Source: Parvibaculum indicum (GTDB taxonomy: Bacteria > Pseudomonadota > Alphaproteobacteria > Parvibaculales > Parvibaculaceae). Taken from it: a DNA stretch of 64,000 nucleotides. How positions within the stretch are numbered: the first letter of the stretch is position 1; every line of letters begins with the position of its first letter. Of the stretch, positions 1-64,000 are shown piece by piece. The notes under the pieces were generated by a model. That model was not told where the DNA came from. It made no database searches and worked only from the letters and a program-made list of their open reading frames with translations. The stretch is from the NCBI RefSeq assembly GCF_011762095.1, contig NZ_JAASQO010000004.1, positions 124,001 through 188,000 of the forward strand. Reading direction: 5' to 3'. Position numbers and translations under genes: made by a program.

Positions 1-209
1 TGGGCGCCTATTCCTATGGCAAGCCCGGCAAGGCCGACATGCGGGCGCGTCTTTCGGAGCCCGTGGGCGACCGGCTGTTCCTTGCGGGCGAGGCGGTGCC
101 GCTCGACTGGTACTCGACCGTCCACGGCGCCTATGAAAGCGGGATCTCCGCGGCGCAAAAAGCCGCGCATTGTCTGGGACGGGGCGTTGCGGGAGAGGCG
201 TCGGCCTGA
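1..209 (+). CDS. Flavin-containing amine oxidase, C-terminal end (5' truncated by window)
   Basis: The first 68 codons end in TGA at 207-209 and belong to a gene that begins upstream of the window. The residues LFLAGEAVP followed by TVHGAYESG match the end of the FAD-binding fold in the monoamine oxidase/polyamine oxidase family, where the GE of AGE contacts the flavin and the HGA(Y/F)xSG helix packs against the cofactor. The substrate cannot be predicted from this piece. The next gene starts 46 bp downstream on the same strand, so the two may be co-transcribed. Confidence 0.75.
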   Translation, partial: GAYSYGKPGKADMRARLSEPVGDRLFLAGEAVPLDWYSTVHGAYESGISAAQKAAHCLGRGVAGEASA

Positions 210-255
210 GAAGATACCCTCATCAAAATCAATAATTCGCCATGGGGAGGATCAA

Positions 256-1173
256 ATGGCAGAGATGAAACTGATCGCGGACGGCCTGAAATTTCCGGAA
301 GGCCCGATTGCAATGCCCGACGGCAGCATCGTGCTCGTGGAAATCGCGGCGGGCCGTCTCACCCGCATTACGCCGGAGGGCAAGAAAGAGACGATCGCGG
401 AACCGGGCGGCGGGCCGAACGGCGCGGCCATCGGGCCGGACGGGGCCTGCTATGTCTGCAACAATGGCGGCTTCGACTGGCACGATCAGGACGGTTTGCT
501 GATCCCGGGCGACATTGCGACGGATTATTCGGGCGGGCGCATCGAGCGGATCGACCTCGAAACCGGCAAGGTCGATGTTCTTTATACGGAAGTAAATGGC
601 GAGCCGCTCAAGGGGCCGAACGACATCGTGTTCGACAAGTCGGGCGGGTTCTGGTTTACCGATCTCGGCAAGGGCCGCGGTCGCGTGCAGGATCGCGGCG
701 GCCTCTATTATGCGAAGATCGACGGCTCCATGGTGAAGGAAGTCGTCTTCCCGATCACCAGCCCGAACGGCGTCGGCCTGTCGCCGGACGAGAAGACGGT
801 TTTCGTGGCCGATACGATCCCCGGCCGTCTCTGGGCCTTCGACGTGACGGGCGAGGGCGAGGTCGCGCCGAGCCAGGGGCCGCTCAATGGCCGTTTCGTC
901 GGATCGCCGGCCGGGCTCAACTTCTTCGATTCGCTGGCGGTGGATGCGGACGGCAATGTCTGCGTCGCGACGATCTTCAATTCCGGCATCACCATTTTCG
1001 CGCCGGACGGATCGAGCATCCGTCATTTCCCGACCGACGATCTCATCACCACCAATATCTGTTTCGGCGGCAAGGATCTGAAGACGGCCTATATCACGCT
1101 GTCGACCACGGGCCGTCTGGTGTCGACGGAATGGGAACGTCCCGGCCTCCCGCTCAACTTCCTCAACAAGTAG
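256..1173 (+). CDS. SMP-30/gluconolactonase/LRE family protein
   Basis: A 305-residue protein of the six-bladed propeller SMP-30/gluconolactonase family, which hydrolyses sugar or other lactones with a bound divalent metal. Diagnostic segments are LKFPEGP near the N-terminus (the Glu is a metal ligand in the family), GGGPNGAAIGPDG, GPNDIVFD (Asn ligand), SPNGVGLSPDEKTVFVADT (Asn and Asp ligand region) and a final DSLAVDADGN blade. ATG 256 is chosen because GGAGG sits at 246-250; an open frame continues upstream, but that stretch is the amine oxidase gene read in another frame. No signal peptide, so cytoplasmic. The natural substrate is not evident. Confidence 0.88.
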   Translation: MAEMKLIADGLKFPEGPIAMPDGSIVLVEIAAGRLTRITPEGKKETIAEPGGGPNGAAIGPDGACYVCNNGGFDWHDQDGLLIPGDIATDYSGGRIERIDLETGKVDVLYTEVNGEPLKGPNDIVFDKSGGFWFTDLGKGRGRVQDRGGLYYAKIDGSMVKEVVFPITSPNGVGLSPDEKTVFVADTIPGRLWAFDVTGEGEVAPSQGPLNGRFVGSPAGLNFFDSLAVDADGNVCVATIFNSGITIFAPDGSSIRHFPTDDLITTNICFGGKDLKTAYITLSTTGRLVSTEWERPGLPLNFLNK

Positions 1174-1242
1174 GGCGCGGCGTGTGAATTAGCTGTTTCG
1201 GATACGGAACATTCATTCCGGCCTTCCGTTAACCATGTCAGG

Positions 1243-1288
1243 ATGCCCGCGCCCGAGGAGGGGTACCCCCCGAAAAAGGGGCGGGCAT
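1243..1288. other. Nested inverted repeat in the leader of the small secreted protein
   Basis: ATGCCCGC (1243-1250) and GCGGGCAT (1281-1288) form an 8-bp perfect stem. Its loop contains the 10-bp palindrome GGGGTACCCC (1260-1269). It lies 23 bp before ATG 1312 of the next gene and could shape that gene's 5' leader. Just upstream, TTAACCAT (1229-1236) equals a CtrA half-site, but one such 8-mer is not significant on its own. Confidence 0.45.
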
Positions 1289-1311
1289 TCAACATGTCAG
1301 GGAGGAGAAAC

Positions 1312-1659
1312 ATGCGCCTGATTTTCAGCGCGGCCATTGCATTGCTCATGCTCACGGGCGGGGCCTATGCCGCCGACGCGTTTGCGAGTTTCTACGGCAA
1401 CACCGTGAAGATCACGGGCGAGGCCGGCAAACGCACGGTGATGATCAATGAAGACGGCACCTATTCGAGCACGCTGCCGGACGGTTCCACCATCACCGGC
1501 ACATGGACCAACAAGGACGGAACAGCCTGCTTCAACCAGGACGGCAGCGATGCCGAGCCCTATTGCGTGGCTGCCGAACCTCGTGAGGTCGGCGAGACGT
1601 GGGAACTCACCGCGCCCGACGGCACCAAGGAAAAGGCAACGCTGGTGGCCGGCAACTGA
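1312..1659 (+). CDS. Small secreted protein of unknown function
   Basis: A 115-residue protein starting with a clear Sec signal peptide (Arg2, then the hydrophobic run IFSAAIALLMLTGGAYA, probable cleavage after AYA near residue 20). The mature part of about 95 residues contains the segments EDGTYSSTLPDG, GTWTNKDGTACF and CVAAEP, with two cysteines that could form a periplasmic disulfide. The repeated G-T-Y/W pattern suggests a small beta-barrel or sheet, but I do not recognise a family with certainty. ATG 1312 is preceded by GGAGGAG; an ATG at 1243 in the same frame has no ribosome binding site and lies inside a hairpin. Confidence 0.75.
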   Translation: MRLIFSAAIALLMLTGGAYAADAFASFYGNTVKITGEAGKRTVMINEDGTYSSTLPDGSTITGTWTNKDGTACFNQDGSDAEPYCVAAEPREVGETWELTAPDGTKEKATLVAGN

Positions 1660-1686
1660 TCGGCATTCTTCGGAACGACAGGATGG

Positions 1687-1714
1687 GGCCGGCCCGGTTT
1701 CGGGCCGGCCTTTT
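1687..1714 (+). terminator. Rho-independent terminator
   Basis: Perfect 10-bp stem GGCCGGCCCG (1687-1696) and CGGGCCGGCC (1701-1710) with a GTTT loop, followed by TTTT. It ends the transcript of the small secreted protein and separates it from the convergent mrp gene. Confidence 0.85.
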
Positions 1715-1741
1715 CATGTGCCGGGTGCCGGGGTGCGATCG

Positions 1742-2908
1742 TCAGCCTTCGACGGAAATGCGCGGCGCCTTGCGTCCCCCGCCGCCGAGCGCCTCGTCGA
1801 TATGGCCGGCCACTTTCCGCGCGATCTCGATGAAGGGTTTCGCTTCCTCGCTGTCGGGCGCGGTTGCCGTGATGGGCGCGCCGCCGTCAGAGGTTTCGCG
1901 AATCGTCATGTGAAGCGGCACCTCGCCGAGGAAGTCGCAGCCCAGCGTTTCCGCCATTTTGCGCGCGCCGCCCTGGCCGAAGATATAGGAGCGCTCGCCT
2001 GAATCCGGGCTCACGAAATAGGCCATGTTCTCGACGATGCCGAAGACGGGCACATGGGTCTTTTCGAACATGGCGACGCCCTTGCGCGCGTCGATCAGCG
2101 CGATTTCCTGCGGGGTGGAGACGATCACGGAACCGGTCAGCGGTATGCGCTGGGCAATCGTCAATTGCGCATCGCCCGTGCCGGGCGGCATGTCGATCAC
2201 CAGCACGTCGAGTTCGCCCCAGTTCACGTCGCTCATCATCTGCATGAGCGCGCTCTGCACCATGGGGCCGCGCCATATCATGGGCGTGTCCTCTTCGACC
2301 ATGTAGCCGATCGACATGGTCTTGATGCCGTAATTCTCTTTCGGCTGGATTTTCTTGCCGTTGCTTTCGGGCTTCCCCTTGAGGCCCATCATGCGGGGAA
2401 TGGAGGGGCCGTATATATCGGCATCCAGCAGTCCCACCTTGCGGCCCAGATGGGAAAGGGCCAGTGCCAGATTGACGGCGACGGTGGATTTGCCGACGCC
2501 GCCCTTGCCGGACGCGACGGCGATAATGGCTTTCACGCCCGGTATTTCGAGCCGGCCTGTCTGCTGTTCGCCTTGCGGGTTCCCCTGCCGGCCGTGCGAA
2601 TGTCCGGCATGCGCGCTCTGCTGCGGTGCGGAAGGCTTGTCGCTATGGGCGGTCAGCACGGCCGTGACGCTCAATATGCCGGGAATTGCCCGCACGGCCT
2701 CCTCGCAGGCCTTCCGGAGCGGCTCCTTTTCGGCCCCTTTGGCCGGATCGACCTCGATCGAGAAGCCCGCATGGCCTTCGCGCAGCACGACCCCTTGGAT
2801 TATGCCTGCCGAGACCACATCTTTTCCCAAGTCTTTATCGGTGACACGGGAGAGCGCGGTAAGAATGTCTTCTTTTGTCGGGGTCGGCTTTTGGGGCGAA
2901 GACGTCAT
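1742..2908 (-). CDS. mrp: Mrp/NBP35-family iron-sulfur cluster carrier ATPase
   Basis: A 388-residue Mrp/ApbC-type P-loop ATPase that carries or inserts Fe-S clusters. Residues about 12-85 form an MIP18/DUF59 domain, followed by a His/Gln-rich linker and the ATPase domain with deviant Walker A SGKGGVGKST (about 133-142), switch DADIYGPSIPRMMG, and VIDMPPGTGD (Walker B). The position that carries the CxxC of ApbC reads SPDS here (Ser300, Ser303), so the usual thiolate cluster ligands are absent. It is transcribed divergently from hflK with 105 bp between the starts. ATG 2908 is the first residue of the DUF59 homology region and the only sensible start. Confidence 0.93.
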   Translation of the reverse strand: MTSSPQKPTPTKEDILTALSRVTDKDLGKDVVSAGIIQGVVLREGHAGFSIEVDPAKGAEKEPLRKACEEAVRAIPGILSVTAVLTAHSDKPSAPQQSAHAGHSHGRQGNPQGEQQTGRLEIPGVKAIIAVASGKGGVGKSTVAVNLALALSHLGRKVGLLDADIYGPSIPRMMGLKGKPESNGKKIQPKENYGIKTMSIGYMVEEDTPMIWRGPMVQSALMQMMSDVNWGELDVLVIDMPPGTGDAQLTIAQRIPLTGSVIVSTPQEIALIDARKGVAMFEKTHVPVFGIVENMAYFVSPDSGERSYIFGQGGARKMAETLGCDFLGEVPLHMTIRETSDGGAPITATAPDSEEAKPFIEIARKVAGHIDEALGGGGRKAPRISVEG

Positions 2909-2929
2909 GAGGGGCTTGTCCGGGTTTCA

Positions 2930-2958
2930 TTGCACGGGCCTAATGGGTGTCATATAAC
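2930..2958 (+). promoter_or_regulatory. Sigma-70-type promoter of hflK-hflC
   Basis: TTGCAC (2930-2935), a spacer of exactly 17 bp and TATAAC (2953-2958) lie 55 bp before hflK ATG 3014 in the mrp/hflK divergent gap. This is a close match to the housekeeping promoter consensus. Confidence 0.6.
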
Positions 2959-3013
2959 CTCCGGCAAGTGTGTTTCCAACCGATCTATCATCACGAAATC
3001 AAAAGGATTTTTG

Positions 3014-4180
3014 ATGCCCTGGAGCAATGAGAACGGCGGCGGCGGCTGGCAGGGAGGCGGCGGTAACCGCGGCCCCTGGGGGCAGGGACCTTCGGGAGGC
3101 GGCGGTGGCGGCGGCAACCAGCCTCCGGACCTCGATGAATTGCTGCGCAAGGGCCAGGACAGGTTCAAGAAAATCTTCCCCGGCGGTCAGGGGCAGGGGG
3201 CCGGCGGCAATGGCCGCGGCATCGTCCTGCTTCTCATTGTGGCCGTCGTGGCGCTTCTCGCCTACAGCTCGGTCTATCGCGTCAATACGGACGAACAGGG
3301 CGTGGTGCTGCGCTTCGGCAAGTTCTCGCGCGAAGTGCCGCCGGGCCTGCATGTGAAGCTGCCTTACCCGCTTGAGGTCGTCTATACGCCGACGGTGACG
3401 CGCATCAACCGCGTCGATGTGGGCATGCGCGACACGGGCGGCGGCAAGCCGATCGCGGTGCCGGAAGAAAGCCTGATGCTGACGGGCGACGAAAATATCG
3501 TCGACATCAACTTTTCGGTCTTCTGGCGTATCAACAGCGCGGAAAGCTACCTCTTCAATGTGGAGCGTCCCGATCTTGCCGTGAAGCAGGTCGCCGAAAG
3601 CGCCATGCGCGAGGCTGTGGGCCAGTCCAAGATCGAGTTCCTGCAGACCACCGGCCGAAACGACATCCAGAAGCAAGTGCGCGGCTATATGCAGACCGCG
3701 CTCGATACCTATGGCGCAGGCGTGGAAATCACGGAAGTGAAGCTCCAGAAGGTCGATCCGCCCTCTCAGGTGATCGATGCCTTCCGCGACGTTCAGGCGG
3801 CGCGCGCCGACCAGGAGCGTCTGCGTAACGAAGCGCAGTCCTATGCCAACACGGTCGTGCCCAAGGCACGAGGCGAGGCCGCCAAGATCACCGAGGCCGC
3901 CGAAGCCTATCGCGAACAGACGGTCGCGGAAGCGCAGGGTGAGGCGCAGCGCTTCATCTCGATCTATGACGAGTATCGCAATGCAAAGGACGTGACGCGC
4001 AAGCGTATTTATCTGGAAACGATGCAGGACGTTCTGGGCAACACGAACAAGGTGGTGACCACGGATCAGTCGGGCGTTCTGCCTTATCTGCCGATGGATC
4101 AGCTCAAGCCGTCCGCGCAGCGCTCTTCGTCATCATCCGGCAACAACTCGTCGAGCGTCGGCTCGTCGGGCTCGAATTGA
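3014..4180 (+). CDS. hflK: HflK, membrane modulator of the FtsH protease
   Basis: A 388-residue SPFH/prohibitin-family protein. With HflC it forms a large periplasm-facing assembly around the FtsH protease and tunes its proteolysis. The first 66 residues are very rich in Gly with Trp and Pro, followed by one transmembrane helix (about 68-86), the SPFH domain starting at NTDEQGVVLRFGKF, and a helical ARGEAAKITEAAEAY region. The tail is Ser/Asn-rich. ATG 3014 is preceded by AAAAGGA; the frame is open far upstream, but that is antisense to mrp. hflC follows 13 bp later. Confidence 0.95.
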   Translation: MPWSNENGGGGWQGGGGNRGPWGQGPSGGGGGGGNQPPDLDELLRKGQDRFKKIFPGGQGQGAGGNGRGIVLLLIVAVVALLAYSSVYRVNTDEQGVVLRFGKFSREVPPGLHVKLPYPLEVVYTPTVTRINRVDVGMRDTGGGKPIAVPEESLMLTGDENIVDINFSVFWRINSAESYLFNVERPDLAVKQVAESAMREAVGQSKIEFLQTTGRNDIQKQVRGYMQTALDTYGAGVEITEVKLQKVDPPSQVIDAFRDVQAARADQERLRNEAQSYANTVVPKARGEAAKITEAAEAYREQTVAEAQGEAQRFISIYDEYRNAKDVTRKRIYLETMQDVLGNTNKVVTTDQSGVLPYLPMDQLKPSAQRSSSSSGNNSSSVGSSGSN

Positions 4181-4193
4181 GGAGGCCGAAGTC

Positions 4194-5063
4194 ATGAATA
4201 AATCCATCGGACTCGGTCTTGGCGTCGTTGCGGCCCTTGTCGCTTTCGTTGCCTATTCCTCCACATTCATCGTCAGCATGACGCAGCAGGCGATCGTGCT
4301 GCAGTTCGGCGACCCGAAGGCGCTCATCACGGAGCCGGGGCTGCATTTCAAGCTGCCCTTCGTGCAGAACGTCGTCTTCATCGACAAGCGCATCCTGAAC
4401 CTCGATGCGCCGACGGAAGAAATCATCGCGTCGGACCGCAAGCGGCTCGTGGTGGATGCTTTCGCCCGCTACAAGATCGTCGATGCGCTGAAGTTCTATC
4501 AGGCGGTGGGCGATCCGCGTCTGACCGAGAACAGGTTGCAGCCGAACTTCGCGTCCTCGCTCCGCAACGTGCTGGGCGATCACACGCTGGAGGCTGTGGT
4601 GCGGGACGACCGTTCCGGCCTGATGCAGCAGATCGAAACGGCGTTCAACCAGACTGCGAAAAGCTTCGGCATCGAAGTGGTGGATGTGCGTATCCGCCGC
4701 GCCGACCTGCCGGAAGCGAACAGCCAGGCGATCTTCCGCCGTATGCAGACCGAGCGTGAACGCGAGGCGGCCGAGATTCGCGCGCAGGGTCAGGAAGAGG
4801 CCCAGCGTATTCGCAGCCGTGCCGACCGCGACCGCACCGTTATCGTCGCCGATGCGCAGCGCGATGCGGAGATCACCCGAGGCGAAGGCGATGCCAAGCG
4901 AAACGGGATTTTCGCTAGCGCCTTCCAGAAGGACCCCGAATTCTTCGACTTTTACCGGTCGATGCAGGCCTACAGACAGAGCCTGAAGGGCGATAACACC
5001 ACAATGGTGATTTCTCCCGACTCGGAGTTCTTCCGGTACTTCCGGAGCGATGCCGGTAAATAG
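4194..5063 (+). CDS. hflC: HflC, membrane modulator of the FtsH protease
   Basis: A 289-residue partner of HflK. It has an N-terminal transmembrane anchor (about 5-24), the SPFH domain (MTQQAIVLQFGDPKALI, PGLHFKLPFVQNVV) and a long charged helix containing RMQTEREREAAEIRAQGQEEA. The ending KGDNTTMVISPDSEFFRYF is typical of HflC. A GAGGAGG ribosome site precedes ATG 4194. The hflK-hflC arrangement with a 13-bp gap means co-translation of the two subunits. Confidence 0.95.
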   Translation: MNKSIGLGLGVVAALVAFVAYSSTFIVSMTQQAIVLQFGDPKALITEPGLHFKLPFVQNVVFIDKRILNLDAPTEEIIASDRKRLVVDAFARYKIVDALKFYQAVGDPRLTENRLQPNFASSLRNVLGDHTLEAVVRDDRSGLMQQIETAFNQTAKSFGIEVVDVRIRRADLPEANSQAIFRRMQTEREREAAEIRAQGQEEAQRIRSRADRDRTVIVADAQRDAEITRGEGDAKRNGIFASAFQKDPEFFDFYRSMQAYRQSLKGDNTTMVISPDSEFFRYFRSDAGK

Positions 5064-5085
5064 CCGGTCGCCCATTGCGTGATTT

Positions 5086-5141
5086 GGATTTGGAGTTCGC
5101 GGGCTTGTCCGCCATTCGTCGCGGAGGCGAACTTCAAATCC
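5086..5141. repeat. Long inverted repeat between hflC and the DUF2065 gene
   Basis: GGATTTGGAGTTCGC (5086-5100) pairs with GCGAACTTCAAATCC (5127-5141), 14 of 15 positions matching, around a 26-nt loop. There is no T-run after it, so it is not a standard terminator. It could be an RNA stabiliser or processing element after hflC that separates expression of hflKC from the downstream genes. Confidence 0.55.
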
Positions 5142-5203
5142 GAAGCCGCATTGCATTCCTCAAGGCCGTTCGGGTTTCCGACGCCAGACGCTGAAGGCGA
5201 AAA

Positions 5204-5389
5204 TTGACCGATCTCCTGGCCGCTCTCGGACTGGTTCTCGCGCTGGAAGGTGCGCTTTACGCGGCTTTTCCCGGGCCGATGAAGAGGGCCCTGGCCATAG
5301 TGGCGGTGCAGCCGGAGGGGCAGATCCGTTTTGGCGGGCTTGTGGCCCTTGCGCTGGGCGTGTTGCTGGTCTGGCTGGTGCGCGGGTAA
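5204..5389 (+). CDS. DUF2065 (YjeT-like) small membrane protein
   Basis: A 61-residue protein of the DUF2065/YjeT family with two predicted transmembrane helices (about 3-21 and 43-59) separated by a short polar loop. Homologs are regularly encoded between hflC and a degP-type protease in proteobacteria, as here, so a link to FtsH/DegP envelope quality control is likely, though no activity is known. It begins at TTG 5204, preceded by GAAGG; an in-frame TGA at 5192 rules out a longer form. Confidence 0.82.
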   Translation: MTDLLAALGLVLALEGALYAAFPGPMKRALAIVAVQPEGQIRFGGLVALALGVLLVWLVRG

Positions 5390-5503
5390 GAGCGCGGTGA
5401 CATCGTTTCGGAGGCGAAATTCCACGGCGATGGTGCGCAGGCGCCGATTTTCCGCTTGAATGGCAGCCGAGGCTGGTGGGCAGGCCGGGAATTGGCGCTT
5501 TAA

Positions 5504-6991
5504 ATGTTTTCGATCGGTGAGATGACGCGACAGGTTCAGACAAACCGGAACGATTTCCGATCGCTTCGGGGGGCGGGCTTTCTCGTCGTCCTGTTCTCGC
5601 TGCTGACCCTGTTTGGGGGGAGTGGCCCGGCGCGCGCCGCCGATGGCTTCGGCGATCTTGTGCATCGCCTTTCTCCCGCCGTGGTGAATATCACCACGAA
5701 GCAGCAGCAATCATTGCCCGACAAATTCAGGAACCTGCCGGAGGATTCTCCGTTGCGGGAATTCTTCGACGACGAGGGGGAGGCGGGCACGACGACCAGT
5801 GCGCTCGGCTCCGGTTTCGTCATCGATCCGTCGGGCGTCATCGTCACCAACAATCATGTGATCGACGGTGCCGATGAAATATCCATCGTCTTCGCCAACG
5901 GCGAGACGCTGGATGCAACGCTGCTGGGGCATGACGAGAATACCGACCTTGCCGTTCTGAAAGTCGACAGTCCGCATCCGCTGCCGTCGGTGCGTTTCGG
6001 CGATTCCGACGATCTGCGCGTCGGGGACTGGGTCATGGCCATCGGAAATCCGTTCGGCCTTGGCGGCAGTGTGACCTCGGGGATCGTGTCCGCGCTCCAT
6101 CGTGCCATCTATGCGCGCGGCTTTACCGATTTCATCCAGACGGACGCGGCGATCAACAAGGGCAATTCCGGCGGTCCGCTTTTCGATATGCAGGGCCGCG
6201 TCGTCGGCATCAACACCGCGATCATTTCGCCGTCGGGCGACACCGTGGGCATCGGTTTTGCCTTGCCGTCCTCCACCGCGAAGGTCGTGGTGGACGACCT
6301 CATTCATTTCGGCGAGGTCCATCGCGGCTGGCTGGGTGTGCGGGTTGTGCCGCTGACGCGCGATCTGGCGCGTGCACTTCGGGCGCCGGCCGATGCGGGC
6401 GTCGCCGTCGCCGCCGTCGTGGAGCACGGTCCCGCCCAGGCGGGCGGGCTCCGGGCGGGCGATGTCGTCACCCGGTATGACGGCATGACGGTCGATCGGG
6501 TGCGCGATCTGCTCCGTCTCATTGCCGAAACGCGCGTCCGCAAGCGCGTCGAAGTCGAGATCCTGCGCGAGGGAAAGCCTCTTGCCGTCTGGCTGACGGC
6601 AGGCGAGCTGCAGCGCGGCGAAGCCGGTGAGGACGAAGCCGGAGAAGCCGTGGCGGAAAAGAAGCCGGTCCCGAGGCCGCGTGCGCGCGACGAGATGCTG
6701 GGGCTCGATCTTTCTGCTCTGACGCCGGATATACGCTCCGCCCATCATGTGCCGTTGCAAGTGAACGGCGTCGTGGTCATGGGCGTGGCGGCGGGCGGCG
6801 CGGCGGACGGCAAGGGCATTCGCGCGGGAGACGTGATCGTCGAGGTCAATCGCAAGGCGGTGGATGCGCCGGACGATGTGAGGCGCGCGGTGAACGAGGT
6901 CCGGCAGCGCGGTGACGGCACCAAGGTATTGCTGCGCGTTTATTCCAACGGCCGAACGCGCTTTTTCGCGATCGACGTCAAACCGAGCTGA
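5504..6991 (+). CDS. degP: DegP/HtrA-family periplasmic serine protease
   Basis: A 495-residue trypsin-fold protease/chaperone of the periplasm. A signal peptide (hydrophobic GFLVVLFSLLTLFGG, cleavage near ARA-AD at about 46) precedes the protease domain with His in TNNHVID, Asp in ENTDLAVLKV and Ser in GNSGGPL. Two PDZ domains follow: the first begins around GWLGVRVVPL, and the second after a charged Glu-rich linker (EAGEDEAGEAVAEKKP) at VNGVVVMGVAAGG. ATG 5504 is used; ATG 5522 is an alternative that keeps the signal peptide. Its position after hflKC supports a role in degrading misfolded envelope proteins. Its stop is 3 bp from the convergent serB stop. Confidence 0.93.
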   Translation: MFSIGEMTRQVQTNRNDFRSLRGAGFLVVLFSLLTLFGGSGPARAADGFGDLVHRLSPAVVNITTKQQQSLPDKFRNLPEDSPLREFFDDEGEAGTTTSALGSGFVIDPSGVIVTNNHVIDGADEISIVFANGETLDATLLGHDENTDLAVLKVDSPHPLPSVRFGDSDDLRVGDWVMAIGNPFGLGGSVTSGIVSALHRAIYARGFTDFIQTDAAINKGNSGGPLFDMQGRVVGINTAIISPSGDTVGIGFALPSSTAKVVVDDLIHFGEVHRGWLGVRVVPLTRDLARALRAPADAGVAVAAVVEHGPAQAGGLRAGDVVTRYDGMTVDRVRDLLRLIAETRVRKRVEVEILREGKPLAVWLTAGELQRGEAGEDEAGEAVAEKKPVPRPRARDEMLGLDLSALTPDIRSAHHVPLQVNGVVVMGVAAGGAADGKGIRAGDVIVEVNRKAVDAPDDVRRAVNEVRQRGDGTKVLLRVYSNGRTRFFAIDVKPS

Positions 6992-6994
6992 GGC

Positions 6995-7882
6995 CTAGAC
7001 GCCGGCGAGGTCGCTTTCCCGGTAGCCCTGAATGAAGAGCAGGGCGGAAAGATCGCCATGGTCGATGCGTGCATCGGCGGCTTCGGCCACGACGGGCTTT
7101 GCGCGAAAGGCGACGCCGAGGCCCGCTTCCCCGATCATGCCGAGATCGTTCGCGCCGTCGCCGACGGCCATGGTTTCGTGCCGGGCGAGGCCGAGCGTGG
7201 AACGGAAATGCACCAGCGCGTCGATCTTGGCCTGACGGCCCAGAATGGGTTCGCCGACGTCGCCGGTCAGCAGGTCGTTTTCGAAAATGAGTTCGTTGGC
7301 CTGATTGTGGTCGAAGCCCACGGCCTTCGCGACGCGGTGGGTGAAGAAGGTGAAGCCGCCGGAGACGAGCGCGCAGGTGGCGCCATGGGCGCGCATGGTG
7401 GCCGTCAGCAGGCGCCCGCCGGGCGTTTCGGTAATGCGCTTGTCGAAGACCGCTTCAAGCGAGGCCGCCTTGAGGCCCTTCAGCAGCGAGACGCGCTCGC
7501 GCAGGGCGGGCTCGAAATCGATCTCGCCGCGCATGGCGCGCTCGGTGATTTCGGCGATCCGGTCCTTGATGCCGAGTTCGGCGGCCAGCTCGTCGATGCA
7601 TTCCTGCTCGATGATGGTGGAATCCATATCGGCGACCAGCAGCTTCTTGCGCCGGCCTTCGGCGGGCTGGGCGACGATGTCGATGGGGGTTCCCTGAAGC
7701 GCCTTGCGGGCCCCGGCTTCGGCGTGGGCCATGTCGTCGGCATCGAAGGGCAGGTCGCAGGCATGGGCGTCTTTCAGCCAGTCCGCCCGGGGTTGGCCCG
7801 GAAGCGCCGCCGCCGCGGCCTCGACATGAGCCTTGTCGAGCGGCGTTTGCGAGTTGCCAATGAGCGTCAGGACGTATTTCAT
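6995..7882 (-). CDS. serB: Phosphoserine phosphatase
   Basis: A 295-residue HAD-superfamily enzyme for the last step of serine biosynthesis, hydrolysing O-phospho-L-serine. HAD motif I is ADMDSTII (the first Asp is the nucleophile), motif II is VSGGFTFF, and motif III/IV is GDGANDLGMI. The cap region ECIDELA...ITERAMRGEIDF is characteristic of SerB. An N-terminal domain of about 80 residues precedes the catalytic part. ATG 7882 is chosen over an in-frame TTG 6 bp upstream. It is divergent from miaA; only 43 bp separate the two start codons, so both promoters must overlap the other gene or this gap. Confidence 0.95.
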   Translation of the reverse strand: MKYVLTLIGNSQTPLDKAHVEAAAAALPGQPRADWLKDAHACDLPFDADDMAHAEAGARKALQGTPIDIVAQPAEGRRKKLLVADMDSTIIEQECIDELAAELGIKDRIAEITERAMRGEIDFEPALRERVSLLKGLKAASLEAVFDKRITETPGGRLLTATMRAHGATCALVSGGFTFFTHRVAKAVGFDHNQANELIFENDLLTGDVGEPILGRQAKIDALVHFRSTLGLARHETMAVGDGANDLGMIGEAGLGVAFRAKPVVAEAADARIDHGDLSALLFIQGYRESDLAGV

Positions 7883-7925
7883 CGCCAAACCAGAGTTCTC
7901 CTGAAATCTTCGTCTAGAGTTCGTC

Positions 7926-8891
7926 GTGCCGGATCACGCCGTCAAAGCGCCTTTGAAGCTGAAAACCGCCGTCCTTATTGCAGGGCCGACCGCCAGCGGC
8001 AAGTCCGCGCTCGCCATGAAACTGGCCAAGCGGGTGGACGGCGAGATCGTCAATGCCGACTCCATGCAGGTCTATCGCGAGCTGCGTGTGCTCACCGCGC
8101 GGCCGAGCGAGGCGGATGAGGCCCGCGTGCCGCATCACCTCTACGGCTTCATGAGTGCCGCCGAGGCCTGTTCGGCGGGGATATGGGCGGCTCATGCGGC
8201 GCGGGTCATGCAGGAAATCGAGGCGAGGGGCCGCATTCCCATCCTTGTGGGGGGAACGGGGCTCTATTTCCGGGCGCTGGTGGACGGGCTGTCGCCCATT
8301 CCGGACGTTCCGGCGGAGGTCACCGCCGAGGTGAGGGCGGAGGTGGCGCAGGCGGGCCCCGGGGCGCACGGGTTGCTGCGGGCCGCCGATCCGAAACTTG
8401 CCGAAACGATCTCGCCCTCGGACAAGCAGCGCATCGCCCGCGGCCTCGAGGTGAAAAGGGCGACCGGCAAGCCCCTGAGCGCATGGCAGGCCTTGCCGCC
8501 GGAGCCGCCGGTCGCGGGGGATTTCCTGAAGGCGGTTCTCGCGCCCTCGCGGGAGTTTCTCTACCGGCGGATCGATTTCCGGTTCCGTCATATGGTCCGG
8601 GAGGGCGCGCTGGCGGAGGTCGAAGGGCTGATGGCGCTCGATCTCGATCCCTCGCTGCCGCTGATGAAGGCGTTGGGCTTGCGGCCGGTCATGGCTCATC
8701 TGCGCGGCGAAATTTCGCTTGAGGAGGCCATTCTGCTCGGTCAGGCGGAGTCCCGGCGCTATGCGAAACGGCAGGAAACCTGGTTTCGGACGCAAATGAT
8801 TTCGTGGAACAGGCTCATCGCGCAAGATTTGGAAAGCCTTGAGGTGAATTTCTTTCCATTAATTGATGATTTTGGCTTGACCGGGGCATGA
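7926..8891 (+). CDS. miaA: tRNA dimethylallyltransferase MiaA
   Basis: A 321-residue enzyme that transfers the dimethylallyl group from DMAPP to A37 of tRNAs reading UNN codons. It shows the P-loop IAGPTASGKSALA (about 19-31), the substrate loop NADSMQVYRELRVLTARP, VGGTGLYFRALVDG, and the C-terminal QAESRRYAKRQETWFR motif that contacts tRNA. The start is GTG 7926; no ATG lies before the P-loop. It is divergent from serB. Confidence 0.95.
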   Translation: MPDHAVKAPLKLKTAVLIAGPTASGKSALAMKLAKRVDGEIVNADSMQVYRELRVLTARPSEADEARVPHHLYGFMSAAEACSAGIWAAHAARVMQEIEARGRIPILVGGTGLYFRALVDGLSPIPDVPAEVTAEVRAEVAQAGPGAHGLLRAADPKLAETISPSDKQRIARGLEVKRATGKPLSAWQALPPEPPVAGDFLKAVLAPSREFLYRRIDFRFRHMVREGALAEVEGLMALDLDPSLPLMKALGLRPVMAHLRGEISLEEAILLGQAESRRYAKRQETWFRTQMISWNRLIAQDLESLEVNFFPLIDDFGLTGA

Positions 8892-9050
8892 GGCGGGGCT
8901 AGTTTGCGCCCGCTTTCACGCGGCATTGCGTGCCGGTGGCCGGTTTTTCGCTCTTTTCAGGATGAAACGGGGCTTTGAGAACGGGCCGGGCGCGAGGCCG
9001 CGTTGTTGTTTACCGCGATCGATAATCTTCAAGACGTAAGGACCCGACCC

Positions 9051-10808
9051 ATGGCCGAAAACGAGATGACTGGCGCAGAGATCGTCATCAAATCGCTGGT
9101 CGATCAGGGCGTAGACACGATTTTCGGCTACCCCGGGGGCGCGGTGCTTCCGATCTATGACGCGCTTTTCCAGCAGAACAAGATCCGGCATATCCTCGTC
9201 CGGCACGAGCAGGGCGCCGTCCATGCGGCGGAGGGCTATGCGCGCTCCACGGGCAAGCCGGGCGTCGTTCTGGTGACGTCGGGGCCCGGCGCGACCAATG
9301 CCGTGACGGGGCTGACCGATGCGTTGATGGATTCCATCCCGATCGTCTGCCTGACGGGGCAGGTCGCCACCCATCTCATCGGCTCGGACGCCTTCCAGGA
9401 GGCGGACACGGTCGGCATCACGCGCCATTGCACCAAGCATAACTGGCTGGTGAAGTCGCCGGAGGAGCTGACGCGCGTCATGCACGAGGCCTTCTATGTC
9501 GCGACGAATGGCCGTCCGGGGCCGGTCGTCATCGATATTCCGAAGGACGTTCAGTTCCAGTCGGCGGAATATGTCGGGCCGAAGAATGTCGCGCATCGCA
9601 CCTACCGTCCGACGGTGAAGGGCGATGTCGAGGCAATCAAGGAAGCGATCGACCTCATCGCGAATGCCAAGAAGCCTGTCTTCTATACGGGCGGCGGGAT
9701 CATCAATTCCGGCCCGGTCGCGAGCCAGCTCCTGCGCGAATTCGTGAAGCTGACCGGTTATCCGATCACCTCCACGCTGATGGGCCTCGGCGCTTTTCCG
9801 GCGAGCGACAAGCAGTGGCTCGGCATGGTCGGCATGCATGGCACCTTCGAAGCCAACAATGCGATGCATGACTGCGATGTCATGATCAATATCGGCGCGC
9901 GCTTCGACGACCGCGTGACGGGCCGCCTCGATGACTTCGCGCCGAACTCGAAGAAGATTCATGTCGATATCGACGCCTCGTCGATCAACAAGAATGTCCG
10001 TGTCGATGTCGGCATCATCGGCGATTGCGCGCATGTCCTGGAAGACATGCTGCGGATCTGGAAGGCGAAGGCGCGCCAGCCCGACAAGGCGGCGCTCGGC
10101 GACTGGTGGAAGCAGATCGAGGTCTGGCGTGAGCGCAAGTCGCTCTCCTTCAGGCAGAACGGCGAAACCATCAAGCCGCAATACGCCGTCCAGCGCCTTT
10201 ACGAGCTGACCAAGGATCGCGAGACCTACATCACCACGGAAGTGGGGCAGCATCAGATGTGGGCGGCGCAGCATTATCATTTCGACGAGCCGAACCGCTG
10301 GATGACGAGCGGCGGCCTCGGCACGATGGGCTATGGCCTGCCGGCCGCCGTGGGGACGCAGATCGCGCATCCCGACGCGCTCGTCGTCGATATCGCGGGC
10401 GAAGCCTCGATCCTGATGAACATGCAGGAGATTTCCACGGCGGTTCAGTTCATGCTGCCGGTGAAGATCTTCATCCTGAACAATGAATATATGGGCATGG
10501 TGCGCCAGTGGCAGGAATTGCTGCATGGCGGGCGCTATTCGCACAGCTATTCGGAATCGCTGCCCGATTTCGTGAAGCTCGCCGAAGCCTATGGCGCGAA
10601 GGGCGTCCGCGCGGAAACGCCGGACGAGCTCGACGCGAAGATCCAGGAGATGCTGGATACGCCCGGGCCGGTCATTTTCGACTGCATCGTGGACAAGTAC
10701 GAGAACTGCTATCCGATGATCCCGTCGGGCGCGGCGCATAACCAGATGATCCTCGCCGACGACGCGGATGCGCCGACCGTCACCGAAGCAGGCAAGATGC
10801 TGGTTTGA
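9051..10808 (+). CDS. ilvI: Acetolactate synthase large (catalytic) subunit
   Basis: A 585-residue ThDP-dependent enzyme that condenses pyruvate into acetolactate (valine, leucine) or with 2-ketobutyrate (isoleucine). The ThDP-activating Glu is in RHEQGAVHAAEGYA, and the FAD-binding middle domain is present. The C-terminal ThDP/Mg motif reads GEAS...NNEYMGMVRQWQ, where canonical enzymes have GDGS. The Glu in place of the Mg-binding Asp deserves notice, but the rest is intact. ATG 9051 follows TAAGGA; an in-frame TTG at 9003 is unlikely. The genes for the regulatory subunit and IlvC follow, forming the main branched-chain amino acid operon. Confidence 0.95.
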   Translation: MAENEMTGAEIVIKSLVDQGVDTIFGYPGGAVLPIYDALFQQNKIRHILVRHEQGAVHAAEGYARSTGKPGVVLVTSGPGATNAVTGLTDALMDSIPIVCLTGQVATHLIGSDAFQEADTVGITRHCTKHNWLVKSPEELTRVMHEAFYVATNGRPGPVVIDIPKDVQFQSAEYVGPKNVAHRTYRPTVKGDVEAIKEAIDLIANAKKPVFYTGGGIINSGPVASQLLREFVKLTGYPITSTLMGLGAFPASDKQWLGMVGMHGTFEANNAMHDCDVMINIGARFDDRVTGRLDDFAPNSKKIHVDIDASSINKNVRVDVGIIGDCAHVLEDMLRIWKAKARQPDKAALGDWWKQIEVWRERKSLSFRQNGETIKPQYAVQRLYELTKDRETYITTEVGQHQMWAAQHYHFDEPNRWMTSGGLGTMGYGLPAAVGTQIAHPDALVVDIAGEASILMNMQEISTAVQFMLPVKIFILNNEYMGMVRQWQELLHGGRYSHSYSESLPDFVKLAEAYGAKGVRAETPDELDAKIQEMLDTPGPVIFDCIVDKYENCYPMIPSGAAHNQMILADDADAPTVTEAGKMLV

Positions 10809-10864
10809 CCGTCGCTGCCGTCATAGCCGGGGTTAACCCATCGCCCTCCAATCAGAGTTCGGGA

Positions 10865-11377
10865 ATGAGCCAGGAAGAAAAAATCGAACGGCATGCCATT
10901 GCCGTGCTTGTGGATAACGAGGCCGGCGTGCTCGCCCGCGTCATCGGGCTGTTTTCGGGCCGCGGCTACAATATCGAAAGCCTGACGGTGGCCGAGGTGG
11001 ACCAGGCGGAGCATACCTCCCGCATCACCATCGTCACCTCGGGCACGCCCATGGTGATCGAGCAGATCAAGGCGCAGCTCGACCGGCTCGTGCCGGTTCA
11101 CCGGGTGATGGACCTGACGGCGGAGACCCATGCGGTCGAGCGTGAAATGGCGCTTGTGAAAGTCGCCTCCACGGGCGAAAAGCGCGTGGAATCGCTGCGG
11201 CTGGCGGATGCCTTCCGCGCCCGCGTGATCGACACGACCCACACCTCCTTCATTTTCGAGGTGACGGGCGCGCCGGACAAGATCGATGCCTTTATCGGCC
11301 TGATGAGGCCGCTGGGGCTGGTGGATGTATCGCGGACCGGCGTGGTCGCGATCGCCCGCGGCCCGGAAGCGATGTAA
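10865..11377 (+). CDS. ilvN: Acetolactate synthase small (regulatory) subunit
   Basis: A 170-residue regulatory subunit with an N-terminal ACT domain (HAIAVLVDNEAGVLARVIGLFSGRGYNIESLTV) that binds valine for feedback inhibition, and a C-terminal AHAS_small domain (ALVKV...FRARVIDTTHTSFIFEVTG). ATG 10865 is chosen. A TTG at 10805 overlapping the ilvI stop would add 20 residues and would give tight translational coupling; related proteins do carry N-terminal extensions of that size, so the start is uncertain. Confidence 0.92.
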   Translation: MSQEEKIERHAIAVLVDNEAGVLARVIGLFSGRGYNIESLTVAEVDQAEHTSRITIVTSGTPMVIEQIKAQLDRLVPVHRVMDLTAETHAVEREMALVKVASTGEKRVESLRLADAFRARVIDTTHTSFIFEVTGAPDKIDAFIGLMRPLGLVDVSRTGVVAIARGPEAM

Positions 11378-11392
11378 CGAACGAGGATATAA

Positions 11393-12469
<1,077 letters not shown>

Positions 12470-12499
12470 CGCGATCTCGCGAACAGCACCCTTTGGATG

Positions 12500-12535
12500 G
12501 GCCCGCCGCGAAGATCGCGGCGGGCCTTTTCTTTT
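12500..12535 (+). terminator. Rho-independent terminator of the ilv operon
   Basis: A perfect 12-bp stem GGCCCGCCGCGA (12500-12511) and TCGCGGCGGGCC (12515-12526) with an AGA loop, followed by TTTTCTTTTT. It begins 30 bp after the ilvC stop. Confidence 0.93.
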
Positions 12536-12566
12536 TGGAACTCCCTATTTTTTGGAGAGTGGGCCC

Positions 12567-13250
12567 ATGCCTCCTGCCCAATATGCTCACGGCGCCGCCA
12601 TTGCCTTTCTGCACAGCTCGGCGCTTCACATCGGCACTTTCAATGCGCTGGGCGCGGCGCTCGCACCGGGGCTGAAACTTGCCCATACGGTGCGCGAAGA
12701 CCTGCTGGTGGCGGCGGAGAAAGCAGGCGGCGTCACGCCCTCCATCGAGCTGAAGGCGGGCGAGGCGATGCTGGCGCTGGCGGAGGGCGGCGCGCGCGTC
12801 GTCGTCTGCACCTGTTCGACGCTGGGTCCCGTCGCGGAGCGCGTTGCCGACGATGCGGATATACCGGTCATGCGTATCGATCGTCCGATGGCGGATGAAG
12901 CGGTGAGAAGCGGCGCGCGCATCGGCGTCTGCGGCGCGCTGGCGCCTGCCATGGAAACGACGTTGCGCCTGTTGGAGGATTCGGCGGGTAAGGCGGGGCG
13001 GTCATGCCGTTTCACGCCCGTTCATTTCGAGGATGCCTGGGACCGGTTCAAGGCCGGGCGCCTTGGCGCCTATCATGAACGGATCGCGGAAGGTCTGGCG
13101 CGCGCAGCGGCTGACCATGACGTGTTGGTTCTGGCGCAGGCGTCCATGGCGCCCGCGGCGCAGCAGGCGGGAGATCTCGGTATTCCCGTCCTGTCCAGTC
13201 CGCAATCCGGTTTCACGGCGGCGGTGCGGATCGCCAACCGCTTCAAATAG
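12567..13250 (+). CDS. Aspartate/glutamate racemase-family protein (lacks second catalytic Cys)
   Basis: A 227-residue protein of the Asp/Glu racemase fold. The first catalytic-cysteine region is clear (VVVCTCSTLGPVAE, Cys81 and Cys83). The equivalent second-half segment reads VLAQASMAPAA, without the Cys that two-base racemases use. The nearest known chemistry is therefore one-cysteine members of the superfamily, such as arylmalonate decarboxylase or maleate isomerase types, rather than a true racemase. ATG 12567 lies just after the ilv terminator. It is convergent with the globin gene (20-bp gap). The substrate is unknown. Confidence 0.75.
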   Translation: MPPAQYAHGAAIAFLHSSALHIGTFNALGAALAPGLKLAHTVREDLLVAAEKAGGVTPSIELKAGEAMLALAEGGARVVVCTCSTLGPVAERVADDADIPVMRIDRPMADEAVRSGARIGVCGALAPAMETTLRLLEDSAGKAGRSCRFTPVHFEDAWDRFKAGRLGAYHERIAEGLARAAADHDVLVLAQASMAPAAQQAGDLGIPVLSSPQSGFTAAVRIANRFK

Positions 13251-13270
13251 GGCGGTTCAGGGCTGGCGTA

Positions 13271-13708
13271 TCATGTGAGTTCCATGCCGTATTTTTCGGC
13301 ATGGGTGGCGATGACCTCATGCAGATCCGCCAGCAGGGCCTGCCAGGCGGCCTCCGTTTCCGACGTCCATTCCGCGCCCAGAATGTCGCGGAAGGTTTCC
13401 GTCACCACCTCGAAGAAGGTGGCGAAGACGCGGGGCGGTACGCCCAGTCCCTGATGGTTGGTCAGTTCGCACTGGATCAGCACCGGCGCATAGCTTCTCG
13501 GGCCCAGCATGTCGAAGACGCAATTCAGCGCCTCGCTCAGCATGTGGCCGCGCGCATTGCCGTCCAGATCGAGCACGAAGAGCGCCTTCATCTCCGGCTG
13601 TTGCGTAAAAAGCTTTTCGTAAACCAGCGGGGTGGGGTCGCCCGCCAGTTCGGCGGCGCGTTCGATGCTGTGCGAGATGATGTCGGCGTCGTGTTCGCTC
13701 AGGGGCAT
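13271..13708 (-). CDS. Globin-family protein
   Basis: A 145-residue single-domain globin. The proximal heme-ligand region ELTNHQGLGVPPRVFATFFEVV matches the bacterial globin pattern in which His F8 is followed by a G-V-x-P helix start. The N-terminal half carries YEKLFTQQPEMKALF, typical of the B-C helices. The preceding gene codes for an unrelated enzyme, so context gives no function; oxygen or NO handling or redox sensing are family roles. ATG 13708 is preceded by GGAGGAG on the minus strand. Confidence 0.8.
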   Translation of the reverse strand: MPLSEHDADIISHSIERAAELAGDPTPLVYEKLFTQQPEMKALFVLDLDGNARGHMLSEALNCVFDMLGPRSYAPVLIQCELTNHQGLGVPPRVFATFFEVVTETFRDILGAEWTSETEAAWQALLADLHEVIATHAEKYGMELT

Positions 13709-13847
13709 GGGCGGCTCCTCCGGCTGTTTGTTTTTCTTTTTGCAATGGCAAGCCTACCCGAAACCTGCCTCCCGGTCCCTTCCGGGGTGGGTGGCGCGTC
13801 CGGGGCCCGGCTTGCATTTGCGACAGATTGACACTTGCACCTATAGT

Positions 13848-13862
13848 TGAGAATGAATATCA
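13848..13862. promoter_or_regulatory. Fur box upstream of the cupredoxin-FTR1 pair
   Basis: TGAGAATGAATATCA matches the 7-1-7 Fur consensus TGATAATNATTATCA at 12 of 14 informative positions. It lies 35 bp before the cupredoxin ATG 13898. A plausible promoter (TTGCGA 13818-13823, 18-bp spacer, TATAGT 13842-13847) ends just before it, so a bound repressor would block initiation. Confidence 0.65.
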
Positions 13863-13897
13863 GTAACCAAATTCTCATCCCCACGAAAGGAAACGCC

Positions 13898-14263
13898 ATG
13901 CTTCGCTCCCTCTCGGCCAGGACGCTGCTTACCGCGACGGGCATTGTGGCGTTGATTTTCGCCGCGGCGGCTTTCCAGCCTGCCCGGGCCGCCGACGAAA
14001 TGCCGACCTTCGAAATCCACATCAAGGATCACAAGTTCGACCCGTCGAATTTCGAGGTGCCCGCCGATACGCGGATGAAGCTGGTGGTCCATAATGACGA
14101 CCCGACGCCGGAAGAGTTCGAGTCGCATGACCTTTTCCTGGAAAAGATCATCCCCGGCGGCGGCAAGGGCATCATGTATGTCGGGCCGCTCGAAGCGGGG
14201 ACCTATCACTTCTTCGGCGAGTTCAACGAAGCGACCGCGCAGGGCGATCTGACCGCCAAGTAA
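13898..14263 (+). CDS. Periplasmic cupredoxin-domain protein, partner of FTR1
   Basis: A 121-residue protein with a Sec signal peptide (to about residue 33, ARA-AD) and one cupredoxin domain. It resembles the cupredoxin part of EfeO and P19-type proteins: FEIHIKDHKFDPSNFEVPADTRMKLVVHN, then ESHDLFLEK and GTYHFFGEF. The canonical type-1 copper Cys is absent, as in those iron-uptake relatives. It is encoded 48 bp before an FTR1 permease and behind a Fur box, so it is inferred to bind ferrous or ferric iron and/or copper in the periplasm and feed the permease. ATG 13898 follows GAAAGGA. Confidence 0.82.
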   Translation: MLRSLSARTLLTATGIVALIFAAAAFQPARAADEMPTFEIHIKDHKFDPSNFEVPADTRMKLVVHNDDPTPEEFESHDLFLEKIIPGGGKGIMYVGPLEAGTYHFFGEFNEATAQGDLTAK

Positions 14264-14311
14264 AAGCCAATTCAGGCCGGCTTACACAAGCCTCATTCAG
14301 GAAGGCCCGAC

Positions 14312-15166
14312 ATGCTTGCCACGCTCATCATCGTGTTCCGCGAAGTGCTTGAAGCGGCATTGATCGTCAGCATCGTCGCCGCCGCCACCAAGGGCGTCGC
14401 GGGGCGGGGGCGCTGGCTGACGGCCGGTATCGTGGGCGGACTTGCCGGCGCCAGCCTCGTCGCGGTCTTTGCAAGCGCCATCTCCAATTCGGTGGAAGGC
14501 ACGGGGCAGGAAATCTTCAATGCGAGCGTGCTCTTTCTCGCCGTCATCATGCTCGGGTGGCACAATGTCTGGATGGGCAGTCATGGCCGCCAGCTCGCCA
14601 CCGAGATGAAGGAAGTCGGGCATGACGTGACCGTCGGCACCAAGCCGCTCTATGCGCTGGCCATCGTGGTCGGCGCGGCGGTGATGCGCGAAGGCTCCGA
14701 AGTCGTGCTTTTCCTCAACGGTATCGCCAGCGGGGGTGTCGGCAATATGTCGATGCTCGCGGGCGGTCTTCTCGGTATCGTGGCGGGCGGGGCGCTCGGT
14801 CTTGCGCTTTATTTCGGCCTGCTCAGGCTGTCGCTCAACATGCTTTTCCGCGTGACGGGCTGGATGATCCTGCTGCTGGCCGCCGGCATGGCCGCGCAGG
14901 GGGCCAAGTTCCTCGTGCAGGGCGGCTTTCTGCCGCCGATGGGCGGGTTCATGTGGAACACGTCCTGGCTTCTGTCGGAAAACAGCCTGATCGGCCAGAC
15001 GCTCCACACGCTTGTCGGCTATACGGCCCGGCCGCTGCCCGTTCAGGCGATTTTCTATGTCGGTACGCTCGTCATCATCGGCGGCCTCATGAAGATCGTC
15101 GGCGACGGCGTGTCGAACAAGGCGAAAGCGCAGCGCGCCGCGGCCGGTCAGGTCGCCGGGGACTGA
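14312..15166 (+). CDS. FTR1-family iron permease
   Basis: A 284-residue inner-membrane permease of the FTR1/EfeU family with about seven transmembrane helices. Both family REXXE iron-binding motifs are visible: REVLE (residues about 10-14) in the first helix and REGSE in the middle helix (VMREGSEVVLFLNG). It pairs with the cupredoxin protein encoded just upstream. No EfeB-type peroxidase or multicopper oxidase is encoded nearby, so the oxidation step, if any, must be provided elsewhere. Expression is probably iron-repressed through the Fur box at 13848. Confidence 0.93.
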   Translation: MLATLIIVFREVLEAALIVSIVAAATKGVAGRGRWLTAGIVGGLAGASLVAVFASAISNSVEGTGQEIFNASVLFLAVIMLGWHNVWMGSHGRQLATEMKEVGHDVTVGTKPLYALAIVVGAAVMREGSEVVLFLNGIASGGVGNMSMLAGGLLGIVAGGALGLALYFGLLRLSLNMLFRVTGWMILLLAAGMAAQGAKFLVQGGFLPPMGGFMWNTSWLLSENSLIGQTLHTLVGYTARPLPVQAIFYVGTLVIIGGLMKIVGDGVSNKAKAQRAAAGQVAGD

Positions 15167-15190
15167 AACCCCTCGCTCGACGACCGTGCT

Positions 15191-15273
15191 CGTCATGCCC
15201 CGCTTTATGCGGGGCATCCACGTCTTTTTCATAGGTCAAGACGTGGATGGCCCGGACAAGCCGGGCCATGACG
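15191..15273. repeat. Cloverleaf-like palindromic intergenic repeat
   Basis: Three adjacent perfect 9-bp hairpins: 15195-15203 with 15209-15217, 15218-15226 with 15238-15246, and 15247-15255 with 15261-15269. The whole is bounded by CGTCATG (15191-15197) and its complement CATGACG (15267-15273). The layout resembles the mobile palindromic repeats scattered in alphaproteobacterial intergenic DNA, and it follows the FTR1 gene. Confidence 0.8.
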
Positions 15274-15310
15274 ACGTTTGGTATTGGGAACCAGCCAACA
15301 CAGGCACGCT

Positions 15311-15352
15311 GTCATCCCGGCCACCTTTACATGCAGGGAAGGCCGGAACGAC
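15311..15352. repeat. Second imperfect palindromic repeat
   Basis: GTCATCCCGGCC (15311-15322) and GGCCGGAACGAC (15341-15352) are imperfect inverted copies (10 of 12) around an 18-nt loop, next to the cloverleaf repeat. Probably a related or degenerate intergenic element. Confidence 0.5.
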
Positions 15353-15384
15353 ACGAAGTGAGAGGTCTCAGGCGAACCCCGCCT

Positions 15385-16092
15385 TCAGACGTAAAACCAT
15401 TTGTGAAAGCCTGACCGGTCGAAAGGCTTCCATTCGCCTTCCGTTTGCGACAGCCGGTCGGCGACGGCCCAGAAGACGAGCGGATTGCCGCCCATGCCCA
15501 GATGCGTCGCGGGGACTTCGATGTTTTCCGTGCGTGGCGTTTCCTGTTCGCGGCAGGCGGCCCATGGCACCAGCCCGTCGAAGCGGGAATAGATGGCGGT
15601 GGAGGGAACCGGCGGCGGTACGCGCAGCCGTTCGGCGAGTACGGGGTCGACTTCGCCGCTGACCCGGTAGCCCGCCCCGAAGGGGCTGCCGAGCGTCACC
15701 ACCTGGCGCACCTGATGGGGAAATTCGCGGGCGAGTTCGCGCGCATAGATGCCGCCGAGGCTCCAGCCGACGATGCTGATGCGCCGTTCGTAGCGATCGG
15801 CGAGTTCGTTGAGCCTGTCCTTCAGCTTGCGATGGACGTGGCGGCTCGGTCCCCAATTGTGCCCCTGTTTCCAGGCATGGGCGACATAGCCCATCTCCTT
15901 CAGATAGGTGCGCAGAAACGACGTCGACTCGTCGCCCGTCAGCATGCCGGGCAGCACGAGCACCGCATGACCGTCGCCCTTCGGCGCGTTGAGGAGGGCG
16001 GGATAGGACGCGGCAAGGGCGCCATATTCCGCGACGAGGCCGAATTCACTCCAGGCCCGCCAGAAGATCGGATCGCTCGCAGATGAAAACAT
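15385..16092 (-). CDS. Alpha/beta-hydrolase (lipase/acyltransferase-like)
   Basis: A 235-residue alpha/beta-hydrolase. The oxyanion region is VLVLPGMLTGDESTSFLRTYLKEMGY, the nucleophile elbow is GWSLGG (Ser), the acid residue is probably the Asp in IYSRFDGLVPW, and the His is in ATHLGMGGNPLV. The pattern of a long first strand with PGM and a late His is closest to bacterial lipase/PGAP1-like hydrolases. No signal peptide, so likely cytoplasmic. ATG 16092. The gap to the downstream FTR1 gene contains only the palindromic repeats. The substrate is unknown. Confidence 0.78.
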   Translation of the reverse strand: MFSSASDPIFWRAWSEFGLVAEYGALAASYPALLNAPKGDGHAVLVLPGMLTGDESTSFLRTYLKEMGYVAHAWKQGHNWGPSRHVHRKLKDRLNELADRYERRISIVGWSLGGIYARELAREFPHQVRQVVTLGSPFGAGYRVSGEVDPVLAERLRVPPPVPSTAIYSRFDGLVPWAACREQETPRTENIEVPATHLGMGGNPLVFWAVADRLSQTEGEWKPFDRSGFHKWFYV

Positions 16093-16242
16093 AGATGGGA
16101 AGCTCCGCCGGAAATGGCTTGTCCTGCATTATACTGCATTGCAGCAAATTCCGTAGCGGAAACTTTTCAGCAGGCGGTATGCCCCTGACGATTTTCCGGA
16201 CGAGGGTGAGCAACCGCCCGGAAAATAGTCAAAAACCAAGGT

Positions 16243-17223
16243 CTACGAGCAGATCCCTTTGGTATCTGCTCGTGGATTTTCGGCCAGTTTCGTCAGCTTT
16301 TCGTCATGGTCGGGGCAATCTTCCGGTTCGATCTGCACCGTTGCATGGGTCACGCCATAGCGCTCTGCGAGTCGTTCCTTGATGGCGGTCAGGGCTTCGC
16401 TCGGCATCGCGCCCGGCGCGGGGACGGCATGCAGCGTGACGAGAATGCGGCCCGAGGCGAGCGACCAGGCATGGATGTGGTGGACATCGCTGACCGAGGG
16501 GATGCCGGTGGCGAGGTCTTCGGCCATGGCGTCGGTGTCGAGCCCCTCCGGCGTGCCTTCCATCAGGATATGCGCCGCGTCGCGCGTGACGGCGAATGCG
16601 CCGCGCAGGATGAGCACGGCCACGAAAACCGAGAGGATCGGGTCGATGGGCGTGAAGCCGGTATACATGATGACGATGGCGGCCACGATGGCGGCGACGG
16701 AACCCAGCAGGTCGCCCAGCACATGGAGCGCGGCGCCGCGCATGTTCAGATTGCCTTCGCCGCCGTGGAGCAGCGTGAAGGAGACGATATTCACCACAAG
16801 GCCGACAATGGCGACGACGAGCATCGGTCCGGCAAGGATCGGTACGGGCTCGAAGATGCGCATGGCGGCTTCGGCGATGATCCAGGCGGCCAGTGCGATC
16901 ATTACCGCGCCGTTCAGGAAGGCGGCGAGAATTTCGGCGCGCATATAGCCGAAGGAGCGGGCCGTGTCCGCCGGGCGGCGGGCCAGGCGCACCGCGAGCC
17001 ATGCGAGCGCCAGCGCGCCGGTGTCGGTCAGCATGTGGCCCGCATCGGCGATGAGCGCCAGCGATCCGGATATCCAGCCGCCGGCCGCTTCGACGATCAT
17101 GAAGCCGCCCGTGATCCACATCGCCCAGGCGATGCGGCGCTCATTCGCGCCGTCCGGTACGTGCGAGTGGCCGTGGCTATGAGAATGACCATGACCATGA
17201 TCGTGCGAATGGCTGTGCGTCAT
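16243..17223 (-). CDS. CDF-family zinc (cation) efflux transporter
   Basis: A 326-residue cation diffusion facilitator of the CzcD/ZitB type that exports Zn2+ (possibly Cd2+ or Co2+) by proton antiport. It has a His-rich N-terminus with alternating HS, HG and HD residues and six transmembrane helices. The intramembrane metal sites are ADAGHMLTDTGAL in helix 2 and HVLGDLLGS in helix 5 (HxxxD pairs). The cytoplasmic C-terminal domain includes VHHIHAWSL. Its ATG is 6 bp after the arsR stop, forming a metal-regulated two-gene operon. Confidence 0.93.
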   Translation of the reverse strand: MTHSHSHDHGHGHSHSHGHSHVPDGANERRIAWAMWITGGFMIVEAAGGWISGSLALIADAGHMLTDTGALALAWLAVRLARRPADTARSFGYMRAEILAAFLNGAVMIALAAWIIAEAAMRIFEPVPILAGPMLVVAIVGLVVNIVSFTLLHGGEGNLNMRGAALHVLGDLLGSVAAIVAAIVIMYTGFTPIDPILSVFVAVLILRGAFAVTRDAAHILMEGTPEGLDTDAMAEDLATGIPSVSDVHHIHAWSLASGRILVTLHAVPAPGAMPSEALTAIKERLAERYGVTHATVQIEPEDCPDHDEKLTKLAENPRADTKGICS

Positions 17224-17229
17224 GGTCCT

Positions 17230-17580
17230 TTACTCCGGCTCTTCGTTGACATGGGCGACCATGTCGCGAATGACATGGGCGACCATGTCGCGAATGACAT
17301 GGGCGACATGGGCATCATGGATCGAATAGAAGATCTGCTTGCCGCGCCTGTCTGCGCTGACGAGGCGGGCTGCCCGCAGGAGCCTCAAATGATGACTCAC
17401 CAGCGACAGCGAAAGGCCGAGCCGGCTCGCGATCTCGCCCACGGAGCGCGGCTCGCCCAGCGTTTCCAGCACGATGCGCAAGCGGCTGGGGTCGCCGAGC
17501 AGGCGGAACATTTCCGCCAGTTCGATCGCCCGGTCGTCGTCGAGCGGGGGCAGGCTTTCCGTGTCGGGGCAGATCGCCAT
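17230..17580 (-). CDS. ArsR/SmtB-family metal sensor repressor with duplicated sensing helix
   Basis: A 116-residue winged-helix repressor. The recognition region is SVGEIASRLGLSLSLVSHHLRLLRAARLV. The C-terminal helix contains Asp89, His91 and His102 at the same spacing as the SmtB/CzrA alpha5 zinc ligands (0, +2, +13). The fourth ligand expected at +16 is Arg105. A Glu with the right local context (HVNE) appears at 113, pushed out by an exact 8-residue duplication of AHVIRDMV. It controls its own operon with the CDF exporter through a palindrome overlapping its promoter. ATG 17580. Confidence 0.9.
   Translation of the reverse strand: MAICPDTESLPPLDDDRAIELAEMFRLLGDPSRLRIVLETLGEPRSVGEIASRLGLSLSLVSHHLRLLRAARLVSADRRGKQIFYSIHDAHVAHVIRDMVAHVIRDMVAHVNEEPE
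17247..17307. repeat. 24-bp tandem repeat inside the ArsR gene
   Basis: Two identical 24-bp units at 17247-17270 and 17271-17294, then a 13-bp partial third copy (17295-17307). The period is a multiple of three, so the reading frame is kept and eight residues are added to the sensing helix. Confidence 0.95.
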
Positions 17581-17596
17581 GTTTCGGACCTAACAA

Positions 17597-17639
17597 TTGA
17601 ACATATGTTCAAGTGTAGTCAGTTGGGGCGATCCGTCAA
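17597..17639 (-). promoter_or_regulatory. ArsR/SmtB-type operator and promoter of the arsR-CDF operon
   Basis: TTGAACATATGTTCAA (17597-17612) is a perfect 16-bp palindrome of the SmtB/CzrA operator type. On the minus strand a promoter TTGACG (17639-17634), 16-bp spacer, TACACT (17617-17612) abuts it, so bound repressor would cover the start of transcription. It is 17 bp upstream of the arsR ATG. Confidence 0.85.
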
Positions 17640-17714
17640 GTCCCGGCGGCGGGGAGTTCCGAACCTCTTCCGCCCGTGCTAAAGCGCGGGGAAACAGATG
17701 AGAGGGAATCGCTC

Positions 17715-18914
17715 ATGCGCATCGGTACGCCGCTTTCGCCTTCGGCCACTCGCGTCATGCTTCTGGGCTCGGGGGAGCTCGGCAAGGAAGTCGCCATCGA
17801 GCTTCAGCGCTATGGGGCGGAAGTGATCGCCGTGGATCGGTACGAGAATGCACCCGCCATGCAGGTGGCGCATCGTTCTCATGCGATCGCGATGACGGAT
17901 GGCGCGGCGCTCAAGGCGCTGGTGGAAAAGGAGCGGCCGCATCTCATCGTGCCGGAGATCGAGGCCATTGCGACCGACATGCTGGCCGAGATCGAAGCGG
18001 AGGGGCTTGCGGAAGTCATTCCCACGGCACGCGCGACGCAGCTCACCATGAACCGCGAAGGCATCCGCCGTCTCGCCGCCGAGGAGCTGGGGCTGGCGAC
18101 CTCGCCCTATGCTTTTGCCTCCAATGTGGATGAATTGCGCGCCGCTATCGAGGGCGACATCGGGTTTCCGTGCTTCGTGAAGCCGGTCATGTCGTCCTCG
18201 GGCAAGGGGCAGAGCCTGCTCGAGGGCCCCGGCGACATCGGGCCGGCATGGGAGAAGGCGATGCAGGGCGGGCGCGTGGAAGCGCCGCGCATCATCGTCG
18301 AGGGGCTCGTCGATTTCGATTTCGAGATCACGCTGCTTACCGTTCGGGCGGTCGGCGCCTCGGGCGAGGTCGAGACCTCTTTCTGCGCGCCGGTCGGCCA
18401 TCGTCAGGTCAGCGGGGATTATGTGGAAAGCTGGCAGCCCCAGGCGATGAGCGAGGCGGCGGCGCAATCGGCGCGCGACATCGCCGGGCGCGTCACCGCC
18501 GCGCTGGGCGGGCGGGGAATTTTCGGCGTCGAATTGTTCGTGAAGGGCGACAAGGTCTGGTTCTCCGAGGTCAGCCCGCGCCCGCACGATACCGGGCTGG
18601 TGACGCTGGCCACCCAGTATCAGAGCGAGTTCGCGCTCCATGCCCGCGCCATTCTCGGTCTGCCGGTTTCGGTGGAGACGATTTCGCCCGGTGCCAGCGC
18701 CGTCATCTATGGCGGCATGGATGAGAAAGGCATTGCCTTCGCCAATCTCGACAAGGCTCTTGCTGTATCTCACTCGGAGCTTCGGCTTTTTGGCAAACCT
18801 GAAGCCTATATCAAGCGCCGGATGGGCGTTGCGCTGGCCCGGGGGCAGGATACGGACGAGGCCCGAAAGCGGGCCCGGCAAGTCGCCGACGCCGTTTCCC
18901 CCGTAAAACCATAA
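17715..18914 (+). CDS. purT: Formate-dependent phosphoribosylglycinamide formyltransferase
   Basis: A 399-residue ATP-grasp enzyme that formylates GAR using formate and ATP in purine synthesis, an alternative to folate-dependent PurN. Visible features are the N-terminal [26 protein letters not shown] domain, the ATP-grasp loop [14 protein letters not shown], the [17 protein letters not shown] segment, and the metal-binding [24 protein letters not shown]. The length is typical. ATG 17715 follows AGAGGGA. Confidence 0.96.
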
Positions 18915-19031
18915 TCAACTCAATAGGTTAGTTCTTCTGCAAATCCGCATAGGCTTTTTTGCAAAACGCCCTTTCTCTTGCTGAAACGCAAGCGTAGTTT
19001 TGCCTCAAAGCAAATGTGGAGCCGACAGGCC

Positions 19032-19994
19032 ATGAACTGGGACGATCTGCGTTTCTTTCTCGCCGTCGCCGCGGCAGGCAGCCTTTCCGGCGCGGCCCAG
19101 CAACTGGGCGTGAACACCACCACGGTGCTGCGCCGCGTGGCGTCGCTGGAAGACGACCTGAATGCCCGTCTTTTCGAGCGTGAGCGCACGGGATATCGGC
19201 TGACTCCCGCGGGCGAGAAGCTCGCCGAAGCGCTGGAGCCGGTGGACCGGCGGCTGGCGGCATTGCCACGCGATTTCGAGGCGAACCGCGAGGGATCCGG
19301 CGGCGAAGGGACGGTCCGGCTTGCCGCGGGTGAGGTGCTCGCCGCGGAACTCCTTGCGCCGGCATTCGGTGATTTCCGCCGGTCTCACCCCGGTATCGAG
19401 ATCGAGATCGTCGGCGATCCGAGGCTGGCGATGGCCGGATCGGCGCCGCGCGTGGGCAATCCGCTGAAGGACGTGGATGTCGCGCTCAGGCTCGCCCGCC
19501 CGACCCAAGGCGATATGCTGATGCGCAAGGCGGGGGAGCTTTCCTACGGTCTTTATGCCTCGTCGGCTTATCTGGAGGCGCATGGATGGCCGACGCAAAT
19601 GGGCGATATGGGCCGTCATGACCTGATCGGGTTTCCGCGCGCCGAATTGCCGCTCGGGCCGGTCTGGTGGCTGTCGCGGGCGGAAAAAACGGCGAGCGTC
19701 GTATTGCGGGCAAGCAGTGTGGCGGTGCGGGCGGAAGCGGCACGTCAGGGGGCGGGGCTTGCGGCGCTGCCATGCGTCAGCGCCGATCGGGACGAGCGTC
19801 TGACGCGCGTCTTCGGGCCGGATGCGCTGGGTCATCTGGAGATCTGGCTGATGACGCGAAACGACCTCGCACAGCTCGCTCATGTGCGGGCTGTTATGGA
19901 GTTTCTCATCGAGACGTTGAAGAATGCGCGCGGTGCATTGGAAGGGCAGTCGGTCAAGGTGGTGGAACTGGAGGATGCGGGTCGGCCACGCTGA
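19032..19994 (+). CDS. LysR-family transcriptional regulator
   Basis: A 320-residue regulator with an N-terminal winged helix (MNWDDLRFFLAVAAAGSLSG, then AAQQLGVNTTTVLRRVASLE) and a periplasmic-binding-protein-like effector domain from about residue 90. The HTH is typical of the LysR subgroup that begins with MNWDDLR. Upstream is the end of purT and downstream is the leuA leader. Its targets cannot be told from context because no divergent partner gene exists. ATG 19032 is the canonical start of this subgroup. Confidence 0.92.
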   Translation: MNWDDLRFFLAVAAAGSLSGAAQQLGVNTTTVLRRVASLEDDLNARLFERERTGYRLTPAGEKLAEALEPVDRRLAALPRDFEANREGSGGEGTVRLAAGEVLAAELLAPAFGDFRRSHPGIEIEIVGDPRLAMAGSAPRVGNPLKDVDVALRLARPTQGDMLMRKAGELSYGLYASSAYLEAHGWPTQMGDMGRHDLIGFPRAELPLGPVWWLSRAEKTASVVLRASSVAVRAEAARQGAGLAALPCVSADRDERLTRVFGPDALGHLEIWLMTRNDLAQLAHVRAVMEFLIETLKNARGALEGQSVKVVELEDAGRPR

Positions 19995-20198
19995 TCCCAA
20001 GCCCTTGAAAATGCGTTCAAAACGGGGCTCACCATTGATATTCCGGGCTGTTTCAGCGTAAAAACAGAGCTTGGGTCGGTGCCGGAATCAATTGTTTCTT
20101 GTTTAGCGGGAATTAGTCGGTTGGCGCTAGGCTGACTCACCGAAACGGCGCTGGCGCTGCCTCAGTTTTGTCTCAAAACCGGCACAAACTGTAGGCTC

Positions 20199-20316
20199 AT
20201 GGGGGTTCTCTCCTGAAACCTTCTGCGAGCGGGAAACCCTCCGCGCGAATCCGTGCGGAGATCCCTCAGTTGCCGCGGGCGTAACGAACAGCCGCTTCGT
20301 GACGGAGCGCCGTCAC
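20199..20316 (+). promoter_or_regulatory. Structured leader of leuA (putative attenuator)
   Basis: The 372-bp gap between the LysR gene and leuA holds a 5-codon ORF ATG GGG GTT CTC TCC TGA (20199-20216; Met-Gly-Val-Leu-Ser). It is followed by a 9-bp hairpin (20239-20247 with 20252-20260, loop AATC) and a 7-bp hairpin GTGACGG/CCGTCAC (20299-20316). No T-run follows, so translational control or Rho-dependent attenuation is more likely than intrinsic termination. Nothing else was found in this gap. Confidence 0.4.
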
Positions 20317-20366
20317 GCCGACAACATGGCGCCGGCAGGGAAGGCCGCAGAAAGGACCCGGGAGAA

Positions 20367-21971
20367 ATGGGTAACCGGACGGAAGACATGGCAGGCAAGG
20401 ACACCGGTTCGACGGAAAGCAACCGTGTGCTGATTTTCGATACCACGCTGCGCGACGGAGAGCAGTCTCCCGGCGCGTCGATGACGCTTGACGAAAAACT
20501 CCAGATCGCCGAACTGCTCGACGATATGGGCGTGGATGTCATCGAGGCGGGATTTCCTATCGCTTCCAACGGCGATTTCGAATCCGTGCGCGAGGTTACG
20601 CGCGTCGTGAAGAACGCCGTCGTTTGCGGCCTGGCGCGCGCAGGCGCGAAAGACATCGAGCGCGCGGCGGAAGCGCTGCGCGGTGCAAAACGCGGGCGTA
20701 TCCATACCTTTCTTTCCACCAGCCCCGTCCATATGAAGCACAAGCTGCAGATGGAGCCCGAGCAGGTTCTGGAGGCGGTTGTCTCCAGCGTCACCCATGC
20801 GCGCAATCTGGTGGATAACGTCGAATGGTCGCCGGAAGATGCGACGCGCACGGATCATGATTTCCTTTGCCGCTGCGTCGAGGCCGCGATCAAGGCCGGG
20901 GCGACCACCATCAACATTCCCGATACGGTGGGCTATTCCGTGCCGGCGGAATATGGCGCGCTGATCGCCATGCTGCGCGAGCGCGTGCCGAATATCGACG
21001 GGGCAGTGATCTCCACCCATTGCCATAACGATCTGGGCCTGGCGGTCGCAAATTCGCTGGCGGGCGTTGCCAATGGCGCGCGGCAGGTGGAATGCACCGT
21101 CAACGGGATCGGCGAGCGTGCGGGCAATGCGGCGCTGGAGGAAATCGTGATGGCGCTCAAGGTGCGCCAGGACGCGATGCCCTATGAAACCGGTATCGAT
21201 ACGACGGTGATCGCGCGGGCCTCCCGGCTCGTGGCGGCCGTTACGGCGTTTCCCGTCCAGTACAACAAGGCCATTGTGGGGCAGAATGCCTTCGCGCATG
21301 AAAGCGGCATTCATCAGGATGGCATGCTGAAAAACAATCAGACCTACGAGATCATGACGCCGGAAAGTGTCGGCATCACGAAATCGTCTCTGGTCATGGG
21401 TAAGCATTCCGGCCGTCACGCCTTTCGCGAGAAGCTCAGGGAGCTGGGCTACGAGCTGGGTCAGAATGCGATGGAGGATGCCTTTACGCGCTTCAAGGAC
21501 CTTGCCGACAAGAAGAAACTTGTTTTCGACGACGATATCGTTGCGCTGGTCGATGATGAAGTGGCGCGCGGCAGCGAAAAGATCCGTTTCGTCTCCCTGC
21601 GTGTGATCGCCGGGTCGACGGGGCCGCAGGAAGCGACGCTGGAGCTCGATGTCGAAGGTGCGCGCAAATCGGTGACCGCCACCGGATCCGGGCCGGTGGA
21701 TGCGACCTTCAACGCGATCAAGGAACTGGTGCCGCATGATGCGAGCCTGCTTCTCTATCAGGTCCATGCTGTGACCGAGGGAACGGACGCTCAGGCGGAA
21801 GTGAGTGTGAGACTGGACGAGGCGGGCAGAACGGCGACGGGCCGGGGCGCGGATACCGACACGCTGGTCGCTTCGGCAAGGGCTTATGTCAGTGCCCTGA
21901 ATAAACTGCTGGTGAAGCGCCAGCGACATGCGCCCGGTGCGGAACGGGCCGTCTCGGCTGCGTCTGAGTGA
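20367..21971 (+). CDS. leuA: 2-isopropylmalate synthase
   Basis: A 534-residue enzyme for the first committed step of leucine synthesis, condensing 2-ketoisovalerate with acetyl-CoA. The TIM-barrel domain shows RDGEQSPGASM (metal and substrate binding) and STHCHNDLGLAVANSLAG (His-x-His metal ligands). The C-terminal LeuA dimer domain for leucine feedback begins after KKKLVFDDDIVALVDDE. ATG 20367 follows GGGAGAA. The pathway partners ilvI-N-C lie 8 kb upstream, and leuA has its own structured leader. Confidence 0.96.
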   Translation: MGNRTEDMAGKDTGSTESNRVLIFDTTLRDGEQSPGASMTLDEKLQIAELLDDMGVDVIEAGFPIASNGDFESVREVTRVVKNAVVCGLARAGAKDIERAAEALRGAKRGRIHTFLSTSPVHMKHKLQMEPEQVLEAVVSSVTHARNLVDNVEWSPEDATRTDHDFLCRCVEAAIKAGATTINIPDTVGYSVPAEYGALIAMLRERVPNIDGAVISTHCHNDLGLAVANSLAGVANGARQVECTVNGIGERAGNAALEEIVMALKVRQDAMPYETGIDTTVIARASRLVAAVTAFPVQYNKAIVGQNAFAHESGIHQDGMLKNNQTYEIMTPESVGITKSSLVMGKHSGRHAFREKLRELGYELGQNAMEDAFTRFKDLADKKKLVFDDDIVALVDDEVARGSEKIRFVSLRVIAGSTGPQEATLELDVEGARKSVTATGSGPVDATFNAIKELVPHDASLLLYQVHAVTEGTDAQAEVSVRLDEAGRTATGRGADTDTLVASARAYVSALNKLLVKRQRHAPGAERAVSAASE

Positions 21972-22038
21972 GGGTGGGCGTCGGAGCGAAGACGCGCAAA
22001 GGAAACACGGCCATGACACATGGCGAATTTGAACTTGA

Positions 22039-23139
<1,101 letters not shown>

Positions 23140-23260
23140 AGGAGGCGGCGCCTCGCCATGAGCGCGTCCGGTCCTTGCTGGGTTTGGTATTTCTCGTATG
23201 GGGACGCCGGGAGCGTTCCGTTTCGGGGCGGGGCATGGTGCCAGGGGGCAGGCAGGCGTA

Positions 23261-24190
23261 ATGGATCCGAACAGGACATCGCAGCCTTTTCGTGAGTTTT
23301 CGCACAGGCTGTCCCTGATCTTCATGATCACGCTGGCGGCGGCGCTTCTGCTGCTGGGCCGGGCGGAGACCTATGTCTTCGACCGGGCGCGCCAGACGGT
23401 GACCGACCTTGCCGCGCCGTTGCTGGAGGTCGCCTCGCGGCCGGTCGCGGCAACGCGGCGGCTGATCCAGCGCACCGATGAATATGCCTATGTCTTCGAC
23501 GAGAACGAGCGGTTGCGTGCGGAGAACCAGCGTCTTCAGGCGTGGCGCGAGAAGGCGCTCAAGCTGGAAGCGCGTCTCGCCCGCTATGAGGCGCTTCTGA
23601 GCGTCCAGCTCGATCCCAGCATCAAATATGTGAGCGGCCGCGTGGTCAGCGACAATGGCGGTCCCTTCGTCGATACCGTGCTCGTCAATGTGGGCGGGGA
23701 TCAGGGGGCGAAGAGCGGCCAGGCGGTGATCGACGGCAATGGCCTTGTGGGGCGCGTCGTGGCGACGGGGCCCCATGCCAGCCGTGTGCTGCTTCTTACC
23801 GATCTCAACAGCCGCGTGCCGGTGGCCATCGAGCCGTCGCACTACAAGGCGGTGCTGGCCGGCGACAACACCAAATGGCCGAAACTCGAATATCTCGCCG
23901 TGAGCGGCGCGGTGGCGCCGGGCGACCGTGTAGTGACGTCGGGCGATGGCGGTCTCATGCCGGCGGGGCTGCCTGTGGGTGTCGTCATCCAGACCAGCGA
24001 GGGCGATCTGCGCGTCCAGATGTTCTCCGACCGTGACAGGCTCGATTTCGTGCGTGTGCTTCAGTACCAGTTTCCCGGCAAGGTGAAGCGGCAGGATCCG
24101 CCGGAGGGGCTGAAGGATGAGCCCGAGCCGGTTGCGAGCGCTGCGGCCGCCGGCGGTAATGCATCCGGCAGTAGCGGGCAGGGGGAGTAG
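23261..24190 (+). CDS. mreC: Rod shape-determining protein MreC
   Basis: A 309-residue inner-membrane protein with a short cytoplasmic N-terminus, one transmembrane helix (about 20-37), a periplasmic coiled coil (DENERLRAENQRLQAWREKALKLEARLARYEAL) and the tandem beta-barrel MreC domain. The C-terminal tail is Pro/Glu/Gly/Ser-rich. It activates PBP2/RodA through direct contact. ATG 23261 (MDPNRTS) is chosen; an upstream in-frame start at 23198 lacks an RBS. It is 4 bp before mreD. Confidence 0.94.
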   Translation: MDPNRTSQPFREFSHRLSLIFMITLAAALLLLGRAETYVFDRARQTVTDLAAPLLEVASRPVAATRRLIQRTDEYAYVFDENERLRAENQRLQAWREKALKLEARLARYEALLSVQLDPSIKYVSGRVVSDNGGPFVDTVLVNVGGDQGAKSGQAVIDGNGLVGRVVATGPHASRVLLLTDLNSRVPVAIEPSHYKAVLAGDNTKWPKLEYLAVSGAVAPGDRVVTSGDGGLMPAGLPVGVVIQTSEGDLRVQMFSDRDRLDFVRVLQYQFPGKVKRQDPPEGLKDEPEPVASAAAAGGNASGSSGQGE

Positions 24191-24194
24191 GGCG

Positions 24195-24728
24195 ATGGCG
24201 CGGCTCGACCCCTATACGCCGACACCGGCCGCCCGCGCGGGCCGTATCGTGATGACGGTGGTGCCTTTCGCCGTGGCGCTGGTGCTTGTCTTCCTGTCTT
24301 TCCTGCCGATCGGGCGCATTTTCGGATCGTCCGTCATGCCGGCCTTCGCCTTTATCGCGATCTACTACTGGGCTGTGGCGCGGCCGGAACTGCTGCCGCC
24401 CATGGCGGTGTTTGCGATCGGGCTGATCTTCGATCTTCTCTCAGCCGGTCCGATCGGGCTCTGGGCTTTCGTCTATCTGTTCGCCTATGCGCTGACGGTG
24501 ACGCAGCGATTCTTCCTCATCAACGCACCGTTCTCCGTTTTCTGGATCGGTTTCGGCGCGGTAGCGGGCATTGCGGGACTGGTGGCCTGGGCGGCGGCAT
24601 CGCTCTTCTTCGGGCAGGCGCTCGCCATTAGCCCTATACTCTGGCACATGGGCATGACCGTCGCGCTGTTTCCGCTGGTGGCGGTCGTGCTGACGCGCAT
24701 TCAGGCGCGCGTCCTGCCGGGAACGTGA
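24195..24728 (+). CDS. mreD: Rod shape-determining protein MreD
   Basis: A 177-residue polytopic membrane protein with five or six predicted helices, typical of MreD, an S-component-like subunit of the elongasome. Characteristic segments are YYWAVARPELLPP and FDLLSAGPIGLWA. The start is ATG 24195, 4 bp after the mreC stop, and the mrdA ATG is 11 bp downstream. Confidence 0.93.
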   Translation: MARLDPYTPTPAARAGRIVMTVVPFAVALVLVFLSFLPIGRIFGSSVMPAFAFIAIYYWAVARPELLPPMAVFAIGLIFDLLSAGPIGLWAFVYLFAYALTVTQRFFLINAPFSVFWIGFGAVAGIAGLVAWAAASLFFGQALAISPILWHMGMTVALFPLVAVVLTRIQARVLPGT

Positions 24729-24739
24729 GGAGGCGGTCA

Positions 24740-26626
24740 ATGCAGTTCGATAATCGCGACAACTCACGCTACCAGACCTTTACCCGCCGCGCGGCGCTGC
24801 TGGGCGGGGCGCAGGCGCTTGCTTTCGCCACGCTGGCGGGCCGCATGTATTACCTTCAGGTGCTGAAGTCCGACGAGTACAGGATGCTCGCGGATGAAAA
24901 CCGCATCAATGTTCGCCTCCTTGCGCCGCTGCGCGGCAAGATCGTCGACCGGTTCGGCCGCGTACTCGCTTCCAACAGGCAGAACTACCGCGCGGTGATG
25001 ATCCCCGAGCAGACCGACAATATCGAGGAGACGCTGGACCGGCTTTCCCGCATCGTCGAGATCACCGATTACGACCGCAAGAAAATCATGCGCGACGTGA
25101 AGCGGTCGCCGCGCTTCCTGCCGATCACCGTGGCGGAGGACCTGAGCTGGGACCAGTTCGCGCGCGTGAACGTCAACGAGCCGGACCTGCCAGGCGTGCA
25201 GCCCGATGTCGGCGAGACGCGTCACTATCCTTACGGCGAGGATCTCGCCCATGTGGTGGGGTATGTCTCTGCCGTGTCGGAAAAGGAGCTCAAGGCCGCG
25301 GGCAAGGACGAGCCCATCCTGCGTCTGCCGGGTTTTCGCACGGGCAAGCAGGGCATCGAGAAGACCTTCGACAAGGAACTGCGCGGTGTACCGGGCTCGA
25401 GCCATGTCGAGGTGAATGCCTATGGCCGCGTGATCCGCGAACTCAGCAAGGATCCCGGCCAGCCGGGCAAGGAGATCGTGCTGACGCTGGACATGGATAT
25501 TCAGGAGTTCGCCTGGAACCGCATGAAGGACGAGTCGGCAAGCGCCGTGGTGATGGATATTCATTCCGGCGATGTGCTGTCTTTCGTTTCGACGCCGGCT
25601 TTCGACAGCAACAAGTTCAATATGGGCTACAGCACGGCGGACTACAAAGCCCTGCTGGACAACATCCATCTGCCGCTCGTCAACAAGGCGCTGGCGGGGC
25701 TTTACCCGCCCGGGTCGACCTTCAAGCCCATCGTGGCGATGGCCGCCGTCGATGCGGGTATCGATCCGAAGGAAACCGTCTACTGCCCCGGCTATTACAG
25801 GTTGGGCGACAGTCTCTTCCATTGCTGGCGGCATGGCGGCCACGGCAACATGAACATGCATGACGCCATCAAGCACAGCTGTGACGTCTATTTCTACGAA
25901 ATCGCCAAGCGTATCGGTATCGAGAAGATCGCCGAGATGGCGACGCGCTTCGGTCTCGGTCAGACCTATGATTTCGACATTCCCGGCGCGCGGGAAGGGC
26001 TCGTGCCGACGCCGGGATGGAAACGCGCCATCAAGGGCGAGAGCTGGCATCAGGGCGAAACGCTTATTACCGGCATCGGACAGGGCTATCTGCTGACCTC
26101 GCCGCTGCAACTTGCCGTCATGACGGCGCGTCTTGCCAATGGCGGCATGGCCGTGGTGCCGCGTATCACGCGCGCGGTGGGCGGCGAGATCATTCACCCT
26201 GCCGAGGCGGCGAAGATCGACGTCGATCCCAAGGGCCTCGGGATCGCGCAGGGCGGCATGGACGGCGTGATGAACGAAATCGGCGGTACCGCCTGGCGTT
26301 CGCGCATTCCCGAGAAGGGAATGCATATGGCTGGCAAGACGGGAACGGCCCAGGTGCGCCGCATCAGCCGGGCGGAACGCGCCAGCGGCGTACTGAAGAA
26401 CGAGGACCTTCTGTGGAAGCAGCGCGACCATGCGCTCTTCATCTGCTTTGCGCCGGTGCATGCGCCGAAATACGCCATGGCCGTGGTGGTGGAACATGGC
26501 GGATCGGGGTCGGGCGTCGCTGCGCCGATCGCGCATGACATCATGTATGAAGTGCTGAAGCGCGATCCGACGCAGCGCCAGGCCTATATGCCGTCCGAGG
26601 CGGATCCGAACCGGGGGAGGGGCTGA
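24740..26626 (+). CDS. mrdA: Penicillin-binding protein 2 (elongasome transpeptidase)
   Basis: A 628-residue class B PBP that crosslinks lateral wall peptidoglycan together with RodA. It has an N-terminal transmembrane helix, a pedestal domain (LLAPLRGKIVDRFGRVLASN), and a transpeptidase domain with SxxK in PPGSTFKPI, the second motif SCD in IKHSCDVYFYE, and KTGT in MAGKTGTAQV. ATG 24740 follows GAGGAGG. The stop overlaps the rodA start as TGATG, implying coupled translation of the two partner enzymes. Confidence 0.96.
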   Translation: MQFDNRDNSRYQTFTRRAALLGGAQALAFATLAGRMYYLQVLKSDEYRMLADENRINVRLLAPLRGKIVDRFGRVLASNRQNYRAVMIPEQTDNIEETLDRLSRIVEITDYDRKKIMRDVKRSPRFLPITVAEDLSWDQFARVNVNEPDLPGVQPDVGETRHYPYGEDLAHVVGYVSAVSEKELKAAGKDEPILRLPGFRTGKQGIEKTFDKELRGVPGSSHVEVNAYGRVIRELSKDPGQPGKEIVLTLDMDIQEFAWNRMKDESASAVVMDIHSGDVLSFVSTPAFDSNKFNMGYSTADYKALLDNIHLPLVNKALAGLYPPGSTFKPIVAMAAVDAGIDPKETVYCPGYYRLGDSLFHCWRHGGHGNMNMHDAIKHSCDVYFYEIAKRIGIEKIAEMATRFGLGQTYDFDIPGAREGLVPTPGWKRAIKGESWHQGETLITGIGQGYLLTSPLQLAVMTARLANGGMAVVPRITRAVGGEIIHPAEAAKIDVDPKGLGIAQGGMDGVMNEIGGTAWRSRIPEKGMHMAGKTGTAQVRRISRAERASGVLKNEDLLWKQRDHALFICFAPVHAPKYAMAVVVEHGGSGSGVAAPIAHDIMYEVLKRDPTQRQAYMPSEADPNRGRG

Positions 26627-27777
26627 TGGTCGATTTCAGCCGCTTCACCAGCGGGCGCGACATGCGCATCGGCGAAAAGCTGATCGAGTTCAACTGGGGC
26701 TTCCTGCTGCTGGTCACGCTCATCGCCTGTATGGGCTTTGCCATGCTATATTCGGTGGCCGATGGCAGCCTGTCGCCCTGGGCTTTTCGGCAGATGATCC
26801 GCTTTGCGGTGGGTGCGGGCATCATGATCATCGCCGCGATGATCGATATTCGTACCTGGATGCGTTTTGCCTATCCGCTTTATGCCGTCACCTTCCTGAT
26901 GCTGGTGGCGGTGGAGTTTATCGGCCTGCGGGGAATGGGCGCGCAGCGATGGCTCGATCTGGGCTTCATTCAGATACAGCCGTCCGAACTGATGAAGATT
27001 ACCCTGCTGCTCGCGCTGGCGCGCTACTTCCACGGGCTGACGCTCGAAGAGGTTTCCATGCCGCGCCATGTGGTGATCCCGGTTCTCATGATCGGGTTGC
27101 CGATGGGGCTTGTGGTCATCCAGCCCGACCTCGGCACGGCGCTGCTCCTTGGCGCAGGCGGCGCGGTGCTGTTTTTCGCCGCGGGGCTTCGTTGGCGTTA
27201 TTTCATCATCACGGGTGCCTCGGCGCTTGCCGCTATCCCCGTGGTCTGGAGCCGGCTGCACGATTATCAGAAGAACCGCGTCTTCACCTTTCTCGACCCC
27301 GAGCGCGATCCGCTTGGCGCGGGCTATCACATTCTCCAGTCCAAGATTGCGCTTGGCGCGGGCGGGCTTTTCGGCAAGGGCTTCATGGAGGGCACGCAGA
27401 GCCATCTGAACTTCCTGCCGGAAAAGCATACCGACTTCATCTTCACCATGCTGGGCGAGGAGCTGGGGCTCGCGGGCGGCATCGCGCTGCTGGGGCTTTA
27501 TTTCCTGGTGCTGGCCTTTTCGTTCAATGTGGCGCTTCAGTGCCGTAACCAGTTCGGGCGGCTGCTCGCGATCGGCGTAGCGGTGAATTTCTTCTTCTAC
27601 ATCTTCATCAATGTGGCGATGGTGATGGGCCTGCTGCCGGTGGTGGGCGTACCGCTACCGCTCGTTTCCTATGGCGGCACGGCCATGCTCTCGCTCATGT
27701 TCGCTTTCGGCCTGATGATGAGCGTCTATATCCACCGGAACGTGGAAATCAGCCGGGGGCCGACCGCTTTCTGGTGA
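26626..27777 (+). CDS. rodA: Peptidoglycan glycosyltransferase RodA
   Basis: A 383-residue SEDS-family polymerase with about ten transmembrane helices, which builds glycan strands from lipid II for PBP2. SEDS signatures include GAQRWLDLGFIQIQPSELMKI, IQPDLGTALLLG, the catalytic loop around FLPEKHTDFIFTMLGEELG, and VPLPLVSYGGTAML. It is the last gene of the elongasome operon. Confidence 0.96.
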   Translation: MVDFSRFTSGRDMRIGEKLIEFNWGFLLLVTLIACMGFAMLYSVADGSLSPWAFRQMIRFAVGAGIMIIAAMIDIRTWMRFAYPLYAVTFLMLVAVEFIGLRGMGAQRWLDLGFIQIQPSELMKITLLLALARYFHGLTLEEVSMPRHVVIPVLMIGLPMGLVVIQPDLGTALLLGAGGAVLFFAAGLRWRYFIITGASALAAIPVVWSRLHDYQKNRVFTFLDPERDPLGAGYHILQSKIALGAGGLFGKGFMEGTQSHLNFLPEKHTDFIFTMLGEELGLAGGIALLGLYFLVLAFSFNVALQCRNQFGRLLAIGVAVNFFFYIFINVAMVMGLLPVVGVPLPLVSYGGTAMLSLMFAFGLMMSVYIHRNVEISRGPTAFW

Positions 27778-27846
27778 GGCGCGGGACGGCTCGTGCCGGC
27801 TCGGGGCCGGGTCGAAAAATGACCGGGGCGGGAGGCGTTCCCCCGC

Positions 27847-27875
27847 TTGCAAGGGGCCTCCAGCTTTGCTATACG
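27847..27875 (+). promoter_or_regulatory. Candidate promoter of tRNA-Lys
   Basis: TTGCAA (27847-27852), a 17-bp spacer and TATACG (27870-27875) sit about 85 bp upstream of the mature tRNA end, giving a short 5' leader. Confidence 0.45.
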
Positions 27876-27958
27876 CAGGCTCCTTCACAGGAATTGGTGA
27901 TCCCACCTCACAGGTCGCTCAGGCGGCAGGTGATTCCGGCTCCGAGGGGCAGGACGGC

Positions 27959-28034
<76 letters not shown>

Positions 28035-28141
28035 ATTTCTCCGGATTTCCTCTCTTTGATCCATCTCACATCCGCCCCTTGCGGCTGACGCTAGGCTTTT
28101 TCCGTTGCTGGAACTCTCCAATCGGGAAAACGAGGCGTTGG

Positions 28142-28486
28142 ATGAAGAATTTCGTGGAAGTCGGGCAGGAGCTTCAGGCCGGGATGGCAAAGCTCGGTGA
28201 GGAAGAGCCGGCTGCGATGCAGGCTTTCGGGGCGCTGATGGGTGCGACCGTCGGCACCGATGGTGCATTGTCGGTTAAGGTCAAAGAGCTGATCGCGCTG
28301 GCCATCGCCATTTCCGTGCGTTGCGACGGATGCATTGCGCATCACGTCCGTGCGGTGATCGAGGCGGGGGCGACGCGCGAGGAGTTGATCGAGGTGATCG
28401 GCGTTACGCAGCTCATGGGCGGCGGGCCCGCCACCGTTTACGGTATCGAGGCGATGCAGGCCTGGGATCAGTTCCAGAAGGCCTGA
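28142..28486 (+). CDS. Carboxymuconolactone decarboxylase/AhpD-family protein
   Basis: A 114-residue protein of the AhpD-like all-helical fold. The segment KVKELIALAIAISVRCDGCIAHHVRAVIEAGAT contains the CxxC redox pair and following His of AhpD-type alkylhydroperoxidases. The frame is open upstream across the tRNA, so ATG 28142 defines the start. It is monocistronic between tRNA-Lys and a hairpin shared with the convergent helicase gene. A thiol-redox or peroxide role is inferred from the family. Confidence 0.87.
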   Translation: MKNFVEVGQELQAGMAKLGEEEPAAMQAFGALMGATVGTDGALSVKVKELIALAIAISVRCDGCIAHHVRAVIEAGATREELIEVIGVTQLMGGGPATVYGIEAMQAWDQFQKA

Positions 28487-28491
28487 CGTGA

Positions 28492-28521
28492 AAACGGCGC
28501 CGAGGTTATCCGGCGCCGTTT
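28492..28521. terminator. Hairpin terminator between convergent genes
   Basis: A perfect 11-bp stem AAACGGCGCCG (28492-28502) and CGGCGCCGTTT (28511-28521) with an 8-nt loop. The short A and T runs on either side allow weak bidirectional termination between the AhpD-like and helicase genes. Confidence 0.65.
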
Positions 28522-28533
28522 CCTGTTCGCGGG

Positions 28534-29877
28534 TCAGCTTGCAGCTGCCGTCCGTTGCCGCTTGCGGGCGCGCGAGCCGGGGCGGTTGGCGCTCCTCTTG
28601 GCTGGACCGTCGGGGCGGTGGCCGCCGCGGTTTTGCGGGGCGCCCTTGCCTTTGCCGTTGCCGCGGCCTTTTCGCGGCGGGCGCTGGCCTTGCGGCTTGG
28701 GTTTCGTTTCCTCAGGCATTTCCCCCGCCGTCTGGCCGAGATAGGGCACGGGGTCCATGATGCTCAGCGGCTTGCGGGTCAGCTTCTCGATGCTTCTGAG
28801 ATAGGAGCGCTCGGTTCCATCGCAGAAGGAAATCGCGATGCCGCTGCGGCCTGCCCGGGCGGTGCGGCCGATGCGGTGAACGTAGTTCTCCGGCTCGTTC
28901 GGCAGTTCGTAGTTCACGACATGGGTGATGTCGTCGATATCGATGCCGCGCGCGGCAATGTCGGTTGCCACCAGCACGCGGGACTTGCCGTCCCGGAAAC
29001 GGCCGAGGGAGGCCTGTCGGGCGGACTGCGATTTGTTGCCGTGAATGGCATCCGATTTGACGCCCGCCTTGTCCAGCACCTGCGCGACGCGGTTGGCGCC
29101 ATGCTTCGTCCGGGTAAAGACGATGACACGTTCCATGTCGGTGTCGTCCAGCAGGCGCAGCAGAAGTTCGCGCTTCTTCTTGCCGTCCACATGCAGCACA
29201 TGCTGGTCGATGCGGTCCACCGCGACCTTTTTCGGCGTGACTTCCACACGAAGCGGGTTGTGCAGCACTTCCGCGCCGAGTTTTTCGATCTGCTTGGGCA
29301 TGGTGGCGGAGAAGAGGAGCGAATGACGCTTCTTCGGCAGGGCGCTCACGATTTTCTTCACATCGTGAATGAAGCCCATGTCGAGCATACGGTCGGCCTC
29401 GTCGAGTACGAGGATGCCGGTTTCATGCAGACGGATGAACCCCTGCTGCATGAGGTCGACGAAGCGGCCCGGCGTGGCGACGATAATGTCGACGCCGCTT
29501 TTCAGCGCGCGCACCTGGGCGTTCTGTTTCACGCCGCCGAAGATGACGGTGTGGGTGATTTTCATATGGGCGCCATAGGCGGTCAGGCTTTCGCCGATCT
29601 GGATGGCAAGCTCGCGTGTCGGCGCCAGGATGAGCGCGCGCGGATGGTGCGGCTTCGGGCGGCCACGGGCCTGCTCGGCCAGCAGGTGAAGGATCGGCAG
29701 GGAGAAGGCTGCCGTTTTGCCGGTGCCCGTCTGGGCAAGACCCAGCACGTCGCGGCCTTCGAGAAGGGCGGGGATGGTGCCGGCTTGAATGGGAGTCGGG
29801 TGGGTATAGCCCTGCGCTTCAAGAGCGCGGGTCAGCGGTTCGGCAAGGCCGAGCGCCGCGAAGGTCTTTTCAGTCAT
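28534..29877 (-). CDS. rhlE: DEAD-box RNA helicase (RhlE-type)
   Basis: A 447-residue ATP-dependent RNA helicase for RNA remodelling, ribosome assembly or cold response. It has Q motif YTHPTPIQAGTIPALL, Walker A AQTGTGKT, PTRELA, DEAD box VLDEADRMLD, SAT motif FSATMP, and HRIGRTARAG motif VI. The C-terminal 80 residues form a disordered basic tail rich in Arg, Gly, Lys and Pro, as in RhlE proteins that bind rRNA. ATG 29877. Confidence 0.93.
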   Translation of the reverse strand: MTEKTFAALGLAEPLTRALEAQGYTHPTPIQAGTIPALLEGRDVLGLAQTGTGKTAAFSLPILHLLAEQARGRPKPHHPRALILAPTRELAIQIGESLTAYGAHMKITHTVIFGGVKQNAQVRALKSGVDIIVATPGRFVDLMQQGFIRLHETGILVLDEADRMLDMGFIHDVKKIVSALPKKRHSLLFSATMPKQIEKLGAEVLHNPLRVEVTPKKVAVDRIDQHVLHVDGKKKRELLLRLLDDTDMERVIVFTRTKHGANRVAQVLDKAGVKSDAIHGNKSQSARQASLGRFRDGKSRVLVATDIAARGIDIDDITHVVNYELPNEPENYVHRIGRTARAGRSGIAISFCDGTERSYLRSIEKLTRKPLSIMDPVPYLGQTAGEMPEETKPKPQGQRPPRKGRGNGKGKGAPQNRGGHRPDGPAKRSANRPGSRARKRQRTAAAS

Positions 29878-30221
29878 TAAAATCTTTTTCTTTCATGCAG
29901 GCGTATGCCGCCGGTCCGCTTCGATGCGGAACGGTCGTGTGACGCGGGTTGCGTACCGCGTTCCAACGCGCATGGAATTCGGGAGGGTTGTCGAACCGGG
30001 GTCAGGCGGCAGGGAAGATCCCTTTAGAGGCCGCAGAGCGCGCTACATGGGCTCGACGCACGTTAGATGGGGGTTCGCGGGCACAAAGTCAAACGAAATC
30101 GCGTTGGGGAGGGCGTGGCCGGGACTCGCGCATTGTGAGCCGCCATGTTTGAGGGCATCATCCCGGCACCCGGAAGACCGCCGAATATCGTCGAATACCG
30201 CCCTTGGGGGAGGGACGTTCC
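29878..30221. other. Intergenic region without recognised gene
   Basis: These 344 bp separate the divergent helicase and corA starts. I see no convincing ORF, RNA gene or clear palindrome. It must contain both promoters, but no consensus hexamers stand out. GGGGGAGGGA (30206-30215) is the corA ribosome site. Confidence 0.5.
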
Positions 30222-31190
30222 ATGATCACCTGCTATATCCGCGCCAATGGCGGCCTTGTGCCCACACCCTTGCCGGAGGCGGGAAACGACCTGCCGGCTG
30301 AGACGATCTGGATCGATATGCTCGATCCGACCGAGCAGGAGCGCCACCTCATCGATGAGGCGCTGGGCCTCGCCATGCCGAAAAAGGAGATCATGAAGGA
30401 GATCGAGCCGTCGAGCCGTCTCTATCAGGCGGGCGAGGCGGCCTATCTTACCGTGGTTGCGATGACAGCGGCCGATACGCTGAAGCCGAGAAACGAGCCG
30501 GTGACCTTCGTACTCACGCGGAACATCCTCGTCACGCTGCGCTATGCGGATCCGCAACCGTTTCGGAATTTCATCGCCAATCTGCGTCGTCACACGCTGG
30601 CCTGTTCCTGCGGGGAAGATGTCATGGCATCGCTCTGCGATGCGGTGGTGGCGCGCGTCGCGGATATTCTCGAAAAGGTGAATAGCGAAACCGATGACAT
30701 TTCCGGGCAGATCTTCCATCGCGACCGTATCTCCAAACCTGACTATGACGAGGTGTTGCGCAAGGTCGGCCGCAACCAGACGGTAACGGTGCTGGCACGG
30801 GACAGTCTCGTCAGCCTGGCGCGCGTTGTGACCTACATGCTGCGCCCGGTCGAAAGCAAACTGCAGAAGCAGACCGGGCGCGCCTTCAAGACGGTGTCGC
30901 GGGATATTTCCTCGCTGAGCGATCAGGCGAGCTTTCTTTCCAGCAATCTGACCTTCCTGCTCGATGCGACGCTGGGGCTCATCAATTCCGAGCAGAACGG
31001 CATCATCAAGATCTTCTCGGTGGCGGCGGTGGTTTTCCTGCCGCCGACGCTGATTGCGAGCATCTATGGCATGAACTTCAAGGACATGCCTGAGCTGGAC
31101 TGGCTTTTCGGCTATCCTTTCGCGCTGGGGCTGATGGTGGCCTCGGCGGTCTTTACCTATGTTTTCTTCAGGCGGAAGGGGTGGCTGTGA
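30222..31190 (+). CDS. corA: CorA-family magnesium/cobalt transporter
   Basis: A 322-residue divalent-cation channel: a large cytoplasmic N-terminal domain and two C-terminal transmembrane helices joined by the signature IYGMNFKDMPEL (GMN motif selects hydrated Mg2+). The C-terminus ends with the usual basic FFRRKGWL. ATG 30222 is preceded by GGGGGAGGGA. The next gene overlaps its stop by 4 bp (GTGA), suggesting coupling. Confidence 0.94.
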   Translation: MITCYIRANGGLVPTPLPEAGNDLPAETIWIDMLDPTEQERHLIDEALGLAMPKKEIMKEIEPSSRLYQAGEAAYLTVVAMTAADTLKPRNEPVTFVLTRNILVTLRYADPQPFRNFIANLRRHTLACSCGEDVMASLCDAVVARVADILEKVNSETDDISGQIFHRDRISKPDYDEVLRKVGRNQTVTVLARDSLVSLARVVTYMLRPVESKLQKQTGRAFKTVSRDISSLSDQASFLSSNLTFLLDATLGLINSEQNGIIKIFSVAAVVFLPPTLIASIYGMNFKDMPELDWLFGYPFALGLMVASAVFTYVFFRRKGWL

Positions 31191-31795
31191 GCGACGCAGG
31201 CGAGCGGACGGAGTGGTACTGGCTTTGCCATATGCCCGCGCAAGGGGCTGAAAAGCGCTACTACGGCCAGCTCGATGTCGCGCCGCAGCCCGTACCGCCG
31301 GAGCGCGCGGCGCGGTTGCAGAAGGCTTTTCCCGAGCATGCGGTCTGGGTTTCCTCGCCGCTGTCGCGCGCGGTGACGACGGCGCTGGCGCTTATCAACG
31401 GCAAGCCGCCCATTGCAGTAGGCGATTTCACCGAGCAGGATTTCGGCAAGTGGCAGGGGCGGAGCTTTGCCGATGTCTTTGCCGAAAACCGGACGCTCGA
31501 TTGGTCGCAGCCGCATGAGATCGTGCCGCCGGGCGGCGAGAGTTTCTACGATCTGGGCGAGCGGGTTGCCGATGCGATCGATCGGCTGAGCGAGCATTAT
31601 GCCGGCAAGGCCATTGTCGCGGTTGCGCATCAGAGCGTCATTCGCGTCGCCATCGCCTATGCGCTGGAGCTCGAAGCGGATCAGGCCTGGCGTGTCAGCG
31701 TGGCGCCCCTGTCGCTCACGCGGCTGGGTCTTCAGGTCAAGGATGGAAAGAAGCTCTGGTCGGTCGGCTGTATCAATGCCGAGATCGGTCAGTGA
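31187..31795 (+). CDS. Histidine phosphatase-superfamily protein with altered RHG motif
   Basis: A 202-residue phosphoglycerate mutase-fold protein. The conserved GQLDVA, VSSPLSRAVTTA (Arg), TEQDFGKWQGRS (Glu) and VAHQSVIRVA (second His) segments are all present and resemble CobC-type alpha-ribazole phosphatases. The N-terminal catalytic RHG motif reads Cys14-His15-Met16 here: the nucleophilic His is kept but the phosphate-binding Arg is lost. GTG 31187 overlaps the corA stop and follows GAAGGGG; GTG 31181 is an alternative. Its end overlaps the convergent CheZ-like gene by 7 bp. Confidence 0.8.
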   Translation: MSDAGERTEWYWLCHMPAQGAEKRYYGQLDVAPQPVPPERAARLQKAFPEHAVWVSSPLSRAVTTALALINGKPPIAVGDFTEQDFGKWQGRSFADVFAENRTLDWSQPHEIVPPGGESFYDLGERVADAIDRLSEHYAGKAIVAVAHQSVIRVAIAYALELEADQAWRVSVAPLSLTRLGLQVKDGKKLWSVGCINAEIGQ

Positions 31796-32391
31796 AGGTC
31801 GGTGTCCATGCGGGCCGCTTCTTCCTCGAAGCGAGCGAGGATGCGGGTCACATGCTCTTCCATCATCTCCATCGCCTCGATGACGGTAGACAGACGGCTT
31901 GATGTGAAATCCTGAAACGAAGCGGCCATATAGATGCCCGCGGCATGGCTTCCCAGTTCGTCGCAGATATCCGTTTCGATTCCTTCGGCGCGCAAGGCAT
32001 CGGCGATCTGCTGGATGCGTTCGGCCGCGCCCTGCATATCGGCTTCGGTGCGTTTGGCCGCTTCAAGCACATCGGTGGCGCGCTTTGCCGCATCGATGGC
32101 GTCGTCGTCACGGTTCGTTTCGGCCAGGTCCGTCCTCGCCCGGTCGATCGAGTGTTTCAATTCATGCAGGTCGTGATAGATGAAGCCGAAACGGGCGGAG
32201 ACGGCGGTTTCGCGCGCGGTGCGGTAGAGTTTCTTCACGGCCTCGATCATGCGGTCCGTGTCGGCAGCGCGGTTGCGGCGTGAAAATTCGCGCAGGAACC
32301 AGCGACCGCGCTCAGTCTCTTCGACCGCCGCCTCGATCTCCCGGTATTCCCTTTCCTCGTCTGCCTTGCTTTCCGCGCGCTCGCCCATCAT
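31789..32391 (-). CDS. CheZ-like protein with degenerate phosphatase motif
   Basis: A 200-residue, almost all-helical acidic protein. Segment ETERGRWFLREFSRRNR (about 25-41) and helix AAGIYMAASFQDFTSSRLSTVIEAM (about 150-174) resemble the alphaproteobacterial CheZ-like family. In CheZ the active pair is Asp143 and Gln147 in DLTGQ; here the aligned residues are Asp161 and Ser165 (DFTSS), so the catalytic Gln is gone. No chemotaxis genes lie nearby. It may bind a response regulator without dephosphorylating it. ATG 32391 or 32388. Confidence 0.6.
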   Translation of the reverse strand: MMGERAESKADEEREYREIEAAVEETERGRWFLREFSRRNRAADTDRMIEAVKKLYRTARETAVSARFGFIYHDLHELKHSIDRARTDLAETNRDDDAIDAAKRATDVLEAAKRTEADMQGAAERIQQIADALRAEGIETDICDELGSHAAGIYMAASFQDFTSSRLSTVIEAMEMMEEHVTRILARFEEEAARMDTDLH

Positions 32392-32543
32392 GCCTCCTGA
32401 GGTTGGGGCATTCTGGGGACAAATCCTTGAGCAATCGTTGACCCGGCTTCATGCGATAAACAGCTTGCGGCCAAATGCGCCCCGTGCGAGTGAAAACGGT
32501 CGGTATTTCAGGACAATTGTCGAAGGACGGGAGGAGAGGGCGC

Positions 32544-33389
32544 ATGCGGCTAGTGCGGTTTGGCGGCGCGGGGGCGGAGAGCCCCGGCCTTCTCGATGAC
32601 GAAGGCCGTGTGCGCGACCTTTCCGGCCATGTGGGGGAGCTTGCCGGCGAAACGCTGTCGCCGGAAAGTCTGGAGAGGCTGCGCGGGCTGGACCGGAGCT
32701 CCCTGCCGCTCGTGCCCGACGGGGTGCGCCTTGGCGTCTGCGTGGCGGGAACGGGCAAAATTCTTTGCATCGGCAAGAATTATGCGGATCACGCCGCCGA
32801 GATGAAATCCGACCTGCCGCCGGAGCCGCTTCTTTTCATGAAGGCGACAAGCGCGCTGGCCGGTCCTTTTGACGAGGTTTGTGCACCGCGCCGTACCGCC
32901 AAACTCGACTATGAGGGCGAACTGGCGCTGGTGATCGGCCGGGCGACGAAATATGTGAGCGAGGCGGATGCGCTTGCTCATGTTGCGGGCTACACCATCA
33001 TGAACGATGTCTCGGAGCGCGCGTTCCAGAACGAGCGGGGCGGGCAGTTCACCAAGGGCAAGAGCAGCGATGGTTTTGCGCCGCTGGGGCCGTGGCTCGT
33101 CACGACGGACGAGATTGCCGATCCGCAGGCGTTGCGTGTCCGAACATGGGTGGACGATGAGCTTCGGCAGGACGGAAACACATCGAACATGATTTTTTCC
33201 GCCGCCTTCATCGTCTCCTATCTCAGCGAATTCATGACGCTTTATCCCGGGGATGTGATTTCCACCGGCACGCCGCATGGCGTTGCCGCGGGTATGACAC
33301 CGCCCGGCTGGGTGCGCGACGGGCAGACGGTGCGTGTCGCGATCGACGGGCTCGGCGAAATCGCCAACAGATTTACGGTGGACAAATGA
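32544..33389 (+). CDS. Fumarylacetoacetate hydrolase-family protein
   Basis: A 281-residue FAH-fold hydrolase/decarboxylase. It contains KILCIGKNYADHAAEM, the metal-binding triad region KLDYEGELALVIGR (E-x-E), VSERAFQNERGGQFTKGKSSDGFAPLGPWLVT and YPGDVISTGTPHGVA. Family members cleave acylpyruvates or 2-keto-3-deoxy acids or decarboxylate oxaloacetate; the substrate is not evident here. ATG 32544 follows GGGAGGAGA. The stop overlaps the next gene by 4 bp (ATGA). Confidence 0.9.
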   Translation: MRLVRFGGAGAESPGLLDDEGRVRDLSGHVGELAGETLSPESLERLRGLDRSSLPLVPDGVRLGVCVAGTGKILCIGKNYADHAAEMKSDLPPEPLLFMKATSALAGPFDEVCAPRRTAKLDYEGELALVIGRATKYVSEADALAHVAGYTIMNDVSERAFQNERGGQFTKGKSSDGFAPLGPWLVTTDEIADPQALRVRTWVDDELRQDGNTSNMIFSAAFIVSYLSEFMTLYPGDVISTGTPHGVAAGMTPPGWVRDGQTVRVAIDGLGEIANRFTVDK

Positions 33390-34009
33390 CAAGGTTGGCA
33401 CTTCCCATCGAGATCGAAGCGGTGAAGGGGTTCATGCCCGAGGATGAGGGTTGGGTGCTGCATGAGGCGGCGCTGGAAGCCTCGAAGCTCGGACCGGTGC
33501 TTGAGATCGGCTCCTATTGCGGCAAATCCACCGTCTATATTGGCATTGCGGTACAGGCCAATGGCGCAGTGCTTTATGCGCTCGACCATCATTACGGCTC
33601 GGAAGAAAACCAGCGCGGCTGGGAACATCATGACGAGGCGCTCTACGACGAAGAGACGGATCGTCTCAACACGTTTCCGCTCTTTCGGCACACGATCCGC
33701 TCGGCGGAACTTGAAGATACGGTGGTGCCGCTGGTGGCGCCGTCCGCCGTGGCGTCGAAGGGCTGGGCGACGCCGCTTGCCATGGTTTTCATCGATGGCG
33801 GGCATGGTATGGAGCCAGCGCTGACGGATTACCGTCTCTGGGCGCCGCGCGTCATGCCGGGCGGGCTCTTGTGTATTCACGACGTCTTTCCGAACCCGGA
33901 AGATGGCGGACGTCCGCCTTACGAGATCTACAAGCTGGCGATAGCGTCCGGCCTCTTTGAGGAGGAGAAGGCGGTGGGTAGCTTGCGTGTGCTCAGGCGG
34001 CTGAGCTGA
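33386..34009 (+). CDS. Class I SAM-dependent methyltransferase
   Basis: A 207-residue protein with SAM motif I VLEIGSYCGKSTVYIGIAV (about 39-57), the acidic loop LYALDHHYGSEENQRGW and post-motif VFIDGGHGMEPALTDYRLWAPRVMPGG. This is the Methyltransf_24 arrangement. Translationally coupled to the FAH-family gene by a 4-bp overlap, so it may act in the same pathway. The substrate is unknown. Confidence 0.82.
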   Translation: MTRLALPIEIEAVKGFMPEDEGWVLHEAALEASKLGPVLEIGSYCGKSTVYIGIAVQANGAVLYALDHHYGSEENQRGWEHHDEALYDEETDRLNTFPLFRHTIRSAELEDTVVPLVAPSAVASKGWATPLAMVFIDGGHGMEPALTDYRLWAPRVMPGGLLCIHDVFPNPEDGGRPPYEIYKLAIASGLFEEEKAVGSLRVLRRLS

Positions 34010-34012
34010 CAC

Positions 34013-34450
34013 TCACGGATAGTCATGTACGTGAACCGGGATCGGCAGATTGCCGATGCGCCGGACCATGAGCGGATAAACCTCTTCCCAGTCGAGCCCG
34101 CCAATACCGCAGCCGAGCTTGGGGAACGAGACGCTTTCAATGCCCCATTCGCGATAGCTGTCGGCGAAGGCGACGAGCCCCTGTTCGATCCAGCCGAGTT
34201 GCGCGCCTTCAGCAAGCGTATCCATGGTGGGGAAGTTGAGAACCCATTTCTCGTCGCCCTTCCAGAGATGCGGGCGACCGGGGCGGAGCTCGCCCGTCTC
34301 GCAGGCCGCGACATAGTCGATATACATCTCCGGGTAGCGGTCCTTGAAGAGAGCGGCAAGCCCGCCGCCCATCACGCCGACACAGTTCACCGCATTGACG
34401 AGCGTTTGCGCGTCGGATGAGAAGATGTCCGTCTTGACGATCTTGAGCAT
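34013..34450 (-). CDS. Stand-alone macrodomain protein (ADP-ribose binding)
   Basis: A 145-residue single macrodomain. The signature VNAVNCVGVMGGGLAALFKDRYPEMY and FPKLGCGIGGLDWEEVYPLM are the ADP-ribose-binding loops, close to the ALC1/DarG-like macrodomains that remove ADP-ribose from nucleic acids or proteins. No DarT-type toxin is encoded next to it. ATG 34450 is the true start; the longer open frame upstream is antisense-like shadow. It sits 3 bp from the convergent methyltransferase stop. Confidence 0.88.
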   Translation of the reverse strand: MLKIVKTDIFSSDAQTLVNAVNCVGVMGGGLAALFKDRYPEMYIDYVAACETGELRPGRPHLWKGDEKWVLNFPTMDTLAEGAQLGWIEQGLVAFADSYREWGIESVSFPKLGCGIGGLDWEEVYPLMVRRIGNLPIPVHVHDYP

Positions 34451-34518
34451 GGTGCCGCCTTTCTCCCGCTGTTTGCAGAGCGTGTCAGGCGGAAGGGGAG
34501 GAAGCAATCCCGTATGGT

Positions 34519-35598
34519 CTATTCCGCCGCTTCCGCCAGTACGCGCTCGCCGAAGAGGTGCGAGGCCGCGCTCGAACCGGTTACCGCGTCGGCGGCGAGG
34601 ATCACCGCGGCGGCGGTCCATGCCGGTTTTTCGGCGGGCCAGGCCACTTCGTCGCGGAACTGGTAACCCATCCAGTAGGCGCCTTCCTCGTCGCGCCATT
34701 GATGCTGCCATGACAGGAGTGCTTCGGCTTCCCTGCGCTGTCCGGCGGCCAGCAGCGCCATGGTGAGTTCGGCGGATTCGGCGACCGTCACCCAGGGCTC
34801 TTCCAGCACGCAGCGGCAGCCCTTGCCTTCGGCGACGAAGAGGTCCCATTTCCAGGCAATGCGTTTGCGCGCGGCTTCGCCCGTCAGCACGCCGGCGAGG
34901 ACGGGGTAGTACCAGTCCATCGAATAGCGGTCTTTGGGCTCCCACGTGCGGTCGAAGCGATGGGGCTTTTCGCGGAGCGCCTCGCCGAGTTTCCGGCGGG
35001 CGGCCATCCAGTCGCGGGAAGGATGGCCCAGGGCGCGCGCGATATGCGCGGCGCATTCAAAACTTTTGTAGATCGAGGAGCAGCCGGTGATGAGGCTGTC
35101 GTCTTCCGGGGTATGCGGATCGTCTGCGGCCCAGCGAATGTCGCCATGCGCGCTTTGATGGTCGATGACGAAATTCATCGCCGCTTCCACATGCGGCCAG
35201 ATTTCCGCGAGCCACACGCGGTCGCCCGTCACGAGATAATGGTGCCAGGCGCCTGTGGCGATATAGGCGGCGAAATTCGTGTCGCGAACCGGCATGCCGG
35301 CGCCTTCGCCCGTATAGGCTTGCGTCTCTTCGTCGAAAGGCACGGCGGCGCCCAGTTCGCCCCACCACGAGCCGTCCTTGAGCTGCGTTGCCTTCAGATA
35401 GTCGAAGGCGCGGCGCGCATTCTCGATGTCGCCGAGAACGGTGAGTCCCATCGCGGCTTCGGTGTGGTTCCACGGGTCCACGACACCGCCATCGTACCAG
35501 GGGATCGCGCCGTTCTCGCGCTGCAATTCGAGGATGCGGTTGCGTGCACCGTCGAAATAGCCGTCGGGAATGGCGTCGCCATGTTTCAGATGCACCAT
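34519..35598 (-). CDS. Alpha/alpha-toroid (prenyltransferase/glycoside-hydrolase-like) protein
   Basis: A 359-residue protein with repeated helical segments rich in Trp, Gly and Ala (GDIENARRAFDYLKATQLKDG, ATGAWHHYLVTGDRVWLAEIWPHVEAAMNFV, AGQRREAEALLSWQHQWRDEEGAYW). This is typical of an (alpha/alpha)6 toroid as in terpene cyclase-like prenyltransferases or glycosidases. Such proteins are often annotated prenyltransferase without evidence. Third gene of an operon after a GT4 glycosyltransferase and a methyltransferase; its ATG 35598 is 4 bp after the methyltransferase stop. No function can be assigned. Confidence 0.7.
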   Translation of the reverse strand: MVHLKHGDAIPDGYFDGARNRILELQRENGAIPWYDGGVVDPWNHTEAAMGLTVLGDIENARRAFDYLKATQLKDGSWWGELGAAVPFDEETQAYTGEGAGMPVRDTNFAAYIATGAWHHYLVTGDRVWLAEIWPHVEAAMNFVIDHQSAHGDIRWAADDPHTPEDDSLITGCSSIYKSFECAAHIARALGHPSRDWMAARRKLGEALREKPHRFDRTWEPKDRYSMDWYYPVLAGVLTGEAARKRIAWKWDLFVAEGKGCRCVLEEPWVTVAESAELTMALLAAGQRREAEALLSWQHQWRDEEGAYWMGYQFRDEVAWPAEKPAWTAAAVILAADAVTGSSAASHLFGERVLAEAAE

Positions 35599-35602
35599 GC
35601 CG

Positions 35603-36316
35603 TCAGCTTGCCTTGGAGAAGTACAGAACCACACTCTTGCCCATCAGCGGACCGGCTATCTTTTCGAGCGTGCGCGTCAGCCAAGGTCCCTTCATGATGT
35701 CCCATTCGAGAAACTTCTTGTAGGCATTGACGAGCGCATTGTCCTCACGTTTCACGCCCACGGCGCATTTCAGCCACCAATAGGGCGAATGGAGCCCATG
35801 CGCGAAATGCCGATGGAAGAAGGAAAGGCCGCGATCTTCCACCGCGTCTTTCAACTCGCGTTCCTGGAAGATACGGACATGGCCGCCGGGCTCGTTGTGA
35901 TAATCGTCTGAAAAGGCCCAGCAGATGCGTTCCGGCCAGGCGCGCGGCACGGAGCAGGCAAAGGTGCCGCCCGGCTTCAGGATGCGGTCGACTTCCTTCA
36001 ACGCCTGTTTGTAGTCCGGAATGTGCTCCAGCACTTCCGAGCAGAGGATCTTGTCGAAACTGTTGTCCGGGAAGGGCAGGGACAGCGCATCGCCGACGCT
36101 CAGCGAAAAGGAGCGCTTCGTTTCCGGGTCCATGTCCGGATTGTCCTCGAAACCCTTACGCGCAGTCACAACGTCATCGAAGCAGAGATCGATGCCGACG
36201 ACATGGCAGTTCGCGAAATAATACATGGCGTGGACATGCCGTCCCGTCCCGCAGCCAAGGTCCAGCACACGCTGGCCGTCCCTAAGCCCGAGCAGCTTGA
36301 AGTCGATGGTCTGCAT
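35603..36316 (-). CDS. Class I SAM-dependent methyltransferase
   Basis: A 237-residue methyltransferase with motif I RVLDLGCGTGRHVHAM (about 17-32), DNSFDKILCSEVLEHIPDYKQALKEVDRILKPGG and a C-terminal region rich in aromatic residues (HSPYWWLKCAVG). The fold class is that of UbiE-like enzymes acting on small molecules or glycans. ATG 36316 lies inside the end of the glycosyltransferase gene (35-bp overlap), so translation is coupled. It is the middle gene of the GT4-methyltransferase-toroid operon. Confidence 0.85.
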   Translation of the reverse strand: MQTIDFKLLGLRDGQRVLDLGCGTGRHVHAMYYFANCHVVGIDLCFDDVVTARKGFEDNPDMDPETKRSFSLSVGDALSLPFPDNSFDKILCSEVLEHIPDYKQALKEVDRILKPGGTFACSVPRAWPERICWAFSDDYHNEPGGHVRIFQERELKDAVEDRGLSFFHRHFAHGLHSPYWWLKCAVGVKREDNALVNAYKKFLEWDIMKGPWLTRTLEKIAGPLMGKSVVLYFSKAS

Positions 36317-37637
36317 GGGCAATCGTCTCTCTGTAAACGTCAACACAATCGCGGGCGGCGCGTTCCCATTTGAACTGGTCAAGAATGCGTTCGCGGGCCG
36401 CTATGCCATATCTGGCACGAAGTTCAGGGTCGTCGAGATAGGTGGAAATCGCCTCGGCGAGCGCATCCGGATCGGAATGCTGCACGACGAGGCCCGCATC
36501 GCCGACGACTTCCGGCAGCGATCCGCCATTGGTCGTGATGACGGGCGTCCCGCAAGACATGGCTTCGCCCGCGGGAAAGCCGAAACCTTCATAGACGCTC
36601 GGCGAAATGGACATGGTCGCTTCGTTGTAGAGTTCGGTCATTTCCTCATCGGTAATGCCGGAAACGAACTCCACCTTGTCCATGATACCGAGCTGGCGCA
36701 GCTCGTCGGAGGTATTGCCCTCGCGCAGCTTGCCGATCACCCGGAGTTTCAGGTCCGGGTAGGTCTTCAGCAGTTTCGCATAGGCGCGGATGAGGAAAAT
36801 CAGCCCCTTGAGCGGAACGTCGGCGCTGGCGCAGGTGACGATCAGGTCGTTGCGCCGTTTGACATGCGGCATGGGGCGGAACTGGATGTGGTCGATGCCA
36901 TGCAGGACGAGACGGGTCTTGTCCGGCTCGATGCCGAACTCGCGCACCACATCGCGGCGGGTGCTTTCCGACACGACGATAAGCGGGTCGAGCTGACGGG
37001 CGACCTTGATCTGCATATTGAGGAAGGAGTACCAGCGCTTTTTCAGCAGCTTCAGCTTCAGCGTTTTGGCAGCGTCGACGTCGATCCGCCGGTCCATGGT
37101 GATGGGGTGGTGGATCGTGCCGACCACGGGCAGACCCATGTCGCGCATCTTCAGCAGGCCCCAGCACAGCGTCTGGTTGTCGTGGCAGATGTCGTAATCG
37201 GTCCATGTGCCGCGCGCATAGCGCGTCATGCGTTCGCCGAACGTATAGGGTTCGGCAAATCCGCCAGTCGCGTGGCTCCACCATTCGAAAAGGTCGATGG
37301 GGGAGGCGAACATCCAGGGACGGATGGAAAGTATCGGATGCGGATTTGCGTAGAGGTCGAGCGAGGGCAGTTTGATGAGGCCGGCGCGCTTGTCCGTATG
37401 GGGATAGGGCGGACCTGAAATCACATCGACTTCATGCCCGAGATCCAGAAGCGCTTTGGTGATATGGCGCATATAGACGCCCTGTCCGCCGGTTGTCGGA
37501 TTGGAGCGGTAACTCGGCAGCAGGATGCGCAAGGGCCGGTCGCCCTTAACCGCTGCGAGGGAGGGGGGGTGTTGTGTCGTATGAACGGCCGGTGCTGACG
37601 GCCCTGATGCAGGCGCCTCATCGAGGGCTTGGGACAT
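36282..37637 (-). CDS. GT4-family glycosyltransferase
   Basis: A 451-residue GT-B fold enzyme of family GT4. The N-terminal PSYRSNPTTGGQGVYMRHITKALLDLGHEVDVI acceptor-side motif and the C-terminal donor-binding SPSVYEGFGFPAGEAMSCGTPVITTNGGSLPEVVGDAGLVV (E-x7-E) are intact. The first about 40 residues are a low-complexity linker. No membrane helix. ATG 37637 follows AGGAGAAG. First gene of the three-gene operon; the donor sugar and acceptor are unknown. Confidence 0.9.
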   Translation of the reverse strand: MSQALDEAPASGPSAPAVHTTQHPPSLAAVKGDRPLRILLPSYRSNPTTGGQGVYMRHITKALLDLGHEVDVISGPPYPHTDKRAGLIKLPSLDLYANPHPILSIRPWMFASPIDLFEWWSHATGGFAEPYTFGERMTRYARGTWTDYDICHDNQTLCWGLLKMRDMGLPVVGTIHHPITMDRRIDVDAAKTLKLKLLKKRWYSFLNMQIKVARQLDPLIVVSESTRRDVVREFGIEPDKTRLVLHGIDHIQFRPMPHVKRRNDLIVTCASADVPLKGLIFLIRAYAKLLKTYPDLKLRVIGKLREGNTSDELRQLGIMDKVEFVSGITDEEMTELYNEATMSISPSVYEGFGFPAGEAMSCGTPVITTNGGSLPEVVGDAGLVVQHSDPDALAEAISTYLDDPELRARYGIAARERILDQFKWERAARDCVDVYRETIAHADHRLQAARA

Positions 37638-37770
37638 TAACTTCTCCTGTGACCCTATTTCTTCGTCACTTCTCGGGATGCGCCTCAAGGGCCGTGCGGA
37701 TTTTCAATTTCGCGGAATATAGACAGATCAACCTTTTGCAACAACCCGCTAACAGGAATGTAAGTGGCTT

Positions 37771-38178
37771 TCAGTTGATCCGTGGCGCCACGCCGCGAAT
37801 ATCCTCATCCGGCTCGGGCGCGGGGCTCGACTGGTGGTGAAACAGCAGCCAGCCTTCATTCGCCCTGGTGAAGACATTCGTGGCCAGGAGAAAGTCCTCG
37901 CCGATCTGCTCGTAGCAGATCACGAGCCCCGTGTCGCCCTGTATGCCCGGGCGGGGCGCGATACATTTGATGGCGGGGCTTGCCGGGCCGGAGAGGATGG
38001 CATGCCAGCTTTGCAGCACCGCGTCTCGGCCTTCCACGGGCGGCCAGCCGGGGTGAAGGCAGGTCACCGGCTCTCGCTCTCCCCATATGGCGGTCATCAA
38101 TGTGTAATCGCGGTCGGCGAAGGCCCGATAAAATGTGTCATTGGCAAAGAGAAGCGCAGCGCGATCCCGTTCCGTCAT
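37771..38178 (-). CDS. SnoaL/NTF2-like domain protein
   Basis: A 135-residue NTF2-fold protein (ANDTFYRAFADRDYTLMTAIWGEREPVTCLHPGW, then GRDAVLQSWHAILSG), the pattern of the SnoaL_3/DUF4440 family used as ketosteroid-isomerase-like enzymes or binding domains. ATG 38178; an in-frame TTG 12 bp upstream is less likely. It is separated by 133 bp from the GT4 operon and by 129 bp from the next gene. Confidence 0.75.
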   Translation of the reverse strand: MTERDRAALLFANDTFYRAFADRDYTLMTAIWGEREPVTCLHPGWPPVEGRDAVLQSWHAILSGPASPAIKCIAPRPGIQGDTGLVICYEQIGEDFLLATNVFTRANEGWLLFHHQSSPAPEPDEDIRGVAPRIN

Positions 38179-38307
38179 AGTTTTCCGCAAGTTGCCATGA
38201 GCTGAATTCGGTCGATCATAGCAGCGGAGGATGCGGCATGCAGCCGGAACCGGGGATCGGCCGGTATTTCGGTGGGCAATCTGCCCGTAAATTCCGAACG
38301 AGGTCGT

Positions 38308-39282
38308 TCAGACCGGAAAACGCCGCTTCAGCCAGTCCAGCATCAGCCGGTTCAACTCGTCGGGTTTTTCCGACTGGGTCCAGTGGCCGCAATCGGGGAT
38401 GATGTGCTTTTCGAGGTCGGGCACATATTTTTCCATGCCCTCCGCCATGGCGGGCGGGAGAGCGATGTCGTCGGCGGCGGAGATCATCAGCCCGGGCACG
38501 TCGACGCGCTGGGGCAGGTTTTCGCTTCTCTCCCAGTTGCGGGTGAAGTTGCGGTACCAGTTGATGCCGCCTTCCCAGCCGTTTTTCTCGAAGGCCTTCG
38601 CATAGACCTCGAACTCTTCCGGCGTCAGGAGCGCTTCGCCGGTCCATGTGTCTTCGGGCGCCTGCAGCGCGGTGAGTAGGGTAAGGCGACGCATTTCTTC
38701 GGGGAGTTTCAGATATTCCTCCATCGTCACGCCCGAGCGGCGATAGAAGAAGCGCAGCGAGCGGCGCGTGTCCTTGCCCAGCAGTTTCTCCGCTTCGCCG
38801 AATTTCTGGAAGAAGACGATATACATGTCCTCACCATAGGCGGCGCGCATGGCGGCGATGGGGTCGGAACCAAGGCGTGGAATGAAGGGCGTATTGACGC
38901 CGATATTGGCCATCACACGGGAGGGATGCATGAGCGGCATCTGCCAGGTGACGAGGCCGCCCCAGTCGTGGCCGACCATGATCGCCTTGTCGATCTCCAG
39001 GGCGTCGAGAAGGCCGGCGAGATCGCCGGTCAGGTGCTCCATGTCGTAAAGCGGTATGGCGTCCTGGCCCAGCGGGCCGCCCGTATTGCCATAGCCGCGC
39101 ATGTCGGGGGCGATGGCCCGGTAGCCCGCATCGGCCAGCGCCTTGAGCTGGTGTCGCCAGGAATAGGCGATTTCCGGCCAGCCATGTACGAGCAGGACGG
39201 GTATGCCGTCTTTCGGCCCTGCTTCATAGACCGCCATGCGGATGTCATTGGTCTCGACGAAATACGGCTCGGGAAATGTCAT
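38308..39282 (-). CDS. Epoxide hydrolase (alpha/beta-hydrolase)
   Basis: A 324-residue soluble epoxide hydrolase-type enzyme. It has the oxyanion motif LLVHGWPEIAYSWRHQ, nucleophile elbow VGHDWGG (Asp nucleophile, as in epoxide hydrolases), cap-domain tyrosines, and catalytic His in IPDCGHWTQSEKP. Converts epoxides to diols; it is next to a FAD oxidoreductase gene, consistent with a role in oxidising hydrophobic substrates. ATG 39282. Confidence 0.9.
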   Translation of the reverse strand: MTFPEPYFVETNDIRMAVYEAGPKDGIPVLLVHGWPEIAYSWRHQLKALADAGYRAIAPDMRGYGNTGGPLGQDAIPLYDMEHLTGDLAGLLDALEIDKAIMVGHDWGGLVTWQMPLMHPSRVMANIGVNTPFIPRLGSDPIAAMRAAYGEDMYIVFFQKFGEAEKLLGKDTRRSLRFFYRRSGVTMEEYLKLPEEMRRLTLLTALQAPEDTWTGEALLTPEEFEVYAKAFEKNGWEGGINWYRNFTRNWERSENLPQRVDVPGLMISAADDIALPPAMAEGMEKYVPDLEKHIIPDCGHWTQSEKPDELNRLMLDWLKRRFPV

Positions 39283-39341
39283 GCCCGTCCTCCCTCAAAT
39301 CGTGTTTGTTTCGTTCGGATTATTTTTCGGATTTCTTTATA

Positions 39342-40850
39342 TCAGGCCGCGTCGCGCAGGCGTTCCCAATCGCTTGTCGCGGGCAGGTTCAGCAGCGCCA
39401 TCATTTCCTGCCGATCGGGGCCGAGTTTCGGTGGGTAGTAGGATGCATTGCGTTTCTTGCCGCGTGCCCAGGTTCCCATGATCTTTGCGACATTGCCGGG
39501 ATTGCGCAGGAACTCGCTGGGCTTGTCGATCATGTGGAAGGCGCGCATGAAATCGCGCAGAAGTTCCGTGTCGCCGCGCAGGGCCGGCATGATCGCATCT
39601 TCGGCAAAGCTCCGGATGACACGGTTGCGCAAGCTGGGGCGGTAATTCGGGTTCAGTGCGTTGCGTGCGCGGCGTATCGCGGCCTTGTCCTGCTTGACCA
39701 TGTCCGAATAGTAGGGACGCAGCGCGTCGTGCACATTGTTGAAATAGAGCGTGGCGCGTGCGACAGGGTTTTCCGTCCGGTCGAAGGTATGTACCAGCGT
39801 TTCCGCCTCGATGGCGGCGAAGGTGCAGCCGCGTCCATAGAGCGGATTGGTGCGGATCAGGCTGTCGCCGAGAGGAAAGAAATTCAGCACGCGCGGGCCG
39901 TCGTCATCGGCAAGCCTGCGCCAGCGGCTGATCAGTTCGCCCATTCCATAGACTTTCGACACCGGCGTCGAGCGGTCTTCCGCCGTCCACGGCGCCACGC
40001 CGGGCAATTGCGAGCAGATGAAATCGAATGTCTCGGGGCGGATGATCGCCTTGCGTAGTTCCATCTCGATTTCAGGGACGGCGATGGTGATGGAGAAGCA
40101 TCCATTGTCGGCAGGAAACACGCCGTATTTCATGAAGCCCATATCCCCGGCGCTCGGCACCTTGTTGCGTGCGGGCTCGCTCATGCCCTCATGCAGGCGA
40201 TAATGGCGCGTGAAATAGAGGATGCCCGCGCGTTCGTTTGTTTCTTCGATGCCGGCGCCACGCTCGTTCAGCATATCGATGAGTTGGCTGTTCTTGCCGG
40301 CGGCGTCGATCACGACGTCGGCGGGCCATTCCTGTCGTTCGCCGGCGCGTTCTATGGTGAGGCCGGTCACGGCAAGGCGGCCGTTCCGCGTTTCCGTCGC
40401 CACGTCGCGGACCAGCGTGTCGGTGACGAATTCTATGCCGGGCTGGCGGAGCGCATAACGGCGCATCACGAATTCGAGCGTGGTGCGGCGGCTCGTCAGG
40501 ATGGTGAGTTCTTCATCGCCCGGCGCAGGAACATAGGTCTCGCGCAAGGCGAGGGGCAGGTTGTCCGCAAAGCCGATTTCGCGACAGCCTGCGTCCAGCA
40601 GATCCTGCATCAGTTCCGGGTGCCATTCGCGGAGATGCTTGTGGAGCCGGGCAAGAAAAGCGTGAGAGTGGCGTAAATGGCCGACGCCGCGCCGTTCCCA
40701 GTCGGTGAACGCGAGATCGGCGGGATTTTCGCCTTCCGGCGCGGGCGGATCGCGTTCGACGATCGTGACGGATCGCCCGCTTTTTGCCAGCGCGAGGGCC
40801 GACCACAGGCCGGCGATGCCGCCTCCCACGATCAGAATGCGCTCCTCCAT
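39342..40850 (-). CDS. FAD-dependent oxidoreductase (monooxygenase/GGR-like)
   Basis: A 502-residue flavoprotein with N-terminal ILIVGGGIAGLWSALALAKSG (GxGxxG), an ERD ribose-binding end, and a C-terminal FAD motif FPLGDSLIRTNPLYGRGCTFAAIEAETL typical of PHBH-fold/halogenase-like flavoproteins. The long 520-residue open frame includes an N-terminal part that is not coding; ATG 40850 is chosen (GAGG nearby). A 22-bp inverted repeat upstream suggests TetR control. The substrate is unknown. Confidence 0.85.
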   Translation of the reverse strand: MEERILIVGGGIAGLWSALALAKSGRSVTIVERDPPAPEGENPADLAFTDWERRGVGHLRHSHAFLARLHKHLREWHPELMQDLLDAGCREIGFADNLPLALRETYVPAPGDEELTILTSRRTTLEFVMRRYALRQPGIEFVTDTLVRDVATETRNGRLAVTGLTIERAGERQEWPADVVIDAAGKNSQLIDMLNERGAGIEETNERAGILYFTRHYRLHEGMSEPARNKVPSAGDMGFMKYGVFPADNGCFSITIAVPEIEMELRKAIIRPETFDFICSQLPGVAPWTAEDRSTPVSKVYGMGELISRWRRLADDDGPRVLNFFPLGDSLIRTNPLYGRGCTFAAIEAETLVHTFDRTENPVARATLYFNNVHDALRPYYSDMVKQDKAAIRRARNALNPNYRPSLRNRVIRSFAEDAIMPALRGDTELLRDFMRAFHMIDKPSEFLRNPGNVAKIMGTWARGKKRNASYYPPKLGPDRQEMMALLNLPATSDWERLRDAA

Positions 40851-40903
40851 CGACAACCTCCCCGTTTCGACATGGATAAGCCAGGCTACTTGACCTTGGT
40901 ACA

Positions 40904-40925
40904 TTTATAGACCGAGGTCTATAAA
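40904..40925. promoter_or_regulatory. TetR-type operator palindrome
   Basis: TTTATAGACC (40904-40913) and GGTCTATAAA (40916-40925) are perfect 10-bp arms around GA, overlapping the AT-rich -10 region of the FAD oxidoreductase on the minus strand. This is the form of TetR-family operators; no TetR gene lies in the window. Confidence 0.7.
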
Positions 40926-40959
40926 AAATAGGGGCGGTTCTCGTTCATTTCCAGACCCC

Positions 40960-40969
40960 GGGGGGGGGG
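40960..40969. repeat. G10 homopolymer tract
   Basis: Ten consecutive G residues between the TetR-type palindrome and the DUF423 gene stop. Such tracts slip during replication or sequencing. Confidence 0.85.
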
Positions 40970-40992
40970 CCGGGAGGCTGGTTTCCCTTAAG

Positions 40993-41364
40993 TCAGTTTC
41001 CGATTTTCCAGGCCGCGAAGGCGAGGCAGGCCCAGCCGATCATGAAGGCCAGTCCGCCAAGTGGCGTGACCATCACCAGCGCGCGGCTCCCCGTCAGGGC
41101 GAGGATATAGAGCGAACCGGAAAAGAGGATCGTACCGGCAAGGAAGGCGCTCCCCGCCATCGTTGCGAGACTGCCCGCGCCCATGCTTGCCACCCAGGCG
41201 ACCGCGACGAGCGCCAGTGCGTGATACATCTGGTAGCGCGCGCCGGTTTCGAAGACGCCGAGTTCGTATTCGCCGACATGCGATTTCAGGCCATGAGCGG
41301 CGAAGGCGCCGAGCGCCACGGAGATGAGGCCGCTCAGGGCCGCGACGGTGAGCCAGATACGCAT
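40993..41364 (-). CDS. DUF423 family membrane protein
   Basis: A 123-residue protein of four predicted transmembrane helices, of the DUF423/YgdD family: MRIWLTVAALSGLISVALGAFAAHGLK, then TGARYQMYHALALVAVAWVA and GTILFSGSLYILALTG. ATG 41364. No biochemical function known. Confidence 0.85.
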   Translation of the reverse strand: MRIWLTVAALSGLISVALGAFAAHGLKSHVGEYELGVFETGARYQMYHALALVAVAWVASMGAGSLATMAGSAFLAGTILFSGSLYILALTGSRALVMVTPLGGLAFMIGWACLAFAAWKIGN

Positions 41365-41553
41365 CGAATCCTCTTCCTGTCTGCCTGTGACATCTGCGCG
41401 GCAGTCTAACCTGCTTTGGCGCCGGCGTGCAGGAGGTACCGGCGCTGCCGCTGCGTCACGTTGACCGCCCCATGCGCAGGCGTCATTGTCGTCGCCAAAC
41501 AGAGGTCCGGCCACAGGCCGAGGCCGACAAAAACAATATGGGAGGATCCGGTC

Positions 41554-41628
41554 ATGCTCACCGAGGCAGACGAATTTCGTGTGCGTTTCCGCCGCGCCGC
41601 ACTGGGGAGGGGGTGTCGTCATGGATGA
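41554..41628 (+). CDS. Candidate 24-residue upstream ORF
   Basis: ATG 41554 lies 8 nt after GGGAGG (41540-41545) and encodes 24 residues (MLTEADEFRVRFRRAA...), ending in TGA 41626-41628, which overlaps the start of the phosphotransferase gene at ATG 41621. Its strong ribosome site and overlap suggest translational coupling, but no homology was recognised. Confidence 0.35.
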   Translation: MLTEADEFRVRFRRAALGRGCRHG

Positions 41629-42661
41629 GTTTTCGTCGCGTATCGCAGCCTATCTCGAGGCGAAAATGCCCGCCGTGTCCAATGTGGAAGTGAGCGGCGT
41701 GTCGCGTATTCATGGCGGTGCCAGCCGCGAGACCTATCGCTTTCACGCTGCCTGGGAGGAGGGGGGCGCGAAGAAGGAGCGGGCGCTCATTCTGCGTCGC
41801 GATCCGGAAGCGAGCCTCATCGAGACCGAGCGCGATCTCGAATACAACGCCTACAAGGCATTCCATCCGACCGGCCTGCCGGTACCCGAGCCGCTTTTTC
41901 TCGAGACCGAAACCAAATGGCTCGACCGTCCCTTCTTCGTGATGGAACAGATCATGGACAGCCAGGCGGCTTCGCCGTTCTCGCCCGATCCGTTCGGCGA
42001 GCTGAAGGACAAGCTGGGCGAGCAGTTCTGGCGCTATCTCGGACAGATTTCCGGCGCCGACCCGGATGCGATCGGCTTTTCCGCGTCCATGGAGCCGGTG
42101 AAGCCCGAGGCGTGCTGGAAGCGCGAGCTCGACAAATGGGAACAGGTGATCGACGAGGACGAGTTGACGCCGCAGCCTATTGCGCGCGCCGCCATCCGCT
42201 GGCTGAGGCAGAACCCGCCGCCGCCGCCGAAGAAACTTGCCGTCGTGCATGGCGACTACCGCACCGGCAATTTCATGTTCAATGGCGCGGGCGACATCAC
42301 GGCGATCCTCGATTGGGAGATGTGCCATCTGGGCGATCCGCTGGAAGATCTTGCCTGGGCGGCAGACCCGCTCTGGGCCTTTGGCAATCGCGAGCGGCCC
42401 GCCGGGCTCATCGCCCGTGAGGAGGCTTTGAGGATCTGGCAGGAAACGAGCGGCGTGACGTTCGACCCGCGGGCATTCAAATGGTGGGAAATCTTTGCCG
42501 CGGTGAAAGGGCTCGCCATCTGGATTTCCGCCGGCAAGGAATATCAGAGCGGGGCCAATCGCGATCCGGTGCTCGCCTTTTCCAGTTGGTACTGCACGGA
42601 TGTTCACAACAGGCTGCTGGTGGCTCGTATGGCCGAATTGAGGGAGGAGGCACGCAAATGA
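41621..42661 (+). CDS. Phosphotransferase family protein (aminoglycoside phosphotransferase-like)
   Basis: A 346-residue APH/choline-kinase-fold protein. The Brenner motif VVHGDYRTGNFMF (catalytic Asp) and DFG-equivalent ILDWEMCHLGDPLEDLAW are intact, with a nucleotide-binding loop RIHGGASRETYRF. Homologs are often associated with acyl-CoA dehydrogenases (ACAD10/11-type), so hydroxyacyl phosphorylation is a possible role. ATG 41621 follows GGGGAGGGGG. Overlaps the next gene by 4 bp. Confidence 0.88.
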   Translation: MDEFSSRIAAYLEAKMPAVSNVEVSGVSRIHGGASRETYRFHAAWEEGGAKKERALILRRDPEASLIETERDLEYNAYKAFHPTGLPVPEPLFLETETKWLDRPFFVMEQIMDSQAASPFSPDPFGELKDKLGEQFWRYLGQISGADPDAIGFSASMEPVKPEACWKRELDKWEQVIDEDELTPQPIARAAIRWLRQNPPPPPKKLAVVHGDYRTGNFMFNGAGDITAILDWEMCHLGDPLEDLAWAADPLWAFGNRERPAGLIAREEALRIWQETSGVTFDPRAFKWWEIFAAVKGLAIWISAGKEYQSGANRDPVLAFSSWYCTDVHNRLLVARMAELREEARK

Positions 42662-43104
42662 AACCTGTCGTCGATAATGTCCTGCAGGGCTGCTTTGCGA
42701 CCCTCCTGATGGAAGTTGCTCCTCATCTGGGTGCGGAATATTCGGTGGGCGATGTCAGCGTGATGGGGCTGATGCTTTTCATGTCGGCCGAGGAATATGA
42801 CCGCGCGGCGGAAGTTCGCACCGAGGACAATTCCGAGATGCGTTCCATTTTCGCCGAGGCCGCCTCCCAGATCGAAGATGCGGAACTTCGCCGCCGGCTC
42901 GGCGACGCATCCGATATGCGTGACACCTCCTTGCGCATCAGCGCATTGGACAAGATCAATGATGCGTTGAAAGCCCTGCTGATCGACCTCCAGACCTATC
43001 TGGAAGGGCAGAGCGGCGACTGGGCGGCCCATATGGAACGACGGATCTGGAAGCATTTGTCCGCCTCGGCGGAGAGGCGGAAGCTTCCCCATCCCGCGAT
43101 GTGA
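42658..43104 (+). CDS. Hypothetical protein, coupled to the phosphotransferase gene
   Basis: A 148-residue mostly helical acidic protein (AEDNSEMRSIFAEAASQIEDAELRRRLGDASDMRDTSLRISALDKINDALKALL). It starts at ATG 42658 in the ATGA overlap with the phosphotransferase stop, implying joint translation. I do not recognise a family by name; the tight linkage suggests that it works with the kinase-like protein. Confidence 0.75.
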   Translation: MKPVVDNVLQGCFATLLMEVAPHLGAEYSVGDVSVMGLMLFMSAEEYDRAAEVRTEDNSEMRSIFAEAASQIEDAELRRRLGDASDMRDTSLRISALDKINDALKALLIDLQTYLEGQSGDWAAHMERRIWKHLSASAERRKLPHPAM

Positions 43105-43177
43105 TTTCGACAAGGCTCTTCGCGGCGGCAGTCGGTTGCGATATGAGTGATCGCATCGCTGTCGCCGCAGGCCAATC

Positions 43178-44365
43178 ATGCCGCTCTCCATCCGCCTTTC
43201 GATCTTTTACGGTTCGCTCTGCCTCTTCTCCGGCGTGCAGCTTCCGTTTTTTCCGGTCTGGCTGAAATCGGCGGGTCTGGGCTCGTCGGAAATCTCCATC
43301 ATCATTGCGGGAAATATGCTGTTGCGCATCGCGGCGGGGCCGGTGTTCGCCTATACGGCAGACCGGCTGGACGACCGGCGCCGCGTCGTGGTGGCGCTGG
43401 CGTGGAGTTCGGTGGCAGCGGGCTCGCTACTTTTGTTGGTCAACGGGTTCTGGGCGTTGCTCGCGGTCAGCATCGTGCTCATGTCCTGCTGGCCGTCCAT
43501 CACGCCGCTGATCGAAACCATTGCCATGAAGGCAACGCGGGAAGGGCGCATCGACTACGGGCGGGTGCGTATCTGGTGTTCCATCACCTTCATCGCGGCG
43601 AGTACGGGGACGGGCTGGCTGGTCGGCTGGTTTTCGGCGCATGTGATCGTCTTCTGCATGCTGGGCGGTCTTCTCACGACCCTGGCGGGGACCTTTCTTC
43701 TGGCGCGCGAAGTACCGCAGCCGAAAAAGCGCAAGAGAAAGGGCGGGCAACTCATCGCCACGCTTCAGATCGCGCGCCATCCGGTCTTTATGCTCGGTCT
43801 GGCGACGGGCGGGCTCATTCAGTCCAGCCATGCGGTCTATTATGCTTTCGGTTCGATCAACTGGCAGCGGCTGGGATATGGCGACGGGCTGATCGGCATT
43901 CTCTGGGGGATCGGCGTCGTCGCCGAAATCCTGCTTTTCACGCAATCGGGGCGTGTTTTGCGCGTGGTCGGGGCGCCGCGCCTTTTGATGCTGGCAGCGG
44001 GCGGGGCGGCCATCCGCTGGATATTGCTGGCGTTCAATCCACCTCTCTGGCTTGTGATTTTCTGTCAGGCGCTGCACGGATTGAGTTTCGGCGCGGCGCA
44101 TCTGGGGGCACTTCATTTCGTTGCCCAATCCTCGCCGCCCTCGCTTGCTTCGACCGCGCAAAGTCTTTACGCCTCCATTTCCGCCGGGATTATGATGGGG
44201 CTGATGACACTTGCCGCGGGGCCGCTTTACGACCATTTCCTGTCGGAGGCCTATCTGCTGCCGGCCGTGGCGGCGCTGGCAGCTTTCGCAGGCGCCGTCC
44301 TGCTCCAATACCGCTGGCAGGGTGGTGCGGTCGTTTCGGACGAGGAGGAAGAAGATGCCGGTTGA
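43178..44365 (+). CDS. MFS transporter (3-phenylpropionate/HcaT-type)
   Basis: A 395-residue transporter with 12 predicted helices. SGVQLPFFPVWLKSAGLGSSEISIIIAGNMLLRIAAGPVFAYTADRLDDRRRV is the start typical of the PPP family (HcaT-like MFS_1). Its C-terminal end overlaps the next gene by 11 bp. The neighbouring TauD-type dioxygenase gene suggests import of a substrate that is then oxidised. Confidence 0.85.
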   Translation: MPLSIRLSIFYGSLCLFSGVQLPFFPVWLKSAGLGSSEISIIIAGNMLLRIAAGPVFAYTADRLDDRRRVVVALAWSSVAAGSLLLLVNGFWALLAVSIVLMSCWPSITPLIETIAMKATREGRIDYGRVRIWCSITFIAASTGTGWLVGWFSAHVIVFCMLGGLLTTLAGTFLLAREVPQPKKRKRKGGQLIATLQIARHPVFMLGLATGGLIQSSHAVYYAFGSINWQRLGYGDGLIGILWGIGVVAEILLFTQSGRVLRVVGAPRLLMLAAGGAAIRWILLAFNPPLWLVIFCQALHGLSFGAAHLGALHFVAQSSPPSLASTAQSLYASISAGIMMGLMTLAAGPLYDHFLSEAYLLPAVAALAAFAGAVLLQYRWQGGAVVSDEEEEDAG

Positions 44366-45212
44366 GATCGTTCCCACAGGCGCGGCGCTGGGCGCGGAAG
44401 TGCGCGGACTGGATCTGTCCCGCCCGCTGAGCGACGATGATTTCGAGGCTGTTCTTCAGGCCTGGTACGATCACATCGTATTGCTGTTCCGTGGACAGAA
44501 AATTTCAGATGACGATCTGATCGGGTTTTCGCGCCGTTTTGGCGATCTCGACATTGCACCTGCCAGTGCGACCGACATGGCAGGATCGCAGACCAAATCC
44601 CGACCGGAAATCTGGATCATTTCCAATGTCGTCGAGGATGGAAAACCCATCGGTGCGCTGGGCGACAAGGAAGCCGAGTGGCATACCGACATGTCCTATG
44701 TCGATGAGCCGCCCATGGCGAGTTGCCTTTATTCGCTCGAAATTCCCGATCACGGGGGCGATACGAGCTTCGCCAATATGTACAAGGCGCTCGAAGAACT
44801 GCCGGAGGATTTGCGTACGGCCATCGAAGGTCGGGTCTGCAATCACGATTCAAGCACGACCAGCGTCGGCGAACTACGGGCGGGCGCGGATGAGGTGATC
44901 GACGTCACGAAGGCACCCGGGGCGAAACACCCCGTCATCCGCACGCATCCGGCAACGGGCGGCAAGTCGCTTTATCTGGGGCGGCGTCTCAATGCCTATA
45001 TCGAAGGGCTGCCGCTTGCCGAAAGCGAGGCGCTGCTCGACCGTCTCTGGGCGCATTGTGCGAAACCGGAATTCGCCTGGACGCATCGATGGGCGGTCGG
45101 TGATCTTCTGATCTGGGACAATCGCTGTGCGATCCATCGGCGCGATGCCTTTGACGGGGCTCAGCGGCGCGTGATGCACCGGGCCCAGATCAAAGGCAAA
45201 CAGCCGTTCTGA
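44355..45212 (+). CDS. TauD/TfdA-family Fe(II)/2-oxoglutarate dioxygenase
   Basis: A 285-residue dioxygenase with the facial triad HxD at His110-Thr-Asp112 (EWHTDMSYVDEPP) and the distal His in DNRCAIHRRDAF, with the 2-oxoglutarate-binding Arg in RRVMHRAQI. It hydroxylates or cleaves its substrate using 2-oxoglutarate; members act on taurine, 2,4-D, or sulfate esters. ATG 44355 overlaps the MFS stop. The substrate is unclear. Confidence 0.88.
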   Translation: MPVEIVPTGAALGAEVRGLDLSRPLSDDDFEAVLQAWYDHIVLLFRGQKISDDDLIGFSRRFGDLDIAPASATDMAGSQTKSRPEIWIISNVVEDGKPIGALGDKEAEWHTDMSYVDEPPMASCLYSLEIPDHGGDTSFANMYKALEELPEDLRTAIEGRVCNHDSSTTSVGELRAGADEVIDVTKAPGAKHPVIRTHPATGGKSLYLGRRLNAYIEGLPLAESEALLDRLWAHCAKPEFAWTHRWAVGDLLIWDNRCAIHRRDAFDGAQRRVMHRAQIKGKQPF

Positions 45213-45336
45213 AAACGCCCGTTTCTGACGTCGCGGCAAACTGGCCTTCCTGCAGCATCGGCGATGCGGGATTGACAGCGCATGCCTAACGGGCAGCCTT
45301 GCGCGCATCGACATCAGGATTCAGGGAGAAAAGTCC

Positions 45337-46350
45337 ATGCGAGCGATGGAAATTCAGGGCGATTTCGGCATCGACAATCTGAAACTTGCCGAGCGCGAAA
45401 CGACGAAGGCCGGACCGGGGGAGGTCGTTATCCGCATGAAGGCCGCCTCGCTCAACTATCGCGATCTTGCGACCGTTGCGGCGATTCACGGCATCCGGGG
45501 ACAGCTTCCGCTCGTGCCCCTGTCGGATGGTTGCGGCGAAGTCGTGAAAACCGGCGAGGGCGTTACGCGTGTGAAGACAGGCGATCGGGTCGCGCCGGGC
45601 TTCTTTCAAGGATGGTTTTCCGGCGAGCCCACCATGGAGGCTCTAGGGACTTCCCTGGGCGGGCCGATCGACGGTTGCGCGCAGGACTATATGCGCCTGT
45701 CGGCAGAGGGCGTGTCGAAGGCGCCCGACAATCTGTCCGACGAGGAGGTTGCATGTCTGCCATGCGCCGGGCTGACGGCGTGGCGTGCCTTGATGGTCGA
45801 GGGCCGGGTGAAGCCGGGCGATACGGTGCTGGTGCAGGGTACGGGCGGCGTGTCCATCTTTGCGCTGCAATTCGCCAAGGCGGCGGGTGCGCGGGTGATC
45901 GTTACCTCCTCGTCGGATGCAAAGCTCGAGCGTGCGGGGGAACTCGGCGCCGACATGTTCATCAACTATGCCAAGACACCGGATTGGGCGACGGAGACAC
46001 GCAAACTCACCGGCGGGCGGGGCGTCGATCACATCGTGGAAGTCGGCGGTGCCGAAACCTTCCAGCAGTCCATCATGGCGGCGCGCCTTGGCGGGCATAT
46101 CGCGGTGATCGGCCTTCTGTCGGGCGTGATGAAGGATCTCAATGTCGCGGCGATCTTCTCGCAAAACCTCAAGATCAGCGGCATCACGGTGGGCAGCCGG
46201 ACAATGTTCGAGGAAATGTCGCGAGCCATTGTCGCCAACGACATTCATCCCGTGATCGATAAACGCTTCGGCCTGGAGGATGCGCAGGAGGCATTCCGGA
46301 CAATGGAGAGCGCCTCGCATTTCGGCAAGATCGTGCTTAATCACGTTTGA
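45337..46350 (+). CDS. Zinc-independent MDR-family NAD(P)H alcohol dehydrogenase/quinone reductase
   Basis: A 337-residue medium-chain reductase (QGTGGVSIFALQFAKAAGARVIVTSSSDAKLERAGELGAD, GLTAWRALM). The structural and catalytic zinc cysteines of alcohol dehydrogenases are absent; the family includes quinone oxidoreductases and alkenal reductases. ATG 45337 follows AGGGAGAA. It stands alone between the dioxygenase and the epimerase genes. Confidence 0.85.
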   Translation: MRAMEIQGDFGIDNLKLAERETTKAGPGEVVIRMKAASLNYRDLATVAAIHGIRGQLPLVPLSDGCGEVVKTGEGVTRVKTGDRVAPGFFQGWFSGEPTMEALGTSLGGPIDGCAQDYMRLSAEGVSKAPDNLSDEEVACLPCAGLTAWRALMVEGRVKPGDTVLVQGTGGVSIFALQFAKAAGARVIVTSSSDAKLERAGELGADMFINYAKTPDWATETRKLTGGRGVDHIVEVGGAETFQQSIMAARLGGHIAVIGLLSGVMKDLNVAAIFSQNLKISGITVGSRTMFEEMSRAIVANDIHPVIDKRFGLEDAQEAFRTMESASHFGKIVLNHV

Positions 46351-46377
46351 TCGGGGTCTGCCTGGTCGGTGGCGGGG

Positions 46378-47358
46378 TCAGCCCCAGAGTTCAGGCTCGG
46401 GCGGGTGAACCTCGCTGCCGTCATAGCGCAGAGACGGTGCGCGGTCCCTGGCCAAAAGGAGCGGGCCGTCAAGATCGACGAACTCCGCGCGTTGTGCCAG
46501 CAGCATGGCGGGGGCCATGGCAAGCGATGTTGCGACCATGCAGCCGACCATGACGCGCAGGCCGCGTCTTTCCGCGCAACGCAGCACGGCGAGCGCTTCG
46601 GTCAGACCACCGGTCTTGTCCAGCTTGACGTTCACATAGTCGTAAAGGCCGACCAGACGGCGCATGCCCTCGAGGCCATGCGCGGATTCGTCGGCGCAAA
46701 GGGGAATGGGGGACTCGATTCCGCGTAGTGCCTCATCGTCCTTGGCGGGTAGCGGCTGTTCGATCAGGCTGACACCGAGCTTTGCAAGTTCGCTTGCGAG
46801 AGGGCGCACCTCGTCCGGTGTCCAGGCTTCATTGGCGTCGACAATAAGGGCCGGGCTGGGGGCGCCCTCGCGCACGGCTCGCAGGCGGTCGATGTCGTTG
46901 CCGCCGCCCATCTTGATCTTCAGCAAAGGACGGTCCGAGGCGCGCCGTGCCGCTTCGCGCATGGCATCCGGTTCGTCGAGGCTGATCGTGTAGGCGGTGC
47001 GCCGGGGCAGAGGTTTCGGCAGTCCGGCGAGCTGCCAGGCGCGTTGGCCGGTTTTCTTCGCCTCTAAATCCCACAACGCGCAGTCGATGGCATTGCGCGC
47101 CGCGCCGCGCGGCATGGCGCGCTGGAGGGCCTCCCGGCTCAGCCCGTCCCGCAAGGCCGCTTCCTGGGCACGGATGGCGGCGATCACTTCCTTTTCGTTT
47201 TCGCCATAGCGCAAATAGGGGACGCATTCCCCCCGGCCGGCGAAACCGCCTTCCTCGATCGTTACGGAAATGGTTCGAGCTTCCGTCTTGGAGCCTCGCG
47301 AGATGACGAAGGCCTCTCGCAATGGCCAAGACTCGGCTTCGATATAGACGGTTCGCAT
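46378..47358 (-). CDS. Dipeptide epimerase (L-Ala-D/L-Glu epimerase-like)
   Basis: A 326-residue enolase-superfamily enzyme. The catalytic Lys pair is LKIKMGG (KxK), with metal ligands IVDANEAW (Asp), LIEQPL (Glu) and ADESAH (Asp), and the second-half Lys in VNVKLDKTGG. This matches the L-Ala-D/L-Glu epimerase of peptidoglycan recycling (YcjG). The frame is open upstream; ATG 47358 is chosen. Confidence 0.9.
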   Translation of the reverse strand: MRTVYIEAESWPLREAFVISRGSKTEARTISVTIEEGGFAGRGECVPYLRYGENEKEVIAAIRAQEAALRDGLSREALQRAMPRGAARNAIDCALWDLEAKKTGQRAWQLAGLPKPLPRRTAYTISLDEPDAMREAARRASDRPLLKIKMGGGNDIDRLRAVREGAPSPALIVDANEAWTPDEVRPLASELAKLGVSLIEQPLPAKDDEALRGIESPIPLCADESAHGLEGMRRLVGLYDYVNVKLDKTGGLTEALAVLRCAERRGLRVMVGCMVATSLAMAPAMLLAQRAEFVDLDGPLLLARDRAPSLRYDGSEVHPPEPELWG

Positions 47359-47508
47359 CGGATATCGTGTGTGATCTGACGTAAAAAGGGAGTCGAGCGG
47401 GGATAATCGCGTTAAAGTTGCATAACGCCAAGAACTGAATTGGCACAACGGATATATGCCGAATGTGGCCGAAAGCAGTCCGGCTGTATAGAAGGGGTAA
47501 TCGCCGCG

Positions 47509-49746
47509 TCAGATGCGGCCTGCGAACCAGGCACCGTTCCAGTTATCGCCTGGCGGGTTTTCCTGATAGTAGGCGATGCGACTTTCGTAAAAATCGTAGA
47601 GCGTGGGAATGGCGCCGTTGAGTTTGCGGCATTCCGCGATGGCGGCTTTCGCCTCGTTCCAGCGCTGGTTGCGATAGGCAGCGAAGATCAGCGCATGCGC
47701 TTCCTGAAGGGCGCGGAATTTCGGGTTGGCGCGCATGATGGGATCGCCCAGCAGTGCGAAGACGCGGCGGCCTTCGGGGTGGCGCGGGGTCGAGACGAGA
47801 TCGATTTCCAGAAGGGCATAGCGGTCGCCCACCGCCTTTTGCGAGCCTTCGCCGACAATGATGGCGGGGCCGAAATGGCGGGCGTTCTTTTGCAGATAGG
47901 CGGCAAATCCCACAGGTTCGCCCATCACGCCGTAGTCGAAGCGCTGGATCGCGCCAAGATTGCCGGTAATGGCCGGGCCGGTATCGATGCCGATGGACAG
48001 GCTGAGCGGCACATGGCTCAGATGCTGCCGGCGCGCGTCTTCTTCGAGGAATTCGTTTAGCGCTTCCAGGTTTTCGACCATGCGCAGCGCCGCGTCGCAG
48101 CCCTTGGAGGCATGGTTGGGCGCATCGAGCGGCGCGTTCCAGATCGCATAAAGCGTGTCGCCCACATTGCGGTCCACCATGCCGTTGCGTTCCAGCACGA
48201 TCTTGGTCATGGGCGAGAAGAAGCGGTTCAGAATGTCGGCATAGGCTGCAGGGTCTTCCAGATAGCGGTCCGAGATCACGTTGAAACCGCGCAGGCCCAC
48301 CACGACCGATGTCACGTCGCGAAGCTGACCCTCCGACCGGATAAGTTTGGGGTGGGCCTTCACCTTGGCCAGCCCCGCTTCCGACAGGCGGTTGCCGAAC
48401 TGGGTTTCGAGGAAACGGATCTGGTCCTCGGTGTGAAGTCGTGTCATCAGCCCGCCCGTCAGCCAGACGATCAGCAGGGTGACGCTCGCTAGTGCCGGGT
48501 CGATAAGCCAGCGGTGCATGTCGAAGGCGTACCAGGAACCATAGGCGGCGCCGCCGATCAGGATCAGTGTGAAGGCCAGGCTCCAGCGGAAGCGGAGTTG
48601 GGTCACCGCTACGATCACCAATACGCCGGCCAGGAAAATGAAGGCCTGTTCGGCGGTCGTGGCCCAGCCCGGCCGGGTCAGGAATACGCCGTCCGCGATC
48701 TGGTCGATCGCATTCGCCATAATCTCGCCGCTCGCCATGGGAATGCCGATGGGCGTGCCGTAGAGCAGGCGCTTGCCGTTGACGGAGACGCCGACCACGG
48801 CGATCCGGTCCTCGAAGGAGGGGATGTCGGAGGCCCCGGTGAGAATTTTCCAGGCCGGAACGGCAAGCCGCGAGTCCGCCTTGCCGAAATAGAGGCGGAG
48901 GCTGCCGTCCTTGAGCGTGACGACATCGAGATCGGTACCGGCGAGTTCCACATGGGAAACGCCCGGTTCGAGATCGAAAGAAAGACCGTTGGCCGGTTCG
49001 GAAACGATGCTGCGATAGCCCGTCGCCCCGCGCGAGACGCGAAGCGCTTCCAGCGCATTCGAGGGATAGAGTGTGCCGTCGATTTCGGTCAGCGCGGGAA
49101 TGGAATGGACCGTTTCTCCGGCTTCCTGCGCGGGGATCGTGGCGCCGATGCCGTCGGCAATCGCTTCAATTTGGGGCAGGGTCGGACGCCAGTCACCGAA
49201 CTGCGGCACATAATGGCGCGGGTCGCCGCCTGTCATGTCGAGCGGCGCGACAAGGCGTGGTTTACGCGGCGGATGTAGGGAGGGCAGGCCCGGCGTGAAA
49301 CTGGCGACGAGCCTGGCGTCCTTCACGGCATTTTCGAGCTGGTCCGCGCTTTTGGGCAGCCGGCTGTCGAGCCCTTCGGGGAGGAATCCCCAGAGTTTGC
49401 GTAATTCGCCGGGCGAGGTCGGGTCGGGCTCGGAAACCGGCATATCGAGCAGGATGGTGCGCGCGCCCTCTTTTTCAAGCGCTTCGAGCAGGGTGGCCAG
49501 GCGCTTTTGCGGCCAGGGCCAGGCGCCGAAGCGGCTGGAGGTTTCGGCGTCGATATCCACATAAACGGCGTGCGGGCCACCGGCCGAGGGCGTTCGCGGC
49601 AGGATTTGCTGATAGCCGTCGAACACCAGATTCCGCAGATAGCTGCCGGCTCCTCCCATGTCGTAGATCGACACAAGAAGGGCGAGCACCAGGACCAGCC
49701 CCGGCAGCAACGCAGACAGTCTTCGGAACGTGGGTGTCGGATTCAT
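47509..49746 (-). CDS. CHASE2-domain protein with degenerate class III cyclase domain
   Basis: A 745-residue membrane receptor. One N-terminal helix (about 15-30), a CHASE2 extracellular sensor (about 35-345), three helices (about 365-430) and a class III adenylate/guanylate cyclase homology domain (about 475-660). The cyclase half keeps the second metal Asp (NVGDTLYAIWNAP), but the first metal Asp position reads VVVGLRGFN instead of F-x-D-x-RGF. The helix that carries the Asn and Arg of VNLAARL reads EPVGFAAYLQ. ATG 49746. Probably a non-cyclising sensor. Confidence 0.85.
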   Translation of the reverse strand: MNPTPTFRRLSALLPGLVLVLALLVSIYDMGGAGSYLRNLVFDGYQQILPRTPSAGGPHAVYVDIDAETSSRFGAWPWPQKRLATLLEALEKEGARTILLDMPVSEPDPTSPGELRKLWGFLPEGLDSRLPKSADQLENAVKDARLVASFTPGLPSLHPPRKPRLVAPLDMTGGDPRHYVPQFGDWRPTLPQIEAIADGIGATIPAQEAGETVHSIPALTEIDGTLYPSNALEALRVSRGATGYRSIVSEPANGLSFDLEPGVSHVELAGTDLDVVTLKDGSLRLYFGKADSRLAVPAWKILTGASDIPSFEDRIAVVGVSVNGKRLLYGTPIGIPMASGEIMANAIDQIADGVFLTRPGWATTAEQAFIFLAGVLVIVAVTQLRFRWSLAFTLILIGGAAYGSWYAFDMHRWLIDPALASVTLLIVWLTGGLMTRLHTEDQIRFLETQFGNRLSEAGLAKVKAHPKLIRSEGQLRDVTSVVVGLRGFNVISDRYLEDPAAYADILNRFFSPMTKIVLERNGMVDRNVGDTLYAIWNAPLDAPNHASKGCDAALRMVENLEALNEFLEEDARRQHLSHVPLSLSIGIDTGPAITGNLGAIQRFDYGVMGEPVGFAAYLQKNARHFGPAIIVGEGSQKAVGDRYALLEIDLVSTPRHPEGRRVFALLGDPIMRANPKFRALQEAHALIFAAYRNQRWNEAKAAIAECRKLNGAIPTLYDFYESRIAYYQENPPGDNWNGAWFAGRI

Positions 49747-49887
49747 GCTTTCTTGCCAGCCCCGGAGCGGACCCCCGGTCCACTTCAAATGCCCTAAATT
49801 GATCGATATTGCGAGCATTCTGTCCCGATCCGGGACGACGGCCCACCTCTCCGCAGTCGAGTTGCATCTTCCGTTCCATAAACGCGT

Positions 49888-49918
49888 AAAAGAAAAGGGC
49901 CCCGCAGAGGGGCCCTTT
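49888..49918 (-). terminator. Rho-independent terminator of the cytochrome c gene
   Basis: On the minus strand a perfect 10-bp stem AAAGGGCCCC/GGGGCCCTTT with a 5-nt loop is followed by TTTTCTTTT (49896-49888). It lies 39 bp after the cytochrome c stop. Confidence 0.9.
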
Positions 49919-49956
49919 CATGTCGGCAAATGCTTGCCTGAATATGGCGGAGTGGC

Positions 49957-50385
49957 TCATTCCTGGGGAAGGCCGCCTGCCTCCTGGATCAGATAGGTGA
50001 TCAGGTCGTCGCGGTCCTTTTCTTTCTTCAGGCCGGGAAAGGACATGAAGGTGCCCGGTACGTCCTTCCGGGGGTTCTCCAGATAGACGAACATCAGGTC
50101 CGGGGTCCATTCCTCGTGTTCTCCGCCGAATTTCTTCATCCCGTCGGAATATTTGTAGCCTTCATGGGTGGCGATACCGCGCGTGAAAATGCCGTAAAGG
50201 TTCGGTCCGACGCGATTCGGCCCGCCTTCATTGACGGTGTGACATGCCTTGCAGAGCTTGAAGACCTTTTCGCCATGTTTGGCGTCGCCGCTGGTGAAGC
50301 CGCCATCCGCTGCGATAGCGGGGGCTGCGAAACTTGCCGCCAGTACCAGAGCCGCCGTGCCTTTCAGCCATTTCTCGAAACGCAT
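49957..50385 (-). CDS. Class I cytochrome c (c2/c550-like)
   Basis: A 142-residue periplasmic cytochrome. Signal peptide MRFEKWLKGTAALVLAASFA (cleavage near AIA-AD), heme motif CKACH (Cys-x-x-Cys-His), and the Met ligand in GTFMSFPGL. Soluble electron carrier between the bc1 complex and oxidases or other acceptors. ATG 50385; the frame is open upstream. Confidence 0.94.
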   Translation of the reverse strand: MRFEKWLKGTAALVLAASFAAPAIAADGGFTSGDAKHGEKVFKLCKACHTVNEGGPNRVGPNLYGIFTRGIATHEGYKYSDGMKKFGGEHEEWTPDLMFVYLENPRKDVPGTFMSFPGLKKEKDRDDLITYLIQEAGGLPQE

Positions 50386-50578
50386 GATCTTTCCCTTCCT
50401 CAAGCATGCCAGGCAGAGACCCGGACAATTCTTTCTCGTCCGCCGAGAGGCGGTCTGTCTGGAACCTAAACCTGAACCGTGCCAAGTGCATGCGTCAAAC
50501 TGGCGCGCCTTGCCCTTGCGCGGCCCCGTGCGGACCGTCAAAGTGGCGCCATCGCCAAATATTACATCCGAGTCACCA

Positions 50579-51754
50579 TTGGGCATTTTTAGACGCCAGC
50601 AGAAAAACCAGCCCGATCCGGAGGGAGCGGCCCATATTTCCCTTGAGGAAGACGGGGATATGCTGGTTTTCAGGGCATCCGGCGAGTGGGTGGTGGCCGC
50701 CGTTTCCGGCGTCGACCGACAATTGCGCGATATCGATGCCGGGCACGGAAGGGTGAAACAGGCGGTTTTCGATCTCGGCGAGGTGACACGCTTCGATACG
50801 TCCGCCGCGGTGATCCTGTCGCGTTGCGCCTATGCGCTGGAACAGGGCGGGGCCCGGATCGAATTCAGGAACCTCAACGAGGCCCAGTCCCTGCTCCTCG
50901 ACAAGCTGGCGCAGGACGGTCCGCCCGAGCCGGTCGAAAAGCATGATGTCGGCCTCTATGCCCATGTGGCCGGCAATATGGGCGATGCCGTTCTCGCGGT
51001 CAGCCGCGAGACGGTGGGTATCGTCGAGTTTCTCGGCGACGTCGTTGCCGCTGTGGGGCGAACGATCAGGCGGCCCGCGCGTCTGCGCTGGGTGCCGTTC
51101 GTCTATCACATGGAGAGGGCGGGCTTCGACGCGCTACCGCTCATCTGTCTCCTGACCTTCCTGATCGGCGCCGTGCTGGCGCAGCAGGGGGCGACGCAGC
51201 TTGCGAAATTCGGCGCGGATTATTTCACCGTCAACATGGTGACCATCGTTTTTCTCCGGGAAGTCGGGCTGTTGCTGACGGCTATCATCGTGGCGGGCCG
51301 ATCGGGCAGCGCGTTCACCGCGGAAATCGGATCGATGAAGATGCGCGAGGAAATTGACGCCATGCGCACGCTCGGCCTCGACCCGATGGACATGCTCATT
51401 CTTCCGCGCGTGCTGGCGCTGGTCGTCACGCTGCCCATGCTCGCCTTCGTGGCCGATCTGATGGGGCTTCTCGGCGGCGGGGTCGTTTCCTATTTCATGC
51501 TCGGCATGTCGCCCGGCCTTTATATCGACAGGGTTCGGGACGCGGCGGACTTCTGGACATTCGCCGTCGGTATCATCAAGGCGCCTTTCATGGCCGCGCT
51601 GATTGCGATGGTCGGGTGCCGGGCGGGACTGCTCGTTACCGGCAGCGCGGAATCGGTCGGCCAGCAGACCACGCATTCGGTGGTTCGCTCCATTTTCCTC
51701 GTCATCATCGTCGATGCGATATTCGCGATGTTCTTCACAGCGGTGGGAGTGTAG
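50579..51754 (+). CDS. mlaE: MlaE-type ABC permease with N-terminal STAS domain
   Basis: An approximately 391-residue fusion: residues about 20-110 form a STAS/MlaB-like domain (VSGVDRQLRDIDAGHG, VTRFDTSAAVILSRCAYALEQGGARIEF), and about 130-390 form the MlaE permease (VVAAVGRTIRRPARLRW, FGADYFTVNMVTIVFLREVGLLLTAIIVAGRSGSAFTAEIGSMKMREEIDAMRTLGLDP). In E. coli MlaB and MlaE are separate. Start uncertain: TTG 50579 is used; GTG 50543 or ATG 50660 are alternatives. Confidence 0.88.
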   Translation: MGIFRRQQKNQPDPEGAAHISLEEDGDMLVFRASGEWVVAAVSGVDRQLRDIDAGHGRVKQAVFDLGEVTRFDTSAAVILSRCAYALEQGGARIEFRNLNEAQSLLLDKLAQDGPPEPVEKHDVGLYAHVAGNMGDAVLAVSRETVGIVEFLGDVVAAVGRTIRRPARLRWVPFVYHMERAGFDALPLICLLTFLIGAVLAQQGATQLAKFGADYFTVNMVTIVFLREVGLLLTAIIVAGRSGSAFTAEIGSMKMREEIDAMRTLGLDPMDMLILPRVLALVVTLPMLAFVADLMGLLGGGVVSYFMLGMSPGLYIDRVRDAADFWTFAVGIIKAPFMAALIAMVGCRAGLLVTGSAESVGQQTTHSVVRSIFLVIIVDAIFAMFFTAVGV

Positions 51755-51757
51755 GGC

Positions 51758-52534
51758 ATGAGCGCCGGTACCGGGGATAACATCATCGAAGTGGAAGGCC
51801 TCGGTACGCGGTTCGGCGACAATGTCATCCATGAAAATCTCGACCTTCAGGTGAAGCGCGGCGAAGTCATCGGCATTGTCGGCGGCTCGGGCACGGGAAA
51901 ATCCGTCCTGTTGCGAACGATCCTCGGGCTCAAGAAACCGGATCAGGGACGGATTCGCGTCTTCGGGGAATATCTGCAGGACATGCCCGAGGCGGAGCGG
52001 CGGGCCTATGAGCGGCGCTGGGGCGTGCTCTTTCAGGATGGCGCGCTGTTTTCTGCGCTCACCGTCGCACAGAACGTGCAGGTGCCCTATCGGGAGCATC
52101 TTCACATGGAAGCGGATTTGATGGACGAACTGGCTGCCGCCAAGATCCGGATGTCGGGACTGCCCGCCAATGCATGTTCCCTTTATCCCTCGGAACTGTC
52201 GGGCGGGATGCGCAAGAGGGCGGGGCTTGCCCGGGCGCTGGCGCTCGATCCGGAAATCCTCTTTCTCGACGAGCCGACGGCCGGGCTCGACCCCATCGGC
52301 GCTGCCGCGTTCGATGAACTGATCGGCGATCTGAAGCGGACTCTGGGGCTTACCGTCTTCATGGTCACGCATGACCTCGACTCGCTTTATGCGATCTGTG
52401 ACAGAATTGCGGTGCTGGCGGAGCGCCAAGTTATCCTCGTCGGGACGGTGGAGGATATGCTGGTGAGCGACCACCCGTGGATTCACGAATATTTCCACGG
52501 TCCCCGTGCGCGGGCCGCCCTCAAGGAAAGCTGA
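51758..52534 (+). CDS. mlaF: MlaF-type ABC ATPase
   Basis: A 258-residue ABC ATPase with Walker A GGSGTGKSVLL, Q-loop LFQDGALFSALT, signature LSGGMRKRAGLARALAL and Walker B ILFLDEPTAGLDP. The LSGGM signature and the sequence GDLKRTLGLTVFMVTHDLDSL are typical of MlaF. ATG 51758 is 3 bp after the permease stop. Energises lipid transport across the inner membrane. Confidence 0.93.
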   Translation: MSAGTGDNIIEVEGLGTRFGDNVIHENLDLQVKRGEVIGIVGGSGTGKSVLLRTILGLKKPDQGRIRVFGEYLQDMPEAERRAYERRWGVLFQDGALFSALTVAQNVQVPYREHLHMEADLMDELAAAKIRMSGLPANACSLYPSELSGGMRKRAGLARALALDPEILFLDEPTAGLDPIGAAAFDELIGDLKRTLGLTVFMVTHDLDSLYAICDRIAVLAERQVILVGTVEDMLVSDHPWIHEYFHGPRARAALKES

Positions 52535-52557
52535 GCGAAGGGCAAGGAGCTAAGCTC

Positions 52558-53466
52558 ATGGAGATCAAAAGCAACAATGTGCTGATCGGCACTTTCACGC
52601 TCATTGTCGTCTTCGGCGTTTTCCTGTTCGTCATGTGGCTGAGCCGCGTGCAGGTGAACCAGCAATATGACGAGTATGAAATCGTTTTCGACGGATCGGT
52701 TTCCGGCCTGAGCGTCGGCGGATCGGTGCAGTATAACGGTTTGCCGGTAGGGACGGTGCGCGATCTTCACCTGATGGAGAACAACCCGAACAAGGTCGTC
52801 GCGCTTGTCCGCGTGGATGCGCGCACGCCCGTCAAAGAAGATTCCATCGCTCAGCTGGAGCTGGCCGGTATTACGGGTGTCGCCTTCATTCAGCTTTCGG
52901 GCGGCAGTCCCAATTCGCCGCCGCTGGAGGCGAAGGGCGATCAGTATTACCCGGTCATCAAGGCCGAACAGAGCACACTGCAGGAAATAGCCACCGCTGC
53001 GCCGAAGACGCTGCAGAAGATCGACAAGCTGGTGTCGTCGCTTCGCGATATTGTCGACGAAAACCGGGCCTCGGTGAAAGGTACGCTGCAGAATCTGGAG
53101 AAGATGAGCAAGGTGATGGCCGATGGCAGTTCCGACATGAAGAAGGCCATAACGGAATTGTCGGAGGCGTCGGTTCACCTGAACAACATCAGCCGCAATG
53201 CGGACAATCTGGTGGCGGGCGACGGGAAACAACTCGTCGCCGAAGCGCGCAAGGCGGTGGAGTCCTACCGCAAGGTCGGGGAACAGCTCGACCGGATGAT
53301 GGAGGCGAGCGGTCCGGCGGTTAGCGACGGCATGCAGCAATTGCCGCAGCTTATTGCCGAAACGCGGTCGCTCATTACGTCGCTCAACGGCATAGCCAAT
53401 CGGGCGCAGGACGATCCGGCGCGGTACATCATCGGCAATCGCGTGCCGGAAGTCGAAGCGAAATGA
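52558..53466 (+). CDS. mlaD: MlaD-type MCE-domain lipid-binding protein
   Basis: A 302-residue protein with an N-terminal transmembrane anchor (NNVLIGTFTLIVVFGVFLFVMWLSR), one MCE domain (YEIVFDGSVSGLSVGGSVQYNGLPVGTV, GSPNSPPLEAKGDQYYPVI) and a long C-terminal helical region. The substrate-binding component of the Mla-type system. ATG 52558 follows GGCAAGGAG. Confidence 0.93.
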   Translation: MEIKSNNVLIGTFTLIVVFGVFLFVMWLSRVQVNQQYDEYEIVFDGSVSGLSVGGSVQYNGLPVGTVRDLHLMENNPNKVVALVRVDARTPVKEDSIAQLELAGITGVAFIQLSGGSPNSPPLEAKGDQYYPVIKAEQSTLQEIATAAPKTLQKIDKLVSSLRDIVDENRASVKGTLQNLEKMSKVMADGSSDMKKAITELSEASVHLNNISRNADNLVAGDGKQLVAEARKAVESYRKVGEQLDRMMEASGPAVSDGMQQLPQLIAETRSLITSLNGIANRAQDDPARYIIGNRVPEVEAK

Positions 53467-53477
53467 GAGAGGTCAGG

Positions 53478-54113
53478 ATGAGCCGGATATCGAAAATCTT
53501 TCGTGCGACGGTCTTTGCCGCGTCTCTCGTCTCGCTCGGGGGGTGTGCGCTGGTCGATGTCGCCAGCGAGCCTGCGCCGCGTTTCTTCACGCTGACGCCG
53601 CCCGCCCTTCAATCGATGACGTCGCCGGTGCCGGCGCAGCTTTCGGTTCAGGCGTTTACGGCCAGCGCGGCGCTCGAAACCAGCCGGATCGTCTACCAGC
53701 CTTCGGAAAACGAAATCAAATATTATGCAGGCGCGCGCTGGGCGGATCAGACACCGGACATGATCCGGCGCCTGACGATCGAAACGCTCGAACGGAGCGG
53801 CGCCTTTGCCGCCGTGCTGGGCGAGGGCGCTCCGGCGAAGGCCGACTATCTGCTGAGCGGCGAAATCCGGCGCTTCGCGGCCATGCCCGCCACGGGAAAT
53901 GAAAAGCGGATCGAAGTCGTGCTGCTGACGCGACTGACCGAGAAGGGCTCGGGGCGTATCCTCGGGACGAAACTGTTTTCCGAAACCGTAACCTCGCCCG
54001 ACGGCCGCATGGACAATGTGGTAGGTGCCTATAACGCGGCGCTGGGCAATGTCCTGTCGCAGCTTTCCGCCTGGACGGCGGCGGAGCTGAAAACGGCAGA
54101 ACCGGTCGGCTGA
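53478..54113 (+). CDS. ABC transport auxiliary lipoprotein (PqiC/LptE-like)
   Basis: A 211-residue lipoprotein with lipobox LGGCA (Cys about residue 22) and the ABC-trans_aux domain (PRFFTLTPP, IVYQPSENEIKYYAGARWADQTPDMIRRL). Members sit at the end of Mla/Pqi-type operons and probably link the MCE protein to the outer membrane. ATG 53478 is used (AGGTCAGG upstream); ATG 53463 overlapping the mlaD stop is the alternative. Confidence 0.88.
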   Translation: MSRISKIFRATVFAASLVSLGGCALVDVASEPAPRFFTLTPPALQSMTSPVPAQLSVQAFTASAALETSRIVYQPSENEIKYYAGARWADQTPDMIRRLTIETLERSGAFAAVLGEGAPAKADYLLSGEIRRFAAMPATGNEKRIEVVLLTRLTEKGSGRILGTKLFSETVTSPDGRMDNVVGAYNAALGNVLSQLSAWTAAELKTAEPVG

Positions 54114-54129
54114 GCCCGACGCAGGGAGG

Positions 54130-56331
54130 TCAGCTCAGCTTTCCACTCGTCTGGGCCAGCATCAGATAGACCTTGCCCGTATCGGAGGTGAGGTAGGTCT
54201 CGACCAGAATATTGCTGCGGTCGCGCGCAGAGGCTGCGCCGAGCAGTTCCTCGAATGTCGAGACGTAGCGATCGACATAGGTGCGGAATTCGCCGTCTTT
54301 CTTGTATTTCGCAGCGATCTGATCGAACAGTTCCCGACCCGACAGATTGTAGAGACGGCGGGTGAAGACATTCCGTTCGCCCGCCTGGTAGCGGCGCCAC
54401 AGATCCGGCGGAGGGCTTTGTTCGAGAGCCCGGTCGAGATCGATCGCCAGCGATTGCAGCGTCTCGAAGACATTCACGGAGGCGCGCTGGAACGCATCCT
54501 CGTTCATTTGAGGGTCGGGTTTGGCCTGATCGGTTTTCTGGTCGCCGGCGGCGGCCAGCAGTTCCGACATCGCCCAGGGGCGTTCGCCTTTTTCGTCGTC
54601 GCGGGTCGGGCTCTGACGGGGCAGGTCGTGAAGGGGCTCGTGCGCGCGGCGCGAGGGCTGCTCGGCGGCAGGGCTGGACCGGTCGATGACACGGGCGTGG
54701 CGCACCACGATCTCCGCGATGCTCGCCAGGGCCGATACCTGGTCTTCCAGCACCTTGCGCAGCGCGTCGGCGCTTTCCATCGCTTCGTCCGGCAAGTCGT
54801 CGATGCGCCTTGCCAGTTCGTCGCTGGCAAGTTGCAGATCGCCGCCGGCCGTGCGCGCGGCGCTGCCCAGTTGTTCCATGACGCGGGAAAGACGCGCGGC
54901 CGTATCTTCTTCCTGCGTGACGGTCCGTTCGATGAGGGATTGAATTTCGCCGCCGCGCTTGTCGAGATCGGTATGGATGGCCGCCGTCACGCGGCCCACT
55001 TCCTCGCGCATTTCGGCGGTCGCCGCTTTCAGGCGGTCGGTTGTGGCCGATATCGCGTCGGCGGCGCTCTTGTTCACTTCGCTGTCGAGGGCGCTGCCGG
55101 CATCTTTCAGTTCCTGCACCGTGGCGCCGATGGCGCGCGTGGCGGCACCTGCCGACCGGCTGACGGCGGCGGAGGTGCTTTCGGCTTCCTCCGCGGCGCG
55201 GGCGAGTTCCGCGGACACGCTTTCGCGCAGCGCCGTGGCCTTGTCGTGGGCGCGGGCGAAATTTTCGTCGATACCTTGCGAAAGCTGCCCGACGGCCTTG
55301 CTGATCTGCGCGGTATGGCCGGCCAGCGCCGTGTCGGCGGCCTGCATGGTGTCGCGATGCAGCTCGAAAATCGACTGCAGGCGCGCATGTTCCTTTTCCA
55401 GCCGTTGCGCGGCTTCCGAGATGAGGTCGCGCTGCGCTTCGTAACGCTGCGAGAGTTCCTCGGCGCGGGTGAGGGCGTTGCTCGACACGACTTCGAGGCG
55501 GGATGACTGACGGTCCAGCATGGCGGCGGTGGCGTCGGCGCCGACACGGGCCGCTTCGCCGGTCCGCGACAGCGCTTCCGTTTGCGAGGAGAGGCGCGTG
55601 GTGGCCTCCGCGATGCCGGTTTCCGCCTCATGTGCGACTGTGCGCACGGCATCGACTTCGTCGCGGATGGCGCGGGAAATCTTGTCGCTCTGCGATCCCA
55701 GCGTATGGGAGAGATCTTCCAGATTTTGCCGGTGGCGCTTCAGCAGTTCTTCCATGGTGCGGGTGCGGAATTCGGCGCGACCCGTTCCCCGCTCGATTTC
55801 GGCCACCTCGCCGGTCACGACGTCCTTGAGGTTCGAGGCGCTTTGCACCGCTTCGTCGAGACCGGATTTCAGGTTGTCGAGTTCGCGGCGGACCGCCTGC
55901 GCGATGGAGGCGATTTCGCCGGTTGCCGTATCTTCCGGGTCGGAGAGGCGGATGGCGGTCCGGGCCAGCGCTTCCGACATCAGCCGCATTTCCTGCCCGC
56001 GCCAGACCGTGTAGGTCAGCATCCAGATCAGAAGAAGGGGAAAGAGCAGGGCGGCGCCCAGCACGGCAAGCTGCTCGGGCGCTTGCGCGCGCAGCACGTC
56101 GGGCCCGTAAAATCCCCAGAGATAGGCGCCTTCCGCCCCCAGAACGAAAACGCTCGCCACGACAGCCAGCGTCAGGATGCGCGGATTGGGGCGGCGCGAA
56201 ATCATGCGGTAGAGGGCGCCGCCGGTAGGGCTGTCCTCATTGGCCGCGCGCACGCCGGTTCCGGCCGCCACCGGGGCGGGCTTTTCTTCGGGGGAAGAGG
56301 GGGCGTCGCTCGCCAAGTCGCTGTTTTTCAT
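54130..56331 (-). CDS. Membrane-anchored coiled-coil protein, TipN-like
   Basis: A 733-residue protein with two N-terminal transmembrane helices (about 52-74 and 88-110), a very long Ala/Glu/Arg coiled coil (about 125-560), a disordered charged linker and a conserved C-terminal domain (GERNVFTRRLYNLSGRELFDQIAAKYKKDGEFRTYVDRYVSTFEELL). The architecture matches Caulobacter TipN, a pole-marking scaffold. Divergent from the Hpt gene. The TipN assignment rests on layout, not search. Confidence 0.6.
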   Translation of the reverse strand: MKNSDLASDAPSSPEEKPAPVAAGTGVRAANEDSPTGGALYRMISRRPNPRILTLAVVASVFVLGAEGAYLWGFYGPDVLRAQAPEQLAVLGAALLFPLLLIWMLTYTVWRGQEMRLMSEALARTAIRLSDPEDTATGEIASIAQAVRRELDNLKSGLDEAVQSASNLKDVVTGEVAEIERGTGRAEFRTRTMEELLKRHRQNLEDLSHTLGSQSDKISRAIRDEVDAVRTVAHEAETGIAEATTRLSSQTEALSRTGEAARVGADATAAMLDRQSSRLEVVSSNALTRAEELSQRYEAQRDLISEAAQRLEKEHARLQSIFELHRDTMQAADTALAGHTAQISKAVGQLSQGIDENFARAHDKATALRESVSAELARAAEEAESTSAAVSRSAGAATRAIGATVQELKDAGSALDSEVNKSAADAISATTDRLKAATAEMREEVGRVTAAIHTDLDKRGGEIQSLIERTVTQEEDTAARLSRVMEQLGSAARTAGGDLQLASDELARRIDDLPDEAMESADALRKVLEDQVSALASIAEIVVRHARVIDRSSPAAEQPSRRAHEPLHDLPRQSPTRDDEKGERPWAMSELLAAAGDQKTDQAKPDPQMNEDAFQRASVNVFETLQSLAIDLDRALEQSPPPDLWRRYQAGERNVFTRRLYNLSGRELFDQIAAKYKKDGEFRTYVDRYVSTFEELLGAASARDRSNILVETYLTSDTGKVYLMLAQTSGKLS

Positions 56332-56518
56332 CTGGTTTCGCCGGAGACATGAAGCCGCAATTTCGCCTCATAGGGTGTCGGAAGGCCGCAAAGGCGTCAA
56401 CTTGAAGCCACACTCGGAATCAAAGCTGCGGGAAAGGCAACAATTTTAACGATTCAGCCACGTCGAATCGGTAGCCTTTCCAACTGTAACTGTGGGGTAC
56501 TGGCTGAGGAGCCAAGGC

Positions 56519-56890
56519 ATGAAACCGATGAAACTGGCCGAGGATACCGTTTGTATGCCCGCTGCCGCGAATGCCCGCCCGATCGATCTGGTGCATCTCT
56601 CCAAATACACGCTCGGTAATCGCGACCTGGAAAATGAGCTTATGGGCCTTTTCCGGGCGCAGGCCGACGTTTATCTGGGGCGTCTCGCCGAAGCGGCGGA
56701 CGATGCGGACTGGGTGTCGGCGGCGCATAGCCTGAAGGGCAGCGCCAAGGCGCTCGGCGCGTGGGAGCTGGCCGATCTGGCAGAATTCGCCGAACGGGGT
56801 GCGACCGTATCCGAGCGTCCGCAAGCGCTCGATGAGATCAAGGCGGCCGTCGCGGCGGTCAACGCCTTCATCGACGGCTTCCGCGAGTAG
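56519..56890 (+). CDS. Histidine phosphotransfer (Hpt) domain protein
   Basis: A 123-residue stand-alone Hpt protein. The phosphorylated His is His70 in SAAHSLKGSAKALGAWELADL, and the flanking four-helix bundle is clear (YTLGNRDLENELMGLFRAQADVYLGRL). Relays phosphate between a hybrid kinase and a response regulator; neither is in the window. ATG 56519 follows GAGGAGCC. Confidence 0.92.
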   Translation: MKPMKLAEDTVCMPAAANARPIDLVHLSKYTLGNRDLENELMGLFRAQADVYLGRLAEAADDADWVSAAHSLKGSAKALGAWELADLAEFAERGATVSERPQALDEIKAAVAAVNAFIDGFRE

Positions 56891-56902
56891 GCAAGCCGAA
56901 TT

Positions 56903-58447
56903 TCAGCGTCTCGCGGCGGGCCGGGCGACCGGGCCTTCATCCGTGAGCGTGATATGCGTCAGCGTTTGTTCGTCATGGTTCATGCGCCATGAGAGCAGTT
57001 TCTGCGCATAGTCGAGCACGAGCGGCAGATAGGCCGGGTCATTCGCCCGGTTCACCATCTCGTGCGGATCCTTTTCCAGATCGAAGAAGAGCGGCGGCAG
57101 ATGCGTGAAGTGCACGTATTTGAACCGTTCGTCGCGGACGATGTTCATCGTGCACTGATGCAGCGTCAGGCCGAGCTTTTTCTCCGCCGTGTCGTCGGCG
57201 GGGTCGCGGAAATCGAATTCCCAATGGGCTTCATGTCGCCAGTTCTCGGGCGTCTGCGTTCCTTCGAGGAAGGGACGTAGAGAGGTTCCGTCGCATTGCA
57301 CGGGGATATCCGCGCCAATGAGATCCAGCATGGTGGGCATGATGTCCACATTCTCGGTGAAGGCATGCACCGTTCTTCCTCGAGACGCATCGCATTCGTG
57401 CCGGGGATCGCGAATGATGAGGGGAATCCGGTAGGAGGCGTCGAAATAGCCGCCTTTGCCCAGCAGCCAGTGATCGCCCATCTGCTCGCCATGGTCGGAG
57501 GTGAAGACGATGAGCGTATCGTCCCAGAGGCCGAGTTCCTTCAGCGCGGCGAAAACGCGGCCCAGCGCATCGTCCACTTCGCTCATCAGGCCGTAATAGA
57601 CCGCCTTCATGCGGCGGAGCTTCTTTTCATCGTCCGGGCAGGTGTAGAGCTTGCGGGAGAGCTGGTGCGCCAGCCAGGGATGCTGGCCGCCTTCCGCCTC
57701 GCGCGTTCCGGCGCGGATGAAGCCGGGGACTTCCGCGGGGTCGTACATGGAGGAATAGGGTTCCGGCGCGACGAAAGGCGGGTGCGGGCGCAGGAGCGAG
57801 AGATGGGCGATGAAAGGACCGTCCGCTTCCCGCAGATAATCCATCAGCCGGTCGGTGAGGAAGGCCGTGTCGTCGATCTCCGGCCCGTAGACGAGTGGGC
57901 GGGGGCGGGGGGCGCCGTCCTCATATTCGGGGCCGGGCGCGCGGACGCCATAGGCCTGTCGGATATCGTCCGGCACGTCGTAGCCGTTCGCCGAGAGCCA
58001 GTCCGTCCAGGGCGTCGGCCAGGTGCCCATCATGCAGACGGGACGGATGCCGGGCAGGGGCCCCTCATAGGTCTTGAGCCAAGGGCTGTCTTCTTCCAGT
58101 TCCCGCGGGTCGTTTGCCGTGTCGGTATAGCCGAAAAGCACCGGATCGTAGCCGAGGCGGCCCGCCTCCAGCGCCCAGTTGGTATGGCGGGCATCAAGCG
58201 GGGTGCCATTGGTGCCGGAGCGGTGGTTCTGGAGGTACATGCCGGTATGAAGCGTGGCCCGGGACGGGCCGCAGGGCGCGGCATTGGCGAAATGATTGGC
58301 GAAAAGCACGCCGTCCGCCGCCAATGCGTCCAGATGCGGCGTTTTCACCATGGGATGGCCCAGCGCGGACAGGCAGTCCCCCCGCCATTGGTCGGCCGTG
58401 ATGAAAAGGATATTGAGCGGCTTTTCCCTTGTGGCGCTGGCGGTCAT
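56903..58447 (-). CDS. Phosphonate monoester hydrolase/sulfatase-family enzyme
   Basis: A 514-residue alkaline phosphatase-superfamily enzyme. It carries the formylglycine motif CGPSR at Cys59 (AAPCGPSRATLHTG), metal ligands in ITADQWRGD and TSDHGEQMGDHWLLGK, and NVDIMPTMLDLIGADIP. Length and the sequence around HPPFVAPEPYSSMYDPAEVPG and YVHFTHLPPLFFDLEKDPHE closely match the Rhizobium phosphonate monoester hydrolase (also 514 residues, Cys57), which acts on phosphonate and phosphate diesters and sulfates. ATG 58447. Confidence 0.9.
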   Translation of the reverse strand: MTASATREKPLNILFITADQWRGDCLSALGHPMVKTPHLDALAADGVLFANHFANAAPCGPSRATLHTGMYLQNHRSGTNGTPLDARHTNWALEAGRLGYDPVLFGYTDTANDPRELEEDSPWLKTYEGPLPGIRPVCMMGTWPTPWTDWLSANGYDVPDDIRQAYGVRAPGPEYEDGAPRPRPLVYGPEIDDTAFLTDRLMDYLREADGPFIAHLSLLRPHPPFVAPEPYSSMYDPAEVPGFIRAGTREAEGGQHPWLAHQLSRKLYTCPDDEKKLRRMKAVYYGLMSEVDDALGRVFAALKELGLWDDTLIVFTSDHGEQMGDHWLLGKGGYFDASYRIPLIIRDPRHECDASRGRTVHAFTENVDIMPTMLDLIGADIPVQCDGTSLRPFLEGTQTPENWRHEAHWEFDFRDPADDTAEKKLGLTLHQCTMNIVRDERFKYVHFTHLPPLFFDLEKDPHEMVNRANDPAYLPLVLDYAQKLLSWRMNHDEQTLTHITLTDEGPVARPAARR

Positions 58448-58469
58448 CCTCAAATCCCCTACTTAATGA

Positions 58470-58886
<417 letters not shown>

Positions 58887-58899
58887 TTTTCCTTTAAAT

Positions 58900-59205
58900 T
58901 CAATCGGTTCCGGTCTTCCGCGCCCTGGCGTCGAAGACCGTATATTCGTGCTCGATCGACTTTTCGATGAGCAGCCGCCAGACGGGTTCCGCGATGGCGG
59001 GGGAGAGGCCGGCGCGGTCGGCCTCGGCCACGACTTTTTCCACGACATCCTCGATCCGGGCATCGTCCCGCACGGCGCTGCGCTCGCCCTTGATGCGGCC
59101 GGCCTGCTCGATATAGCCCTGCCTTTCCGCCAATAATTTCACGAGTTCGCGGTCGAGCCGGTCGATCTCGCGGCGGACTTCCTGCATCGTGTTGCATTTC
59201 ACCAT
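58900..59205 (-). CDS. Chorismate mutase (AroQ type)
   Basis: A 101-residue chorismate mutase type II (AroQ) that converts chorismate to prephenate. The start is MVKCNTMQEVRREIDRLDRELVKLLAERQGYIEQAGRIK with the N-terminal catalytic Arg and the Lys of GRIK, then VWRLLIEKSIEHEY with the C-terminal Glu. ATG 59205. Convergent with the ferredoxin gene. Confidence 0.9.
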   Translation of the reverse strand: MVKCNTMQEVRREIDRLDRELVKLLAERQGYIEQAGRIKGERSAVRDDARIEDVVEKVVAEADRAGLSPAIAEPVWRLLIEKSIEHEYTVFDARARKTGTD

Positions 59206-59299
59206 GGGGGGTACTCCGGACGGAATGTGGCGGTGCGTCATGCTGCGCGCACAACATAGGCAGAACGGCGCGTTTGTCACGGCTTGAAATGCGCATGAT

Positions 59300-59365
59300 C
59301 GAGCGAGGTTGGAGTGAGGTTCGGGCGAGATTGGAATGATGGTGGGGCGAGATAGAGCGCATGCG
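59300..59365. repeat. Three 22-bp imperfect direct repeats between chorismate mutase and ferredoxin reductase genes
   Basis: Units at 59300-59321, 59322-59343 and 59344-59365 share GCGAGRTTGG-like cores; units 1 and 2 match at 17 of 22 positions. The exact 22-bp period equals two helical turns, the pattern of iterated regulator sites. The 347-bp gap (59206-59552) otherwise holds the AT-rich promoter-like stretch 59461-59500 before the reductase gene. Confidence 0.5.
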
Positions 59366-59534
59366 CCCGCCCCGCATCCTCCCTGCGTTGATGGGTCGCC
59401 TCTTCGCGACGTCAAATCGGGGGTATTTTTCTCTTGGCTCGCCGCCCGCGCACCCCTATATATGCAACCAAACTTGTGAAATAAATTTAATTACATGGTT
59501 TGTGCGTGGTTTTTCGCGCGCAGCCGCCGCGTGA

Positions 59535-60584
<1,050 letters not shown>

Positions 60585-60622
60585 CGGCCGCGGGCGATGC
60601 CGTTCGAGTAGGAGTTCGCGTG

Positions 60623-60946
60623 ATGCATATCGTTCTGGTCGACGACCGTGGCGCCGAGCATGAGCTGGAGGCGCTGGAAGGCTGGCGGGTGATGGAGATC
60701 ATCCGCGATCACGGCTATCCCATCGTGGCGGAATGCGGCGGGGCCTGCGCCTGCGGCACCTGCCAGGTGGAAGTCGATCCGGAGTGGGCGGCGAAGCTGC
60801 ATGAGCCGCGCGAGGACGAACTCGACATGCTGGACGAGAACTATGGCGGCGAGTGGTCGCGGCTGTCCTGCCAGATCCTGATGTCGGAAGAACTCGACGG
60901 GTTGCGCGTCCGGCTCGCGCCGATTTCGGTGAAGGAAGCGGCCTGA
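60623..60946 (+). CDS. 2Fe-2S ferredoxin
   Basis: A 107-residue adrenodoxin-type ferredoxin with ligands Cys38, Cys44, Cys47 and Cys83. It is more acidic and diverges clearly from the first ferredoxin at 58566 (about 40 percent similar segments by eye), so it is not a recent duplicate. 38 bp after the reductase stop, so likely co-transcribed. ATG 60623; GTG 60620 is possible. Confidence 0.92.
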   Translation: MHIVLVDDRGAEHELEALEGWRVMEIIRDHGYPIVAECGGACACGTCQVEVDPEWAAKLHEPREDELDMLDENYGGEWSRLSCQILMSEELDGLRVRLAPISVKEAA

Positions 60947-60984
60947 TACCTGTCCCTTGCTCTGAGGTGGCGTGGCGGTTGCGC

Positions 60985-61269
60985 CTAGCTGGAGGCGATC
61001 CGGCCAATCGCCAGGAAGAGGCCGATCAGGAAACTCGCACCCAGAAACAAAAGTCCAAGGATCGTCAGGCCAAGGTCAAGTGGCTTGGGACTTGCGAGCC
61101 AGTTTTCATCGTTCTGTTTGATTGCATCGAGGAGTGCTGCAATTGAACCTTTGGCTTTGATGCCGCGAATTTTGTCGAGGTCCAATCTTCGATGGAAATC
61201 GCGAAGCCACGGTAAAACAAGCAGCACGGCTCCCAGAAAGCCGAAAAACTCTTTTGCAATTGCCCACAT
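60985..61269 (-). CDS. Hypothetical small membrane protein
   Basis: A 94-residue protein with two transmembrane helices: FFGFLGAVLLVLPWL (about 8-22) and LTILGLLFLGASFLIGLFLAIG (about 68-89), with a charged loop between them. No family recognised. Nine bp after the antitoxin-like gene, so possibly the third gene of that unit. Confidence 0.65.
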   Translation of the reverse strand: MWAIAKEFFGFLGAVLLVLPWLRDFHRRLDLDKIRGIKAKGSIAALLDAIKQNDENWLASPKPLDLGLTILGLLFLGASFLIGLFLAIGRIASS

Positions 61270-61278
61270 CGAGACACC

Positions 61279-61692
61279 TCAGCTCTCAGCGGCGGCGACT
61301 GTCCAGTGGGTTGCAGTGTCGGGAAACTCGGTTGCATCGATTGCGAAATCGGTGGCGTGGGGGGAGATGAGTATTCTCGATTCGCAAGCCGCTGCGATGC
61401 GCTCCATCAGATCCCATGTCGGTCCCTGCGTGCCCATTCCCGCTTCGATTTCGCTGATACGCGATTGCGTGAGATCGAGTCTTTCTGCCAATTCCTTTTG
61501 AGTAAGGTTGCTGGACTTGCGCATTGTACGGACGATCGAACCTGCACGAAACGCCGCTGCGGATATCGACGGCTTTTTGTTCCGGGTAATATCGTTCCGT
61601 TCGATCTTTTCGATCAATGGAACAAGAGAACTGCGCTTGGCCGGATTGCCAATCCTGCGCTTTCCGGCTTTCGTATCCTTCTTCCTGCTCAT
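61279..61692 (-). CDS. XRE-family HTH protein (putative antitoxin)
   Basis: A 137-residue protein with a basic, disordered N-terminus (about 1-45) and an HTH (SNLTQKELAERLDLTQSRISEIEAG). The pairing with an upstream 130-residue protein (4-bp overlap) resembles type II toxin-antitoxin loci in which the toxin gene comes first (HigBA-type). ATG 61692. Confidence 0.75.
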   Translation of the reverse strand: MSRKKDTKAGKRRIGNPAKRSSLVPLIEKIERNDITRNKKPSISAAAFRAGSIVRTMRKSSNLTQKELAERLDLTQSRISEIEAGMGTQGPTWDLMERIAAACESRILISPHATDFAIDATEFPDTATHWTVAAAES

Positions 61693-62081
61693 TGAAAAAA
61701 GTCCTCTATTCTCGGTTCGACTTCCGCTTTGATCGCATCGAGGGCCGACTCGCTCCAAATATCCGGAGGCTCGTCGGGTCTTACAAAATCGCCGGTCCTG
61801 CCCGCCTGCATCACCGTGATACGCAGCGTTCCATCATTCTCGTCTTCCACTACGTAGAGCACGAAACAATTGTTCTTTTCAGCGTCGAGATAGTCGGCCT
61901 TGTAGACATCTATTCCGTCATGCGTATGGAAAATCCGATCTGTCTTGTATCTCCGCTTGCCGACCAGGATGCGTTGAAGGTGGAGCATAAAAAACTTTGC
62001 GGTATCCAGCCCAAGCGCGGCGAGTTCCGTCCCAGCATCCGTGCTCCCGCTTGCATAGGCAGCGACCTGTTCATCGCACAT
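61689..62081 (-). CDS. Unknown protein, putative toxin partner of XRE protein
   Basis: A 130-residue protein (YKTDRIFHTHDGIDVYKADYLDAEKNNCFVLYVVEDENDGTLRITVMQAG). The beta-rich core LYVVEDENDGTLRITVM may fit a RelE/HigB-like fold, but the family was not recognised. Overlaps the XRE gene by 4 bp and lies in AT-richer DNA than the rest of the window. ATG 62081 is preceded by an AT-rich promoter-like stretch. Confidence 0.55.
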   Translation of the reverse strand: MCDEQVAAYASGSTDAGTELAALGLDTAKFFMLHLQRILVGKRRYKTDRIFHTHDGIDVYKADYLDAEKNNCFVLYVVEDENDGTLRITVMQAGRTGDFVRPDEPPDIWSESALDAIKAEVEPRIEDFFQ

Positions 62082-62323
62082 AATATAGGTAATTCCTTAT
62101 TTTTTGCCAACGCAATCCGGTAGCTTGGAACTTGCTTCGAGCAGGAAAGTCGCAAATTCCCACCTTTCTTGATATTAAACATAATATTTTGTTCGCCGGA
62201 ACGAAACGAAAGGCTTCAGGCGCTTATCGAAGGGGAGCATGAGGTCATTCCGTCGATACGGAAATTTTGTCCAAGCACGATGGTTTCATTGGGACGTCCG
62301 TTTCGTTTGCCGTCTCAGGCTTT

Positions 62324-63205
62324 ATGATGCCGGGCATGGACGACACCATTCCGCTGATCGAAAAGTGTTTCGAGATCTGGCCCGGGCTCATGCGTTTCGC
62401 CGCGGTGGGCGAGGGGGCTCATGCCGCGCTGGCCGCCGCGATGGATGCGGCGCGCGAAACCTCGGGCGCGCTGCTTTCGGATGCGGAGCTTCTGTCCAGC
62501 GGCTTGCCGGACGTGTTGCCGCGCGGCGCGGCGGCGCGCCGGGTGGCGGAGCATGTGCGCCGGATCGCCGACGCGGCAAGGCTCGAGCCCGCCCGGCTGC
62601 CGCCCGTGGCGGCGGCGCTGCCGGGCGCGGTCTGCGATCACATCGCCGACGCCATGGCGGAGGCGGGCGGCGACGGCTGCGCCTTTCTGACCGTTTCGCT
62701 CGGCGATGCCATGGCGGTGAAAACGGCGCGGGGGGTGGCAACGCCCCCGATGCCGCATATGCCGCCGGTGCTTTGCGAATTCCTGACCGCGCTGGGGCCG
62801 GGCTTTACCGGCGGGGCGGCGATGGGGGGCACCAGAGCGGATTTTCCCACCGAAGGCTTTGCCGACATGGTGGGCGTGGCGGCGGGCTCCGCCGCGGAGG
62901 CGGGCTATATGGCGGCCGCGCTTTCCGACGCGGTTTATGCCGGCGGGGTTTCCGTAAGGGAGGAGCCGCTTCGAGACCGGATCGCCGCGATGTCCTGGGA
63001 GGGACGAAAGACGGTCTTCCAGACGGGTACGATGGAACCCGATGCGATCTGGGATGCGCTGTCGTCGGGCGTGCGCCGGGCGGCGGCCTTGCGCGAGGCG
63101 CGGCTTTTGCGGGCCGCCGCGCTCGGCCTCAAGGGGCGGGGACGGACCGTCGGGCCGGTGGATGGCGACAAGCTGTTGCGGTTCGGCGTTTCCGAGTGGC
63201 GTTGA
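62324..63205 (+). CDS. Hypothetical protein
   Basis: A 293-residue Ala/Gly-rich protein (MMPGMDDTIPLIEKCFEIWPGLMRFAAVGEGAHAALAAAMDAARE). Contains a possible conserved VSLGDAMAVKTARGV segment and a helical C-terminal part, but no family was recognised. No RBS is obvious; ATG 62324 or 62327 or a TTG at 62267 may be the start. Followed 45 bp later by a methyltransferase gene on the same strand. Confidence 0.6.
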   Translation: MMPGMDDTIPLIEKCFEIWPGLMRFAAVGEGAHAALAAAMDAARETSGALLSDAELLSSGLPDVLPRGAAARRVAEHVRRIADAARLEPARLPPVAAALPGAVCDHIADAMAEAGGDGCAFLTVSLGDAMAVKTARGVATPPMPHMPPVLCEFLTALGPGFTGGAAMGGTRADFPTEGFADMVGVAAGSAAEAGYMAAALSDAVYAGGVSVREEPLRDRIAAMSWEGRKTVFQTGTMEPDAIWDALSSGVRRAAALREARLLRAAALGLKGRGRTVGPVDGDKLLRFGVSEWR

Positions 63206-63250
63206 GCGGGCAGGCTCGTCATAATCCCCGCAAAGGGGAGGTAGAATTTC

Positions 63251-63868
63251 ATGAGCTTTTACGAACGCCGCATCCTGCCGCATGTCATCAACATGGCCTG
63301 CGGCACCAAGCCCATCGACTATCAGCGCCGCAAGGTGGTGCCCGCCGCCGAGGGCACGGTGCTTGAAATCGGCATCGGCACCGGCCTCAACCTGCCTTAC
63401 TACGACACGAACAAGGTGACGCGCCTCATCGGGCTCGATCCCTCGGAAGAGTCGTGGGTGCTGGCGGGCGAGCGCGCCAGGGCGCTGCCCTTCGATGTGG
63501 AATTCGTCGGCCTGCCGGGCGAGGAAATTCCGCTGGAGGCGAAAAGCGTCGATACGGTGCTCGTCACCTACAGCCTGTGCACCATTCCCGATCCGGTGAA
63601 GGCGCTTCAAGGCATGCGGCGCGTGCTGAAGCCGGGCGGCAAGCTCATCTTCTGCGAGCATGGCGCGGCGCCGGACGAGGCGACGCTGAAATGGCAGAAC
63701 CGGATCAACCCGATGTGGAAAGTCCTTTTCGGCGGCTGCCATATCAACCGCAACATGCCCGATCTCATCCGGCAGGGTGGCTTTGACATCGACGAGATGG
63801 AGACGATGTATCTGCCCTCGACGCCGAAGATCGCGGGGTTCAACTACTGGGGCGCGGCGACGGCATGA
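63251..63868 (+). CDS. Class I SAM-dependent methyltransferase (UbiE-like)
   Basis: A 205-residue methyltransferase with motif I TVLEIGIGTGLNLPYYD (about 36-52), the post I region RLIGLDPSEES and KSVDTVLVTYSLCTIPDPVKALQGMRRVLKPGGKLIFCEHG. The motif VLEIGIGTGLN is typical of phospholipid or small-molecule methyltransferases (PmtA/UbiE-like). ATG 63251 follows GGGGAGGTAGAA. Overlaps the next gene by 4 bp (ATGA). Confidence 0.88.
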   Translation: MSFYERRILPHVINMACGTKPIDYQRRKVVPAAEGTVLEIGIGTGLNLPYYDTNKVTRLIGLDPSEESWVLAGERARALPFDVEFVGLPGEEIPLEAKSVDTVLVTYSLCTIPDPVKALQGMRRVLKPGGKLIFCEHGAAPDEATLKWQNRINPMWKVLFGGCHINRNMPDLIRQGGFDIDEMETMYLPSTPKIAGFNYWGAATA

Positions 63869-64000
63869 GTCTCGATGTGATCGGCGCCGGTTTCGGCCGG
63901 ACGGGGACGCTGTCGCTGAAACTGGCGCTGGAGGAACTGGGTTTCGTCAAATGCCACCACATGACGGAGGTCTTCCAGAACCCCGATCAGGCGCCGAAAT
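63865..64000 (+). CDS. Sulfotransferase-family protein (3' truncated by window)
   Basis: The 45 residues present begin MSLDVIGAGFGRTGTLSLKLALEELGFVKCHHMTEV. The GFGRTGTLSLKLALEELG segment matches the 5'-PSB (PAPS-binding P-loop) of bacterial sulfotransferase-family proteins. Coupled to the methyltransferase by a 4-bp overlap. The rest lies outside the window. Confidence 0.75.
   Translation, partial: MSLDVIGAGFGRTGTLSLKLALEELGFVKCHHMTEVFQNPDQAPK

Follow-up and report, generated by a model that had tools for sequence, protein, structure and literature searches.

The alpha5 site of SmtB and CzrA is a standard model in the study of allostery driven by metal coordination. Staphylococcus aureus CzrA is the zinc/cobalt sensor of the czrAB operon, in which czrB encodes a CDF, and CzrA ligand mutants were reportedly the subject of work by Pennella in 2006. 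As set out in the available part of PMC1665450, the Synechococcus SmtB site spans subunits, with D104 and H106 from one and H117 and E120 from the other; CzrA shares this inter-subunit layout but has His in the fourth place, and zinc sensing by SmtB is inhibited when H105 and H106 are mutated together. A tetrahedral metal is described as a requirement for CzrA allostery in the accessible text of PMC7689651. The alpha5 sensor NmtR of Mycobacterium tuberculosis is extended at both termini and uses the N-terminal amine and His3 as additional Ni ligands (available passages of PMC7055735). Alpha5 peptides of mycobacterial SmtB/BigR4 bind Ni(II) through HX3HX3DX3HX2ED and, when one His is removed, acidic residues become more involved in the binding (available passages of PMC9241078).

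The repressor described here is a private variant of this well-known protein and not a new system. It shares with CzrA the ArsR fold and the pairing of repressor and CDF exporter genes, and an alignment that is ungapped through residue 103 places D84, H86 and H97 of CzrA on D89, H91 and H102. It differs from CzrA in that the fourth ligand, H100, corresponds to Arg105, and in that its last helix is predicted to exceed that in the model of a one-unit sister protein by about two turns. With SmtB it has in common a TGAACA..TGTTCA-type palindrome, which we take to be similar to smtO/P, and the alpha5 signature DxHx10Hx2E of SmtB is found in all 79 of its other distinct homologues counted below. The equivalent of Glu120 of SmtB is, however, shifted by 8 residues, and the Cys-rich alpha3N ligand set is absent, since the only Cys of the protein is Cys5. 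The sister Parvibaculum repressor (MAG CPC32, L008/L089) has the same operator and the same start of the CDF gene behind it, but carries AHVIRDMV only once and keeps the fourth ligand intact. NmtR is the best PDB match by sequence (E 3e-16); it has a fourth alpha5 ligand, His107, where the protein here has Arg, and its His3 has no counterpart, as residue 3 is Ile. The protein thus departs from NmtR-type Ni/Co sensors as the available text of PMC7055735 defines them (N-terminal amine, His3 and a D/H/H/H helix).

The repressor gene, its operator and the exporter

The window, that is, the whole stretch of 64,000 nucleotides that was analysed, is part of contig C4 in a genome of 4.02 Mb. The repressor gene (17230-17580, minus strand) encodes 116 residues, which matched the Pfam models HTH_5 (44.9 bits, cut-off 22) and HTH_20 (42 bits, cut-off 27) and the NCBIfam metalloregulator model NF033788 (82.3 bits, cut-off 55). 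CzrA and SmtB followed NmtR among the best PDB relatives by sequence, and CzrA and SmtB entries headed the structural list; the AlphaFold2 model was closest to CzrA (Z 14.6, 97 residues aligned, rmsd 3.5), with other CzrA entries tied. These profile and structure matches identify the protein as an ArsR-type winged helix-turn-helix repressor. The gene behind it (16243-17223, minus strand) starts 6 bp past the repressor stop codon and encodes a 326-residue exporter with a His-rich N terminus. Its scores of 151.5 bits with Cation_efflux (PF01545, cut-off 26.6) and 270.5 bits with TIGR01297 (cut-off 82.35) place it in the CDF family. Zinc is its likely substrate, short of a firm assignment, because the score with the ZitB equivalog model NF002923 (335.5 bits) was under the cut-off of 408.

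A perfect 16-bp palindrome, TTGAACATATGTTCAA (17597-17612), 16 bp upstream of the repressor start codon, is the putative operator, and its position at the repressor's own promoter is that expected of an alpha5 sensor. It was the sole exact match to TTGAACANNTGTTCAA genome-wide. When up to two mismatches were allowed, six forward matches were found, the exact one counted, versus five for a reversed-pattern control, and the inexact matches are thus background. The palindrome is identical in the sister. In each of 25 genus loci, counting that of the window, the best candidate operator upstream of the repressor departed from the pattern by three mismatches at most (12 exact, 4 with one mismatch, 6 with two and 3 with three, as raw pattern counts). 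All 25 loci also had a same-strand CDF gene downstream of the repressor, which a contig end cuts in L089, L096, L102 and L107. The preliminary description had read the locus as an arsR-CDF operon with an alpha5-type sensor, and the profile matches, the structure comparison and the genus loci all agree with a descendant of such sensors in an operon of this kind.

With one repeat unit omitted, the repressor and its sister differ by 21 synonymous and 2 non-synonymous codons (dN 0.008, dS 0.33), a ratio that averages the whole time since the sister split and neither dates the duplication nor shows selection after it. The low dN/dS, the identical palindrome and the kept gene order together indicate that the arsR-CDF operon is maintained. 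Gene decay was rejected on the same grounds, as frame, operator and operon are intact.

We also searched the genome's other ArsR loci above the Pfam cut-off for a backup alpha5 sensor. The pattern DxHx10Hxx[EHD] was absent from the repressor frame in all six (L001-L003, L005-L007); the single match among them, at L006, lay elsewhere, on the opposite strand. Seven CDF-family matches, five of them over the model cut-off, were found in the genome (G000). Export capacity may thus be redundant, should induction of this operon be poor.

A perfect tandem repeat and its likely origin

The sensing helix is encoded in part by a perfect 24-bp tandem array of 2.5 copies (17247-17307, minus strand) that reads AHVIRDMV AHVIRDMV AHV. 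Unit 1 covers residues 93-100 (17281-17304, minus strand) and unit 2 residues 101-108 (17257-17280, minus strand), including His102, Arg105 and Asp106; a 9-bp partial unit follows. Tandem Repeats Finder, run on the window with a minimum score of 40, reported the array with period 24, 100% matches and a score of 122. The runner-up in the window was an imperfect 22-bp tandem repeat at 59299-59353 with a score of 68. At lag 24 the longest exact self-match was 37 bases, while in 40 simulated windows of identical second-order composition the maximum was 16 for lags of 6-100; a chance repeat was therefore rejected. The perfect 24-bp duplication of AHVIRDMV noticed in the preliminary description was thus recovered in full.

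The resulting protein stretch is D89-A-H91-V-A-H94-V-I-R-D98-M-V-A-H102-V-I-R105-D106-M-V-A-H110-V-N-E113. Duplicating AHVIRDMV is equivalent to inserting IRDMVAHV after V103. MAFFT sets the eight extra residues directly after H91, and the placement is arbitrary; we chose the one after V103. Because the unit itself carries H102-V103, the core helix is untouched and only the fourth-ligand position and the tail are altered. The duplication can thus be read as a C-terminal extension that leaves the residues through Val103 unchanged.

An error of sequencing or assembly, with a true gene of one unit, is most improbable. The 61-bp array fits within an ordinary short read, keeps the frame and lies inside a 301-kb contig of a genome estimated at 100% complete and 0.86% contaminated. 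Moreover, assemblers tend to collapse repeats and not to add them.

The 9-mer GCCCATGTC occurs four times, opening both units and also standing just ahead of unit 1 and just behind unit 2, and a hairpin, GACATGG-TCGC-CCATGTC, lies inside the array, with seven pairs and -5.6 kcal/mol here versus six pairs and -4.7 kcal/mol in the sister. The four copies framing the units, with the hairpin within, point to replication slippage as the origin: slippage between 9-bp direct repeats, probably hairpin-aided, would have added the 8-residue unit, in an order of events reconstructed from the present sequence. The codons suggest how the substrate came about. For the Val ahead of the tail, the sister and 22 of 22 genus relatives use GTG where the codon here is GTC, so that the lineage has become more repetitive; the Val92 codon is GTC here and GTG in the sister and 15 of 22 relatives. 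At His94 the sister has CAC and the gene described here CAT (15 CAT, 3 CAC and 4 CGC among the relatives), a change that is unpolarised. Such codon changes yield identical 9-mers and hence a good substrate for slippage.

The same features could be taken to mean that the array is a contingency locus, switching reversibly by slippage between a one-unit inducible and a two-unit blunted sensor. The perfect repeats, the identical 9-mer at each unit boundary, the GTC codon of a lineage grown more repetitive and the hairpin potential would all suit such a switch. We nevertheless regard it as highly unlikely, given that two 24-bp units are a weak slippage substrate and that all 24 other genus loci have a single unit, one genome of the species having been compared.

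Distribution of the repeat among homologues

The sister reads HDAHVAHVIRDMVAHVNEEPE, with one unit and a helix otherwise alike. A search of the genus returned a match at E 1.5e-39 or better in 24 of 26 other genomes, and weak matches only in G009 and G014, which are 71% and 74% complete. As all 24 of these loci have one unit, an ancestral or genus-wide repeat was rejected. More widely, 113 loci with a match reduced to 87 distinct sequences, 80 of them at 95 bits or more; the 7 below 95 bits, apparent paralogues, were left out of the count. The motif DxHx10HxxE was found ungapped, and always with Glu, in 79 of the 80 distinct homologues, the exception being the window's own protein, and none of the other 79 has an AHVIRDMV-type repeat. 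The scan of named genomes covered the best 80 of 138 relatives, with peptides of the window protein as search patterns. When the last 70 residues at all 113 loci were examined for a perfect repeat of 5-12 residues, only the window's own copies (L004, L088) had one. The preliminary description had left room for the repeat being common to all orthologs, and the sister and the 79 homologues speak against this.

Searches of the order and the class listed 38 and 55 matches, of which 32 further loci were considered, at least three of them redundant (the tails of L136, L145 and L158 are those of L021, L029 and L054). The motif with Glu at +16 was present in 31 of these 32, including L138, and an internal tandem repeat in none. 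The exception, L154 (G049:C34), is a distant homologue at 56% identity that ends ...DEHIRRVLSDMVEHVVFG, without a fourth ligand; by eye, the frame behind it begins unlike a CDF. L154 is perhaps a metal-blind descendant, and loss of the fourth ligand would be survivable at least there. No relative was found on plasmids (E <= 1e-15) or on viral contigs. Thus, among the genomes examined, with one genome per species, the repeat is by sequence comparison private to this genome and derived. Among the titles and opening parts of abstracts listed from the open-licence literature, none reports such a duplication in these sensors.

Dating is weak. The preliminary description had taken perfection of the repeat as a sign of recent origin; the two 24-bp units are indeed identical and the second is absent from the sister, and since recency rests on these two points the date itself is only loosely constrained.

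Two side observations concern the related sequences. Seven loci (L042-L048), in records titled Paracoccus (three), Pseudogemmobacter, Gemmobacter, Erythrobacter (MAG) and Maricaulis (MAG), have 3.8-4.3 kb in common at 99.9-100% DNA identity around a related alpha5 ArsR gene; any one plasmid record covers at most 22% of the shared segment. Such identity suggests that the segment moved very recently between distantly related alphaproteobacteria, or else that the two MAGs are mis-binned. In a record titled Bacillus subtilis SK6B4, L053 encodes an ArsR 59% identical to the alphaproteobacterial one of the window, possibly through contamination or mislabelling.

Probable consequences for the metal site

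D89 and H91, the first two metal ligands (codons Asp89-Ala90-His91 at 17308-17316, minus strand), are invariant in the 26-row alignment A1. The preliminary description had placed Asp89, His91 and His102 at the spacing of an alpha5 zinc site, with the ancestral Glu displaced to residue 113 and Arg105 in its stead. Its residue numbers were right, and both parts hold against CzrA and the 79 homologues. The Arg105 codon (17266-17268, minus strand) occupies the fourth-ligand position, at +16, and the displaced Glu113 is encoded at 17242-17244 (minus strand). With three residues of the signature DxHx10Hx2[E/H] present and Arg in the fourth place, the repressor is, in terms of its sequence motifs, a derived variant of the SmtB/CzrA-type alpha5 sensors and not a full member.

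In AlphaFold2 monomer models the last helix spans residues 90-112 here and 90-104 in the sister, a predicted lengthening of two turns. Confidence in the extension was moderate (block means 77 and 64), and the input alignment for the window protein placed the extra residues after H91. On an ideal helix, Glu113 would lie about 12 Å beyond the lost Glu (8 residues at 1.5 Å), and a simple shifted four-ligand site is therefore unlikely. A slid dimer register, pairing Asp89 and His91 with His110' and Glu113', was set aside, as a subunit shift of about 12 Å would be expected to disturb the spacing for an unchanged operator.

We favor, with a probability of roughly 55%, the reading that an ordinary autoregulatory zinc-type CDF repressor has gained an 8-residue unit by slippage and that, as a result, it binds zinc, and leaves DNA in response to zinc, only weakly or not at all. 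Fold, dimer and operator binding would be kept. The inter-subunit site would retain Asp89, His91 and His102', with Arg105' replacing Glu, so that tetrahedral zinc binding, and with it zinc-driven release, would be impaired or abolished; since CzrA allostery needs a tetrahedral metal, this is the simplest expectation. The exporter would in that case respond only to higher metal, or fail to be induced altogether: with full loss of release it would stay repressed, and with partial loss the threshold would be raised. Counting against this expectation, three of the four ligands remain and Asp106 directly adjoins the position of the lost Glu; with water as an alternative ligand beside the remaining ones, zinc sensing may survive.

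These last points also bear on a near-neutral reading, in which the unit is a tolerated C-terminal extension, Asp106, water or the flexible tail serves as fourth ligand and the zinc response stays in the normal range. Variable tails, and the chance that Asp106 or water might serve, make near-neutral function credible: the 79 homologues have tails of 3 to 19 residues behind the fourth ligand, so that extensions there are tolerated, and the core through V103 is unaltered in the two-unit protein. An Asp four residues past a His, as in Asp106 and His102, has a spacing able to chelate on a helix. In mycobacterial alpha5 peptides, acidic residues become more involved in Ni(II) binding once one His is removed, according to the available text of PMC9241078. 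Still, we consider the near-neutral reading rather unlikely, as Glu stands at +16 in every one of the 79 other homologues, Arg is a poor metal neighbour and, by the wheel angles of an ideal helix, the directions of Asp106 and of the lost Glu are about 100° apart.

It is quite improbable that the added unit constitutes a new or second metal site (His102-Asp106-His110-Glu113) with a changed metal choice, for instance towards Ni(II) or Co(II). The repeat does line up His and Asp residues on one helix as the ladder HX3DX3HX3DX3HX2EE, similar to the HX3HX3DX3HX2ED through which the mycobacterial peptides bind Ni(II) in the accessible part of PMC9241078. However, this ladder drifts by 40° per step around the helix, operator and exporter are unchanged, and no homologue examined bears the repeat. 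The two extra ligands of NmtR are moreover N-terminal, as the available text of PMC7055735 has it, and the N terminus of the window protein is without His. We attach a similarly slight chance to a broader version, in which one slippage event rebuilt the allosteric site into a His/Asp ladder past His102 with a different metal or a new threshold, possibly reversibly, because the same repeats could contract again. Were this ladder reading true, a population could hold both sensing states.

Returning to the favored reading, in which zinc-driven release is reduced or abolished, the change is more likely to be a variant of recent date, mildly harmful or conditional, than an adapted new site. In this natural allele three ligands stay in register, the fourth has become Arg and two helical turns are predicted to have been added. 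It offers a ready-made test of how important the fourth ligand and the helix end are, with the one-unit sister protein as matched control. The allele also exemplifies how repeats in a helix-coding stretch can alter a regulator in one in-frame step.
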